Shown piece after piece: positions 1 to 45,879 of a DNA stretch of 45,879 nt. Below the pieces are notes generated by a model, which saw nothing but the letters and a program-made list of their open reading frames with translations, made no database searches and was not told the DNA's origin. The stretch's first letter is position 1. The number at the start of each line of letters is the position of its first letter. The stretch spans positions 1 to 45,879 of the IMG/VR virus record IMGVR_UViG_3300025120_000112, one strand, 5' to 3'. The translations under genes were made by a program, and so were the position numbers. Source of the stretch: a virus.

Positions 1-4
1 TATA

Positions 5-1024
5 ATGGCTGAAGCATATAGAAGAGACGGTATGTTAAATATCCCAACGCAAGCTGCGGCTGACGAAATGACATATGGGCGTCTGGGACGGCCTGCATAC
101 GATGCAACAATGACCGCAGGGCGTCAGGAGCTATTTAAAAATAAATTTGGCCCCTACATTGAAGCTAAAACTGGAGAAAAATTGCCTGACGGCCCCATAA
201 CCCTTGGCAGTGCAGAGGGAATTGATGTCCCTTTCAGCAGAACGCCGACAAGAGACATGGCTGCAGATAAATACGCAAGGCAGATTGGGGGCGAAAACTA
301 CAGCGCAGAAGACTACAGAAAAGCAGGCAATATGTTCGGTGGAGAGGGCCGTGGGTTTTACGGTATGGGATACGTTGACATACCCTTTGTTGGTGGCCTT
401 TTTGATGCAAAAGATGCGTCTGTGAGGCTTCAAGAAACAAAAGAAACAGATGATTTTTCCATCGCAAATGACAGGGCAATGGAGCAGTTACCATTTACTG
501 TAAGATTGGCCGCACTGTTGACCCCCCAAGATAATGTCATAAAGCAATATTATGACGGCAAGAAAGAAGACTTGGCTGATATGTTATTAGGCTTCGGAGA
601 GACAGCGATTGTTGCAAAATCTTTAAAATACACTGTCAAATCGATCCCTGCGGGGGCTATGGATTTTCTTTCAAAGTTTGCCCGAAAGGCAGAAGATGCG
701 CTACCCGCCAGCTTTGAAAGTATGATTAAGTCTGCAATGCCAAAAATGCCAAATGACTTTGCGTCAATAGCGCAGGCTGACGCTATTAGTGGGCTAAGAA
801 GAACGGACGGCAATCCGTATGACGTTCTCAGTCCACCAAATGTTAATACGGCTGGCGCACTAGCAAGTCTAACCAAAACACCACGGCCACCACAAGTTAT
901 GACACCAGACGCGCAGCGCACAAGAGAATTAATTTATGGCGAATTTGATCGCATGACAGCCGCAGAAAACGCAAGAATGATGGAAATGCAAAAACCCGCT
1001 GGTCCTTACGATGTCACTCAGTAG
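5..1024 (+). CDS. Unknown late-block protein, probably virion-associated
   Basis: 339 residues, soluble, no domain recognised. The N-terminal half is rich in Gly, Tyr and charged residues; one moderately hydrophobic stretch lies near residues 190-215; the C-terminus is Pro/Met rich. It sits between small virion-type genes (43.5-45.9 kb, across the presumed circular join) and the co-chaperonin/capsid genes, so a structural or head-assembly role is likely by position only. If the window is circular, its ATG overlaps the stop of the preceding gene (TAATG), so translation would be coupled; no strong ribosome binding site of its own is seen. Confidence 0.75.
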   Translation: MAEAYRRDGMLNIPTQAAADEMTYGRLGRPAYDATMTAGRQELFKNKFGPYIEAKTGEKLPDGPITLGSAEGIDVPFSRTPTRDMAADKYARQIGGENYSAEDYRKAGNMFGGEGRGFYGMGYVDIPFVGGLFDAKDASVRLQETKETDDFSIANDRAMEQLPFTVRLAALLTPQDNVIKQYYDGKKEDLADMLLGFGETAIVAKSLKYTVKSIPAGAMDFLSKFARKAEDALPASFESMIKSAMPKMPNDFASIAQADAISGLRRTDGNPYDVLSPPNVNTAGALASLTKTPRPPQVMTPDAQRTRELIYGEFDRMTAAENARMMEMQKPAGPYDVTQ

Positions 1025-1058
1025 AGCCAGCTTCCCCTCCCTGATGAAAGGAAATAAA

Positions 1059-1151
1059 ATGAAATATGGTAAAAAAAAATCTGCAAAGGTTGCAAAGAAA
1101 AAGAAAATGGTAAAGAAGGCTAAAAAGAAATCAATGAAGAGGGGATACTGA
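1059..1151 (+). CDS. Lysine-rich 30-residue peptide
   Basis: ATG preceded by AAAGGA eight bases upstream. The product is about half lysine, with alternating Lys and Ala/Val, like a histone tail or a nucleic-acid binding peptide. Its TGA overlaps the next possible ATG (TGATG). It may bind DNA or RNA in the head or neutralise charge during packaging; that is inference from composition alone. The good ribosome site and clean stop argue for a real gene. Confidence 0.55.
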   Translation: MKYGKKKSAKVAKKKKMVKKAKKKSMKRGY

Positions 1152-1273
1152 TGACAGACAATAAAGACGTAACGGTACACGTCACAGGCGTCTCCATGTC
1201 GGGAGGCGTTAAGAATGACAATAAGCGATCTGCTCCAGCAGATCAGAACCAATCTGGAAAAGAGACGGCTTGA
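1151..1273 (+). CDS. Possible 40-residue peptide, overlapped by next gene
   Basis: Begins at an ATG overlapping the stop of the lysine-rich peptide, with AGGGGA upstream. No recognisable domain. Its last 59 bases overlap the start of the gene at 1215 in another frame, which has its own GGGAGG site. It may be real or may simply be read-through space. Confidence 0.3.
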   Translation: MTDNKDVTVHVTGVSMSGGVKNDNKRSAPADQNQSGKETA

Positions 1274-1412
1274 AATAGCTGACGGTATGCTTCGGGGTCG
1301 AATGTCTGACTTTGAAACATATCACAAAAACGTGGGTATTGCAGAGGGGCTAGAACAAGCATCTGACGTAATACATGACACGATCAAAAATTTAAACGAA
1401 GAGGATGAATAA
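1215..1412 (+). CDS. Small helical conserved phage protein
   Basis: 65 residues, predicted almost wholly helical, with heptad-like Leu/Ile spacing (DLLQQIRTNLEKRR near the N-terminus, a second helix near residues 40-60) and an acidic C-terminus. GGGAGG lies eight bases before the ATG. It directly precedes the GroES-like gene. It has the look of a small assembly factor or dimeric adaptor, but no function can be assigned. Confidence 0.65.
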   Translation: MTISDLLQQIRTNLEKRRLEIADGMLRGRMSDFETYHKNVGIAEGLEQASDVIHDTIKNLNEEDE

Positions 1413-1413
1413 C

Positions 1414-1818
1414 ATGTCTCATCAACATGAACGCAGATACGAAGATGAAGAAACTGGTGCGACCATTGGTTCCCATCAAGTCCCAATTCCCATGAATTGG
1501 AAGGTCTTGGTTCAGCCAAATCAGGTAAAAATGAAGACCGCAGGCGGCATTTTGCTGCCAGATACCTCAAAAGACAACGAGGAATACCTAACCGCGCATG
1601 GCACCGTCTGTAAGATGGGTGACTTAGCGTATCGTGACCGCGACACAGGAGAACGCTGGAAGTCTGGCGTATTGCCAAAAATCGGTGATCGCGTGACCTA
1701 CGGCAAATACGCTGGTCAGAAAATCGTTGTGAAGGGCGTAAAGTTTCTATTGCTCAATGACGATGAGCTAACGTCCATTTTACCAGACGGCGTCGAAGTC
1801 GCCGCATATTTGGGGTAG
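1414..1818 (+). CDS. GroES-like co-chaperonin (Cpn10)
   Basis: 134 residues. The GroES pattern is clear: a first strand VLVQPNQVK (31-39), a mobile-loop-like segment KTAGGILLP (41-49) where the GroEL-binding hydrophobic tripeptide sits, then GTVCKMGD (63-70), a charged roof-type hairpin (71-85), GDRVTYGKYAG (91-101) and a final strand pair ending ELTSIL (118-123). About 27 extra N-terminal residues and a short tail make it longer than the usual 97. Known relatives such as T4 gp31 replace host GroES to fold capsid protein. It lies just before scaffold and major capsid genes, so the same job is inferred. The ATG at 1414 is chosen because GAGG lies nine bases upstream; an in-frame ATG at 1405 lacks spacing. 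Confidence 0.85.
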   Translation: MSHQHERRYEDEETGATIGSHQVPIPMNWKVLVQPNQVKMKTAGGILLPDTSKDNEEYLTAHGTVCKMGDLAYRDRDTGERWKSGVLPKIGDRVTYGKYAGQKIVVKGVKFLLLNDDELTSILPDGVEVAAYLG

Positions 1819-1822
1819 AGCC

Positions 1823-2743
1823 ATGTCAGAACAAGAAAAAATTCTTGAAGAAATCGAGGCCGAAATCCAAGCGGCCAAGGAAGGCAAGGAGGATGATTTT
1901 GAAATAGAAATCACCGACGAGCCAAAGCCAAAGCCTGAGAAGCCACAGGAAGCCTCTGTGGAGGCCGCTGATGATCAGGAGCCAGACTATGGGCCAAAGG
2001 TGCAGAAGCGCATTAGCAAGCTCGTAGCGCAGCGCAGAGAGGCTGAAATACAAGCGCGGCAAATACAAGAGCATAACGCGCAACTGCAAAAGCGGCTAGA
2101 GCGTCTGGAGCAGGGATCGCAGCAAAACGCTGAACAGGAGTTCAACACGCGATACCAGCAAACAAAGCAGGCGCTGCACAAGGCGGTTGAAGAGGGCGAC
2201 ACAGATGCCCAAGTCAACTTTCAAGAGCAAATGGCTGACATGAGAGCGGCCATGCGCGTGGCACAGGCCACCGATCAGTATCGGCGGCAGGATATGCAGC
2301 GTCAGCAGCAACGCCAACAACAGCAGCCACAGCGTCAGCAACAGGCGCAAGGCAATCAGCCACCTGAGAAAGCAATGTCATGGTGGCAGCAAAATAACTG
2401 GTTTAATGCCACAGGTTTTGAACGAGAAACAGCCGCTGCACGGGCCATAGATGTGCAATTAGATTTGGAAGGGTTCGACAAGAATAGCGACGAATATTAC
2501 GCGCAACTTAACGGACGTTTACAAAAAGTATTTCCTGAGTTAAAGTCAGGGCCAAGTCCGAAGCAAAGACCAAAAGGTAGGTCTCCAGTCGCCCCCACTA
2601 CGGGCGGGTCTTCAGCTTATAAGGGCAATCGTGTGCGTATGACGCAAGAGCAGCTTAGAATGGCTAGGGAACTTGGTATAAACGATGAACGTGGTCTCAA
2701 GAAATATGAAGCCGAAATTCGCCGTCAACAGAGGGAACAATAG
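1823..2743 (+). CDS. Scaffolding protein (capsid assembly)
   Basis: 306 residues, very acidic N-terminus, long Glu/Gln/Arg coiled coil (about 60-180), a polyglutamine tract (about 157-178), then a compact basic C-terminal part (about 185-306) with WWQQNNWFNA and an AARAIDVQLDLEGF helix. Composition, coiled coil and place just before capsid genes match podovirus scaffold proteins, which line the procapsid and leave before packaging. No protease motif is seen. The CAG/CAA repeats in the DNA simply encode the Gln tract. Confidence 0.8.
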   Translation: MSEQEKILEEIEAEIQAAKEGKEDDFEIEITDEPKPKPEKPQEASVEAADDQEPDYGPKVQKRISKLVAQRREAEIQARQIQEHNAQLQKRLERLEQGSQQNAEQEFNTRYQQTKQALHKAVEEGDTDAQVNFQEQMADMRAAMRVAQATDQYRRQDMQRQQQRQQQQPQRQQQAQGNQPPEKAMSWWQQNNWFNATGFERETAAARAIDVQLDLEGFDKNSDEYYAQLNGRLQKVFPELKSGPSPKQRPKGRSPVAPTTGGSSAYKGNRVRMTQEQLRMARELGINDERGLKKYEAEIRRQQREQ

Positions 2744-2745
2744 TC

Positions 2746-3228
2746 ATGCCTGAGAAAAGAAATGTTCGTGCAGAACAATCACGATCTTCCACCCGCGACG
2801 AGCAATCTCGCACAGAAGCGGCGTGGAAACCACCAGCACTGTTGGACGCACCAGAAGCCCGTCCCGGCTATGTCCAACGCTGGGTCGCAACCTCGATTCA
2901 AGGGAAAGACACCCCCGACAACGTGTATAAAAGAATGCGCGAAGGTTGGGAGCCACGCTCTGCTGACACTGTGAAAGAAAAGTTGTTTCCGACTATCAAT
3001 CATGGGCAGTGGACAGGATCAATTGGGATTGAAGGAATGTTGCTTTGCGAAATGCCAAAGGAACGTCATGCCGCGCAAAAACGGTATTACGAAGGCAAAA
3101 ACGAAGAGCAAAATGAAGCAGTCTCAGGAGAGCTTGATGCGTTTGGACGGCGTAGTGGGCAGACGTTCTATCAAGAGCGTAAGTCCGAAGTAAGTCGCGG
3201 CAGAACACTTTCTGCCATGAGCGATTAA
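2746..3228 (+). CDS. Conserved protein next to capsid genes, function unknown
   Basis: 160 residues, charged, no membrane segment. A disordered Arg/Glu/Ser-rich start leads to a core with WKPPALLDAPEARPGYVQRW (27-46) and MREGWEP. I recall similar proteins between scaffold and capsid genes in marine podoviruses, with no assigned role. Starts two bases after the scaffold stop. Candidates are a minor head protein or assembly factor. Confidence 0.7.
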   Translation: MPEKRNVRAEQSRSSTRDEQSRTEAAWKPPALLDAPEARPGYVQRWVATSIQGKDTPDNVYKRMREGWEPRSADTVKEKLFPTINHGQWTGSIGIEGMLLCEMPKERHAAQKRYYEGKNEEQNEAVSGELDAFGRRSGQTFYQERKSEVSRGRTLSAMSD

Positions 3229-3251
3229 CCTTAACGCTATAGGAGCGAAAA

Positions 3252-3803
3252 ATGGCAAATGTAGACGCCGCATTCGGGTTTGTACCCGTCCGTCACATGA
3301 GCGGTAATGCACCTCGCACCAATAAATATACCATTACGTCTGGTTTGGCTGAGAACATCTTTTCGGGTGATCTTTGCATTCTGACAGCAGATGGGGTTAT
3401 CACACCTCACACTGCGACAGAAACCAACAATATCGGTGTGTTTGACGGTGTGTCGTACACTGCCTCTGATGGTTCATATGTATACAGTGAGTATTGGCCG
3501 TCAGGAACAACAGCTACAGATATATGTGCATATGTTTATGACGATCCATATATCGTGTATAAAGTCCAGTCTGATGGATCGCCTGCACAGACAAATATCG
3601 GCAACTGCGCCGATGTTGTTGCTGGAACAGGTTCCACAATAACTGGAAGGTCAGCGTTTGAGTTGAACTCAACAATGGGTACTGGCACAGCAAGTGCCAA
3701 AATCATCGCATTGTATGATTCACCAGATAATGCTTTCGGCGCAAACGCAGTGGTTGAGGTGCTTGTAAACGAGCATATTCTCAAAGCCACCGCTGGTATA
3801 TAA
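3252..3803 (+). CDS. Capsid decoration-like structural protein
   Basis: 183 residues, beta-rich, starting MANVDAAFGFVPVRHMSG, a start style I associate with phage head decoration/stabilisation proteins placed directly upstream of the major capsid gene. Small residues, Thr, Ser and Gly dominate. The ribosome site TAGGAGCG precedes the ATG. Probably sits on the outside of the capsid lattice (inference). Confidence 0.65.
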   Translation: MANVDAAFGFVPVRHMSGNAPRTNKYTITSGLAENIFSGDLCILTADGVITPHTATETNNIGVFDGVSYTASDGSYVYSEYWPSGTTATDICAYVYDDPYIVYKVQSDGSPAQTNIGNCADVVAGTGSTITGRSAFELNSTMGTGTASAKIIALYDSPDNAFGANAVVEVLVNEHILKATAGI

Positions 3804-3817
3804 GGAGGGCATGAACA

Positions 3818-4726
3818 ATGGCAATGAATAGAGCGAGTTTTGCAAAAACTCTAGAGCCGGGTCTGAACACTCTCTTTGGACTTGAGTACGACAGCTATCC
3901 CGCTGAATACGAGGCCGTCTTTGAATCGAATAGCTCTCAAAAGGCTTACGAGGAAGACGTACTTTTGAGTGGATTTGGACAAGCGCCAACAAAAACTGAA
4001 GGTGGAGCCGTCTCTTATGACAGTGCAAGCCAACAGTGGACTGCGCGTTACCAGCACGAAACCATCGCCTTGGCGTTCTCAATCACTGAGGAAGCTGAAG
4101 AAGATGGTCAGTATGGTTCGCTGGCTTCGCGCTACACAAAGGCGCTGGCACGTTCAATGGCATCGACCAAAGAGATCAAGGCCGCTAACGTCTTGAATAA
4201 CGCTCAAGCCGCTGGATTTACTGGTGGTGACGGTCAAACCATGTTGAGTGCATCGCACCCAACACAGAACGGCAACCAGTCCAACGTGCTTGCCACGGCG
4301 GCTGATCTGTCCGAAACATCTCTTGAGTCGATCCTGATTAACATCAGCGACATGAAAGATGATCGTGGCCTTCGCATTGCGGCACAAGGTATGCAATTGG
4401 TTATTCCAACTGCTTATCAGTTCACCGCAGAGCGTCTGCTGGAATCAGCATTGCGGCCAAGCACTGCCGATAACGACATCAACGCGATTAAGGCTGGTGG
4501 TTATCTGCCACGGGGCTATCACATCATGCGCCGTCTGACCGATCCAGATGCGTTCTTTATTACCACTGACGTTCCAGATGGTCTGAAGCACTTCACCCGT
4601 TCAGCAATGAAAAAGGGTATGGAAGGCGACTTTGAGACTGGCAACGTGCGGTATAAAGTTCGTGAGCGTTACAGCTTCGGTTTTACCGACTGGCGCGGCA
4701 TCTTCGGAACCGAAGGCGCAGCATAA
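3818..4726 (+). CDS. Major capsid protein (HK97 fold, Mu gpT-like)
   Basis: 302 residues. The layout resembles Mu gpT-type major head subunits: N-terminal arm, QQWTARYQHETIALAFSITEEAEEDG strand-helix region (about 70-95), a long helix with ALARSMASTKEIKAANVLNNA (about 106-126), an H-P containing loop, an A-domain with VIPTAYQFTAERLL (about 190-203), and a C-terminal strand YKVRERYSFGFTDWRGIFG. AGGAGG lies nine bases before this ATG; an ATG at 3811 is out of frame and aborts. No cleavage domain is obvious. A strong terminator follows, as expected for the most expressed late gene. Confidence 0.85.
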   Translation: MAMNRASFAKTLEPGLNTLFGLEYDSYPAEYEAVFESNSSQKAYEEDVLLSGFGQAPTKTEGGAVSYDSASQQWTARYQHETIALAFSITEEAEEDGQYGSLASRYTKALARSMASTKEIKAANVLNNAQAAGFTGGDGQTMLSASHPTQNGNQSNVLATAADLSETSLESILINISDMKDDRGLRIAAQGMQLVIPTAYQFTAERLLESALRPSTADNDINAIKAGGYLPRGYHIMRRLTDPDAFFITTDVPDGLKHFTRSAMKKGMEGDFETGNVRYKVRERYSFGFTDWRGIFGTEGAA

Positions 4727-4762
4727 ACAACCCACTCTCCTCTTCCTTGTTGGGTCAAACTG

Positions 4763-4789
4763 GGGCGGTCTTCGGATCGCCCTTTTTTT
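4763..4789 (+). terminator. Rho-independent terminator after capsid gene
   Basis: An 8-bp stem, GGGCGGTC with GATCGCCC (one G-U pair), closed by a TTCG tetraloop and followed by seven T. It ends the capsid operon. A near-copy stands at 5905. Confidence 0.9.
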
Positions 4790-4826
4790 ATTTTAAATAA
4801 AAATGCATTTTATTTGTATCTGCCTA

Positions 4827-4854
4827 TTGTATTCTTGACTGTATCCCTTATATC
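4827..4854 (+). promoter_or_regulatory. Candidate promoter for the 4.9-5.9 kb genes
   Basis: TTGTAT (4827-4832), 16-bp spacer, TATATC (4849-4854), just after the capsid terminator. It shares TTGTATTC and CTTATAT, at equal spacing, with the leftward promoter at 25.4 kb. GTATC repeats occur in and before it. Confidence 0.5.
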
Positions 4855-4884
4855 AATCATAAGCGAAACAGAGGAGAGACAAAA

Positions 4885-5250
4885 ATGGAACTTAAAGCAG
4901 TAAAAAACGGCGCAGATTATGAGATCAGCGCCCTTCACGGGGACACATGGTTTTTGGTAGGAAAATTTGCTGATTGTGAGTTTGGTCGTTATGTTTTTGA
5001 AACAGATGATCCAGAGTTGAACAATTATTATAATTGTCATTTTGAAGCTGCTGACGAAGTTAGCATTTACGATTTGACATCGCAGCTTCGGGTTTTTCGT
5101 TCAGCGTATGAAGAAATAGAAGCAGAAACCGAAGCAGATATGGCTGCTGATCGCGCAAATGAAGCGGCTGCTAATCGTTATTGGGAAGATCGCGGCTGGG
5201 AAGATAAGTTCATCGAAGAAGATATGGGTCGTTCTCCATTCGGTCGTTAA
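4885..5250 (+). CDS. Acidic accessory protein, unknown
   Basis: 121 residues, strongly acidic. The N-terminal half looks beta (MELKAVKNGADYEISALHGD), the C-terminal half is an Ala/Glu helix with a Trp-rich end. GAGGAGA precedes the ATG. It is the first of three small genes between two terminators and behind their own candidate promoter, so they may be expressed at a different time from the surrounding virion genes. Confidence 0.65.
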   Translation: MELKAVKNGADYEISALHGDTWFLVGKFADCEFGRYVFETDDPELNNYYNCHFEAADEVSIYDLTSQLRVFRSAYEEIEAETEADMAADRANEAAANRYWEDRGWEDKFIEEDMGRSPFGR

Positions 5251-5257
5251 TCAAAGC

Positions 5258-5274
5258 GGGGGCCACGCGCCCCC
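5258..5274 (+). repeat. GC-rich intergenic hairpin, copy 1
   Basis: GGGGGC, loop CACGC, GCCCCC. No T-run follows; the next gene's ribosome site comes just after it. The same 17 bases recur at 5572, and a near-copy lies on the other strand at 24130. Confidence 0.8.
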
Positions 5275-5293
5275 ATTCAACTAGGAGGAAAAA

Positions 5294-5563
5294 ATGAAAA
5301 TTACAAAAATATATGATGGTCGGACAGTGGGCGAAATGGACGAAGGCCGTAAGTTTTTTATTCGGGCAGAGTTTTCTGAAAATGGTCAGAAATATATCGG
5401 ATGGGAAAACCAAGGCTTGCACAGGTTCACTCGTGAAGTGGTCATAAACGGTTTTAAAAAATGGTATCTTGTCCCGCGCAAATCTCGCTTGGAAAAAGAT
5501 ATGCTGAACCTAATCTACGAAAACGAAAACAAAATCAAAGCTGGAGGTTGTGTAAAATTTTAA
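5294..5563 (+). CDS. Small basic/beta protein, unknown
   Basis: 89 residues with AGGAGG upstream. Beta-rich start (MKITKIYDGRTVGEM), basic patch KKWYLVPRKSRLEK near residues 55-70. No family recognised. Flanked on both sides by the identical GC hairpin. Confidence 0.6.
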   Translation: MKITKIYDGRTVGEMDEGRKFFIRAEFSENGQKYIGWENQGLHRFTREVVINGFKKWYLVPRKSRLEKDMLNLIYENENKIKAGGCVKF

Positions 5564-5571
5564 ACTGCAAC

Positions 5572-5588
5572 GGGGGCCACGCGCCCCC
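5572..5588 (+). repeat. GC-rich intergenic hairpin, copy 2
   Basis: Identical to the hairpin at 5258: GGGGGC, loop CACGC, GCCCCC, again directly before a ribosome binding site (AAAGGAG). Confidence 0.8.
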
Positions 5589-5613
5589 ATCCAAAAATCC
5601 AAAGGAGAAAAAA

Positions 5614-5877
5614 ATGGCAATAATCAATGTAACTGCAACGGTCAATGTGCAACGCACAAAAACAATTAAGATCAAGGTGCGGGTTAAGGACGTAAAGGAT
5701 TGGCTGCGAGAAAATTACGGCACTCCCTCAGAGCATGGGTATGAATGGAACGAAGATCATATCTTGCAGGAATATCTGGAAGAGGTCGAGCCAACAGCAT
5801 TTGATGATCTTGATGGAGACATTGAAGATGTCACCGATGGAGATTGGGAGTTCGGCACCGCAGAAAGCGAAACATAA
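5614..5877 (+). CDS. Small acidic protein, unknown
   Basis: 87 residues. The start at 5614 follows AAAGGAG; an in-frame start further upstream would run through the hairpin and the preceding gene. A beta N-terminus (INVTATVNVQRTKTIKIKVRV) suggests a small barrel or ferredoxin-like fold; the C-terminal 40 residues are very acidic, as in DNA-mimic proteins, though this is only composition. Confidence 0.65.
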   Translation: MAIINVTATVNVQRTKTIKIKVRVKDVKDWLRENYGTPSEHGYEWNEDHILQEYLEEVEPTAFDDLDGDIEDVTDGDWEFGTAESET

Positions 5878-5880
5878 CAC

Positions 5881-5934
5881 TAACGCCGTTAGCGTTACAA
5901 AAAAGGGCGGTCTTCGGATCGCTCTTTCTTTTTG
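5881..5934 (+). terminator. Terminator after the small-gene cluster
   Basis: First a TAACGC/GCGTTA hairpin (5881-5897), then an 8-bp stem GGGCGGTC with GATCGCTC (5905-5924, two G-U pairs) with a TTCG loop and a T-rich tail. The second stem is a near-copy of the capsid terminator. Confidence 0.85.
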
Positions 5935-6011
5935 TTCAGACCTGTTGTATTGTGCCGACATCCCTGACAGCCGCACAATGTGGCTGACACTTGCCACGAC
6001 AGGAGATCATC

Positions 6012-6494
6012 ATGGCTAATACAACATTCACAGGCCCAGTACGGTCTGAAAATGGCTTTCAAGACATTACGAAAAATACAACAACAGGCGCTGTCACAAG
6101 CACAATGACGCTTCAAACATATGAAGCAACCATAACTGTTGCAAATGGCGCAACCACAGGCAAAGAAGCGGCCATTGGTATCCCAGTGAACTTTATTCCT
6201 ATGGGCGTAACCATTGCAGTAACCACTGCGGCTGCAAATGCAGTTAATCTTCAAGACATTGGTACTGACACTGATACAGATGGTTATGTAGACGGCATTA
6301 GTGTTGCAGTTAACAGCGTAGGATTTAAAGGCTTCTTTGGATGCAACGGTGTGTTGGGCATGTCAGGCTTTACGACAGGCGCAAGTGGCCTTGTAGGTGA
6401 TGAAGTTGAACTTGTTGTGTCAGGTGATCCCGGTGGTGATACAGTAATTGTTCTAAAATTCTTTGGAATATCTAGCTCTTCGGATGCATCTTAA
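6012..6494 (+). CDS. Virion structural protein, beta-rich
   Basis: 160 residues starting MANTTFTGPVRSENGFQ, a start I associate with decoration or virion proteins of marine podoviruses. Thr, Gly and Val rich, no charge clusters, last residues a Ser tail. AGGAG lies six bases before the chosen ATG; an upstream in-frame ATG at 5991 has no such site. Role on the virion surface is inferred. Confidence 0.65.
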   Translation: MANTTFTGPVRSENGFQDITKNTTTGAVTSTMTLQTYEATITVANGATTGKEAAIGIPVNFIPMGVTIAVTTAAANAVNLQDIGTDTDTDGYVDGISVAVNSVGFKGFFGCNGVLGMSGFTTGASGLVGDEVELVVSGDPGGDTVIVLKFFGISSSSDAS

Positions 6495-6518
6495 TTGGTG
6501 GGGCTTCGGCCCCATCAA
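6495..6518 (+). repeat. TTCG-loop intergenic hairpin
   Basis: A 10-bp stem (one G-T pair) centred on GGGGC-TTCG-GCCCC, between two virion genes. It lacks a T-run, so it may stabilise or process mRNA rather than end it. Confidence 0.75.
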
Positions 6519-6539
6519 CAATTTATAGGAGGGTCATAG

Positions 6540-6953
6540 ATGGCTAACATTACAAGTGTGAAAACGATTACTGAAAACACCAGTGAAGTAGTCATGGCAT
6601 TCCAATTGCAATATGTTGATACTGGCGATGAGGATGCCGTGAAAAAAGTTGATGTCTCAACTTTGGCAAAAAGCGCAAACGGTGCGTCCTGCAATTCGGT
6701 AAGTCTTCTGGAATGCTGGTGGATAATCCAAGGCATGACAGTCATGGTGGAGGCAGACGCAGGCACAGATGTCATTATGATGCACATGGCTGCTGATGAC
6801 ATTGGATACCAAGACTTCAGCAAATTTGGTGGATTGCCATCGACGGTAGAATATGGAAGCACAACTGGTGATGTCCTATTCACAACAACTGGCCTTGGGG
6901 CCGCTGGCGATACATATAATATCGTCATGCGGATGAAAAAACATTACGCATAG
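6540..6953 (+). CDS. Virion protein, probable head or tail accessory
   Basis: 137 residues, mixed beta with a Cys/Trp-containing helix (SLLECWWIIQGM). AGGAGG precedes the ATG. It pairs with the 6012 gene and precedes the tail adaptor, so a small structural protein is likely. No family assigned. Confidence 0.6.
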   Translation: MANITSVKTITENTSEVVMAFQLQYVDTGDEDAVKKVDVSTLAKSANGASCNSVSLLECWWIIQGMTVMVEADAGTDVIMMHMAADDIGYQDFSKFGGLPSTVEYGSTTGDVLFTTTGLGAAGDTYNIVMRMKKHYA

Positions 6954-6962
6954 GATTGCTTC

Positions 6963-7646
6963 ATGGCACTATCAGGCACAGTAGCGTTTCGCCCAGATGT
7001 TGAAGAAATCATCGCAGAGGCATTTGAGCGATGTGGGATCGATCCGCAAACCCAAACAGGTTATAAGGCTGTGTCTGCACGGCGCAGCCTAAATCTGTTG
7101 TTTAGTGAGTGGGCCAACAGAGGCATCAATTACTGGGCAGTTGAGCAAAGAACCCTGACGCTGGTAAAAGACCAGACAACGCCGTACACGCTTCCTGCTG
7201 GCACTATCGACATTATGGACGCCGTCATTAGAGATAGCGCAGGCACGGACACGTCTGACCAAATCATCAATCGTGTGTCTATTGCGGATTATAACCAACT
7301 GCCAAACAAAACATCTTCGGGAAAACCATCACAGTATATGCTAGACAAGCAATATACGCCGCTGATTTACATCTGGCAAATACCAGACGTGACCACATAC
7401 AGTTTAAATTATTGGTCAGTAAACCAGCTAGATGACATCACGGCCAGCAATCAAGACGCTGACGTGCCATATCGATGGAGCGATTGCATTTGCGCGGGGC
7501 TGGCAAGCAAGCTGGCGCTGAAAAATGCTCCAGACAGGTTTCAAGTGTTGAACGAAATCTACGAAAGGGCATTCACGTTTGCGGCAGCGTCCGACAATGA
7601 CGGCGTAAGTTTGAGGGTTCAGCCAACTGCGCTGAATTTATATTAA
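6963..7646 (+). CDS. Head-to-tail adaptor (P22 gp4-like)
   Basis: 227 residues. The pattern resembles the P22 gp4/T7 tail-tubular-A class: N-terminal helices with EEIIAEAFERCGI (about 11-23), then ARRSLNLLFSEWANRGINYW (about 39-58), a beta section with TLTLVKDQTTPYTLP, and a C-terminal helix region with ASKLALKNAP. Such proteins form a dodecamer under the portal and start the short tail. Its stop overlaps the next ATG (TTAATGG). Confidence 0.75.
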   Translation: MALSGTVAFRPDVEEIIAEAFERCGIDPQTQTGYKAVSARRSLNLLFSEWANRGINYWAVEQRTLTLVKDQTTPYTLPAGTIDIMDAVIRDSAGTDTSDQIINRVSIADYNQLPNKTSSGKPSQYMLDKQYTPLIYIWQIPDVTTYSLNYWSVNQLDDITASNQDADVPYRWSDCICAGLASKLALKNAPDRFQVLNEIYERAFTFAAASDNDGVSLRVQPTALNLY

Positions 7647-8617
7647 TGGCAAAATACGCACGGGGCAAAAAATCTCAAGCAATAAGCGATAGAAGTGGCC
7701 TTCGAATTCCCTATACGCAATTAAAAACGACTTGGGACGGCCTGCGCGTAGCGCCAGAAGATTGGGAGCCAAAAAACCCACAATTAACGCCTGCAAAAAA
7801 TGTTGTTGATGCCACGGCCCTGTTTAATCCACGGCCAGACAATGACCCCGAAAATGTCGAAGTATTCATAGGTTATAATTACGATATATTTGCTGATCGC
7901 AGATTAACAACTAATGTTGGGATTGCTGGAACAGCGTTTACGGGGCAAACATCCAGCTTTGAAGTGATCAACACAGCCCAGACTGGCGTTGGTGGCACAG
8001 CAGCGGTTGGCAGCACGTCACTGCTTATCACAACAGACTTTAGCGCGACAGGCGTGGGTGGGTCTGGCGAAGTTGCAATAGATGTAGCGGCGGTGCAAAC
8101 TTTGGCAGTGACAGTGCAAAATGTTGGTGGGGCAAACAAATACTTTATCGCTGGCGTTCAGCAAGACACGCTGGAATTAATGGAAAGCAGGACGTATTAT
8201 TTTGATCAATCAGCCAGCAGCAATTCTGGGCATCCACTCAGGTTCTCATCCACTCCAAACGGAACGCATGCTGGGGGAAGTGAATACACCACAGGAGTGA
8301 CAACGTCAGGGACACCGGGGAATGCTGGGGCTTACACCCAGATAGTTGTCGCAAATTCTGCACCAACACTTTATTACTACTGTACCCAACACTCTGCTAT
8401 GGGAGGTCAGGCAAATACACCTGTCTTTGCATCAGTTGTAGTTGAACTAAGTGATAGTGTGACTGGCGCAAGTGGAACAGGTGCTGTTGGAACTGAGACA
8501 ATTCTGGGTTCACCTCTTGCTACAGGTGCGGCTGGAACAGGTGGCGTTGGCACAGCAACAGCAGATGCTTTAGGTTGGGGTCAAGATGCTTGGGGCCGAA
8601 GCGGATGGGGAACATAA
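7646..8617 (+). CDS. Tail/virion protein with inserted cupredoxin-like domain
   Basis: 323 residues in three parts: an N-terminal part (1-90), Gly/Thr repeats (TGVGG, GTGAVGT) before and after an insert, and a GWGQDAWGRSGWG end. The insert (about 152-262) has H196 in SGHPLRF and then C246, H249 and M252 in YYYCTQHSAMGG: the ligand order of type 1 copper proteins. I recall this domain in marine phage structural proteins. Copper binding is inferred, not shown. The GWG-rich end recurs in the nozzle protein at 13529. It may be a tail decoration or receptor-contact protein. Confidence 0.7.
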   Translation: MAKYARGKKSQAISDRSGLRIPYTQLKTTWDGLRVAPEDWEPKNPQLTPAKNVVDATALFNPRPDNDPENVEVFIGYNYDIFADRRLTTNVGIAGTAFTGQTSSFEVINTAQTGVGGTAAVGSTSLLITTDFSATGVGGSGEVAIDVAAVQTLAVTVQNVGGANKYFIAGVQQDTLELMESRTYYFDQSASSNSGHPLRFSSTPNGTHAGGSEYTTGVTTSGTPGNAGAYTQIVVANSAPTLYYYCTQHSAMGGQANTPVFASVVVELSDSVTGASGTGAVGTETILGSPLATGAAGTGGVGTATADALGWGQDAWGRSGWGT

Positions 8618-8618
8618 A

Positions 8619-9245
8619 ATGAGCTACACAACACTAAAGGCCAACATCCAAGCATTTTTGGAAGATGACTCGACAGAGTTCGTTGCATCAATTGACACAA
8701 TCATAGCGCAGGCCGAAGAAATGATCTTTCAGCGACTGCCAAATTTGCCATGCTTCCGCGCTACATCTAGCGCGGCAAATCTTGTGGCAGGCACAGCGTC
8801 ATACACAATACCCACAGCGCGGATGATCCGACAAGTATCAATTACCGACACAAATGTTGTGACGTATCTTGACCATAGAATTGATTCTTACGTCAGAGAT
8901 TATTGGCCGAATGCGACAACTCAAGGCACCCCACGCATGTACAGCACAGATAGCGCAGGAACGGCTGGGACAGTTATTACATTAGCACCTACGCCGTCAG
9001 CAGCGTTGGCCTATAGCGTGGATTTTATTGCGCCTGAGACGGGACTCAGTTCATCTAATGCTAATACATGGATAGACACTAACGCGCCTGCGGTTATGCT
9101 TGCTGCGGCTCTGTACGAGGCTTCTGCGTTTTTAAAAGCGCCAGAGACGCTGTCACTATACAAAACGCAATTTGACGAGGCGGTGCAATCTCAGGTACAA
9201 GAGATGCAACGCGATTACGCAGCAGAATACAACGGAGGCATATAA
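8619..9245 (+). CDS. Tail adaptor/connector-type structural protein
   Basis: 208 residues. The start MSYTTLKANIQAFLEDD and the helix TIIAQAEEMIFQRLPNLP (about 28-45) recall podovirus connector proteins; a beta core with SYTIPTARMIRQVSITD follows, and the C-terminus is a helix pair. The stop overlaps the next ATG (ATAATGG). It lies among tail genes and is probably part of the tail tube or its interface with the head. Confidence 0.65.
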   Translation: MSYTTLKANIQAFLEDDSTEFVASIDTIIAQAEEMIFQRLPNLPCFRATSSAANLVAGTASYTIPTARMIRQVSITDTNVVTYLDHRIDSYVRDYWPNATTQGTPRMYSTDSAGTAGTVITLAPTPSAALAYSVDFIAPETGLSSSNANTWIDTNAPAVMLAAALYEASAFLKAPETLSLYKTQFDEAVQSQVQEMQRDYAAEYNGGI

Positions 9246-9685
9246 TGGCTATCACACAAGCGATGTCCACACTTTTTAAAAAAGATGTTCTGTTGGGTGA
9301 TCATCACCTAGACAGTGACAATATTTACATTGCGCTATACACCAGCAGCGCGACACTGAGCGCGGCAACGGATGGTTACATAACCAGCAATGAAGTTGCC
9401 AACGGCAATGGGTACACGACAGGCGGCAATGCGTTGGCGAGTAAGGCGGTGACCGAAAACAGCACAAGTGGTGTTTTTGATGCGGCTGATCCAGAATGGA
9501 CAAGCGCAACATTCACAGCCCGTGGTGCTTTGATTTACAACAAAACGCTGGGCGATGCATCTTCAAACGCAAGAGGAGCGATAGCAATTCTTGATTTTGG
9601 CGGTGACTTTTCTGTTTCTGGAGGTACTTTTAAAATTGTATTCCCCGCTGCAACCAAAGACACTGCAATTGTAAGGATCGATTGA
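9245..9685 (+). CDS. Small virion protein, tail-fibre-associated family
   Basis: 146 residues, beta-rich, with NIYIALYTSSATLSA near residues 26-40, ATFTARGALIYNKTLG (about 88-103) and IAILDFGGDFSV. I recall this pattern as a conserved small structural protein beside phage tail fibres. It is tightly coupled to both neighbours. Confidence 0.65.
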   Translation: MAITQAMSTLFKKDVLLGDHHLDSDNIYIALYTSSATLSAATDGYITSNEVANGNGYTTGGNALASKAVTENSTSGVFDAADPEWTSATFTARGALIYNKTLGDASSNARGAIAILDFGGDFSVSGGTFKIVFPAATKDTAIVRID

Positions 9686-9686
9686 T

Positions 9687-11960
9687 ATGGCTTCAACCTA
9701 TGACAATGACTTACGCCTCAATGAAATGGCGACTGGCGATCAGTCCGGGGCATGGGGTACGGTTACGAACCTAAACTTAGAAATGATTGCGGAGGCGTTC
9801 AGCTACGGCACACGCGCAATTGCTAACGCATCCACAGACAACATAACACTCGCGGATGGCGCATCAGACGCTGACCGTAGCATGTATCTAAAGCTGACTG
9901 GTGGTGGTCAGGCTTGCACAGTAACATTTTTACCAGCAACCATCTCAAAGGTCTGGCTGATTGAGAATGCTACAAGCTACACTCTGACATTCACCCAAGG
10001 ATCAAATGGTGCAAATGTTGCAGTGCTTGCTGGTCAGGTTAAAATGATCGCCACAGACGGTGGGGGCAGCACAAACGGCGTTGTCTACGATCTCTTAACA
10101 GACGTAAATCTGGCTGGAACAACGGTGACTGATAACCTCACGGTTGGTGGAAACATTGATCTGGAAGGAAATATAGACGTTAATGGCACAACAAACCTTG
10201 ATGCTGTAGATATTGATGGCGCTGTTCAAATTGATGCAACAGTAAATGTTGGAGTTGATGACACTGGTTATGACGTTAAGTTCTTTGGAGATACTGCCAG
10301 TGCATACATGCAGTGGGATGCAAGTGCCGATGATTTAATTCTTGGTGGCGCGGCTGGATTGGTGGTGCCTCAAGATAAATTAACTATCGCGTCAACAGCG
10401 GTCACCAGCACGGGCGCAGAACTAAACCAACTGGATGCCATTACTCGCGGCAGCATTTTGTACGGCAATGCTTCTGGAGCAACGGCTAGATTAGCCAAAG
10501 GCGGCGCGAATACAGTTCTGACTTCGGATGGTACAGATATTAGTTGGGTTGCGGCAAGCGGCGGCGGCGAGGCGACATTTACAGCGACAGGAGCCATTTC
10601 AGCGGGAAACCCTGTTGGGTTTAATGCAAACGGCACCATTTCTGCTATGCCACAAATGTCTGGGAGTGCTGCCGCACTTGGTAGTGGCGCGTCTAGTACG
10701 GGTGGAGGCCGTCAGCCTATGGCTTACGATACTGCTGCTGATAAATATTTACATGTTTTTTCTGGCACAAATGACAACCTATTTGCGCGCGTTGGTACAG
10801 TAAGCGGCTTTAGCATTAGCTTTGGTACGGCAGTTGACTCAGGAACAACTTTAAATGCTTATGCGAGAACCCGTGGAGAACTTCATCTATTATATGATGA
10901 TAATGCTGGCAAATTTGTAGTATCATACTGCAAATCCGATGGCAAAGCGTACGCTGCTACTATAACAATTAGTGGCACTACTCCCAGCTTTGGAACGGAA
11001 GTTCTTCTCTACAACGGAACTTCATACCACACCGAATTGGGTTATGACTCAAATGCAAATAAATTTTTGTTTTTAAACGCAGGAAATCAAGACTCTATTA
11101 GGGGGCGGGTTGGTACAATAAGCGGAACTAACATTTCGCTTGGTACAGAAGCCGATTTTGGCGGCTCTGCAATGTATCCACAGCCGGGTTCTGTGGCATT
11201 TGATACTAACGTAAACAAATTTATATTTGTGTATGGTACAAGTAGTGCTGCGCGTCCATACAAGGCGCGTACTATATCAATTAGCGGCACAAGCGTGTCC
11301 GCAGGAACAGAAGTTACTTTAGCATCATCTGGGGATTACAATGTCGCACCTAATATTGTATTTGATCCATCCATAAACAAAGGAGTCGCTTTATTTTCTG
11401 AAAACGGGCCTAAATTTAGACTACTAACAATAAGCGGAACTGACCTTACTCAAGGCACAACAACTGCTATTCCTTTAGCCACCACTCCTGTAACTGGCAT
11501 CGCAGAATCTTTTTTTAGTTCCTGTGTAGACCCAGATACCGCTGGAATTGTGATGTGTTATTGTACGGGAGTTGCAGAAACAAGAATTACACCAGCTAAA
11601 TTTAGTGGTTCTAATATGACGCTTAGTGGAGAAATTCTTGTTAGTAATACTAAAAAGCAAGGTGGCATAATATATGACCCTGACGCAGATGCCACTATTG
11701 TGTCTACAATTGATGAAGCTCAAGTTGTTAAAGCGAGTACTAGGCCAGCATATGTCGGCTTAGCTGCTGAAAGCATTTCCAATGGCGCGACGGGTAAAGT
11801 TACAATTATTGGGGGAGTTAATGCCAACCAGAGCAGTTTGTCGGCTGGAACACAGTATGGCATACCAGCAACTTCTGCCTCGTTAGTTGCAACGGACACT
11901 AGCCCAATTGGCATAGCTATTAGTTCAACTCAAATATACCTCCGCGCCGTTTCACTGTAG
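9687..11960 (+). CDS. Tail fibre with seven propeller-like repeats
   Basis: 757 residues. Residues 1-130 form a virion-attachment-type N-terminus (MASTYDNDLRLNEMATGDQSGAWG). A repetitive shaft (about 140-290) has NLTVGGNIDLEGNIDV-type strands. From about 343 to 690 a unit of roughly 50-56 residues recurs seven times, each with an aromatic or small residue then D, a K/A-K-F/Y strand, and usually RVGTISG...GTEV (unit starts near D348, D404, D454, D506, D560, D615, D664). The C-terminal part (690-757) is the ISNGATGKVTIIGG type seen at fibre ends. Probably the receptor-binding fibre; the propeller is inferred from repeat spacing. Confidence 0.8.
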   Translation: MASTYDNDLRLNEMATGDQSGAWGTVTNLNLEMIAEAFSYGTRAIANASTDNITLADGASDADRSMYLKLTGGGQACTVTFLPATISKVWLIENATSYTLTFTQGSNGANVAVLAGQVKMIATDGGGSTNGVVYDLLTDVNLAGTTVTDNLTVGGNIDLEGNIDVNGTTNLDAVDIDGAVQIDATVNVGVDDTGYDVKFFGDTASAYMQWDASADDLILGGAAGLVVPQDKLTIASTAVTSTGAELNQLDAITRGSILYGNASGATARLAKGGANTVLTSDGTDISWVAASGGGEATFTATGAISAGNPVGFNANGTISAMPQMSGSAAALGSGASSTGGGRQPMAYDTAADKYLHVFSGTNDNLFARVGTVSGFSISFGTAVDSGTTLNAYARTRGELHLLYDDNAGKFVVSYCKSDGKAYAATITISGTTPSFGTEVLLYNGTSYHTELGYDSNANKFLFLNAGNQDSIRGRVGTISGTNISLGTEADFGGSAMYPQPGSVAFDTNVNKFIFVYGTSSAARPYKARTISISGTSVSAGTEVTLASSGDYNVAPNIVFDPSINKGVALFSENGPKFRLLTISGTDLTQGTTTAIPLATTPVTGIAESFFSSCVDPDTAGIVMCYCTGVAETRITPAKFSGSNMTLSGEILVSNTKKQGGIIYDPDADATIVSTIDEAQVVKASTRPAYVGLAAESISNGATGKVTIIGGVNANQSSLSAGTQYGIPATSASLVATDTSPIGIAISSTQIYLRAVSL

Positions 11961-11970
11961 GATAAATGTT

Positions 11971-12183
11971 ATGATGAATGAAATGATGACTGATCTGCCC
12001 TTCGACGGAAAGACCGCTGAAGCAGCAAGGCGGTATCGTAATGAACTGCTCTCGCGGTGTGATGATAAGGTCTGGCCCGACCATGTGCCTGACGCTTGGC
12101 GCACTTACAGGCAACTTTTGCGTGATGTGCCAGCGCAATCGGGGTTCCCCACAAATATAACTTGGCCCAGTGAGCCTAGCTAA
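11971..12183 (+). CDS. Tail fibre assembly chaperone-like protein
   Basis: 70 residues ending in WRTYRQLLRDVPAQSG, FPTNITWP, the C-terminal motif of phage tail-fibre assembly chaperones. It follows the fibre gene directly, the usual place. It would help fold or attach the fibre and need not be in the virion. Confidence 0.75.
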   Translation: MMNEMMTDLPFDGKTAEAARRYRNELLSRCDDKVWPDHVPDAWRTYRQLLRDVPAQSGFPTNITWPSEPS

Positions 12184-12219
12184 TGCTGTTAACAAAGCTA
12201 CAGTTGGAGTAATAAATGT

Positions 12220-12414
12220 ATGGATAAGCGCACAGTGGCCTCTGCACATAGCAGAATTGATGATTTAAATATCACCTTTGCATCCCTTCGCACAGAGGTG
12301 ACCATACAACACAAAGAGTTGTTTACGAGAGTAAAGCGTTTAGAGGCGATTATGATTGGTGCCAGTGCGGCGATTATCTTGATGCTTATAACCGTATTAA
12401 CAAAAATGGGGTAA
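12220..12414 (+). CDS. XhlA-like lysis accessory, coiled coil plus membrane helix
   Basis: 64 residues: an amphipathic coiled coil (about 8-42, RTEVTIQHKELFTRVKRLE) followed by one membrane helix (about 43-62) at the C-terminus. This layout matches the haemolysin XhlA family, found beside holins. It is the first of four consecutive lysis-type genes. TTGGAG lies before the ATG. Confidence 0.6.
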   Translation: MDKRTVASAHSRIDDLNITFASLRTEVTIQHKELFTRVKRLEAIMIGASAAIILMLITVLTKMG

Positions 12415-12418
12415 AATT

Positions 12419-12622
12419 ATGACACCAGAGACGTTTGATAAATTCAAAGTTTTGCCGCGAATAATGATGTTGGCAGTTACGGTATTGACGTATCAAAGTG
12501 TTCACTGGTTTATGTCTATCCCCCCAGATCAAGTAACAAATGCCCAAGCAGGTTTGGTTAGCGTCTGTATGGGCGCACTCACTGGCTGTTTTGGCATATT
12601 CATAAATGGTGAAAAGACATGA
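12419..12622 (+). CDS. Holin-like two-helix membrane protein
   Basis: 67 residues with two hydrophobic segments (about 14-31 and 43-60) and short charged ends, ending GEKT. The start MTPETFDKFKVLPRIMML is one I have seen in small holins of this type of phage. Its last bases overlap the next gene (ATGATGG). It likely forms membrane lesions that release the endolysin. Confidence 0.65.
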   Translation: MTPETFDKFKVLPRIMMLAVTVLTYQSVHWFMSIPPDQVTNAQAGLVSVCMGALTGCFGIFINGEKT

Positions 12623-13074
12623 TGGCTCTTCTGGGAAGCCTACTGGGCTTCGGATCATCGTTTCTGCCGTCAGTTCTTGATTACTTCAAGGCCAATCAGC
12701 AGCAGAAGCACCGCATTGAAATGATGCAAATCGAGACAGAGCTTGCCCAAAAGCGTTCTGAGATGAAGCTGGTAGAGCTAGACAAAAAGGCAGACATCGA
12801 AGAAACGAAGGGGCTGTACGCACATGACCGATCTATTGACGCTGGAGGCTTTATCAACGCTCTCAGGGGTAGTGTTCGTCCTGTTATTACTTATGCCTTT
12901 TTCGGATTGTTCGTAGCCACCAAAGTGGTCATCATGGTTAAGGTCGGGCAGTCGGGCGGCGATTGGACGGAAGCTGTTGAACTTATGTGGGACCCAGAAA
13001 CAGCCGGGCTTATGAGCGCAGTTTTAGCATTCTGGTTCGGAAATCGGGCAATCAGTAAATATGCAGGGAAATAA
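12619..13074 (+). CDS. Second holin-like protein (GTA 3TM-holin resemblance)
   Basis: 151 residues: a hydrophobic start (1-20), a charged coiled coil (about 25-70), then RPVITYAFFGLFVATKVV (about 88-105) and GLMSAVLAFWFGNRAI (about 128-143). The later part resembles the three-segment holin family known from gene transfer agents. It directly precedes the peptidase gene. It could instead be a spanin-like or anchor protein; two membrane proteins in tandem suggest holin plus antiholin. Confidence 0.6.
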   Translation: MMALLGSLLGFGSSFLPSVLDYFKANQQQKHRIEMMQIETELAQKRSEMKLVELDKKADIEETKGLYAHDRSIDAGGFINALRGSVRPVITYAFFGLFVATKVVIMVKVGQSGGDWTEAVELMWDPETAGLMSAVLAFWFGNRAISKYAGK

Positions 13075-13076
13075 TT

Positions 13077-13529
13077 ATGGGCTACAAGTTAAGCAAACGA
13101 AGCCTGTCAAGGCTAGAAGGTGTAGACGAAAAAATGGTGGCTGTTGTTAAGTACGCCATAGGTGTTACGAAACAAGACTTTTCGGTAATTTGCGGACTGC
13201 GAACAATAGACGAGCAACGTGCTTTGGTTGCAAAAGGGGCTTCGCAAACCATGAAGTCAAAACACATTGACGGTAACGCCGTTGATTTGATGGCTTACTG
13301 CGATGGCGGCAGATGGGAATTGAACCTCTATGATGAAATTGCAGACGCTATGAAGGAAGGCGCAGAGGCTGTGGGCGTAAAGCTACGCTGGGGCGCTGCG
13401 TGGACTGTTAATGATCTAGGTGCTTGGGAGGGTAGCGCAGAGGACGCTATGAACAGCTATATAGACATTCGCAGATCACAGGGACGTAGGCCCTTTATCG
13501 ATGCTCCACATTTTGAGACCATGTTCTGA
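13077..13529 (+). CDS. Endolysin, M15 family zinc peptidase
   Basis: 150 residues, a single catalytic domain without signal peptide or wall-binding module. SKHIDGNAVD gives zinc ligands H63 and D70; DAPHFE near the end gives the third ligand H145 with D142 as likely catalytic acid. ICGLRTIDEQ (39-47) is the usual preceding motif. The family cuts L-alanyl-D-glutamate or D-Ala-D-Ala bonds in peptidoglycan. With no signal peptide it needs the neighbouring holins. Its stop overlaps the next start (TGATG). Confidence 0.85.
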   Translation: MGYKLSKRSLSRLEGVDEKMVAVVKYAIGVTKQDFSVICGLRTIDEQRALVAKGASQTMKSKHIDGNAVDLMAYCDGGRWELNLYDEIADAMKEGAEAVGVKLRWGAAWTVNDLGAWEGSAEDAMNSYIDIRRSQGRRPFIDAPHFETMF

Positions 13530-15442
13530 TGTCACTGCAATTGCTGAAATACAACGCTGGCATCGTAAAGGACACCACAGAATATTCTGCTGGCAAGAAC
13601 GGCCCATTTTATGTTGATAGTGATCTTGTTCGCTTTGTTAATGGTTACCCAGAAAAAATTGGTGGCTGGGAAAAAGATGTATTTTACGCATTAGATTCGT
13701 CTGGGCAAACAACATCTACTGAAGCCACTCTAACTGGCATTGGCCGAAAAATGGTTTTTTGGAGGGCGTCTGATGGTGTTGACAGAATAGCTGTTGGGAC
13801 ACACAATCATCTTTACATAATTCAAAATAACGCGATTTATGACATTACGCCACTGCGAAAAACCACAAGTAATCTCTCTAATCCTTTGGTCGTAACAAAT
13901 GGCAGCACAACCATTACTGTAACCGATAGTTCGCATGGTGCTTCAGACGGTGATTGGGTTGTAATAAATTCTGCCACTGCTACTGGCGGCATATCTGCCG
14001 AAACAATTAACAGAATGGCAGGGTATCAAATAACTTATATTGATGCTAATTCTTATTCAATACAATCGCCCGATGCAGCAACAAGTGGTGCCACAGGCGG
14101 CGGTACAACAATAGACATAAAATATCTTATTGGTTCTGCCGAAGGATTAGGCACACAAAGTGCTGCTCCCGCGCTTGGCTGGGGCGTTGGTGGATGGGGT
14201 GAATCAACGTGGAACACGCCAAGGTCTTTATCTTTATCTCAAGTAAATCTTGAAAACTCTTCATGGAGTTTAAATATTTGGGGCGAAGATTTAATTGCCA
14301 ATGTCAGAGGCAGACAGATATATTACTGGGATACATCTGGATCAACAACAGCAAGGGCCGTTCTTGTGTCCAGTCTGGCAGGGGCAGCGTCTGTGCCTGT
14401 TGAAGTTCGGGCAACTGTTGTCAGCTTTCCCGACAGACATTTTATTGCTGCTGGGGCCAGTGTATATGTTGCCGTTGATGGAAGTTCTGGAACACTAGAC
14501 CCAATGTTAGTGCGTTGGTCTACGCAAGAGGATTTTACAAAATTTGCTCCAACAGCACTCAATACTGCTGGCGATCAAAGACTTGAGGTTGGAACCAAAA
14601 TTGTTGCCTTGGTTAATACTAGAGAAGAAACAATTATATCGACTGACGAGGCTGTGTATGGTATGACATTCGTTGGTGAACCATTTATATTTTCGTTCAG
14701 ATTACTTGGTACTGGCACTAGCGCAATTGGCTTAAACTCTATGATTGCAATCGACGGCAATACATACTGGATGGGCAATAGATCGTTCTATATATACGAT
14801 GGTGTAATTAACGAAATACCATGTCCATTAAAACATTTTGTCTTTGATAGATTGCAGACATCATTTTTTGATAAAACTGTGGCTGGTCATAATGTCGAAT
14901 TTAACGAAGTAACGTGGTTCTATGTCTCTGACCAAAATACAGCAGGGACAACTAATCCAGAGCCAGACAGTTATGTGACCTATAATTACAACGAAAAAGT
15001 ATGGTCGATTGGATCAATGGACAGAACGGCTTGGAACGATGCATTCGGTTCCCGCGAGAAACCATTTGCATTTAGCCCTCAAGGCTTTTTGTACAACCAT
15101 GAGACAGGAACAAGCAACGATGGTGCAGCGATGACTGCATTTATTGAGGCAGCGCCCCGTGAAATTACAGCAGAGGGCGAAAACCTTTACATGGTAGATC
15201 GAATTGTTCCTGACGCAACGATGGGGGCCAATAGCACCGTCTCGCTATACATGAATACGCGCAAGTATCCCAACGCCAGCGAGACCATAAAGGGGCCGTT
15301 TAATATTACGTCTACAACAGAGAAAATCAGCACTCGCGTTAAAGGTCGGCAAATTGCTTTGAAGTTTGAAAGCACAGGTACGCAAGACGAATGGCGGCTT
15401 GGTGACCTTCGGATCGACACAAAGATAGATGGATTACGATGA
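13529..15442 (+). CDS. Tail nozzle/DNA-stabilisation protein (P22 gp10-like)
   Basis: 637 residues, all-beta with WD-like repetitive strands. It begins MSLQLLKYNAGIVKDTTEYS and DLVRFVNGYPEKIGGWE (about 33-49), and ends with WRLGDLRIDTKIDGLR; both ends are familiar from gp10-like proteins that plug the tail after packaging. A GWGVGGWGESTWN segment (about 213-225) matches the Gly-Trp style of the 7646 protein. Likely a six-fold propeller-type nozzle. Confidence 0.75.
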   Translation: MSLQLLKYNAGIVKDTTEYSAGKNGPFYVDSDLVRFVNGYPEKIGGWEKDVFYALDSSGQTTSTEATLTGIGRKMVFWRASDGVDRIAVGTHNHLYIIQNNAIYDITPLRKTTSNLSNPLVVTNGSTTITVTDSSHGASDGDWVVINSATATGGISAETINRMAGYQITYIDANSYSIQSPDAATSGATGGGTTIDIKYLIGSAEGLGTQSAAPALGWGVGGWGESTWNTPRSLSLSQVNLENSSWSLNIWGEDLIANVRGRQIYYWDTSGSTTARAVLVSSLAGAASVPVEVRATVVSFPDRHFIAAGASVYVAVDGSSGTLDPMLVRWSTQEDFTKFAPTALNTAGDQRLEVGTKIVALVNTREETIISTDEAVYGMTFVGEPFIFSFRLLGTGTSAIGLNSMIAIDGNTYWMGNRSFYIYDGVINEIPCPLKHFVFDRLQTSFFDKTVAGHNVEFNEVTWFYVSDQNTAGTTNPEPDSYVTYNYNEKVWSIGSMDRTAWNDAFGSREKPFAFSPQGFLYNHETGTSNDGAAMTAFIEAAPREITAEGENLYMVDRIVPDATMGANSTVSLYMNTRKYPNASETIKGPFNITSTTEKISTRVKGRQIALKFESTGTQDEWRLGDLRIDTKIDGLR

Positions 15443-15624
15443 CCAGTGCAGCACCCCTTGCAGTCTTGCGATTGCCTTCACCTCCCCAGCAATATCAGCA
15501 GGGGTATATGGGAAGATTGGTAAACACTCTTGAGCTTGAAAAGCAGGCGACATATTTTGCAGCATCGCAGGGGTTGCAGACAGCCGTTGATCAGGCCGAA
15601 GCTACAGCGTGGTTCATGGGCTAA
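15439..15624 (+). CDS. Small conserved virion protein
   Basis: 61 residues with LRLPSPPQQYQQGYMGRLVNTLELEKQ; the rest is a short helix. Overlaps both neighbours by a few bases. I recall such a short protein after nozzle genes in marine podoviruses. Probably a tail accessory. Confidence 0.6.
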   Translation: MTSAAPLAVLRLPSPPQQYQQGYMGRLVNTLELEKQATYFAASQGLQTAVDQAEATAWFMG

Positions 15625-15947
15625 TGGCTAATAATTACAAAAATGCCAAGGTCGATTTAACAACGACAAATGCCACAACGCTGTACACCGCGCCCAGCGC
15701 AACTACTACTTTGATTAAGTCAATCCTAGTGTCCGAAGACAGTGGGAATGCGGATACAATTACGGTCACAATTACAGACGCATCAGCCGCTGTATTTTCT
15801 TTGTTTAAAGTTAAGGCAATCGGTGCTAATACAACGGTAGAGCTTTTGACCCAGCCTCTCACCGTTCAAGAGGACGAAATCATTAAGGTCACGGCAGCAA
15901 CGGCCAACAGGCTGCACGTTGTGGCTTCACTATTGGAGATAACTTGA
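15624..15947 (+). CDS. Small beta virion protein
   Basis: 107 residues beginning MANNYKNAKVDLTTTNATTLYTAP and ending RLHVVASLLEIT, a conserved pattern in marine phage tail regions as far as I recall. A jelly-roll-like series of short strands. The ATG overlaps the previous stop (TAATGG); the ATG at 15624 is preferred to an in-frame one at 15609. Confidence 0.65.
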   Translation: MANNYKNAKVDLTTTNATTLYTAPSATTTLIKSILVSEDSGNADTITVTITDASAAVFSLFKVKAIGANTTVELLTQPLTVQEDEIIKVTAATANRLHVVASLLEIT

Positions 15948-17023
15948 TGGCAGTTCAGTATGACGCAAATGGCATTGCTCTCACAGATGAGCGCGGAATT
16001 GCTCTCCCAGACCCCTATGGCAATCTAGGTGTTTTGCCACCAGCAGAAGACGGCATGGAGACAGTCGATGTCTACCAAATGCAGTCTCAAGTCGCACCAG
16101 AACTTGCTGAAGGCTTGCGCCTGCAAGACGTTTACGGCACTGCCGCCATGCCAATGTATGAGTTTGTAAAGCCCGTCAAGACAGGCACACGCACGTTCTC
16201 CACTGTGCCAGACTTTGGTGGCGTGACATTTGAAGGTGAAGAGGCTCCCTTTGGAACCGCAGGAAACACTGATTTTAATACGTCAAGCCAGAAAGAAGCT
16301 GCCAGAAGAATGCAACAAGCAGCGGTTGGCGAATTGGGCAGTATGGTTGGCGGTAATATTGGGCGCTTTATGTTGGGAAGCCCATTAGTTGCCGCAACTG
16401 GTAACGCCGCAGAAATCGCTGCCAGAGACCCAATGAATTTTGGTAAAGCATTAACAGCAGGAACAAGAGCATCGTTTGGCGGCAAAGTAAAAGCTCCTGT
16501 ATTTGAGGGGCCACAAGTTGGCTATGGCTATGGCGCTGGTCGGGCCATTGGTGGTCTTTTGGCGGGGGAAAGCGTGGGCGATGCGGCAAAGGGCGGCGTA
16601 AAGGCTGGCGTTGGTGCTGCAATTGGCAACATGATTTTGCCCGGTGTTGGTGGGTTTATTGGTGGCGCTATTGGTGGCCGTGTGATCTGCAACGAACTAC
16701 AGCGGCAGGGTGTAATGAGCAGGCAGAACGTACTGTTGGACTATCGCTTCACCAGAGATTACCTGACGCCACAACACGTCAATGGATATCATGTATGGGC
16801 CGTACACGTTGTAAAGCAAATGCGTAAAGGCAGAGGCGTTAAACTCTGGCGTCACCTAGCCCAACACAGAGCCAACGAAATCGCCTATATCTACGGTAAG
16901 CGCGACAAGCCCGACTATCTGGGCAAGATTTATCGAAAAATTCTGGAACCAATCTGCTGGTCGGTTGGCTTCTTCTGCCAAAAAACTGACTGGTCTGTGC
17001 TATATAAAGCGAAGGAAACGTAA
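15947..17023 (+). CDS. Internal virion/ejection-type protein with Gly-rich segment
   Basis: 358 residues. The middle (about 200-245) is Gly/Ala rich (GRAIGGLLAGESVGDAAKGG, then AAIGNMILPGVGGFIGGAIGG), like a membrane-inserting segment. A basic, aromatic C-terminal domain follows (about 248-358) with NELQRQGVMS, YHVWAVHVVKQMRKGRG and KPDYLGKIYRKILEPICW. The layout fits ejected proteins that form a channel across the envelope. ATG at 15947 follows GGAG and overlaps the previous stop. Confidence 0.65.
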   Translation: MAVQYDANGIALTDERGIALPDPYGNLGVLPPAEDGMETVDVYQMQSQVAPELAEGLRLQDVYGTAAMPMYEFVKPVKTGTRTFSTVPDFGGVTFEGEEAPFGTAGNTDFNTSSQKEAARRMQQAAVGELGSMVGGNIGRFMLGSPLVAATGNAAEIAARDPMNFGKALTAGTRASFGGKVKAPVFEGPQVGYGYGAGRAIGGLLAGESVGDAAKGGVKAGVGAAIGNMILPGVGGFIGGAIGGRVICNELQRQGVMSRQNVLLDYRFTRDYLTPQHVNGYHVWAVHVVKQMRKGRGVKLWRHLAQHRANEIAYIYGKRDKPDYLGKIYRKILEPICWSVGFFCQKTDWSVLYKAKET

Positions 17024-17352
17024 TGCCCAATAAAGATATGATGAAGCCAGATATGCCAGATATGCGTGGCGCAAATATGCGAGAAGAAAGACGCCCACAA
17101 AGAGACATGGGTCAAGCATCGCCAGAAATCGCGGCTGCTCTTGTATCGCGTCTGGGTGGCATGTCTGAGCAGGAACTTGCAATGCTCGACAGCGTTATCA
17201 GCCCAGAGGTGGCGCAAGTGCTTATGAAGCTGCTTCCAGAGCTTGCAGAGCTTATTGCGGCCATAGAGGGTGGTGCAGGCGGTGGACAGGCCCCTATGCC
17301 CCGTCAGATGGCTTCTGAGGGGCAAATGGGCGCACTGGGCGGCATGGGCTAA
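17023..17352 (+). CDS. Small Met-rich protein in ejection block
   Basis: 109 residues. The start and end are Met/Gly/Pro rich and likely disordered; a hydrophobic helix lies near residues 65-85 (VAQVLMKLLPELAELIAAIEGG). Coupled to both neighbours by overlapping start/stop. It could be an internal head protein or a chaperone for one. No family recognised. Confidence 0.55.
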   Translation: MPNKDMMKPDMPDMRGANMREERRPQRDMGQASPEIAAALVSRLGGMSEQELAMLDSVISPEVAQVLMKLLPELAELIAAIEGGAGGGQAPMPRQMASEGQMGALGGMG

Positions 17353-17789
17353 TGATGATCAGAGTGGCGACACCTCTGGATATATCTGCATTGTACGGAA
17401 TGCTGCACGTCATGCACTCCGAAACAGTTCACGATGTGTCGCCTGTCCGATCTGACAAGATGGTTGCAGCAATCAGCCGTGCCATTCACGATGGCGTTGT
17501 TCTGGTCGCTGAAATAGACGGCAGAATTATTGGCTCAATTGGTGGCGCAGAAATGACCGACTGGTGGAGCGATAAAAAGTATCTGGCTGACAAGTGGTTT
17601 TTCGTCTATCGACAGCACAGAAAGTCTACCATCGCCACTCGACTGATTAAGAAGTTTATGAAAATCGGTCAGGAGGCTGGCGTCCCAGTTAAGTTGGGCC
17701 ATGTCTATTCTGGCGATATAGATCGCAAAGATAATTTTTACGAGCGGCTTGGCTTATGCAAAGTCGGTTCGTTATTTACGGAGGCTTAA
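17352..17789 (+). CDS. GNAT-type acetyltransferase
   Basis: 145 residues with GNAT layout: N-terminal IRVATPLDISALYGML, central strands VLVAEIDGRIIGSIGGA (about 49-65), the acetyl-CoA loop region FFVYRQHRKSTIATRLIKKF (about 78-97) and a C-terminal NFYERLGLCKVG. The loop normally reads Q/RxxGxG/A; here it is RKSTIA, so the glycines are missing and binding may be weakened. Enzymes of this type do occur inside phage structural operons. Substrate unknown: virion protein, host protein or small molecule. Confidence 0.7.
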   Translation: MMIRVATPLDISALYGMLHVMHSETVHDVSPVRSDKMVAAISRAIHDGVVLVAEIDGRIIGSIGGAEMTDWWSDKKYLADKWFFVYRQHRKSTIATRLIKKFMKIGQEAGVPVKLGHVYSGDIDRKDNFYERLGLCKVGSLFTEA

Positions 17790-18812
17790 ATGGGCAGTTT
17801 CTGCACACCATCATATTCGGAGCTACCAAGCTCATCTGATACATATAGCGCAGATGAAGTTCCATCTTGGGTCTCCTCCGCTGGTCGGTCATTGTTTGAA
17901 AAAGCCAGTGAAATAGCAGCGTCTGACTTTCCAACATATTCGGGTGATCGCATTGCGACATATGGTGGCGTGGATGCTATGGGAAATGTTATACAGGACA
18001 GCAAGCTGACAGATCAGGAGCGCGAGGGCATGGAAATGCTTGGCACTCTTGATGATACTTTCCAGCCGTATTTGGATAAATACGAGGGCGTGGCTGACAC
18101 TCTGGGTCAAGGCTATGACGCAGCAACACGCGAAGAGCTTTTGGGCGATCCGTTTAGCATGGACACAGCGCAGCCGTTTATGGACATTTACCAAGACGCC
18201 ATGAACCCTGCCGTGCGTGAAATCGAAGAGCAAACCATTCGCGCTCAAAACGAGGCGAGAAGCCGCGCTGCAAGGGGCGGTGGTGCCTTCGGCTCACGTC
18301 TGGGCATTATGGAAGGCACAGCGGCAGGCGAGGGCGCAAAGGCCGCTGGAGACCTCAGAGCAAGGGCAGGACGCGAGGGATTGGACTTTGCCGCTGGTCG
18401 CTTTGATACAGAGCGTGCCAATCGGTTTAGCGCAGAAAACGCGCTAAGAAGTGCATTTGAAACTGAAGAGGCGGCACGGGCTGGTCAAATGGATGCATAT
18501 GGATCGGCTGGTACACTGGCGGCTGACTTGCAGGCGCAAACGGCGCAGGGTCTCATTACATCTGGCGAGGCCACGCGACTACTTGATCAACGGGCGCTTG
18601 ATTTGGCTTACGCTGATTATCTTGATCAGCGGGATTATCCGCAGGAGCAGCTTAATTTTGCGCTGGGGGCATTGTCCCAAACGCCGTACAGCAAGGCGTC
18701 GAGAGGCTTCCAGACAGGCACACAGATGGCTGCTGATCCTTCGGTATACGGCCAGACACTTAGCGGTTTGGGCAGCTTGTTTAGCGCGTATAAACTGATG
18801 AACCAAGATTAG
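17790..18812 (+). CDS. Ejection-type internal virion protein
   Basis: 340 residues, mostly long helices rich in Ala, Glu, Arg and Gln with the segment PFMDIYQDAMNPAVREIEEQ (about 129-148) followed by ARSRAARGGGAFGSR. I recall this pattern in internal head or ejection proteins of podoviruses and other phages. Soluble, no signal peptide. Follows the GNAT gene immediately. Confidence 0.65.
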   Translation: MGSFCTPSYSELPSSSDTYSADEVPSWVSSAGRSLFEKASEIAASDFPTYSGDRIATYGGVDAMGNVIQDSKLTDQEREGMEMLGTLDDTFQPYLDKYEGVADTLGQGYDAATREELLGDPFSMDTAQPFMDIYQDAMNPAVREIEEQTIRAQNEARSRAARGGGAFGSRLGIMEGTAAGEGAKAAGDLRARAGREGLDFAAGRFDTERANRFSAENALRSAFETEEAARAGQMDAYGSAGTLAADLQAQTAQGLITSGEATRLLDQRALDLAYADYLDQRDYPQEQLNFALGALSQTPYSKASRGFQTGTQMAADPSVYGQTLSGLGSLFSAYKLMNQD

Positions 18813-18822
18813 GGATTAGGGC

Positions 18823-20637
18823 ATGGCACTGGGCGCAAGCGACACTACTGAATTTGACAAAATGATGGGTGCATTGGGAATGCTTTCTGGCAGTAAGGCT
18901 GGAGCGCAGAAAGCCTTTGACGCAGCCAGCGCCATGTACGCCCCTGTTGAAGATGCCAATCCTTGGGAGGCTTCCCTGCGGTTCTTTTTGGAAATGGGCA
19001 AGCAGGCATCACAACCGGGTGCCACAGTCCTTGGCTCTGCCGTAGGCTCTGGCCTTGTGCCGCTTGACTACCTGACTGCCAAAAAGAAAGAGAAGCGCGA
19101 CAGGGATCAGAAAGTGGCCTCTACGGCGTTTAGCCTTGCGCCATCGCTGAAGCCGAAGGTAACCAAGGCGACATATTCTGACCCGAAGTTCTATATGGTT
19201 TCTAAGGCAGATGGGAAAGGTGGTTTCACTACTCCAGTTGAAACGCCACTAACAGCAAAAGATTTCGCTGAAATGCGTCCACAAATAGAAGCTGGCAGCG
19301 TTAGAGTTACCAGTTTGCCGAAGGCTGGCACTAAATTTACAAAACGCACTTTGTATAAACCTGACGGCTCCACAATAGATGTGTATAGTGATGTACAGGA
19401 ACAGAATGCAATCAGTGCTGGCTATGGACGTGTCAAGGCAGATGATTTTAAATCTGTAACATTGTACAAAAATGGCAGTTCAGTAGAAGCGCGATCACAA
19501 GCAGAGTTTGACACTCTCACTTCACAAGCGGGTGGCGGCTGGTCAACAATAAAACCAGCGGCACAATCTACTGCTCAGTACAAAAGAACTGTCTACAAAG
19601 ATGGAAAAGAATTAACAGTTTATAGTGAAGAAGATTACAAAACTGCAACAAGCGAAGAAGGTGGTTGGTCGCCTGAAAAACCTGCTGATGCGGGGCCACA
19701 GGGTTCAGCGTCAGAGCGCATGACAAACAGAGTTTTTGGATTTGTAGATACTTTTATTGGAAACGATGGGAAAGTCGATAGTAGACAGCTTGCACAGTTT
19801 ATTAGTGATGTAAAAGACATGGCTGAACCTGAAACACTTACTTTTGTTGAAGATGGGGTTGCAAAAACTGCAACCAATCCCGGCAAAGACGCATACGACA
19901 TTATTGAACAGGCATATGGCAAAACCGTTGCCGATGCAATTAGAGACATTGCAATACAAACTGTTGCTAGTGATGGTGGTGATGGTGGTGATGGTGATGG
20001 TGATGGTGATGAAAAACCTTTACTCCAAACTGTTGTCATAGCTGGTAAGGAATACACAGTATTTAGTTCAAAAGACCCGTCCATTCCAAAGGAAGCAGTT
20101 CAAGGTATTGTTGATTCCAATGGGGGTATGATTGATGTTAAAATCGCTTCTGATATTCTTTTTAAAGATGGAAAATACAATAGGCTTGCTGCAATAGCAT
20201 CAAATGTGTTGCCCGGTGGTGGTGCGGGGCCATCAGGTACTTTAACTGGAGATTCGAGAACTGCATACCAAGCCATGAAACGATCTATTGAGCTTTTACT
20301 TAGAGCAAGATCAGGTGCGGCTGTGCCGCCAGCAGAAGTTGATAATTACATGGCATTATATTACCCATCAACTCTTGATAACGATGAGCAGGCAAAAAAC
20401 AAGCTAAACGTATTGGCGCAATATTTTTCAGATACAAATAGATTGTTGTCTCAAGGTAAGCTAAACGAAGGTAGAGGTACATATGACAGAAACAAGCACG
20501 GTATTCCGCTGGATAGCTCAGTCTCCAGCCAAGCAGAAACTGCCCCCGAAGCTGTAACTGTTGTTGATGAATGGACGTTAAATGGTGTTAAATTTAAACA
20601 GCTATCAGATGGTCGTACAATTGAAGAGGCAGAATAA
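18823..20637 (+). CDS. Large internal protein with three repeats
   Basis: 604 residues. The N-terminus (1-100) is helical. From about 170 to 292 a unit of 45-50 residues is repeated: KRTLYKPDGSTIDVYS, KSVTLYKNGSSVEARS, KRTVYKDGKELTVYS, the last two units ending in GGWS. A GGDGGDGDGDGDE tract (near 385-396) comes from a GATGGT repeat in the DNA. The C-terminal part is helical. Its place between ejection-type genes suggests an ejected internal protein. Confidence 0.6.
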   Translation: MALGASDTTEFDKMMGALGMLSGSKAGAQKAFDAASAMYAPVEDANPWEASLRFFLEMGKQASQPGATVLGSAVGSGLVPLDYLTAKKKEKRDRDQKVASTAFSLAPSLKPKVTKATYSDPKFYMVSKADGKGGFTTPVETPLTAKDFAEMRPQIEAGSVRVTSLPKAGTKFTKRTLYKPDGSTIDVYSDVQEQNAISAGYGRVKADDFKSVTLYKNGSSVEARSQAEFDTLTSQAGGGWSTIKPAAQSTAQYKRTVYKDGKELTVYSEEDYKTATSEEGGWSPEKPADAGPQGSASERMTNRVFGFVDTFIGNDGKVDSRQLAQFISDVKDMAEPETLTFVEDGVAKTATNPGKDAYDIIEQAYGKTVADAIRDIAIQTVASDGGDGGDGDGDGDEKPLLQTVVIAGKEYTVFSSKDPSIPKEAVQGIVDSNGGMIDVKIASDILFKDGKYNRLAAIASNVLPGGGAGPSGTLTGDSRTAYQAMKRSIELLLRARSGAAVPPAEVDNYMALYYPSTLDNDEQAKNKLNVLAQYFSDTNRLLSQGKLNEGRGTYDRNKHGIPLDSSVSSQAETAPEAVTVVDEWTLNGVKFKQLSDGRTIEEAE

Positions 20638-22761
20638 ATGGCAGGCTCTAAATTTAAAACCATTGATACAACATCTGGCGCACCAAAAAAAGTTCGTGCG
20701 ATTGTCGGGAATTTTGATGACCCAGATCGAAGACTGGAAGCAATAAAGCAATTTTATCCAGACGCAGTTTCAACTGCTGGAAGCCCAATGGGCGAAGATA
20801 ATTTTATTTATACAAACCCATCAACGGGTCAAAAAACTCTTTATAATCCAAAAGGATTAGATTTTGGAGATGTTGTTTCTGTTGGTAGGGATATTGTGTC
20901 AACAATATCTGGCGGCATAGGCGGCACATCAGCATTGGTTGCTGGTCAAATGGGGCCGCAAATCGCAACTCCAGAAGAAGCGGTCACAGTACCAGCAGCG
21001 GCTGCACTTGCGTCTGAGGCTGGAGGTCAATTATACGACAGGGCTGTGGATGCTTTTTTACCTGACCCATTTTCGGTAAGTCGTGGTGGGCCTGTCGAGC
21101 AAACGTCTAAAGCCGCGACAAATGTTGGGATGGAAATTGTTGGCGGTAAAATTGCTGAAAAAACAATTGATGCTGTAAAAGGCATTCCCGGTGCGGTTAC
21201 CCGTACTGTTGCTGGTATTGGAAAAAAACGCCAAGCCACTGCACAAGAAAGATTGGCAGAAGCGGCGAGATTTGGTATAAAATTGCCCTCTGCTGGAACT
21301 ACGTCACAGTCTCCAGTTTTAATGTTTTTGGAGCAAAGGCTAAACGACTTTCCCACAAGCGCCCCAATGATATTTGAAAAATTTGATACATTTAGAACAC
21401 AAGCGGGGCAGGCTGCACAAGATGTTGCATCTAGATATGGGCGTCCTGTTCAAGAGGGTGGAGAGATTGGAAGCATTTTGCAAACAGGCGTTGAAAAAGG
21501 TCTTGCAAAATTCAAAAGAGATCAAACCAAATTATATGATGCTGCATATGATTTAGCTCCGAATGCAACTGGTCGATTAAACAATGTTATGGAATTACGC
21601 GCTAAACTTCTGGAAGATTTATCTAAAGCCCCAGAATCTTTATTGCCGTCTATGAAGGCAGCTTTAGATGAAGTCGAAAGATTGATCGCAGATTCGCAAA
21701 GTCGTGGTGGTGTTGACCTTTCAACACTCAGGCAATTAAGAACAAATCTTCGTCGTAAAACGGATGGCATGACACAGCAAGGCGGTGGCGATGCTGTCAG
21801 CTATTTAAAAACTGTGTATAAGTCTTTGACTAACGATATGAATGAAGCCGTTGTAAATTATGGCGGTGAAGACGCAGTAAAAGCATTAAGCAAGGCAGAC
21901 ACATACACTAAGAACAGACAGAAATTTGATGTTGAACCAGTATATGACCAACTTCACAGAGACAAAAAAAATGAAGTGCAAGCGTTTACGTTTTTGATGC
22001 AAGGCACAAAGGAAGGTGGCGCAAAATTAAAGAAAATATTGCGAAATATTCCTGCCGCAGAAAGAGGTGATATACAAGCATCAATATTAAGCAGGCTGGG
22101 TATGACAAATCCTGCTGGACAAGATGCCATTGAAGATTTCTCAACTGCTAAGTTTATTACCAATTATTCAAAATTATCTGACAGTGCAAAAGATGCTTTG
22201 TTTGGCAAAAGCTCTAACAGAAAAGACTTGGATGATTTGGTTGCAATGTTTGATGATATAAAATCAGCAGATGCATTTGCAAATAATAGCCGCACTGGTC
22301 AAAGCATTGGGACAGTAGCAACTGTTAGCCCCTTAATTGGCGGCTTGTATATGATTGGTACAGACCCATCAAATATTGCAGGGGCAGCTTCTACAGCGGC
22401 ATCTGGAATGGTAGGGGCGCTACTCACCCCATATGTCTCAGCCAGACTTTTAACAAAGCCTGAGTTTATTAAATGGCTTGTCAAAGCTGGGCCTCAGATG
22501 GGGAAAAATCCAAATAATGCCAAATTTCATTTGGGCAGATTAATGGAGATTTCATCAAGAGACTCGCAATTTAGAGAAGACGCAATGGAATATGTTAATG
22601 CGTTTGGATCAGCATTAGTAGAAATTCATAATAGGGCAGTGGAAGCTAACAATCCAGATGAAGCACCACAGGCCGAAATTGGCCTGTCTCCTGCGGCTAA
22701 TTCAATTATACAGAGCTTAACGCCTGACGCAGCGGCACAGGTACAAGAGGCCGCTCGGTAG
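20638..22761 (+). CDS. DNA-ejection/transfer protein
   Basis: 707 residues, the last rightward gene of the late block. N-terminal NFDDPDRRLEAIKQFYPDA (about 25-43), a hydrophobic Gly/Ala segment (about 85-125), long helices (200-470) and a hydrophobic region near 560-610 with MIGTDPSNIAGAASTAASG. Such proteins are packed in the head and enter the cell first. It ends one base from the stop of the facing gene, with no terminator between. Confidence 0.7.
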   Translation: MAGSKFKTIDTTSGAPKKVRAIVGNFDDPDRRLEAIKQFYPDAVSTAGSPMGEDNFIYTNPSTGQKTLYNPKGLDFGDVVSVGRDIVSTISGGIGGTSALVAGQMGPQIATPEEAVTVPAAAALASEAGGQLYDRAVDAFLPDPFSVSRGGPVEQTSKAATNVGMEIVGGKIAEKTIDAVKGIPGAVTRTVAGIGKKRQATAQERLAEAARFGIKLPSAGTTSQSPVLMFLEQRLNDFPTSAPMIFEKFDTFRTQAGQAAQDVASRYGRPVQEGGEIGSILQTGVEKGLAKFKRDQTKLYDAAYDLAPNATGRLNNVMELRAKLLEDLSKAPESLLPSMKAALDEVERLIADSQSRGGVDLSTLRQLRTNLRRKTDGMTQQGGGDAVSYLKTVYKSLTNDMNEAVVNYGGEDAVKALSKADTYTKNRQKFDVEPVYDQLHRDKKNEVQAFTFLMQGTKEGGAKLKKILRNIPAAERGDIQASILSRLGMTNPAGQDAIEDFSTAKFITNYSKLSDSAKDALFGKSSNRKDLDDLVAMFDDIKSADAFANNSRTGQSIGTVATVSPLIGGLYMIGTDPSNIAGAASTAASGMVGALLTPYVSARLLTKPEFIKWLVKAGPQMGKNPNNAKFHLGRLMEISSRDSQFREDAMEYVNAFGSALVEIHNRAVEANNPDEAPQAEIGLSPAANSIIQSLTPDAAAQVQEAAR

Positions 22762-22762
22762 C

Positions 22763-23032
22763 TCAGAAGCCGTCCCTCAACCCATCCAATATCTCACTGA
22801 GCGTGGGGCGCTTGTCTTTCTTTTCATAGACGCACTGAAAAACACGGGGGCATTCGGAAAACGACAGCGTTGGATAATGATATCCAAGCCCCCCAAATCC
22901 CGCTGAGAAGCGATAAACGCAAATTTTCTGACCAGTGTTTTTGTCAGTAATTCGCTTCCACAAACTGCACGGTACGTGCGTGGGATTGGCAACACCAGCC
23001 AGCGTTACAGACATCAATAAAACTTTAATCAT
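22763..23032 (-). CDS. Small exported Cys-containing protein
   Basis: 89 residues with a signal-peptide-like start (MIKVLLMSVTLAGVANP) and four Cys (near 22, 38, 61 and 67) that could form disulfides in the periplasm. No lipobox. Starts with ATGA overlap on the stop of the upstream gene. A role at the envelope late in infection or at entry exclusion is possible; function unknown. Its final codon meets the facing gene. Confidence 0.6.
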   Translation of the reverse strand: MIKVLLMSVTLAGVANPTHVPCSLWKRITDKNTGQKICVYRFSAGFGGLGYHYPTLSFSECPRVFQCVYEKKDKRPTLSEILDGLRDGF

Positions 23033-23505
23033 AGGGCAAGCGCAATCAGATAAAGGCCACCGCCCAGCACGGACACAATGCCCAGAGCCAATCCCGTGAT
23101 GGCAAGATTGTTTGCCATTTGGCGCTTGCTCTCCATTGCGGCATATACCGTGCGCTCCCTGTCGGCCCTGATCTTGCGTCTCATGCCAAGCATTTCGTCG
23201 TAAGTACCTAATCCGAAACGATAATCCAACATGAACTTAATTTCTTTTTCCTTTTCAGCCAAAGTTTTTTTGCGAATTACGATGTCCATAGCTTCTTGCT
23301 CTATGTTGTCAGAGCCTAAAGTCTTTTTATCCAGCCATGTCGGATTTTTGCGCTGTGATTCGGCGCGAGTAATATCAGCCACTGCGCCGTACCAAGACCC
23401 AAGATGTTTTGAAACGTCTTCAATATCCTTGCCAGCCTGTATCAGCATTTTAACGCCTTTATAGGCGGTTGTGGCGGCAGCGTAGGCGCTCACAGGATCG
23501 ATCAT
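23029..23505 (-). CDS. Membrane-anchored helical protein, unknown
   Basis: 158 residues: a small N-terminal helical part (MIDPVSAYAAATTAYKG), a charged coiled region (50-125) and a C-terminal membrane helix (about 133-157). I recall this family from marine phages, paired with the small exported protein that follows. The pair could be spanin-like by topology (inner-membrane partner plus exported partner), but the membrane helix is C-terminal, so this is speculative. Confidence 0.6.
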   Translation of the reverse strand: MIDPVSAYAAATTAYKGVKMLIQAGKDIEDVSKHLGSWYGAVADITRAESQRKNPTWLDKKTLGSDNIEQEAMDIVIRKKTLAEKEKEIKFMLDYRFGLGTYDEMLGMRRKIRADRERTVYAAMESKRQMANNLAITGLALGIVSVLGGGLYLIALAL

Positions 23506-23515
23506 GGGTCATCAC

Positions 23516-23535
23516 CCCCTAAATGGAATTAGGGG
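23516..23535 (-). promoter_or_regulatory. Hairpin overlapping a ribosome binding site
   Basis: CCCCTAA, 6-base loop, TTAGGGG, just before the 23505 start. On the leftward RNA the 3' arm contains the AGGGGG that would be the ribosome binding site, so folding could hide it. Confidence 0.5.
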
Positions 23536-23546
23536 CATTATAGCGG

Positions 23547-23756
23547 CTATTTGGGCTTGTGAACAGCAGCAAGCTGTCGCGCCTGCTCCCTGATCAATTC
23601 ACGCTGCCTTTCAAGCTCCTCAAACTGCCGATCCAAATCGGACAGAGATGGAAACTTAATCACCGTGCGGCAATCGTCGCACAGCGAAGAGCCGTCAAAC
23701 GGCGGCTCCTCCAAATGAAAGACTGCGTTGCAGTCAACACATTCATATTCACCCAT
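23547..23756 (-). CDS. Small zinc-ribbon protein
   Basis: 69 residues. Start chosen at 23756, just after GGAGGAGG; a longer reading lacks a site. Two CxxC pairs (CVDC near 6-9 and CDDC near 26-29) form a probable zinc ribbon; a charged coiled coil with repeated ELERQRELIREQ follows. Its start overlaps the end of the DnaJ-like zinc gene. May bind nucleic acid or protein. Confidence 0.7.
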   Translation of the reverse strand: MGEYECVDCNAVFHLEEPPFDGSSLCDDCRTVIKFPSLSDLDRQFEELERQRELIREQARQLAAVHKPK

Positions 23757-23910
23757 CGTCTTCCTCCTCCACTTCGCCACTGCCATCACAGTAATCGCAA
23801 TCGACCCATTCTCCAACAGGCTCCAGTGTGCCACCGAAACGCTGGTGGACTTCTTTTTCGACCTTGCCGTGATAATCGGTGTGGTCGCATTCTGGGCAGG
23901 GGATCATCAT
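23749..23910 (-). CDS. Tiny DnaJ-type zinc-finger protein
   Basis: 53 residues. GGGAGGAA precedes ATGATG. CPEC (5-8) and CDYCDGSG (38-45) match half of the DnaJ zinc-finger repeat CxxCxGxG. The C-terminus is acidic. The ATGA start overlaps the upstream stop, and its end overlaps the next gene by 8 bases, so three small CxxC genes are translated in tandem. It may act as a mini-chaperone adaptor; inference only. Confidence 0.65.
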   Translation of the reverse strand: MMIPCPECDHTDYHGKVEKEVHQRFGGTLEPVGEWVDCDYCDGSGEVEEEDDG

Positions 23911-24110
23911 GCTGTCTTCCTCCCTGTTTTTAAATTGTACTCAAACCGCAAGCCGCCCAAGCAATCGCGGCAACGGATGTAATCAAAATAGCCTTGCGTC
24001 TTCATTGCCTCATGTACCGCCTTTCCCGCTTTGGGGCTGCTGACAGTATCGACCCACTCCTCTGAGCCACCGTCTTTAATTCCAAATATTTTAAAACTTC
24101 TACGTGCCAT
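23907..24110 (-). CDS. Small CxxC protein, unknown
   Basis: 67 residues, basic, with YIRCRDCLGGLRFEY (about 45-58) holding a single CxxC. The start follows AAGGAGA. The single CxxC could bind zinc as a dimer. No family recognised. Confidence 0.6.
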   Translation of the reverse strand: MARRSFKIFGIKDGGSEEWVDTVSSPKAGKAVHEAMKTQGYFDYIRCRDCLGGLRFEYNLKTGRKTA

Positions 24111-24129
24111 TTTTCTCTCCTTGGTTGGT

Positions 24130-24147
24130 GGGGGCGCGATGGCCCCC
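24130..24147 (-). repeat. GC-rich intergenic hairpin, leftward copy
   Basis: In the leftward RNA: GGGGGC, loop CATCGC, GCCCCC. Only slightly different from the rightward copies at 5258 and 5572, and in the transcribed sense again. Confidence 0.75.
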
Positions 24148-24154
24148 TGTTGGA

Positions 24155-24553
24155 TTAAATTTTGGTGGCTTTAAGAATGCCTGACTTGCAGGCTTCGCGG
24201 TTCCAATCGTTTGTGCCGACAACTGTCCACCACCACTCTGTTTGCACTTCTGGATGACCCGCATACCAAGCAACGTAATATTCACCTGTGCAGAAACAGA
24301 TTGCGCCAACACCAAAATCTTCGGCGGTGATGTCTTTAGTTTCTCCATCGACACGATGTTCTACAGCGTGGTGCCATGTCCATTCAGCACCAGATTTGCC
24401 ACCAGCAACAGGCTTTACGTTTGCAGGGTTTGCCAACTCAACTTTATAGTTGACGCCATTTTTTTCAACATGGCCCCCAGAATGTGCGCTGGCAACTTTG
24501 ATGTCTCCCAAAAGTTCACCCTTAACGCCGTCTGTAAAATTGAATACTTTCAT
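24155..24553 (-). CDS. Accessory protein, unknown
   Basis: 132 residues, Trp-rich with a C-terminal part HPEVQTEWWWTVVGTNDWN. Beta-rich N-terminus (MKVFNFTDGVKGELLGD). Not secreted. AGGAGA precedes the start. It stands directly behind one of three related leftward promoters, so it is probably well expressed early. Confidence 0.6.
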   Translation of the reverse strand: MKVFNFTDGVKGELLGDIKVASAHSGGHVEKNGVNYKVELANPANVKPVAGGKSGAEWTWHHAVEHRVDGETKDITAEDFGVGAICFCTGEYYVAWYAGHPEVQTEWWWTVVGTNDWNREACKSGILKATKI

Positions 24554-24631
24554 TTTTTGATCTCCTGATTTTTGAATTTTTGATCTTACCTAATACATAT
24601 AGTGATACCCCAAGATATATCAAGGGGTATC
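24551..24631 (-). promoter_or_regulatory. Leftward promoter A with palindromic operator
   Basis: Reading leftward: TTGATA (24618-24623), 16-bp spacer, TATATG (24596-24601). A palindrome GATACCCC...GGGGTATC (24604-24631) covers the -35 and spacer. The leader down to the start codon (24551-24601) is almost identical to the one at 25356-25404. Confidence 0.6.
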
Positions 24632-24644
24632 TTTAAATAATTTA

Positions 24645-25091
24645 TTAGTGGGGTGATTTTATTTCCCAAGCGTAGGCCACGCGCTTGCGGCGGTGCTTGG
24701 ATTTACGGACGCTGTGCCACTCGCCAGACTGGTTGTCGATGGTCTTGTCGCCCGACACCACAATGTAGTGGCCCGTGATGTTGACCAGATAGGTCTTCTT
24801 GCGATCACGGGTCTTGAGCCAAGCCGCCAGAGTAGGATTGTGTCTGGCATACGATCCAACCTCACGGCAGTAGTGTAACGTCATCTGAATGCCATTGGCC
24901 CCCATGACCGTCTTCATGAGCTTGTTGCTCATGCCTGTGATCTTGCCGCGAAACGTGTGACACAGGCACACTTCATATGCGGCGTCATAGTGCTGACGCA
25001 TGAACACAGCAGCGGCGTATGGGCCACACCATGTGTGGCGGCTCTTGCTGGTGCGGAGGGGGGTGTGGGCTTGGGCAGTTCTTGGAAGCAT
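24645..25091 (-). CDS. Papain-like cysteine peptidase candidate
   Basis: 148 residues. A TWCGPYAAAVF motif with C22 and a YLVNITGHYIVVSGD motif with H108, followed by D119/N120, fit the Cys-His-Asp order of papain-like or C39-type peptidases. Basic C-terminus (SKHRRKRVAYAWEIK). No signal peptide, so it acts in the cytoplasm. It may cut a host protein or trim a phage protein; a non-peptidase enzyme of the same fold, such as an amidase, is possible. Confidence 0.65.
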   Translation of the reverse strand: MLPRTAQAHTPLRTSKSRHTWCGPYAAAVFMRQHYDAAYEVCLCHTFRGKITGMSNKLMKTVMGANGIQMTLHYCREVGSYARHNPTLAAWLKTRDRKKTYLVNITGHYIVVSGDKTIDNQSGEWHSVRKSKHRRKRVAYAWEIKSPH

Positions 25092-25123
25092 TGGATGGTC
25101 TCCTGATTGGATAGTGGGTGGGT

Positions 25124-25137
25124 GGGGCGGTGGCCCC
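25124..25137 (-). repeat. GC-rich intergenic hairpin, leftward copy
   Basis: In the leftward RNA: GGGGC, loop CACC, GCCCC, between the genes at 25358 and 25091. Same family as 24130 and 5258. Confidence 0.65.
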
Positions 25138-25139
25138 TG

Positions 25140-25358
25140 TCAAACTAAATAACGTGCAGCCGTCCATCTAGCAGCGATGGCGTTTTCAAGCCATTCGACG
25201 CAGCGATCCCATTGATCGGGGCGGTCAGTCAGGCTGATGTCAAAGCCAGCCAAAACAATGATTTCTTCCAGATACAACGCCTTGTCAGTCTCACGGGCAT
25301 ATTGAGCTTTGACCGATTGGGTGGCGAGGGCTTGGATAGCTGCTTTAGTGATTTTCAT
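25140..25358 (-). CDS. Small helical protein, unknown
   Basis: 72 residues, mostly helix (MKITKAAIQALATQSV, ALYLEEIIVLAG, WLENAIAARW). No domain recognised. Behind leftward promoter B with an AGGAGA ribosome site. Confidence 0.55.
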   Translation of the reverse strand: MKITKAAIQALATQSVKAQYARETDKALYLEEIIVLAGFDISLTDRPDQWDRCVEWLENAIAARWTAARYLV

Positions 25359-25438
25359 TTTTTGTCTCCTGATTTTTAATTTTTGATCTTACCTAATACA
25401 TATAAGAAATATATCTGGGAATACAATACCCCCAGATA
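25356..25438 (-). promoter_or_regulatory. Leftward promoter B with operator-like repeat
   Basis: Reading leftward: TTGTAT (25421-25426), 16-bp spacer, TATATG (25399-25404). Inverted repeat TATCTGGG...CCCAGATA (25412-25438) overlaps it. Leader 25356-25404 is a near-duplicate of the one for promoter A. Confidence 0.6.
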
Positions 25439-25454
25439 CATTTAATTAATATTT

Positions 25455-25784
25455 TTATTGATCGTCCAGCAATTCATCCACCCTGTTCATGTAAATCGCC
25501 AGAGCGTGGCCCAAGTCTTTGAGCGATGCTTTCTCAGCGCACTCGCGGATGGTCACCCAAGGGTGTGGTCGGCCCTGTGGGTGGCTTGTCACCCTCTCAG
25601 TGACCACTGGGGCTGGCACTGGCTCCACTGGTAAGCCAAAGGCATTTGCAGCCTCTGTCCTGTTGTTGAGCCACGCCAGCAGGCTGGGCTTGTCGGTGGG
25701 AACGTCAGTCTGCTCCGCGCCAATTGTTTTGGCCTCGGCTTGCGTTCCGACCCACTGGCCTTTTGAGTTGGTATAGAGTTTCAT
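25455..25784 (-). CDS. Conserved phage protein, unknown
   Basis: 109 residues. The start MKLYTNSKGQWVGTQAEAKTIG and DVPTDKPSLLAWLN are a pattern I recall from alphaproteobacterial and marine phages. Pro/Val linker in the middle, helical C-terminus (LKDLGHALAIYMNRVDELL). Start supported by AAAGGAT. No function assigned. Confidence 0.6.
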   Translation of the reverse strand: MKLYTNSKGQWVGTQAEAKTIGAEQTDVPTDKPSLLAWLNNRTEAANAFGLPVEPVPAPVVTERVTSHPQGRPHPWVTIRECAEKASLKDLGHALAIYMNRVDELLDDQ

Positions 25785-25813
25785 ATTTTGATCCTTTCTA
25801 GATCGTTGGATGA

Positions 25814-25827
25814 GGGGCCGAAGCCCC
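25814..25827 (-). repeat. TTCG-loop hairpin, leftward copy
   Basis: In the leftward RNA: GGGGC-TTCG-GCCCC, the same core as at 6500, between the genes at 26423 and 25784. Confidence 0.65.
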
Positions 25828-25835
25828 CCGTTGGA

Positions 25836-26423
25836 TTATGAGTTTTCTTTTTCACGGTTCAGCGTGTCGAGCGCGGCCATGATGACTGACAGGGCTGTGA
25901 GCTTGCCTGACAGATAAAAGAAACAACGGGTGAAAGTTGTGTTGTGTTCGTTGGTCACAAGGTGAGGTGTGACAGACACTGGAAGGTTTCCAAAGAGACG
26001 GCCAAGCTCGACTGCCTGATGGTATTGGGCGACACGACGATTGATCATGTCAACGACAGTCTCAGTGACTTGCTTTTGCTTTTCGCTGATGCGGTCATCT
26101 TTTGGCGCAGGCTTGACCACTGTGCTTTCTTTGAACACACGGCGAAGCTCAACCAAATGAGCCAGATCAGCGCGTAGATCGTCCTTAAACAAGCGGGTGT
26201 GCTTGTCACGTATTTGGTGAAGATCAAAAGGCAATGCCCAGTAATCTTCATCTGTGGCGCGGGTCTCAGGCGCAAGCTGCCAAGTCTGGTTGGCGTTGCG
26301 AACAGTTTCATAAGCGAGGTTCAAGTAACCCAGCGCCTCTTTCTGGTGAGCCTTGGCGGCAAAGGTGCCGTCTTCTTGAAATTGGTTCCATGCTAAGTTG
26401 ATATAGTCTTGAAGCGTTTTCAT
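25836..26423 (-). CDS. Helical accessory protein, unknown
   Basis: 195 residues, nearly all helix, charged, one Cys. No catalytic motif seen. AAGGAGA precedes the start, behind leftward promoter C. It is the largest gene of the leftward accessory part. Confidence 0.6.
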   Translation of the reverse strand: MKTLQDYINLAWNQFQEDGTFAAKAHQKEALGYLNLAYETVRNANQTWQLAPETRATDEDYWALPFDLHQIRDKHTRLFKDDLRADLAHLVELRRVFKESTVVKPAPKDDRISEKQKQVTETVVDMINRRVAQYHQAVELGRLFGNLPVSVTPHLVTNEHNTTFTRCFFYLSGKLTALSVIMAALDTLNREKENS

Positions 26424-26580
26424 TGGGTCTCTCCTTGGTTTCTATACTATTATACATAGCAGGTATATCAGGAGATACAATAGCAAAATACAAATTAAAT
26501 ATATTTAATTAATATATGGGGGGAATATATGGGGGGAAAATGGGGGGAAGCCAAAATGGGCGACTTTCCCCCGATGACTT
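26424..26580 (-). promoter_or_regulatory. Leftward promoter C, repeats and hairpin
   Basis: Reading leftward: TTGTAT (26475-26480), 16 bp, TATGTA (26453-26458), over a near-palindrome GTATATCAGGAGATAC (26463-26478). Then a perfect 18-bp A/T palindrome (26493-26510), three ATGGGGGGAA repeats (26516, 26529, 26540), and a hairpin (arms 26543-26552 and 26559-26572) behind the wHTH gene that may end its transcript. Confidence 0.55.
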
Positions 26581-26910
26581 TTATGCCGCGATCTGATATA
26601 GCCAGCAATTCATGTGGCCTTTGCCCCCGTTCCTTGATCGGACGTGAGCTTTTTTAACAACCAAACCAGCGTCAACAGCGTGGCGAATCGTTCCACACAC
26701 ATTGTGAGAGTTCTTCTTCAGCAGCCGTGCAATGTCTTGGCTCGTCATTGGCCCATGATTTTCCAGCACCCTCAAGATCGGCGTAAACGCGCCAGTATCT
26801 GTCCGACTGCGCTTTTCCCCTCTATCGCACGGCAGCGGTGGTCGCAGAGGCTTGCCGCTTGGGCCTTTCGTTCTCGCTTGTAGTCTTTCAAATTCCAGCC
26901 ATTTATTCAT
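26581..26910 (-). CDS. Winged-helix DNA-binding protein
   Basis: 109 residues. Residues 43-107 fit a winged helix: ILRVLENHGPMTSQDIARLL (helices 1-2), NSHNVCGTIRHAVDAGLVVKK (recognition helix and turn), then a wing with RSRNGGKGHMNCWLY. The N-terminal 40 residues are basic and disordered. Likely a small repressor or activator; the repeats and promoter just downstream are candidate targets. Confidence 0.7.
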   Translation of the reverse strand: MNKWLEFERLQARTKGPSGKPLRPPLPCDRGEKRSRTDTGAFTPILRVLENHGPMTSQDIARLLKKNSHNVCGTIRHAVDAGLVVKKAHVRSRNGGKGHMNCWLYQIAA

Positions 26911-26922
26911 CTGTTCTCTCCC

Positions 26923-27108
26923 TCAGATTTGGTATTCGTTTTGTCGCAATCCACTCACAAAGTTTTTCAGTTCCTGTCGCGCCAACCAGAGATCGTTCTG
27001 TGCATCTGGCACTGGGCTTGTGCGATAAGCCTCCCCCTCTAGACGATCAACTTGGCCTCTCAAATGGCGCAGTTCAGCGTCATGCGCTGGCGTTAGTTTC
27101 TTCTTCAT
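26923..27108 (-). CDS. Small coiled-coil protein
   Basis: 61 residues, charged helix with ELRHLRGQVDRLEGE heptads, basic start. Overlaps the next upstream gene by 29 bases in another frame. No function recognised. Confidence 0.5.
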   Translation of the reverse strand: MKKKLTPAHDAELRHLRGQVDRLEGEAYRTSPVPDAQNDLWLARQELKNFVSGLRQNEYQI

Positions 27109-27253
27109 TTAGCCTCTCCTTCAGCAGCTTTTTGCGGTAAAATTTAATCTGCTCTCGGAGGCCAGCATTGTCAGTCTCCAAGCGTTTGTTGTGTTCGATC
27201 ACCATCTGATATTCATCTCGGTGTATCAATTTATCCAGCCTCCATTTTGTCAT
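27080..27253 (-). CDS. Small coiled-coil protein, coupled to VRR-NUC
   Basis: 57 residues, one long charged helix (YQMVIEHNKRLETDNAGLRE). Its ATG overlaps the VRR-NUC stop (ATGA), so it is translated after it. Reading frames continue upstream, but this ATG is the coupled one. May dimerise or bind a nuclease partner; inference. Confidence 0.55.
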   Translation of the reverse strand: MTKWRLDKLIHRDEYQMVIEHNKRLETDNAGLREQIKFYRKKLLKERLNEEETNASA

Positions 27254-27633
27254 TTTTTCAAAAACTCCAGCACTTGCTTCGACGCATCGCCTGCGCCCTT
27301 TCCAACGATTACAGTGTGACCCACCGATCTCAGATATTCGATCACTTTTTTTTGATCGGGGGAAAGTCTGCCGCCCGTGGCCCTCTTCATTTCCACCCAA
27401 AGATTGCAGGAGGGGATATAAAGATCAGGTATCCCCCGTGTGACCCCCTCTGCCTTCAGCCGTGTCGCCACGCTAATCGATCTCTTCTCACCGTTTGGGA
27501 TCGCAAAGATCAGCGTGTGCGGATATTTGGCGCGAAACCAGTTCACAAACCCCACCTGTTCAGAATGCTCGGAATGTTTAAAACGGTATGTCTTCGACAC
27601 CCCAATCAGCGATTGGCCCTTCTTGCGTCTCAT
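27250..27633 (-). CDS. VRR-NUC nuclease
   Basis: 127 residues. The VRR-NUC form of the PD-(D/E)XK fold is visible: E25 in HSEQVGFVNWFR, then IPNGEKRS, G-IPD70-LYIP, WVE81-MKR and a C-terminal KKVIEYLRSVGHTVIVG. This family includes Holliday-junction and flap nucleases (FAN1-type domain). Start at 27633 follows GGAGAG; the first 56 bases overlap the helicase gene. With the recombination genes upstream it probably resolves replication intermediates. Confidence 0.85.
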   Translation of the reverse strand: MRRKKGQSLIGVSKTYRFKHSEHSEQVGFVNWFRAKYPHTLIFAIPNGEKRSISVATRLKAEGVTRGIPDLYIPSCNLWVEMKRATGGRLSPDQKKVIEYLRSVGHTVIVGKGAGDASKQVLEFLKK

Positions 27634-29233
27634 ACTTTCTCTCCACTTTTTTGTAATCGAACTGCACAACCTCAAAATATTTTGGGTTGTGTGTCGAGGG
27701 TTTTATCTTGATGCGGCTGGGCCAATTCCAGAAGTGGCACTCGTCCATCGCCTCGTCTGTCGTGTCAGCGCCAGACGCCAACAGAGACCGCCGCGCCTGA
27801 TATCTGCTGGCCGCATAGCCACCATGATCAGGGCAGAGCCATTCGTTTATGCTTCTCATCCCGCAGTAGTACGTGACCTTGATCGAATCAGGCTTCCCCT
27901 CCTTGCGGTGGCGATGATAAAGGACGCTGTCCACGTCCACCCATTCGGGTTTTGCTTGGCCCGACAGCATCGCACCATCATAACTGCTGGAGCCGTGATT
28001 TAATGTTGGGGGTGGAAACTCATGGCCGCAGACGTGGCATTGGAGTGCCGCCGCAAAACACATCGTCTGGCAAGACTTGCATTGTTTCACAGGTGCTTTA
28101 CCTTCAGTCACCCCCGCGCTTTTATCCTTGGGTTTCACCCTATCTATAAATCCGTGCCTCAAACAGTTTTCTCCGAAATCAAGCACCAGACAATCAGTCT
28201 TGCCTTCGGCTACTCTCGTACCCCTCCCAACCATTTGGATATAGAGGCCACAACTTGCGGTTGCTCTGCACAAACAAACAACGTCCACGGCAGGGTGATC
28301 AAATCCAGTGGTCAGCACGTTCACATTTATCAGGCATTTAATCTTACCGCTCTTAAAATCGGCAATGGTTTTCTCGCGCATTTTGTTGCTGTCGCTGCCA
28401 GTGATCACAGCGACCTCAATGTCGTGGTAATCAAACTCATTTGCCAACATATGCGCGTGATTGACGCCAGAGCTAAACACCAGCCAACTTTTGCGATCCT
28501 CGCTCAACTCGACAATCTCTTCGACAGTCTTCCGCACCAGTTCGGGATCAGACGCAGCCGTGGCAAGGTCGCTCTCAATAAACTCACCGCCCCGTTTTTT
28601 GACGTTGGTCAGATCAATCTGGTTCAGACCGCCTTTGCTAATGACAGGCGACAGGTAGCCCTGCTCCATCAGCATATCGATTGGAATGTCGTGGGCAATG
28701 CCGTCAAAGATAGCGCCCTTGCCTTTGTGCAAATACCCTGTGTCCAATCTGTAGGGCGTGGCTGTCAGGCCCACCACTTTAATCGCGGGGTTGCACACCT
28801 TCAGATCGGCAATAAAGCGATTATATCGCGTCTCAGTGTTTTTGGGCAACATGTGCGCCTCATCGATCAGAATAAGGTCTGGCGCAGGAACGATGTCATA
28901 GGCGCGTTCCCAGACCGACTGGATGCCTGCGAAGGTAATGGGCCTGTCTAAGACCTTCTGTTTCAGCCCCGCACTGTAGACGCCGAAATCAGCTTCTGGA
29001 TACATTTTCAGCAGGCCATTGGCCCCCTGCTCCAAAAGCTCTTTGACGTGCGTCACAATCATCACACGGGTGCCAGCAAATGACATAGCGTCCTTTACGA
29101 TCTGCGCTATGATGGCCGTCTTGCCCGACCCCGTGGGTGCGACTATGAGTGGATTGTGTCCTGACTTACTCGCCCAATAATTGTACAAGCCATCGACAGC
29201 TTCTCTTTGATAATCGCGCAATTCAAATGTCAT
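27578..29233 (-). CDS. Superfamily 2 DEAD/DEAH helicase
   Basis: 551 residues from ATG 29233, preceded by AAGGAG. Motifs: LRDYQREAV (Q-like), Walker A APTGSGKT (32-39), DEAH at 124-127, TATP (157-160), TTGFDHP and QMVGRGTR in the second RecA domain. A zinc-finger-like cluster CKSCQTMC, CHVCG follows, then a long C-terminal domain ending EDIPF. Such helicases remodel forks or branched DNA. Overlaps VRR-NUC by 56 bases, so both are likely made together. Confidence 0.9.
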   Translation of the reverse strand: MTFELRDYQREAVDGLYNYWASKSGHNPLIVAPTGSGKTAIIAQIVKDAMSFAGTRVMIVTHVKELLEQGANGLLKMYPEADFGVYSAGLKQKVLDRPITFAGIQSVWERAYDIVPAPDLILIDEAHMLPKNTETRYNRFIADLKVCNPAIKVVGLTATPYRLDTGYLHKGKGAIFDGIAHDIPIDMLMEQGYLSPVISKGGLNQIDLTNVKKRGGEFIESDLATAASDPELVRKTVEEIVELSEDRKSWLVFSSGVNHAHMLANEFDYHDIEVAVITGSDSNKMREKTIADFKSGKIKCLINVNVLTTGFDHPAVDVVCLCRATASCGLYIQMVGRGTRVAEGKTDCLVLDFGENCLRHGFIDRVKPKDKSAGVTEGKAPVKQCKSCQTMCFAAALQCHVCGHEFPPPTLNHGSSSYDGAMLSGQAKPEWVDVDSVLYHRHRKEGKPDSIKVTYYCGMRSINEWLCPDHGGYAASRYQARRSLLASGADTTDEAMDECHFWNWPSRIKIKPSTHNPKYFEVVQFDYKKVERKYETQEGPIADWGVEDIPF

Positions 29234-29247
29234 GGGACAGAACTCCT

Positions 29248-29628
29248 TCACGTTGACTTTTCTTCATCATCAAACAAATCACCCAAGGCCGCTGTGCGAA
29301 ACAGCGCGGGTTCGTGGGCTAATCTTTTCATTTGTTTCGTTTCAAAAAACCCAATGTATTGCGGATTGTTTATCATAAACAGGCGTGTAAACAGGGCAAT
29401 GAAGTCGTTAGATATTTTGTAATCATCCCCTTTTGTCACGATAGAGCTTTCCCATCGTACTCTGTTAGCAATTAGCCACCCGCTTAGTTTTAAATGCCCT
29501 CTGTAAATGGCTTGAAGCGTATATCGTTCAAACAACCTGTAAAACTCAGGGTTTAAATTGTGCCATCTTAACCACTTTCTCCCCAAACGGCTTTTGTTTA
29601 ACATTTTAAAAAATTCATCCTCGGTCAT
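29248..29628 (-). CDS. Conserved phage protein in recombination operon
   Basis: 126 residues with NLNPEFYRLFERYTLQAIYRG (about 25-45) and VRWESSIVTKGDDYKISND (about 57-75), patterns I recall from phage hypothetical proteins near replication genes. Mixed helical, acidic tail. Its start overlaps the upstream stop. Possibly a DNA-binding helper. Confidence 0.6.
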   Translation of the reverse strand: MTEDEFFKMLNKSRLGRKWLRWHNLNPEFYRLFERYTLQAIYRGHLKLSGWLIANRVRWESSIVTKGDDYKISNDFIALFTRLFMINNPQYIGFFETKQMKRLAHEPALFRTAALGDLFDDEEKST

Positions 29629-29909
29629 TTTACAATTTTCCCCAGAAAGTCATCAGCATCTTTTTGCGCTTTCAAGATTGTCTCTTGGCTCATAATTGGC
29701 ACACCTATTTCGTCAGCGTCCAAATCGGCTGAGATGTTATCTGCAACATTGTTTGACACACGATCTTTTATTTTATGCCATTCCAAATTTAACGCAAACA
29801 TTCCAAGCAGCACTGTAAATATGCAGGCCATTTCTTCCTGCTCAATTTCGTCAGGCAAGGTTAAATATAAAGCATTCACGATATCCATCATTTCATCTGG
29901 CGTCTTCAT
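29625..29909 (-). CDS. Small helical protein, unknown
   Basis: 94 residues, acidic, with a hydrophobic stretch FTVLLGMFALNLEWHKI near 30-47 that is likely a buried helix rather than a membrane one. Overlaps the nuclease stop (ATGA). No family recognised. Confidence 0.5.
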   Translation of the reverse strand: MKTPDEMMDIVNALYLTLPDEIEQEEMACIFTVLLGMFALNLEWHKIKDRVSNNVADNISADLDADEIGVPIMSQETILKAQKDADDFLGKIVK

Positions 29910-30823
29910 CTGAACTTCTCCCTCAATTCCTCGCTGTTGTCTTGATTGCGGATGACGCCTTTCGGCGTTTGATACTCCACGAAATCATCTCCAGCGTCTA
30001 TGATTTCCCAATCGTCAGGCACCATAAATGGATTAAACAGGTGGCCCCCTGCGCCCTCCTTACGGCTCCAAGTGCCGTCCCTCTCTGGGGTGCTGTGGGC
30101 GTCTGTCCGATCATTAACCTCTGGCAGTTCACCGCCGTGGCAAATCGGAATATAATTGCAAAAACGACAGGCAAACTTTGACGGGTCGTGACTGATTTTA
30201 GACGGTGGCTTTTCATCAAAAATGATATTGCTGGCCTTACTGATCAGCATCTCCCCCTCTGCCCGATCCCGCTTAATTCGCTCTGCGTAAATCTCATCGT
30301 TATTTTTATTCACAGCAAAGAAATAGCAACGATCAATGTCAGCCAAATGCATACCGACTTGGCACTGCGCCCAGTATTGCGGCTTGCTGATCCTGACGCC
30401 CTTCATCTTTGTTTGGGCAAAGCTCTTGTCGTTCATTGTTTTGAACTCCAGCGTGTGCGTCTCTTTGCTTTCTGGGAAGCCAATTCCAATGCCGTCCAGC
30501 GACAGAGCAAAATGACCCCCACAGGCCGTGTAATTAATCTGTCGGCCCGTTTCTGGATCGACCTCCCACACCTCGACCCCAATCGCCCTCAAGTTTGCCA
30601 CGATCCGCTCCTCTTCGCGGTCACCCGTTTCAAACAGGCGCAGCATACGCCCCTCAAAGCTCTGTGAGCTTGCGTGTCGAAACTGATACCACAATGCCCG
30701 ACTGCACGGGTTGCCTATCTGTGAGCCGCCCAGATGCGCCCTGTGGCCGTTATCGCGGCTGGCCTCGTAGTGTTCGTAAATGGCCTTGACCGTGGGAGAT
30801 GGATTATATTTCTCAAGGTTCAT
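29906..30823 (-). CDS. Cas4-like PD-(D/E)XK exonuclease
   Basis: 305 residues. GSQIGNPCSRALWY (33-46), D110 in SLDGIG, E126-F-K128 and QYWAQCQ (149-155) form the PD-(D/E)XK core. C40 with C219, C222 and C228 (FACRFCNYIPIC) match the four cysteines of Fe-S AddB/Cas4-type nucleases. No CRISPR array is present, so a role in recombination or DNA end processing with the DUF669 and Sak4 neighbours is more likely. Confidence 0.85.
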   Translation of the reverse strand: MNLEKYNPSPTVKAIYEHYEASRDNGHRAHLGGSQIGNPCSRALWYQFRHASSQSFEGRMLRLFETGDREEERIVANLRAIGVEVWEVDPETGRQINYTACGGHFALSLDGIGIGFPESKETHTLEFKTMNDKSFAQTKMKGVRISKPQYWAQCQVGMHLADIDRCYFFAVNKNNDEIYAERIKRDRAEGEMLISKASNIIFDEKPPSKISHDPSKFACRFCNYIPICHGGELPEVNDRTDAHSTPERDGTWSRKEGAGGHLFNPFMVPDDWEIIDAGDDFVEYQTPKGVIRNQDNSEELREKFR

Positions 30824-30846
30824 CTTGGCTCCTTTCTATTTTTAAA

Positions 30847-30870
30847 ATGGGGCAGCAAAAGCCGCCCCAT
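30847..30870 (-). repeat. GC-rich intergenic hairpin, leftward copy
   Basis: In the leftward RNA a 10-bp stem ATGGGGCGGC with GCTGCCCCAT and TTTT loop; its one non-Watson-Crick pair is G-U in this sense and A-C in the other, so it looks like an RNA signal read leftward. Confidence 0.7.
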
Positions 30871-30881
30871 CGCAAAACAGA

Positions 30882-31346
30882 TTATCGCTTCCAAGGCGGC
30901 GTTGACGATGCCGCTGGAGCCTCCGCAGGGGCCGCTGTAGCAGCGCCATTGGTTTTGGCACTTGAGTACCCTTTGATCTCATTAGAGGCGCTGTACTGGC
31001 CGTCTGCGGCCTTGACCGCCACCTTCACCACCAAAGGCTTGTCGTGCAACTCGCTGCTGTCTTGGGGCGTCATAACGCCCGTGGCGTGGCAGATGGCCGA
31101 CAGAGTGCGCTGCGCTATGTCCACTGCAATCTGATTGGGGTTGTTGAGGTTCAACCGATCAATCAATTTTCGGCCAGCGTACTGGCCCTCGACAATCTCC
31201 AGCCCAAGCTGCAAATAGCTGCCAGTCATAGCCTTGGTTGGCTTCTCCTCGCTCTCGACAATCACTGCCGAATAGTTTCCCGCTGGTAGCGGTTCGTATG
31301 TTGCGGCTGGTTCAATAGTCGCTGCGTTAAAACCATTTAGTTCCAT
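30882..31346 (-). CDS. DUF669-type single-strand binding protein
   Basis: 154 residues. PAGNYSAVIVESEEKPTKA, LQLGLEIVEGQYAGRKLIDRLNLNN (about 46-70) and AQRTLSAICHATGV (about 79-92) are the DUF669 pattern; an Ala/Pro linker and PPW near the C-terminus recall SSB tails. It sits between Sak4 and the nuclease, the usual set. Probably coats single-stranded DNA for annealing. Confidence 0.8.
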   Translation of the reverse strand: MELNGFNAATIEPAATYEPLPAGNYSAVIVESEEKPTKAMTGSYLQLGLEIVEGQYAGRKLIDRLNLNNPNQIAVDIAQRTLSAICHATGVMTPQDSSELHDKPLVVKVAVKAADGQYSASNEIKGYSSAKTNGAATAAPAEAPAASSTPPWKR

Positions 31347-31361
31347 GTGAGTTTTCCTTCT

Positions 31362-32117
31362 CTACTCTGCTACAAAATCTGCAAATGGATTGCGGTCAAA
31401 CGTGAAGGCCAGAGGCTCACTGATGTTAAACCGATTTTTCGTTACGCTCGACGCCTGTGGGTGGCAGATGATTTCTCGCTCACCCGTCGAGATCGCACGT
31501 TTCTTGTCGCCGTCACCGCCACGAATTAAAGTCTTCAGCCTGATCAATCCGACCAGATCGACGTTGTCGGTATAATTTGGCAGTGACTTTCTGTGCATAC
31601 GGACTGTATACCGTGCAAAGGCATCCATATCAGGAAGATCGAGCATCTCAGTATCAGCGTGACCGATGAAGACTATGTTGAGACCTTTTTCGTAGGCTAG
31701 TGATCCCGCCCATTCTCTAATCTGGCGATGCTTCTCAGCGGCTGCACTGTAGCCAGCGCCGTAGCCGCCACCAGCCTGATTAATCGACTTGGCCTTGGGA
31801 TCAGCAGCCACAATCTCTGCCTCGACCATAGTCCCAAGCTGGGTTATCGAATCAATCACCAGCGTCTTGTGGTCGTGCTTCTGTGTGGCAAGCGCCTCAA
31901 TCGCGTCCAGCACGTCCTGTGTAGACGTTGCCAGTGGAAACAGGCTTACGTTGTCATTGCCTGCCAGACTGGCTGTGCCGTCCTCTGTCCTGATGAACAC
32001 AGGTTTAGGAAACATAGCAGCCAGTGTAGTCTTCCCCATTCCACCTTCGCCAAACAGAGTGCAGATAATAGGCCGCTGGCCGCTTGGCTTGCTCAGTGTT
32101 TTTAGATCAATCGCCAC
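31362..32117 (-). CDS. Sak4-like RecA-fold recombinase ATPase
   Basis: 251 residues. Walker A GEGGMGKTT (23-31), Walker B LVIDSI (86-91), then GAGYSAAAEKHRQIREWAGSL and VFIGHADTE (about 150-158). This matches the AAA_24/Sak4 family, single-strand annealing ATPases of phages that work with an SSB. Start overlaps the upstream gene's end. It is likely the core recombinase here. Confidence 0.85.
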   Translation of the reverse strand: MAIDLKTLSKPSGQRPIICTLFGEGGMGKTTLAAMFPKPVFIRTEDGTASLAGNDNVSLFPLATSTQDVLDAIEALATQKHDHKTLVIDSITQLGTMVEAEIVAADPKAKSINQAGGGYGAGYSAAAEKHRQIREWAGSLAYEKGLNIVFIGHADTEMLDLPDMDAFARYTVRMHRKSLPNYTDNVDLVGLIRLKTLIRGGDGDKKRAISTGEREIICHPQASSVTKNRFNISEPLAFTFDRNPFADFVAE

Positions 32118-32382
32118 GATAATTCTCCCATTCTACCTGTGCCATACTTTTTCTGTCTGCTGACAACGATGACATCTCTTTCAAAATTGCCTCTTGAGTT
32201 TCAACAACGTGCAAAAAATCGTACCCATCATGGACGTTATTAAAGATCAACAATGATTTATTGCCGTTTAATTCTTTATGCTTACCGCCCCATGTTTCTA
32301 TCATTTTAACGTGATCTAAATTAACAGCGACAATATTTGTCCTTCCTTCAATTTTTGATCGCAAACGAACCCAACATGCCAT
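32107..32382 (-). CDS. Small protein, unknown (FlbD-like strands)
   Basis: 91 residues, with VNLDHVKMIETWGG and LLIFNNVHDGYDFLHVVETQ. The strand order recalls small FlbD-type proteins, but the match is weak. Overlaps Sak4 by 11 bases, so it may be translated together with it. Confidence 0.5.
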   Translation of the reverse strand: MACWVRLRSKIEGRTNIVAVNLDHVKMIETWGGKHKELNGNKSLLIFNNVHDGYDFLHVVETQEAILKEMSSLSADRKSMAQVEWENYRGD

Positions 32383-32600
32383 TACTCAATCCTCCATGCC
32401 CGAAAACTTTCATCTTCCTGCTGCTGGCAACGCACCAGTAGCCCCATACGCTTGGCTGTATTGCGAATGGATGTGGCTTGCGTCTGGCTCTCAAGCTGAA
32501 CGCTGTCGCCAACTTCCATTTGACCCAGCAAATCCTTCCACTTGCCCGACCTATCCCGCGAGGGTGCCGTCATTGGCACCCCCTTTTCGATCTTAAACAT
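32382..32600 (-). CDS. Conserved small phage protein
   Basis: 72 residues: FKIEKGVPM, KWKDLLGQMEVGDSVQLES and RNTAKRMGLLVRCQQ, ending RAWRIE. I recall this pattern as a widespread small phage protein of unknown role. The ATG at 32600 overlaps the stop of the 21-residue gene upstream (TAATG) and has GGGAGA before it. Confidence 0.65.
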   Translation of the reverse strand: MFKIEKGVPMTAPSRDRSGKWKDLLGQMEVGDSVQLESQTQATSIRNTAKRMGLLVRCQQQEDESFRAWRIE

Positions 32601-32665
32601 TACCAATCTCCCTTAAATACTTTGGCGAACACCTCGTCCAAAATTTCATCTATGCTGCGGTTCAT
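32600..32665 (-). CDS. Tiny 21-residue coupled peptide
   Basis: TTGGAG lies seven bases before its ATG, inside the end of the upstream gene. The product is a single amphipathic helix (MNRSIDEILDEVFAKVFKG). Its TAA overlaps the ATG of the next gene. It may be a leader for translational coupling or a real microprotein. Confidence 0.5.
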   Translation of the reverse strand: MNRSIDEILDEVFAKVFKGDW

Positions 32666-32813
32666 TTGCAAACTCCAAGTCTGGGTGGTCGCGCCACCGA
32701 TTTAATTTACGCTCTAGCTTAATCTGTGCTGGGCTTTTGTGGTCACCGTTCATCACAGTGACACACGCTATCGCAGAGATCAGCATCTCTAGCTCGACAT
32801 CAGTCAGGCGCAT
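32646..32813 (-). CDS. Small 55-residue protein
   Basis: Mostly helical: RLTDVELEMLISAIACVTV, then a basic segment KLERKLNRW. The ATG overlaps the upstream stop (TAATG). No family recognised. Confidence 0.5.
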   Translation of the reverse strand: MRLTDVELEMLISAIACVTVMNGDHKSPAQIKLERKLNRWRDHPDLEFANEPQHR

Positions 32814-33196
32814 TAAAGCACTTCAATCTTAACGCCGATTTTGCCAGCCTTGGTTTCAAAGGCAGGCGCGATTTTGGCCCACAGCTTTGGCTCATTAGCC
32901 AGAAGATAACGACAGCCAGCAGCATCCGCGCTGACGGTGTGTTTCACAGGCTGCAAATGTTGGGGTATTTTTTTTGATACTTTGTCCCACACAATAGCAT
33001 CAACTTTACGAGACACGGGCTGTGTCAGCGTAATCTTATGGCCTTCAGTTTTGTGGGATATAGAGCCTTCATCTTTGGCTTCTAAAGCCGCTGCGATTTG
33101 CTCTTCAATCGCGTGGCGCTTTGCGGTGAGCGCCTTTTCTTCTGCCTTAATTGCCAGCCAATCGGCGGCAAGAATATCGACATTGATATTGTCCAT
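32813..33196 (-). CDS. First leftward gene, unknown
   Basis: 127 residues. The start at 33196 follows GGAG; an in-frame start at 33208 has none. N-terminal helices (ADWLAIKAEEKALTAKRHAIEEQIAAA-type, about 11-38), then a section with ITLTQPVSRKVDAIVW and a C-terminal KAGKIGVKIEVL. Leads the recombination operon; could be a Gp157-like helper, but no motif proves it. Confidence 0.6.
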   Translation of the reverse strand: MDNINVDILAADWLAIKAEEKALTAKRHAIEEQIAAALEAKDEGSISHKTEGHKITLTQPVSRKVDAIVWDKVSKKIPQHLQPVKHTVSADAAGCRYLLANEPKLWAKIAPAFETKAGKIGVKIEVL

Positions 33197-33301
33197 TTCG
33201 TTCTCCATTTTTTCACATTCTTTTTCTACGAGCCGATCTTTACGAAATTTATTTTATAGTGTAAAGCCTTTTTTTGAAATAATGCAAAATTGGAGACCAC
33301 A
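33197..33301. promoter_or_regulatory. Divergent early control region
   Basis: Separates leftward and rightward early genes. CTTTAC...GTAAAG (33238-33266) is an inverted repeat with 17 bases between. Leftward, TTTACA and TAAAGA are 17 bp apart within it; a rightward promoter is less clear. This is the natural site for the Cro-like protein encoded next to it. Confidence 0.5.
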
Positions 33302-33481
33302 ATGGACAATATGATACCTCTTGAGACCATACGGGACGCCCTGCAAGATCGACGTTTGACGGTTGTGGCAGAGAAATCTGGGCTGTCGCACCCCACCGTA
33401 AAGGCTGTGCAGCAGGGCAATGAACGAATCAGTCTGAACACTTGGAGGAAATTGTCAGAATATCTCACCGTATATAAATAG
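33302..33481 (+). CDS. Cro-like helix-turn-helix regulator
   Basis: 59 residues: ETIRDALQDRRLTVVAEKSGLSHPTVKAVQQGNERISLNTWRKLSEYL, split into five short helices with the recognition helix near 28-37. GGAG lies eight bases before the ATG, and an in-frame ATG at 33290 is less well placed. It may repress its own divergent region and the GTATC-containing promoters; no integrase is present, so this is a lytic control protein or a leftover. Confidence 0.75.
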   Translation: MDNMIPLETIRDALQDRRLTVVAEKSGLSHPTVKAVQQGNERISLNTWRKLSEYLTVYK

Positions 33482-33495
33482 AAGGTCAAAAAAAA

Positions 33496-35787
33496 ATGAC
33501 TAAAGTGGAAGAGTATTGCGAGAAACTGGGCTGGTATCTAGTTACGATACCCGCTGGCACAAAAGGCCCAACCCGCTTTGGCTGGCAAAAGCCAGAGCAG
33601 GCATTGAGCGATCCAGAAACAGCGCGTCTGTATTACGAGCAGAACCCCACCCATAATGTGGGGCTGTTGCATGGGGCGTCTGGAACCTGTGCAGTGGACA
33701 TCGATCATGTCGAATACACCAAGATGATCTTCGAAGAACTGGGGATCGACTTCTCAGAGCTTATGCAGTCGGCACCCCAGATTATTGGGCGCGAAAATCG
33801 AGGCAAATTAATCTTCAAGGCACCGCCCGATCTGATTACCCATAAAATTAGTTGGCCCGTAGAGGGCGATCCCAGAAAAACAGAGGTGGTCTTTGAGCTT
33901 CGCGCTGGGGCCGTGCAAGATGTCCTGCCGCCATCAATCCACCCAGATACGGGCAAGCCATACGAGTGGGCTGGTCGTTCAATCTTCGATGGCCTGCCAG
34001 ACCTACCGGCGCAGCTTCTCACAATCTGGCGAGAGTGGGATAAATTTCGGCCACAGATGGTGGCGATCTGCCCGTGGGCGCGTGAGCCAGAATTTCAGCC
34101 ACCGCGCAGGCCAAGGCCAAAAGGTGACGGCACATCTGTCATCGACGCCTTTAATGAGGCGCACGATATGCATTCGTTGCTCGTTCAGTACGGCTACAAG
34201 CAAACCGCCAAGGATCGCTTTCTATCACCCAACAGCACATCCAAACTGGCGGGGGTAAAGGTCTTTGATGATGGCCGCGCATACAGCCACCATGCCAGTG
34301 ACCCGTTTGATTCGGCCCACAGCTTCGATTGCTTTGAGTTGTGGTGCCAGTACGAACACATGGGAAACGTCACCAAGGCCGTCAAAGATGCCGCTGCGTT
34401 TCTCAACGTCACCAACAATCCAGATCACGAATATGATGAAGAGGCGATAAAGCATGGCGCAAAAGTGGCGGCATCAATTATGTCCACGCCAGCAGCCAAG
34501 TCCGAGCCTCTGGGAAGTATCCCAGATCACCTGTTGTCAGTACCGGGCGTCTTGCAGGACGTGGTCAATTATTATTCTGTCACCGCAATCAAGCCACAGC
34601 CCCAGTTTGCTGTTCAAGCGGCCATCGCCTTTGGCTCCACAGTAATGGGCAGGCGCTGGGTGACAAACCAGCGGAACTTCTCCAGCTTGTATCTGCTCAA
34701 CATTGGTGAGACTGGATCGGGGAAAGAACATAGCAAGACCGTTCTGGAGCGGCTGCTTGAAGAGGCGGGGTTAGAAGACCTGATCGGGCCAGCGGGGTAC
34801 ACCAGTGGGGCGGGGGTGATGTCCACCCTCACCAAAAAACCAGTTCACGTATCTGTGATTGATGAGATGGGCCGTATGCTCAAGTCAGCAGCGGCCACTG
34901 GAATGCAGCATAAGGCCGATGCCCTGACATCCATTATGGAAGCCTTCGGACGTACAGACGGCGTCATGCGGCAGGCTGGCTATGCAACCAACACAATGAA
35001 GGCCAGCGAGGCCGAAAAACTGGAGAAGGTGGTCAGGCGTCCTTCCCTGACGCTGGTGGGCATGTCCACGCCGTCAGAATTTATGAAGGCCATTGGAGGG
35101 GGCGATGTGGCTTCTGGGCTGCTGAACAGGTTCCTGATTGTGAAGACAGATATCGGCGTCCAACTATCTCAAGAAATCACAACGTCCACAATTTCAGAGC
35201 GGCTGAAGTCTTGGGCCACTGATCACGCTAACGCCATTAATGGGACGTTAGACCCCGGATCAACGCACGATGTGCCGCCCTCACCAATGGAGGTGGCATT
35301 CACACCAGAGGCCAAGGCGATCCTGAGACGCTACGAGGAGCGGTTGGTAGACGCGATAAAGAAAGAGGCAGGCACTGGGCTGGAGGCTATGTACAATCGA
35401 TCCAGAGAGATCGCTATGCGCCTGTCACTGATCATTGCCAGATCAATGGGGCAGGAAAGTATTGGTCTGGACGCAATGCAGTGGAGCATCGACTACGTCG
35501 AGCATTACGCCACTGAGACGATCAAGATGTTCAAGGCCAACATGGCCGATGGCCCCTTCGATGCCTGCTGCAAGGCAGTCTTTACCAAAATCGAAACAGC
35601 GGGGCTGGCTGGCATCACAGAGAGCCAGATTACCAGATCGGTAGGGGCATTCGCAAATATGGACAGACGGAAGCGTGGAGACGTTCTAGACGCTCTGGCA
35701 AATGATCGTGGCATAGAGTGCCGTAATCTTAACGAGGGTAAGCGGGGCCGTCCGACGATGGCGTGGTTTGCACCAAGCATACAATAG
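33496..35787 (+). CDS. Primase-polymerase/helicase fusion
   Basis: 763 residues. Residues 1-190 are a bifunctional prim-pol domain: HNVGLLHG (53-60), AVDID with D68 and D70, and HPDTGKPYEW (149-158). Residues 340-620 form a DUF3987-like ATPase with Walker A GETGSGKE (404-411) and a Walker B near SVIDEMGRM. The C-terminal part has a winged-helix-like end (ITESQITRSVG). No other polymerase is encoded, so it primes or starts replication for the host polymerase. The putative origin lies directly after the next gene. Confidence 0.85.
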   Translation: MTKVEEYCEKLGWYLVTIPAGTKGPTRFGWQKPEQALSDPETARLYYEQNPTHNVGLLHGASGTCAVDIDHVEYTKMIFEELGIDFSELMQSAPQIIGRENRGKLIFKAPPDLITHKISWPVEGDPRKTEVVFELRAGAVQDVLPPSIHPDTGKPYEWAGRSIFDGLPDLPAQLLTIWREWDKFRPQMVAICPWAREPEFQPPRRPRPKGDGTSVIDAFNEAHDMHSLLVQYGYKQTAKDRFLSPNSTSKLAGVKVFDDGRAYSHHASDPFDSAHSFDCFELWCQYEHMGNVTKAVKDAAAFLNVTNNPDHEYDEEAIKHGAKVAASIMSTPAAKSEPLGSIPDHLLSVPGVLQDVVNYYSVTAIKPQPQFAVQAAIAFGSTVMGRRWVTNQRNFSSLYLLNIGETGSGKEHSKTVLERLLEEAGLEDLIGPAGYTSGAGVMSTLTKKPVHVSVIDEMGRMLKSAAATGMQHKADALTSIMEAFGRTDGVMRQAGYATNTMKASEAEKLEKVVRRPSLTLVGMSTPSEFMKAIGGGDVASGLLNRFLIVKTDIGVQLSQEITTSTISERLKSWATDHANAINGTLDPGSTHDVPPSPMEVAFTPEAKAILRRYEERLVDAIKKEAGTGLEAMYNRSREIAMRLSLIIARSMGQESIGLDAMQWSIDYVEHYATETIKMFKANMADGPFDACCKAVFTKIETAGLAGITESQITRSVGAFANMDRRKRGDVLDALANDRGIECRNLNEGKRGRPTMAWFAPSIQ

Positions 35788-35798
35788 GGGGGGGCATA

Positions 35799-35954
35799 AT
35801 GTTTGAGCGAGAGCAGTGGAAAAAAATCTACGAGCAGAATTTGATAATGAGGGGCGCACTGGAGGAGATCAGAGACATCGCCAATGTCAGCGAAGGTGTG
35901 CAGTTTTACGCAATGCTGGCTGAGAAAGCCCTCGACAAATGCCGAGACGATTAA
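35799..35954 (+). CDS. Small helical protein beside origin
   Basis: 51 residues, charged helix (ERE QWKKIYEQN, MRGALEEIRDIANVSEG). A G-rich ribosome site precedes it. The start at 35799 is preferred to an upstream in-frame one inside the primase gene. Possibly an origin or primase helper by position only. Confidence 0.55.
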   Translation: MFEREQWKKIYEQNLIMRGALEEIRDIANVSEGVQFYAMLAEKALDKCRDD

Positions 35955-36251
35955 CTGCATGATTTATTGCATCATTAAACATTGGGGTATTTGCCAATGA
36001 TTTCAACGGGTTCTGATTTTATGTATTTATTGCATTTATTGCGACACCTTGGGGGCGTCTATACTCCTCACCCTCCACCCCCCTCATCCATAGGTGGGGG
36101 GTAGGGGGTAGGGGGCAGTAATACACTATATGTATATATAATAATAATAATAATAATATTATATATATAAACAAGGTACTTAGGGCGGTTTGATTTATTG
36201 CTTTTACTGCTCTGCAATAAATAAGCAGAAAATAAAGTAAATAATTTATCG
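35955..36251 (+). other. Putative replication origin, no genes
   Basis: Four direct ATTTATTGC repeats (35962, 36025, 36034, 36193) and one inverted (36214-36222) flank a G-rich part (36093-36115, runs of 6, 5 and 5 G) and an A/T tract of about 50 bases (36121-36171) with ATA repeats. Iterons plus an A/T unwinding tract after the primase gene fit an origin. Confidence 0.6.
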
Positions 36252-36261
36252 ATGGCTCTTG

Positions 36262-36290
36262 ATGTATCAGTAAAAGTATCTATTTATAAT
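36262..36290 (+). promoter_or_regulatory. Candidate promoter for the small-gene run
   Basis: A perfect TATAAT (36285-36290) with a weak ATGTAT 17 bp upstream. Two GTATC copies lie between, as in other candidate promoters of this window. Confidence 0.4.
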
Positions 36291-36311
36291 TTTAGAAACA
36301 GGGAGACGAAC

Positions 36312-36503
36312 ATGGGATATCAAATCTTAATCAACGGCAGAAGCGCCTTCGGAACAACTTATGGCTTGAGTGCTTTGCAAATGACTATCCGTGATGCCCA
36401 GTCGAAAAGCAGAAATAAAAATTTTGATGGCGATAAAATTGAAGTCGTAAATGAAAATCACACAAAAACATTTTGGTCTTCAGAACTGGAGAAAGCACAA
36501 TGA
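36312..36503 (+). CDS. Small protein, unknown
   Basis: 63 residues starting MGYQILINGRSAFG, mixed fold, basic middle. GGGAG seven bases before this ATG decides it over a longer frame at 36252. First gene of a run of tiny genes. Confidence 0.6.
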   Translation: MGYQILINGRSAFGTTYGLSALQMTIRDAQSKSRNKNFDGDKIEVVNENHTKTFWSSELEKAQ

Positions 36504-36697
36504 GTGGCGCAACCGCAGCAGAGTTTAAAAAGTGGGAAGACCACGCCAAGAGCGTGGACTACCACGCCCTCGTCTTCATTATCCAAGACTGCCGCAATGC
36601 GCGGGAAGCCATGAAAGGCTGGAACCCCGAAAAAGAAAACTTCTATGCCGACCAAGGCATGACATATTCAGACGAACTCAGGAGGAGGATCAAATAA
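36500..36697 (+). CDS. Small conserved phage protein
   Basis: 65 residues: FKKWEDHAKSVDYHALVFIIQDC and MKGWNPEKENFYADQGMTYSDELRRR. I recall the pattern from other marine phages. ATGA start overlaps the previous stop. Confidence 0.6.
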   Translation: MSGATAAEFKKWEDHAKSVDYHALVFIIQDCRNAREAMKGWNPEKENFYADQGMTYSDELRRRIK

Positions 36698-36783
36698 ACT
36701 TTGCAGACAGTAAAGAAAAAACTTGAACATATAAAATAAATCTCTATCTGTAAGTCACAGTCAAAAAAGAAAGGAGGTAAAAA

Positions 36784-36936
36784 ATGAAGACAAGCGTCAA
36801 GGAACTTTGCAAAGGCAAAACAAAAGAAGAAATTCGTGAAATCGGAATCTTAGAAATTCTTCCATTTGTGAAAAATCGCGAAGAAGCAGTCTACGCATTC
36901 GATAAGCTGCAAAAACTCTACAACGAAAAAATGTAA
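36784..36936 (+). CDS. Small charged protein, 50 residues
   Basis: Strong ribosome site AAAGGAGG. Helical, Lys/Glu rich (KELCKGKTKEEIREIGILEILPF). No family recognised. About 85 A/T-rich bases precede it without a clear promoter. Confidence 0.6.
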   Translation: MKTSVKELCKGKTKEEIREIGILEILPFVKNREEAVYAFDKLQKLYNEKM

Positions 36937-36943
36937 TGCGAAA

Positions 36944-36965
36944 GGGGGCGGTAAAAACTGCCCCC
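36944..36965 (+). repeat. GC-rich intergenic hairpin, rightward copy
   Basis: GGGGGCGGT, AAAA loop, ACTGCCCCC with one G-U pair; same design as the leftward copy at 30847. Confidence 0.75.
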
Positions 36966-36992
36966 TCGTCAAATCAATCAGGAGAGAAAACA

Positions 36993-37544
36993 ATGGAACT
37001 TCAAAAAATTCATGGGTTAATCACAAATATCACCCAGCACTATTCAGCATTCGCTGTAAACACAGAAGGCCAAAACACCTTCATAACCAACAATCTCGCA
37101 CGTTTCCTGCAACTATCCGTAGGTGATCAAGTGCTAATGGAAGTCGTGCCAAATCATCCAGATAAGGCGCAAACAATACCATACCGCGCAGTCGGATGCG
37201 TAAAGCTAAAAGAAAGTCTGCCAGAGGAAAGCCCAGAGCAGCCAGAACATGGCGTCCTTACCGAAATTATTGAGCGGCAAAAACAAACGCCGCAACAAAT
37301 CGCGGAAGACCTAAAGGCAGTTCTAAAAGCCGCAGACACATACCTCATCACGTCCGAAGTGATAGCAGCATACCGCGAGGACAACCCAGACCATGCAGCC
37401 ACAACAGATAAAGATATCAATAACAATCTGGCTAGGTTGCACGGCAAAGGCAAAATCGCAAAGGCAGAAGTGTGGGGAAGCCCAGAGCAATCCAAATGTA
37501 GCTTCAACCTCTGGGCGCACAACGTATCAAGGTTCACGCTATGA
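36993..37544 (+). CDS. Possible OB-fold plus winged-helix regulator
   Basis: 183 residues from ATG 36993 (AGGAGA upstream). Residues 1-70 look like a small barrel (IHGLITNITQHYSAFAV, NTFITNNLARFL, VGDQVLMEVVP), the rest a helical C-terminal domain with ITSEVIAAYREDNPD and NNLARLHGKGKIAKAEVW that resembles a winged helix. Could bind RNA or DNA. Not assigned to a family. Confidence 0.55.
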   Translation: MELQKIHGLITNITQHYSAFAVNTEGQNTFITNNLARFLQLSVGDQVLMEVVPNHPDKAQTIPYRAVGCVKLKESLPEESPEQPEHGVLTEIIERQKQTPQQIAEDLKAVLKAADTYLITSEVIAAYREDNPDHAATTDKDINNNLARLHGKGKIAKAEVWGSPEQSKCSFNLWAHNVSRFTL

Positions 37545-37735
37545 ACCTAGAACGCATAGAAGAGTTGGGTCAAATTCTATCAAAACTTGACCTGACAATC
37601 TCACATATGTTGTCGTGCAAAATAACGCCAGATGACTTCCCAGACCTCAATGACGCACTCACAATGCTTGAAGAGGCCAGAGGAATGCTGAGAAAGGCAT
37701 ATCAAAACGTCAGGACGGAATATGACAGCAAATGA
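37541..37735 (+). CDS. Small helical protein
   Basis: 64 residues, all helix (ERIEELGQILSKLDLTISHML). Start overlaps the previous stop (ATGA). No function recognised. Confidence 0.55.
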   Translation: MNLERIEELGQILSKLDLTISHMLSCKITPDDFPDLNDALTMLEEARGMLRKAYQNVRTEYDSK

Positions 37736-37913
37736 CTTGAACGAAATCTTGGAAGCAATGCCAGACGAAATGAGCGACACTCAAGTCATGGCAGTAATCG
37801 CAACAATCATACACTCATATGATCTAGATCATATGTTCCCAGAAATTATGGTCGGTGCTGGGGAGGCGCTGTTTGATATCCACAGAAATATAAAAAAAGA
37901 GGGAATGCATTGA
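37722..37913 (+). CDS. Small acidic helical protein
   Basis: 63 residues, acidic (NEILEAMPDEMSDTQVM) with a His-containing middle. Overlaps the previous gene by 14 bases. Function unknown. Confidence 0.55.
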   Translation: MTANDLNEILEAMPDEMSDTQVMAVIATIIHSYDLDHMFPEIMVGAGEALFDIHRNIKKEGMH

Positions 37914-38116
37914 CCAGAAAGGCAATTAAACGAGAGCAGTTTAAAGTCGATCACCTGACTTTTGAACTGACCGACACGACCTACGCAGTAATCGCTGGAG
38001 AGGCCGTACACGCAAAGGATCGACGCCCACTATTCACGGGCGTCATCACCAAAGGAACCGCAACAGAGCTACGCAGACTGGCTCACCACTTCGATGAAAG
38101 GGAGGATAAATTATGA
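37910..38116 (+). CDS. Small protein with TTG start
   Basis: 68 residues, basic start, beta-rich middle (FELTDTTYAVIAGEAVH). No ATG exists in frame; the TTG overlaps the previous stop (TTGA) after GAGGG. No family recognised. Confidence 0.5.
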   Translation: MTRKAIKREQFKVDHLTFELTDTTYAVIAGEAVHAKDRRPLFTGVITKGTATELRRLAHHFDEREDKL

Positions 38117-38589
38117 TCGATTACGATAAAATAAACTTAAATGAATACGCTCTTAAACTAAGGCGCGATGGAAAAACATTTAAGCAAATAGGCGATGAGT
38201 TTGGCGTAAGCAGAGAACGAGCAAGGCAGAGGGTCGCGTGGGGAAGCAGGCATGAAAAAAAACTAGAGCGGCATGAAGCTGCCACAACAATGGGTGATCT
38301 GTTTATGTCAGAACGAGCAAGGAACACAATAAAAAATCTTTCGGTTATTGATATGACCTTCGATGAGTTCTTGGATAATGTCAGCTATAAGAAAATGATG
38401 CATACACCTAATCTTGGGGAGGTTACCGCCAAAGAAATAATAAATACGCTTAAAGAAAAAAACGTCTCAGAAGAAAAATTAAAAGCGTGGCTCAGTGTCA
38501 AAATAAAAAAACCAAAAAAAAAAGACGTGACGCAGGCATACCAAAAGGCCCAGAAGAAAAATATGACACATGCCAAAAGTACGTCATAG
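38113..38589 (+). CDS. Sigma-region-4/alpha-CTD-like transcription factor
   Basis: 158 residues. Residues 12-42 (ALKLRRDGKTFKQIGDEFG, SRERARQRVAW) match the sigma-70 region 4 helix-turn-helix. Residues 67-115 resemble the RNA polymerase alpha C-terminal domain, with MTFDEFLDNVSYKKMMH and the TPNLG turn (98-102) followed by TAKEIINTL. The tail is Lys-rich. Such a fusion would act on host RNA polymerase at phage promoters. A run of ten A near the 3' end may shift the ribosome into the next frame. Confidence 0.75.
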   Translation: MIDYDKINLNEYALKLRRDGKTFKQIGDEFGVSRERARQRVAWGSRHEKKLERHEAATTMGDLFMSERARNTIKNLSVIDMTFDEFLDNVSYKKMMHTPNLGEVTAKEIINTLKEKNVSEEKLKAWLSVKIKKPKKKDVTQAYQKAQKKNMTHAKSTS

Positions 38590-38675
38590 ATGAAGGCAGA
38601 AGAGTTATGGGCAGGCTCTGCAATGAGCCACTAACACCAAAGCAGAAAAAATTCTGCGACAAACATAAACCATAA
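38454..38675 (+). CDS. Zinc-finger reading frame, likely reached by -1 frameshift
   Basis: Open in the -1 frame relative to the regulator gene from 38454 to the TAA ending at 38675. It has C-x...-LCNEPLTPKQKKFCDKH, a probable zinc-binding end. The first start codon is a GTG at 38487 inside the regulator gene with a poor ribosome site, and the next ATG (38608) is within the finger. The A10 run (38514-38523) gives the slippery A-AAA-AAA in the right phase. May be an extension of the regulator. Confidence 0.5.
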   Translation, partial: RKKRLRRKIKSVAQCQNKKTKKKRRDAGIPKGPEEKYDTCQKYVIDEGRRVMGRLCNEPLTPKQKKFCDKHKP

Positions 38676-38687
38676 AGGAGGCAGATT

Positions 38688-38969
38688 ATGATCGTTAAAT
38701 CTTGGCAATTCAGAGGCTACGAGTGGAGCCAAGACATGCCAGAATGGCTAAAGCCAGAATGCTCCAAACGTGCGGGAAGCCCACACCTGTGGATACACAC
38801 GCAGGCAGGAGAAGAAGCAGCAGCGTCAGGGCAATACATCGCCATCAATCTGAGAGGCCACGTCAGCATACACAACACAAAGCCAGACGGATGGGTGAAA
38901 GAAATTATCGCAGGCGTTGCCTTCGCAATCATTGTCGCAATTGTCGCCATCGCAATGCTCTCCCTTTAA
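38688..38969 (+). CDS. Small membrane protein, unknown
   Basis: 93 residues; GGAGG precedes the ATG. A soluble N-terminal part with Trp (VKSWQFRGYEWSQDMPEWLK) and one C-terminal membrane helix (about 72-93). Could be an inner-membrane modifier of host metabolism or superinfection. Confidence 0.6.
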   Translation: MIVKSWQFRGYEWSQDMPEWLKPECSKRAGSPHLWIHTQAGEEAAASGQYIAINLRGHVSIHNTKPDGWVKEIIAGVAFAIIVAIVAIAMLSL

Positions 38970-39004
38970 TCAATGGCAATTAATGGGAGTTGACACAAAT
39001 GTTT

Positions 39005-39036
39005 TTGATTGACCCAGAATCAATGCATGATAAAAC
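39005..39036 (+). promoter_or_regulatory. Promoter with inverted-repeat operator
   Basis: TTGACC (39009-39014), 16-bp spacer ending in an extended TGA, and TAAAAC (39031-39036). TTGATT...AATCAA (39005-39023) is a perfect inverted repeat over the -35. Confidence 0.55.
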
Positions 39037-39042
39037 AAACGG

Positions 39043-39168
39043 GAAATCGAGGATGGTCTCCTTGAAGTCGGTTAGATTGAGGCTCAAAGCAATGATAGTT
39101 GTGGAGAGTAAATATAGCTTGTCGTAGTGATAGCTGCGGCAGGCTTTTTTTATCACAAGAACGACAGC
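39043..39168 (+). ncRNA. Candidate short RNA or attenuated leader
   Basis: Runs from the expected start of the promoter at 39031 to a terminator pair. No open frame with a ribosome site is seen. Short pairings (TCTCC at 39057 with GGAGA at 39103; ATTG...CAAT) suggest folding. It may be a small RNA or the leader that controls terminase expression. Confidence 0.45.
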
Positions 39169-39178
39169 CCTTTTTTTT
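39117..39178 (+). terminator. Two alternative terminator hairpins
   Basis: Stem 1: an 11-bp pair of 39117-39127 with 39134-39144 (three G-U) and seven T. Stem 2 uses the same left arm (39117-39132) with 39151-39168, then eight T (39171-39178). They cannot form together. Two U-tracts, one left arm. Confidence 0.7.
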
Positions 39179-39221
39179 AATTTAATTTTGCATTATATGA
39201 AAATTAAAGGAGGGCCGCATC

Positions 39222-39713
39222 ATGGCGAAAAAAACAACCAAGAAAAAACCAGTCGGTAGGCCAAAGTTCAAAATCACAGAAGAGGTGCTGCAACAGACGC
39301 AAAGCCTTATGGCAAAGGGACTGACAAAAGAACAGTGCGCTGGAATGCTAGGCATTTCAGTCTCCACTTTCATGCTTCATCAGGCAGAAAATTCGGAATT
39401 TTCGGACGCTATAAAAAGGGGCGAGGCAATGGGGATCGACGCCGTGACCAACGCTCTCTTTGAAAATGCTACCGTCGAGCGTGACAACACAGCCATCATA
39501 TTCTATCTAAAAAATCGTGCAGGCTGGAAAGATGTCAAAGACATGAACGTGAAAGACGAAAAAATAATTACGCTAGACCTTACAAGGATCGGGATCAATG
39601 AACTCAGCGCACTTGAAGCAGCTTTTGAGCAGCCTCACATTGGAGCAAGTCCGAGCCGAAAAGTACCGACGATCATTGAGGGAGTTTACGAGAGCCGCAT
39701 GGCCGACGATTGA
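39222..39713 (+). CDS. Terminase small subunit
   Basis: 163 residues. Lys-rich start, HTH-like part with KGLTKEQCAGMLGISVSTFMLHQ (about 33-55), then helices with NTAIIFYLKNRAGWKDVKDM (about 86-105), a common small-terminase pattern. It recognises DNA for packaging. Its last 116 bases overlap the large subunit gene in another frame. AGGAGG precedes the ATG. Confidence 0.8.
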   Translation: MAKKTTKKKPVGRPKFKITEEVLQQTQSLMAKGLTKEQCAGMLGISVSTFMLHQAENSEFSDAIKRGEAMGIDAVTNALFENATVERDNTAIIFYLKNRAGWKDVKDMNVKDEKIITLDLTRIGINELSALEAAFEQPHIGASPSRKVPTIIEGVYESRMADD

Positions 39714-41103
39714 ACCGGGATCAGAATACACTTCTGGATGGCACCTAGATGCAATCAGCGATCATCTTGAGGCAGTTATCGATGGATCAATCAAACGCTT
39801 GATTATCAATATTCCCCCACGGCATTCAAAGTCTATCTCAACTGCCGTGGTGCTGCCAGCGTGGACTTGGGCTACACAACCATCAAAGAAGTTTCTCTAT
39901 GCGTCCTACAGCGCCTCTCTGTCGATCAGGGACAGCACCAAGTGTCGCAGGCTAATCGACAGCCCGTGGTATCAGGCGCACTTTGGCGACAAGTTCCACT
40001 TGAGTGGGGATATGAACCAGAAATCAAGATTTGAGAATAGCGAAAACGGCATTCGATTAAGTACATCAGTTGCTGGCTCCCTAACTGGGGAAGGCGGCGA
40101 CTGTATCATCTTAGATGACGTAAATAACGTTGTAGAGGCCGACAGTCAAAAGGTCAGGCAGGGCGTCATAGATTGGTGGGATCAGGCCATGCAGAGCCGC
40201 CTAAACGACCCTAAAACGGGCGCGTTCATTGTCATACAGCAGCGCGTTAATGAGCAAGACCTCACGGGCCATATTCTTGCAAATGAGCTAGGCAATGAAT
40301 GGGATCATCTTGTATTACCCGCACGTTATGAGGTCGGCCACCCTACTCCAGTGAGATCATCTCTCGGCTTCACAGACCCACGCACAGAAGAGGGAGAGCT
40401 TCTCTGGCCTGAGAGGTTCGGAGAGAAAGAACTATCAACTCTAGAGCGCGGTCTTGGCTCCTACGCAGCCGCAGGGCAGCTACAGCAGCGGCCAAGCCCC
40501 AAGGGCGGTGGCATACTCAAGGCTTCATGGTGGGTGCCGTGGGAGCGCGAAGACCTACCCGAAGTATCTTATGTAATCCAGTCTTGGGATACAGCCTTTG
40601 AAACCAAAGAAAGCTCCAGCTACAGCGCCAGAACAACGTGGGGCGTTTTCAAGCATCAAGGATACGACTGCCTGATTGTGTTGGATATGTGGTACGATAA
40701 AGTTAACTACCCAGAGTTACGCAAGCTGGCGCAGGAGGCACACGATGATTGGGAGCCAGACGCAGTTTTGATAGAGAAGAAGGCCAGCGGAGCCAGCCTT
40801 ATCGCTGATCTCAGAATGGCAGGGGTGCCTGTCTTGGCCTACAGCCCAGATCGTGATAAGGTGGCTCGCGCCCACGCATCGTCGGCACTGCTAGAGGACG
40901 GCAGAATTTACTACCCAAAACGCAAATGGGCCGAAGATTTGATCTCAATATGTGCCAGCTTCCCAGCGGCAAAAAATGACGATGTCGTTGACACTTGCAC
41001 CCAAGCGTGGCTAAGACTGAGAAAAGGATGGTTCTTGGGCCACACGGAAGACCCCGACGAGGAAGATCATCAAGAACCGCAAAGGATAACTTTATATGGC
41101 TGA
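39598..41103 (+). CDS. Terminase large subunit
   Basis: 501 residues. ATPase half: a P-loop of the PPRHSKS type (73-79), Walker B IILDD (170-174). Nuclease half: SWD331-TAFE, LIE393-KKASG and NDD (461-462) are the usual acidic triad. It drives DNA into the head and cuts it. The last 8 bases overlap the portal start. Confidence 0.9.
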   Translation: MNSAHLKQLLSSLTLEQVRAEKYRRSLREFTRAAWPTIEPGSEYTSGWHLDAISDHLEAVIDGSIKRLIINIPPRHSKSISTAVVLPAWTWATQPSKKFLYASYSASLSIRDSTKCRRLIDSPWYQAHFGDKFHLSGDMNQKSRFENSENGIRLSTSVAGSLTGEGGDCIILDDVNNVVEADSQKVRQGVIDWWDQAMQSRLNDPKTGAFIVIQQRVNEQDLTGHILANELGNEWDHLVLPARYEVGHPTPVRSSLGFTDPRTEEGELLWPERFGEKELSTLERGLGSYAAAGQLQQRPSPKGGGILKASWWVPWEREDLPEVSYVIQSWDTAFETKESSSYSARTTWGVFKHQGYDCLIVLDMWYDKVNYPELRKLAQEAHDDWEPDAVLIEKKASGASLIADLRMAGVPVLAYSPDRDKVARAHASSALLEDGRIYYPKRKWAEDLISICASFPAAKNDDVVDTCTQAWLRLRKGWFLGHTEDPDEEDHQEPQRITLYG

Positions 41104-43558
41104 TCCAAATGTAATCCCGTTTGCTGAAGGCGCACCCGCAGATGACCTGATGGTCGAGACCCTCCCAGACGGTGACGTGCTAATCGGTGACCCAGAGCTT
41201 GACGTAATCGAAGAAAGCGACAATGGCTTTGATGCAAATCTCGCAGAAGAGATCGACGCACGGGAGCTATCGGCAAAAGGCGCAGAGCTTGTATCGTATT
41301 ACGAAAACGATGAAGCGGCCAGAGACGAGTGGAAAACACGCTACAAGGCTGGCCTAAAAACCTTAGACCCAGACGGGGGGCTAGACGAGGGCGAAGACGA
41401 GAGGGCCACCCGTGGCCTGTCCATAGTGGTTCACCCCCTGATCGCAGAAGCGGCAACGCAATTCAATGCCAAGGCCATCGCAGAGCTTTACCCGTCAGGT
41501 GGCCCAATCAAGACGGTCATCATTGGTCAGCCAGACGAGGAAATCGAAGAGCAGGGCCGCAGGGTCAGAGAATTTATGAATTATCAGATCACAGAGGAAA
41601 TGCCCGAATACTTTCCCGATCTGGATCAAATGCTGTTTCACCTACCGCTGGTCGGCCAGACGTTCAAAAAGGTTTGGTGGGACGTAAACCTCGACAGGCA
41701 ATGCAGCCAGTTCGTCAAGGCAGAAGACTTTTGCGTGGCTCCAGAAAGCAAAGACCTCTACACATCCCCACGCTATACTCACCTCATCCGAATGCCAAAG
41801 AACGAATACAATCGCTACGTTCAAAACGGCTACTATCTCCAAACCAGCGATGCAGGCAGCGATGATGTCGATCCAGCCGACAGCGTTATTGGCGAGATTG
41901 AAGGCGTTGATGAATACGACGATAGCAATGATGACATAATCACACTGCTGGAAATGCACGTCTATGATTTGTTCGACGGCATTGATGGCGAAGAAATGGA
42001 TGAAGAGGATGAGGACGATAACGCTATCGCCCTGCCCTACGTCATTACCATTGATTACGACAATCAAAAGATCGTGTCGGTCAGGCGCAATTGGCGCGAA
42101 GACGATGAGCTAAAGAAACGCCGTGATTGGTTTGTGTCGTACAAGTTCTTGCCGGGTTTGGGATTTTACGGGTTTGGCCTCTATCACATGATTGGTGGTC
42201 TGGGCAAAGCGGCGACAGGATCGCTTCGCGCCCTGCTCGACAGTGCCGCATTCAGCAATATGCAGGGTGGGTTCAAGCTGCGTGGCCGTGTTACTGGCGG
42301 CGATGTGCAAGTTAACCCCGGTGAATTTGTCGATCTCGACAGCACCGTCGATGACGTTAACAAAGCCATAATGCCACTGCCGTTTAAGGAGCCGTCAGGG
42401 TCGCTGTTTAATTTGCTGGGCTTTATGGTCGATGCAGGCCAACGCTTTGCATCCACAGCCGATCTTAATGTCGGTGACGTAAATCCAAACGCCCCAGTGG
42501 GATCGACGGTTGCCTTAATTGAGCAGGGATCGAAGGCGTTCAGCGCAATTCACAAGCGCCTGCACTACTCGCAGGGCCAAGAATTTAAACTCTTATCAAA
42601 TCTAAACGCAGAAAATCTGCCAGAAGAGTTTACCTTCTCACGCGCTGGAGCCGCCGAAACGATTTATGCCGCCGACTTTGATGACCGCATTGACATCGTG
42701 CCTGTGTCCGACCCCAACATCTTTAGCACCGCCCAGCGTATCGCGCAGGCACAGGCCGTGCTGCAAATGGCGCAGGCCGCACCGCAACTGCATGATATGT
42801 ACGAGGCGTACAAGCGGATGTACGAGGCGATCCGCATTCAGAACATCGATGAAATACTGAAAAAACCAGAAGAAGCGGTACAGATGGACTGCATCGATGA
42901 AAATATGAGCGTGATGTATGGCAAGCCAATCCGCGCCTTCATTGAGCAAGACCACGAAGCCCACATTGCGGTGCATATGCAGTTTCTGCAAGACCCATCT
43001 TTGGCTGGCAACCCCGGCGCTAAGACCATGCAGCCGATCTTAATTGCACACATTGCAGAGCATATCGCGCTGCTGTATCGCTTGAGAATGCAGGCCAGTG
43101 TGGCAATGCCACTGCCGCCATTGCCCGACTTTAAAGACCCCAACTTTAAGTTTGAGGACGTTGATCCAGAGCAAGATCGCCTAATTAGCCAACGGGCCGC
43201 AGAAGTGGTCAGGGCCGCACCTCAGATGAAACAGATCGAAGCCATCAGGGGCGTTGGTCAGCAGGGTCAAGGTCAGGGCAATCCATTGGAATACGCGCAG
43301 CAATTGGCAAAGTTGGAGACCGAAGCCCTTACGGCCAGAACACAGGCGCAAATTGCTGCCGATCAGGCCAAGGCTCAGTCCAACATTCAGATCAAGCAGG
43401 CAGAGGCCAAGCAAGATATGCAGATCGAAATGGCAAAGGCGCAGGCCGACTTGCAGGCGAAGGTCACAAAGCTGGAGGCCGAATTGCAGCTTGAGCGGGA
43501 GAAGAACGCAGCAAAACTAGAAATGGAGGCAATGAAGAATGTACCCCCCACGATATAA
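41096..43558 (+). CDS. Portal protein
   Basis: 820 residues, long as in P22-like portals. Wing/stem region with VVHPLIAEAATQFNAKAI and FVSYKFLPGLGFYGFGLYH (about 340-360), then LLGFMVDAGQRFAST and a helical C-terminal barrel rich in Gln, Ala and Glu (about 690-815). An acidic insert (about 255-315) is unusual. Forms the ring at one vertex. Overlaps the next gene by 20 bases. Confidence 0.85.
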   Translation: MADPNVIPFAEGAPADDLMVETLPDGDVLIGDPELDVIEESDNGFDANLAEEIDARELSAKGAELVSYYENDEAARDEWKTRYKAGLKTLDPDGGLDEGEDERATRGLSIVVHPLIAEAATQFNAKAIAELYPSGGPIKTVIIGQPDEEIEEQGRRVREFMNYQITEEMPEYFPDLDQMLFHLPLVGQTFKKVWWDVNLDRQCSQFVKAEDFCVAPESKDLYTSPRYTHLIRMPKNEYNRYVQNGYYLQTSDAGSDDVDPADSVIGEIEGVDEYDDSNDDIITLLEMHVYDLFDGIDGEEMDEEDEDDNAIALPYVITIDYDNQKIVSVRRNWREDDELKKRRDWFVSYKFLPGLGFYGFGLYHMIGGLGKAATGSLRALLDSAAFSNMQGGFKLRGRVTGGDVQVNPGEFVDLDSTVDDVNKAIMPLPFKEPSGSLFNLLGFMVDAGQRFASTADLNVGDVNPNAPVGSTVALIEQGSKAFSAIHKRLHYSQGQEFKLLSNLNAENLPEEFTFSRAGAAETIYAADFDDRIDIVPVSDPNIFSTAQRIAQAQAVLQMAQAAPQLHDMYEAYKRMYEAIRIQNIDEILKKPEEAVQMDCIDENMSVMYGKPIRAFIEQDHEAHIAVHMQFLQDPSLAGNPGAKTMQPILIAHIAEHIALLYRLRMQASVAMPLPPLPDFKDPNFKFEDVDPEQDRLISQRAAEVVRAAPQMKQIEAIRGVGQQGQGQGNPLEYAQQLAKLETEALTARTQAQIAADQAKAQSNIQIKQAEAKQDMQIEMAKAQADLQAKVTKLEAELQLEREKNAAKLEMEAMKNVPPTI

Positions 43559-43817
43559 TTTGCCCCCCATTAATCCTGCCGCCTTCGGCGGTTTGCCGAA
43601 AGAGCAAGCGCAGGGTGCGCGGCCCCCGCCCTCCTCCCAAGGTGGGGGTCAGCAGCCCATAGACATGAATAAATATTTAATGAATAAAGTAGCTGAGATT
43701 CGACAGCGCATGGGCGCTGGTGATATGGGTGCCTTGACGGCGATATCGGACGCCGCACAGGTTCCAGTACAGCAGCCCCCCATGCAGGGGCCACCTCAAA
43801 GGCAGGGAATGGCGTGA
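43539..43817 (+). CDS. Small Pro/Gln-rich protein
   Basis: 92 residues, Pro, Gly and Gln rich and likely disordered, with a short helix (MNKYLMNKVAEIRQRMG). Starts within the portal end. May be a minor head component. Confidence 0.5.
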   Translation: MYPPRYNLPPINPAAFGGLPKEQAQGARPPPSSQGGGQQPIDMNKYLMNKVAEIRQRMGAGDMGALTAISDAAQVPVQQPPMQGPPQRQGMA

Positions 43818-44383
43818 TGGATGAAAAACAGGGCGCGTTTGCAGATTTAGATTTTAAAGATAAATTTGATGATTTTGATTTGCCTGTTTCTGGCAACATT
43901 AATATTGACGGCACCTCAAATGAACCACGTTCTGAATTGGATTTATACAGAACATTTGATGGCAGGATGGGCAGCATTAAACCCTCAATCGGCTACACTA
44001 TTGAAGAAACAAAATCCAGAGATGGCATGGCTGACGTTAGAAACAAGGCCAGAACTGTGCGTCTTGGTCTGGATGGATCGACCACATTGGGGCCAGTAGA
44101 TTTAAGCGGAAACGTCATGGGCAGCAGAACCATGCAGGACAAAACCTATACGTTTCCCTTTGCCACTTTCACGCAGGGAAGCTCCAGCACATTTTCAAAG
44201 CTAGGCGCAGCGGCCAAGATGGGCGCGTTTGATTTTGAAATCAACAGGCAAAAATCAAGCGGCATGGAGCCAGTATATTCTGGATCGATTGGCATGAATT
44301 TTGGCAATGGTGGTCGCATTAGCTACTCTGACAGTAGCACTGGCGAACCAAGAATTGACGCCAGATATCGAATGGAGTTTTAG
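43814..44383 (+). CDS. Beta-strand-rich protein, barrel-like
   Basis: 189 residues, many alternating-strand segments (LDLYRTFDGRMGS, VRLGLDGSTTLGPVDLSGNV, GSIGMNFGNGGRISYSDS) and a C-terminal Phe after IDARYRMEF, like an outer-membrane barrel end. No signal peptide. Probably a virion protein. Confidence 0.55.
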   Translation: MMDEKQGAFADLDFKDKFDDFDLPVSGNINIDGTSNEPRSELDLYRTFDGRMGSIKPSIGYTIEETKSRDGMADVRNKARTVRLGLDGSTTLGPVDLSGNVMGSRTMQDKTYTFPFATFTQGSSSTFSKLGAAAKMGAFDFEINRQKSSGMEPVYSGSIGMNFGNGGRISYSDSSTGEPRIDARYRMEF

Positions 44384-44385
44384 AG

Positions 44386-45180
44386 ATGTGCGGTGGATAT
44401 GGTGATACAAACAATGATGGCAAAAGCGATGGCATAGGCGCATTTTTGCGAGACATTCAAGACGGCGGTGGGCCGGGTCGATCTGGCGCACGATTTAGTA
44501 GCAGAGACACAGGTGGGCTAGACCTTAACCAAGACAATTACATCTCTGAGCAAGAATATCAGAGGGGACAAAGTAATGCTGAATCTAATGCAGATCGCAA
44601 TATTACTGGACCCATTGGCGATGCGTACAATAACTCTAGGGGCGTTATCAGCAACTTCTCAAATGCCTTTGGCGCACTGCCACGGGGATCGATACGACAA
44701 GAGGCTGCATTAGGGCCAGAATATGGATCACCAATAGAGACAAAAAATATGGCTAGGTTCTTGCAAGGATTTGCTGGCGATGCCAGAGACATGGCTATGG
44801 CTCCAGTTCGTGCGTACAGAGGCGAGGGCGCACTGCCCGATCCTGTTGGCACACCAGAACAACAGGCAAGAAGTTTTGACAGCATCTTTAACACAGGTTC
44901 TTCTGATTTTAGTAATTTACCAGAGGATCGACGAAACGCTATCATACGAGGTACACGGTCTTTAAATCCACGTCTGGGTCAGCCCGTGTCTGTTGGGTCA
45001 TCAATTGGGCCAGTGACGCGATATATGGATGAAAGCCCAAAAGCTAGAGGAACACAAACAGAAACAGCGGAACCTAATTATGTTTTTGAACCCGTCACTG
45101 GAGATTTTCTAGTTATTGGCCCTAGTGGAGAAGTGCTGTCCAGAATCCCAGCGTCAGCTTTAAATATGCAAAATCAATAG
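44386..45180 (+). CDS. EF-hand-containing virion-type protein
   Basis: 264 residues. DLNQDNYISEQE (46-57) fits the EF-hand loop at positions 1, 3, 5, 8 and 12. DTNNDGKSD (7-15) is a second, shorter Ca-type loop. The rest is Gly/Ser/Arg rich with no domain. Sits among small genes after the portal; calcium may support virion stability. Confidence 0.6.
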   Translation: MCGGYGDTNNDGKSDGIGAFLRDIQDGGGPGRSGARFSSRDTGGLDLNQDNYISEQEYQRGQSNAESNADRNITGPIGDAYNNSRGVISNFSNAFGALPRGSIRQEAALGPEYGSPIETKNMARFLQGFAGDARDMAMAPVRAYRGEGALPDPVGTPEQQARSFDSIFNTGSSDFSNLPEDRRNAIIRGTRSLNPRLGQPVSVGSSIGPVTRYMDESPKARGTQTETAEPNYVFEPVTGDFLVIGPSGEVLSRIPASALNMQNQ

Positions 45181-45189
45181 GAGACCGAC

Positions 45190-45666
45190 ATGAACCCCGA
45201 CCTTGAACTAATTCAACAGTACGCACAGGCCATACAAGCCACTGGATTGCTGGAAGAAGACACCGTAAATGGCATTACTGCAATGGTTGATCAGGCGAGG
45301 GAACAGTTTAGAGTTGCTGATGAGCAGGGCATTCCGCCAGAAACCCTACAGCTTTTGCCTGACGATCAACGCGCAGCAATGCAGGAAGTTCTGATGCAAG
45401 TGCAACGGTCTTATAGCGCACGGTCTGAAGGCGAAATGATGAATGAGCGGTCATACCAAGTTGATGATGGAATGATGAGTATGCCACCACGTCAAATGGC
45501 TGAAATGCAGCGCAAGGGCGAAATATCTCCCGACACTATTTATGAGAATATCGATGGATTGGACATTGCGCGGAGACCTACTGCACCAGCAACATCGCTA
45601 CGCCCAAAACCACGCCCAGCAAATCTAGGCACAATGGGACAGACGCGCCCACAACTACGACCATAA
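45190..45666 (+). CDS. Small helical late protein
   Basis: 158 residues, helical Glu/Gln-rich first half (LELIQQYAQAIQATGLLEED), Met/Pro/Arg-rich and likely disordered second half. A head-assembly or internal role is likely by position. Confidence 0.55.
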   Translation: MNPDLELIQQYAQAIQATGLLEEDTVNGITAMVDQAREQFRVADEQGIPPETLQLLPDDQRAAMQEVLMQVQRSYSARSEGEMMNERSYQVDDGMMSMPPRQMAEMQRKGEISPDTIYENIDGLDIARRPTAPATSLRPKPRPANLGTMGQTRPQLRP

Positions 45667-45677
45667 AGGAGGCCGAC

Positions 45678-45879
45678 ATGGCACAGGTAGAAGTCGAAAA
45701 CATGGAAGACAATGCAACCCTATTCTTGCAGAAAATGGGCTTCCCACACAATGCAGACGGCCTTGATCTGTCCGACGATCAATTGGTTAACTTCCTGCTG
45801 CTGTGCCATCAGGCGATGGTTGGAATTGATGGCGAAGATTACGAAGACGATTACGAAGACGTTGACGAAGAAATGATGG
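45678..45879 (+). CDS. Partial acidic protein at right edge
   Basis: 67 codons seen, no stop in the window. GGAGG precedes the ATG. One helix (LSDDQLVNFLLLCHQAM) and a DYEDDYEDVDEE acidic tail. If joined to base 1 it reads one more codon and stops at TAA, giving 68 residues. Confidence 0.7.
   Translation, partial: MAQVEVENMEDNATLFLQKMGFPHNADGLDLSDDQLVNFLLLCHQAMVGIDGEDYEDDYEDVDEEMM

Follow-up and report, generated by a model that had tools for sequence, protein, structure and literature searches.

The gap ahead of the terminase small subunit gene (terS) in the window, by which we mean the whole 45,879-nucleotide stretch of viral DNA analysed here (IMG/VR record IMGVR_UViG_3300025120_000112), is on balance best read, though with considerable reserve, as holding an exchangeable phage small-RNA cassette whose terminator would double as an insulator of the packaging operon. 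A promoter-like block would drive a short structured RNA of ~110 nt, made up of a 5' stem-loop with a GGUC loop (SL1), a variable middle stem-loop (SL2) and a terminator hairpin; both the activity of the promoter and the existence of the RNA are things that we infer. The RNA would end at an intrinsic terminator, which also fills the place of the terminator that nearly all relatives have where the replication-side genes give way to the packaging operon, and which is expected to insulate that operon from upstream transcription. The RNA would most likely be trans-acting, with a host or phage RNA or else a protein as its target and perhaps its exposed GGUC loop as the point of contact, while the packaging genes would probably be transcribed from a separate conserved region (39159-39215).

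Comparison of relatives establishes, at the level of sequence, a cassette that comes and goes as a unit, its division into two classes, the conservation of the terminator and paired changes in SL1, and it thereby backs the small-RNA reading that the preliminary description of this DNA had offered as one option. The phage is of the marine Roseobacter type, with a member of the Rhodobacteraceae as its likely host.

Table 1. Features in and around the gap upstream of terS (window coordinates).
Feature	Position	Strand	Observation
Gene for a 93-aa protein, upstream side of the gap	38688-38969		same direction as terS
Hairpin CUCCC.UUAAU...AUUAA.GGGAG at the 3' end of the 93-aa gene	38957..38988	+	folds in 6/6 variants, with or without cassette
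Inverted repeat TTGATT-N7-AATCAA / ATTGA-N7-TCAAT over the -35, candidate operator	39005..39024	no strand	exact in the window
Promoter-like TTGACC -35, 16 bp, extended TGA-TAAAAC -10	39009..39036	+	common to classes A and B
Predicted small RNA, class A body, ~105-110 nt	39043..39151	+	fold z = -4.5; 2 variable sites/115
SL1, 5' stem-loop, 7 bp, loop UGGUC	39047..39065	+	7/7 pairs kept, class A vs B
SL2, middle stem-loop, variable	39082..39109	+	class B: other hairpin or none
Intrinsic terminator, rightward, 13 bp, loop GAUA, T7	39116..39151	+	
Proposed second terminator, right arm and T8	39151..39178	+	opens block conserved with or without cassette
terS leader, GAACGACARCCCTTTTTTTTAATTTAATTTTGYATTATATG.. 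SD	39159..39215	+	0-6 differences/58 bases across relatives
Terminase small subunit gene (terS)	39222..39713	+	PHROG 309, E 1e-26

Distribution of the cassette among relatives

Relatives were gathered via terS (60 loci), the upstream 93-aa gene (49 loci), the promoter block and the downstream block (36 contigs). Among the contigs that share the downstream block, 25 of the 36 have only a plain terminator in the gap, for example AAGCCCCGCTTCGGCGGGGTTTTTTT, which is followed directly by the TATCACAAGAACGACARCCCTTTTTTTTAATTTAATTTTG block, matching the window apart from small variations in TATCAC. The other 11 carry the cassette, eight in the form found in the window (class A) and three in a second form (class B); together with the window and L073, a phage contig within a Rhodobacteraceae MAG whose cassette is interrupted by a run of N, they make up the thirteen cassette sequences considered here. 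Two isolates, Roseobacter phages CRP-901 and CRP-902, likewise show nothing but the plain terminator. Cassette and plain terminator occupy one position between near-identical flanks, and the promoter-like block occurs in classes A and B and in none of the plain-terminator relatives. By this comparison, promoter-like block, structured RNA and terminator are shown to be present or absent as a unit. As regards L073 itself, the interruption (4219-4530) comprises ~300 N, and perhaps marks a point at which the assembly broke because cassette types were mixed within one population.

A strict hairpin-plus-T test detects a terminator ahead of terS in 33 of the 37 distinct relatives, compared with 14 hits at 300 random positions in the window; in three of the four relatives that fail it, a terminator can be seen by eye, its T run preceded by an A or its loop long. 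Since the terminator is there in nearly all relatives and the cassette in some, the rightward terminator is the constant feature of the gap, and the cassette the variable one. Sister lineages (L019, L042, L129 and L131) have a conserved inserted loop, roughly CGGYYAGGTTTCGCACTGCAACRG, within the terS terminator hairpin, and several of them have an extra hairpin with a CCTGT loop ahead of it.

Promoter-like block and predicted RNA

The promoter-like sequence described beforehand was found as claimed, with TTGACC at 39009-39014, a spacer of 16 bases and TG(A)TAAAAC, in which TAAAAC occupies 39031-39036. With both strands scored, a simple consensus-plus-TG score places this site among the top three of the window. 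Its -10 is weak, however, and a stricter promoter scan omits the site because TAAAAC lacks the near-invariant final T. Transcription is predicted to start near 39043. The perfect operator that had been placed over the -35 stands in part: the palindrome TTGATT-N7-AATCAA is exact in the window (39005-39023), as is the overlapping ATTGA-N7-TCAAT (39008-39024), but in L016 and L071 the outer bases of the repeat have changed and only the inner arms are kept, so that conservation of an operator cannot be separated here from that of the promoter.

Classes A and B are near-identical from GTTGACACAAATG to TAAAACAAA and diverge beyond. Class A members differ at 2 of the 115 positions of the RNA body, and both changes fit the predicted fold including SL2: G to A at 39089 turns a G-U pair into an A-U pair, and 39095 is a loop position. 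Between the window and L066 the adjacent gene has 10 differences in 279 positions, four of them at its 40 four-fold sites, and fewer changes per site are seen in the class A body than at those four-fold sites (1/115 vs 4/40, Fisher p = 0.016). The terS proteins encoded next to class A cassettes are 51 to 83% identical to that of the window, while the RNA is almost unchanged, although recent spread could also explain this near-identity. Class B comprises three length variants with differing middle hairpins and terminators; the terminator sequences differ, and all of them fold.

SL1 is found in both classes at an equal distance from the promoter, as a 7-bp stem closed by an NGGUC loop in which GGUC is invariant. 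All seven pairs hold in all four of the sequences compared between classes A and B, three of them having changed on both sides, and the covariation score, which amounts to one deep comparison between two classes, was matched by 8 of 500 shuffles. These paired changes give modest but real support to a transcribed RNA beginning near 39043. The predicted RNA as a whole folds better than its shuffles (z -4.5), and does so with z of about -4 in five of five variants tested; with the terminator removed the value is -1.75, which is just mildly better than chance. Conserved RNA structure, such as is looked for in a phage sRNA, was therefore found in the form of the three double changes of SL1 and a fold z near -4.

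Terminator, terS leader and alternative explanations

The preliminary description had proposed, as a possibility, two mutually exclusive terminators, sharing a left arm, before the packaging genes. The first has the three G-U pairs and seven T ascribed to it, but its limits had been drawn short: the stem joins 39116-39128 to 39133-39145 and has 13 rather than 11 bp (-20.1 kcal/mol), with the T7 run at 39145-39151. Since the opposite strand folds to just -5.4 kcal/mol, this hairpin reads rightward as RNA, as had been proposed. The second pairing, of the left arm (39117-39132) with a right arm given earlier as 39151-39168 and then eight T, is possible on paper (GTGATA with TATCAC, GTCGT with ACGAC and GCT with AGC, reaching 39169), but when forced it yields only -15.3 kcal/mol, ~5 kcal/mol worse than the first hairpin, and the ensemble probabilities are ~1 for the first hairpin and ~1e-5 for the second stem. 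Among 30,574 18-mers sampled from the phage, 175 (0.6%) pair equally well with the second right arm, a complementarity that is uncommon for one chosen site and not compelling across a body of ~110 nt.

That the left arm picks one of two terminators, and thereby gates terminase, is an explanation to which we give almost no credence. The complementarity is real, and the 18-mer count puts it above average for the right arm. However, when relatives were compared for joint conservation of both arms, the right arm (TATCAC..GAACGACA) proved to be kept in 25 contigs that have neither cassette nor left arm, with GAACGACARCCCT8 retained. Class B differs on the left side, where it has no comparable arm, and its terminators do not pair with the right arm in like manner. 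The first hairpin, already the better fold, would also have finished forming by the time that polymerase reaches the right arm, and both of the alternative folds end transcription, which leaves no on/off choice to be made. It would be unsafe to call a terminator loop in this gap an attenuator before comparing relatives. A leader peptide is scarcely more credible. A frame of 42 codons, encoding MFLIDPESMHDKTNGKSRMVSLKSVRLRLKAMIVVESKYSLS, is open from the ATG at 38999 to a TAG at 39127, which falls in the left arm of the terminator, and it has GGGAG ~10 bases upstream. Yet every codon difference among near-identical copies alters the residue (TTG>TCA, CCA>ACA, GCA>ACA, ATA>CTA), the frame in class B is only 16 codons long, and GGGAG, the sole SD-like sequence, sits in the 3' arm of the conserved hairpin that closes the 93-aa gene, where it is also found when no such frame follows.

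Two further readings are, in our judgement, both unlikely and to a similar degree. The cassette might have no active promoter and simply extend the mRNA of the upstream operon as a structured tail, from which a 3'-UTR-derived small RNA is perhaps processed; the upstream genes are co-directional, the 93-aa gene ends in a conserved hairpin, and the weakness of the -10 hexamer would fit. What tells against such a tail is that the best-conserved stretch between classes A and B is the 40-odd bases around the -35 and -10, while the transcribed part differs, as a promoter would predict. Alternatively, transcription from the promoter might stop at the terminator, yielding a short RNA, up to the point at which a phage factor permits read-through into the packaging genes. 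In phage λ, the pR' promoter lies just before the late genes. The pR'-tR' layout of that phage (PMC6266700) is matched here in its order of promoter, short RNA, terminator and late genes on one strand, and a protein with a sigma region 4 and a part like the alpha-CTD is encoded just upstream (38113-38586). However, most relatives lack the promoter yet have the terminator, so their late expression needs another route. The sigma-like gene is missing from the cassette carriers L066, L057 and L072, no Q-like family was found among the ten proteins checked, and a separate conserved terS leader is present.

This terS leader occurs once in the window and, among relatives, both with and without the cassette. 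From its conservation it is a candidate late promoter or packaging site, and the region 39159-39215 is probably the real promoter region of the packaging operon. It contains an AT-rich -10-like ATTATATG and no clear -35, so that an activator may be needed. A candidate is the 158-aa protein encoded at 38113-38586 on the + strand, a possible phage transcription regulator that combines a sigma-70 region 4 helix-turn-helix (Pfam, above cutoff) with a part resembling the RNA polymerase alpha-CTD (just below cutoff); its distribution is patchy in relatives. Taken as a repeated late box, the terS-proximal motif GAACGACARCCC has no full-motif copy elsewhere, and its loose matches outnumber those in shuffles but scatter over both strands. 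The leader sequence GAACGACARCCCTTTTTTTTAATTTAATTTTGYATTATATG itself is almost invariant, while the adjacent terS protein drops to 51-56% identity.

Comparison with known RNAs and possible functions

The sequence family of the cassette RNA appears to be undescribed, and to be found just in this phage group. Rfam at gathering and relaxed thresholds left the gap empty apart from chance eukaryotic matches, with nothing over the gathering cutoff at 38900-39300, and blastn against phages and plasmids returned weak AT-rich chance matches only. A covariance model of promoter plus SL1, run on 72 sources and 199 Rhodobacteraceae-family genomes, recovered known members only; a DNA search of 298 Rhodobacteraceae-family genomes gave the MAG phage contig and a 21-base match, due to chance, within a coding gene; and a relaxed promoter pattern added no cassette members from IMG/VR. 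Searches of the literature for a small RNA ahead of terminase genes returned no match.

The nearest counterpart in layout is the λ 6S RNA (pR' to tR'), likewise a short RNA from a promoter just ahead of the late genes that ends at an intrinsic terminator, and listed as an Hfq-dependent phage sRNA whose function is unexplored (PMC12197685). It differs from the cassette RNA in that no Q/qut system was recognised here, the cassette is absent in most relatives and Rfam finds no sequence similarity. As for the action in trans proposed for the cassette RNA, λ PreS and VP882 VpdS (PMC12197685) are phage sRNAs that act in this way on host or phage RNAs, whereas the likely host here belongs to the Rhodobacteraceae and is not a gamma-proteobacterium. 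The plain rho-independent terminators of CRP-901, CRP-902 and the IMG/VR relatives share the position, direction and insulating role of the cassette's own terminator, but come with neither promoter-like block nor RNA body. When the start regions of the phage were taken as targets of the RNA, none did better than shuffled bodies, the best value being reached by 17 of 60 shuffles.

More speculatively, and we would hold this as a possibility rather than an expectation, the cassette may belong to a new, fast-diversifying, phage-only RNA family, in which a constant promoter and GGUC-bearing 5' stem are combined with interchangeable middle hairpins and terminators, exchanged in and out at the terminator site before terS by members of one marine phage group, and possibly evolving as a regulator of the Rhodobacteraceae host or as counter-defence. 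To our knowledge, few RNA genes have been described from abundant marine phages outside the cyanophages. The occurrence of matching neighbourhoods in which the cassette is present, absent or replaced amounts to a ready natural experiment, for which the cassette-free isolates CRP-901 and CRP-902 offer a related background.

Elsewhere in the window, a strong Rfam match to the Mu-gpT-DE RNA (RF03012, 72 bits against a gathering cutoff of 49) lies at 5962-6014 on the + strand, directly after the GGGCGGTCTTCGGATCGCTC terminator. It is a phage RNA family found in the same genome as the cassette, but differs from it in place and sequence; the related phage CRP-902 has an annotated Mu-like gpT major head protein. 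The early-region gaps at 24554-24644 and 25359-25454 have TTTGATCTTACCTAATACATATA and TCTCCTGATTTTT blocks in common, probably an early leftward promoter and SD in two copies. In the late region, the terminators at 4727-4884 and 5878-5990, both on the + strand, share an GGGCGGTCTTCGGATCG hairpin, and with these two internal terminators the late region seems to be split into separately transcribed blocks.
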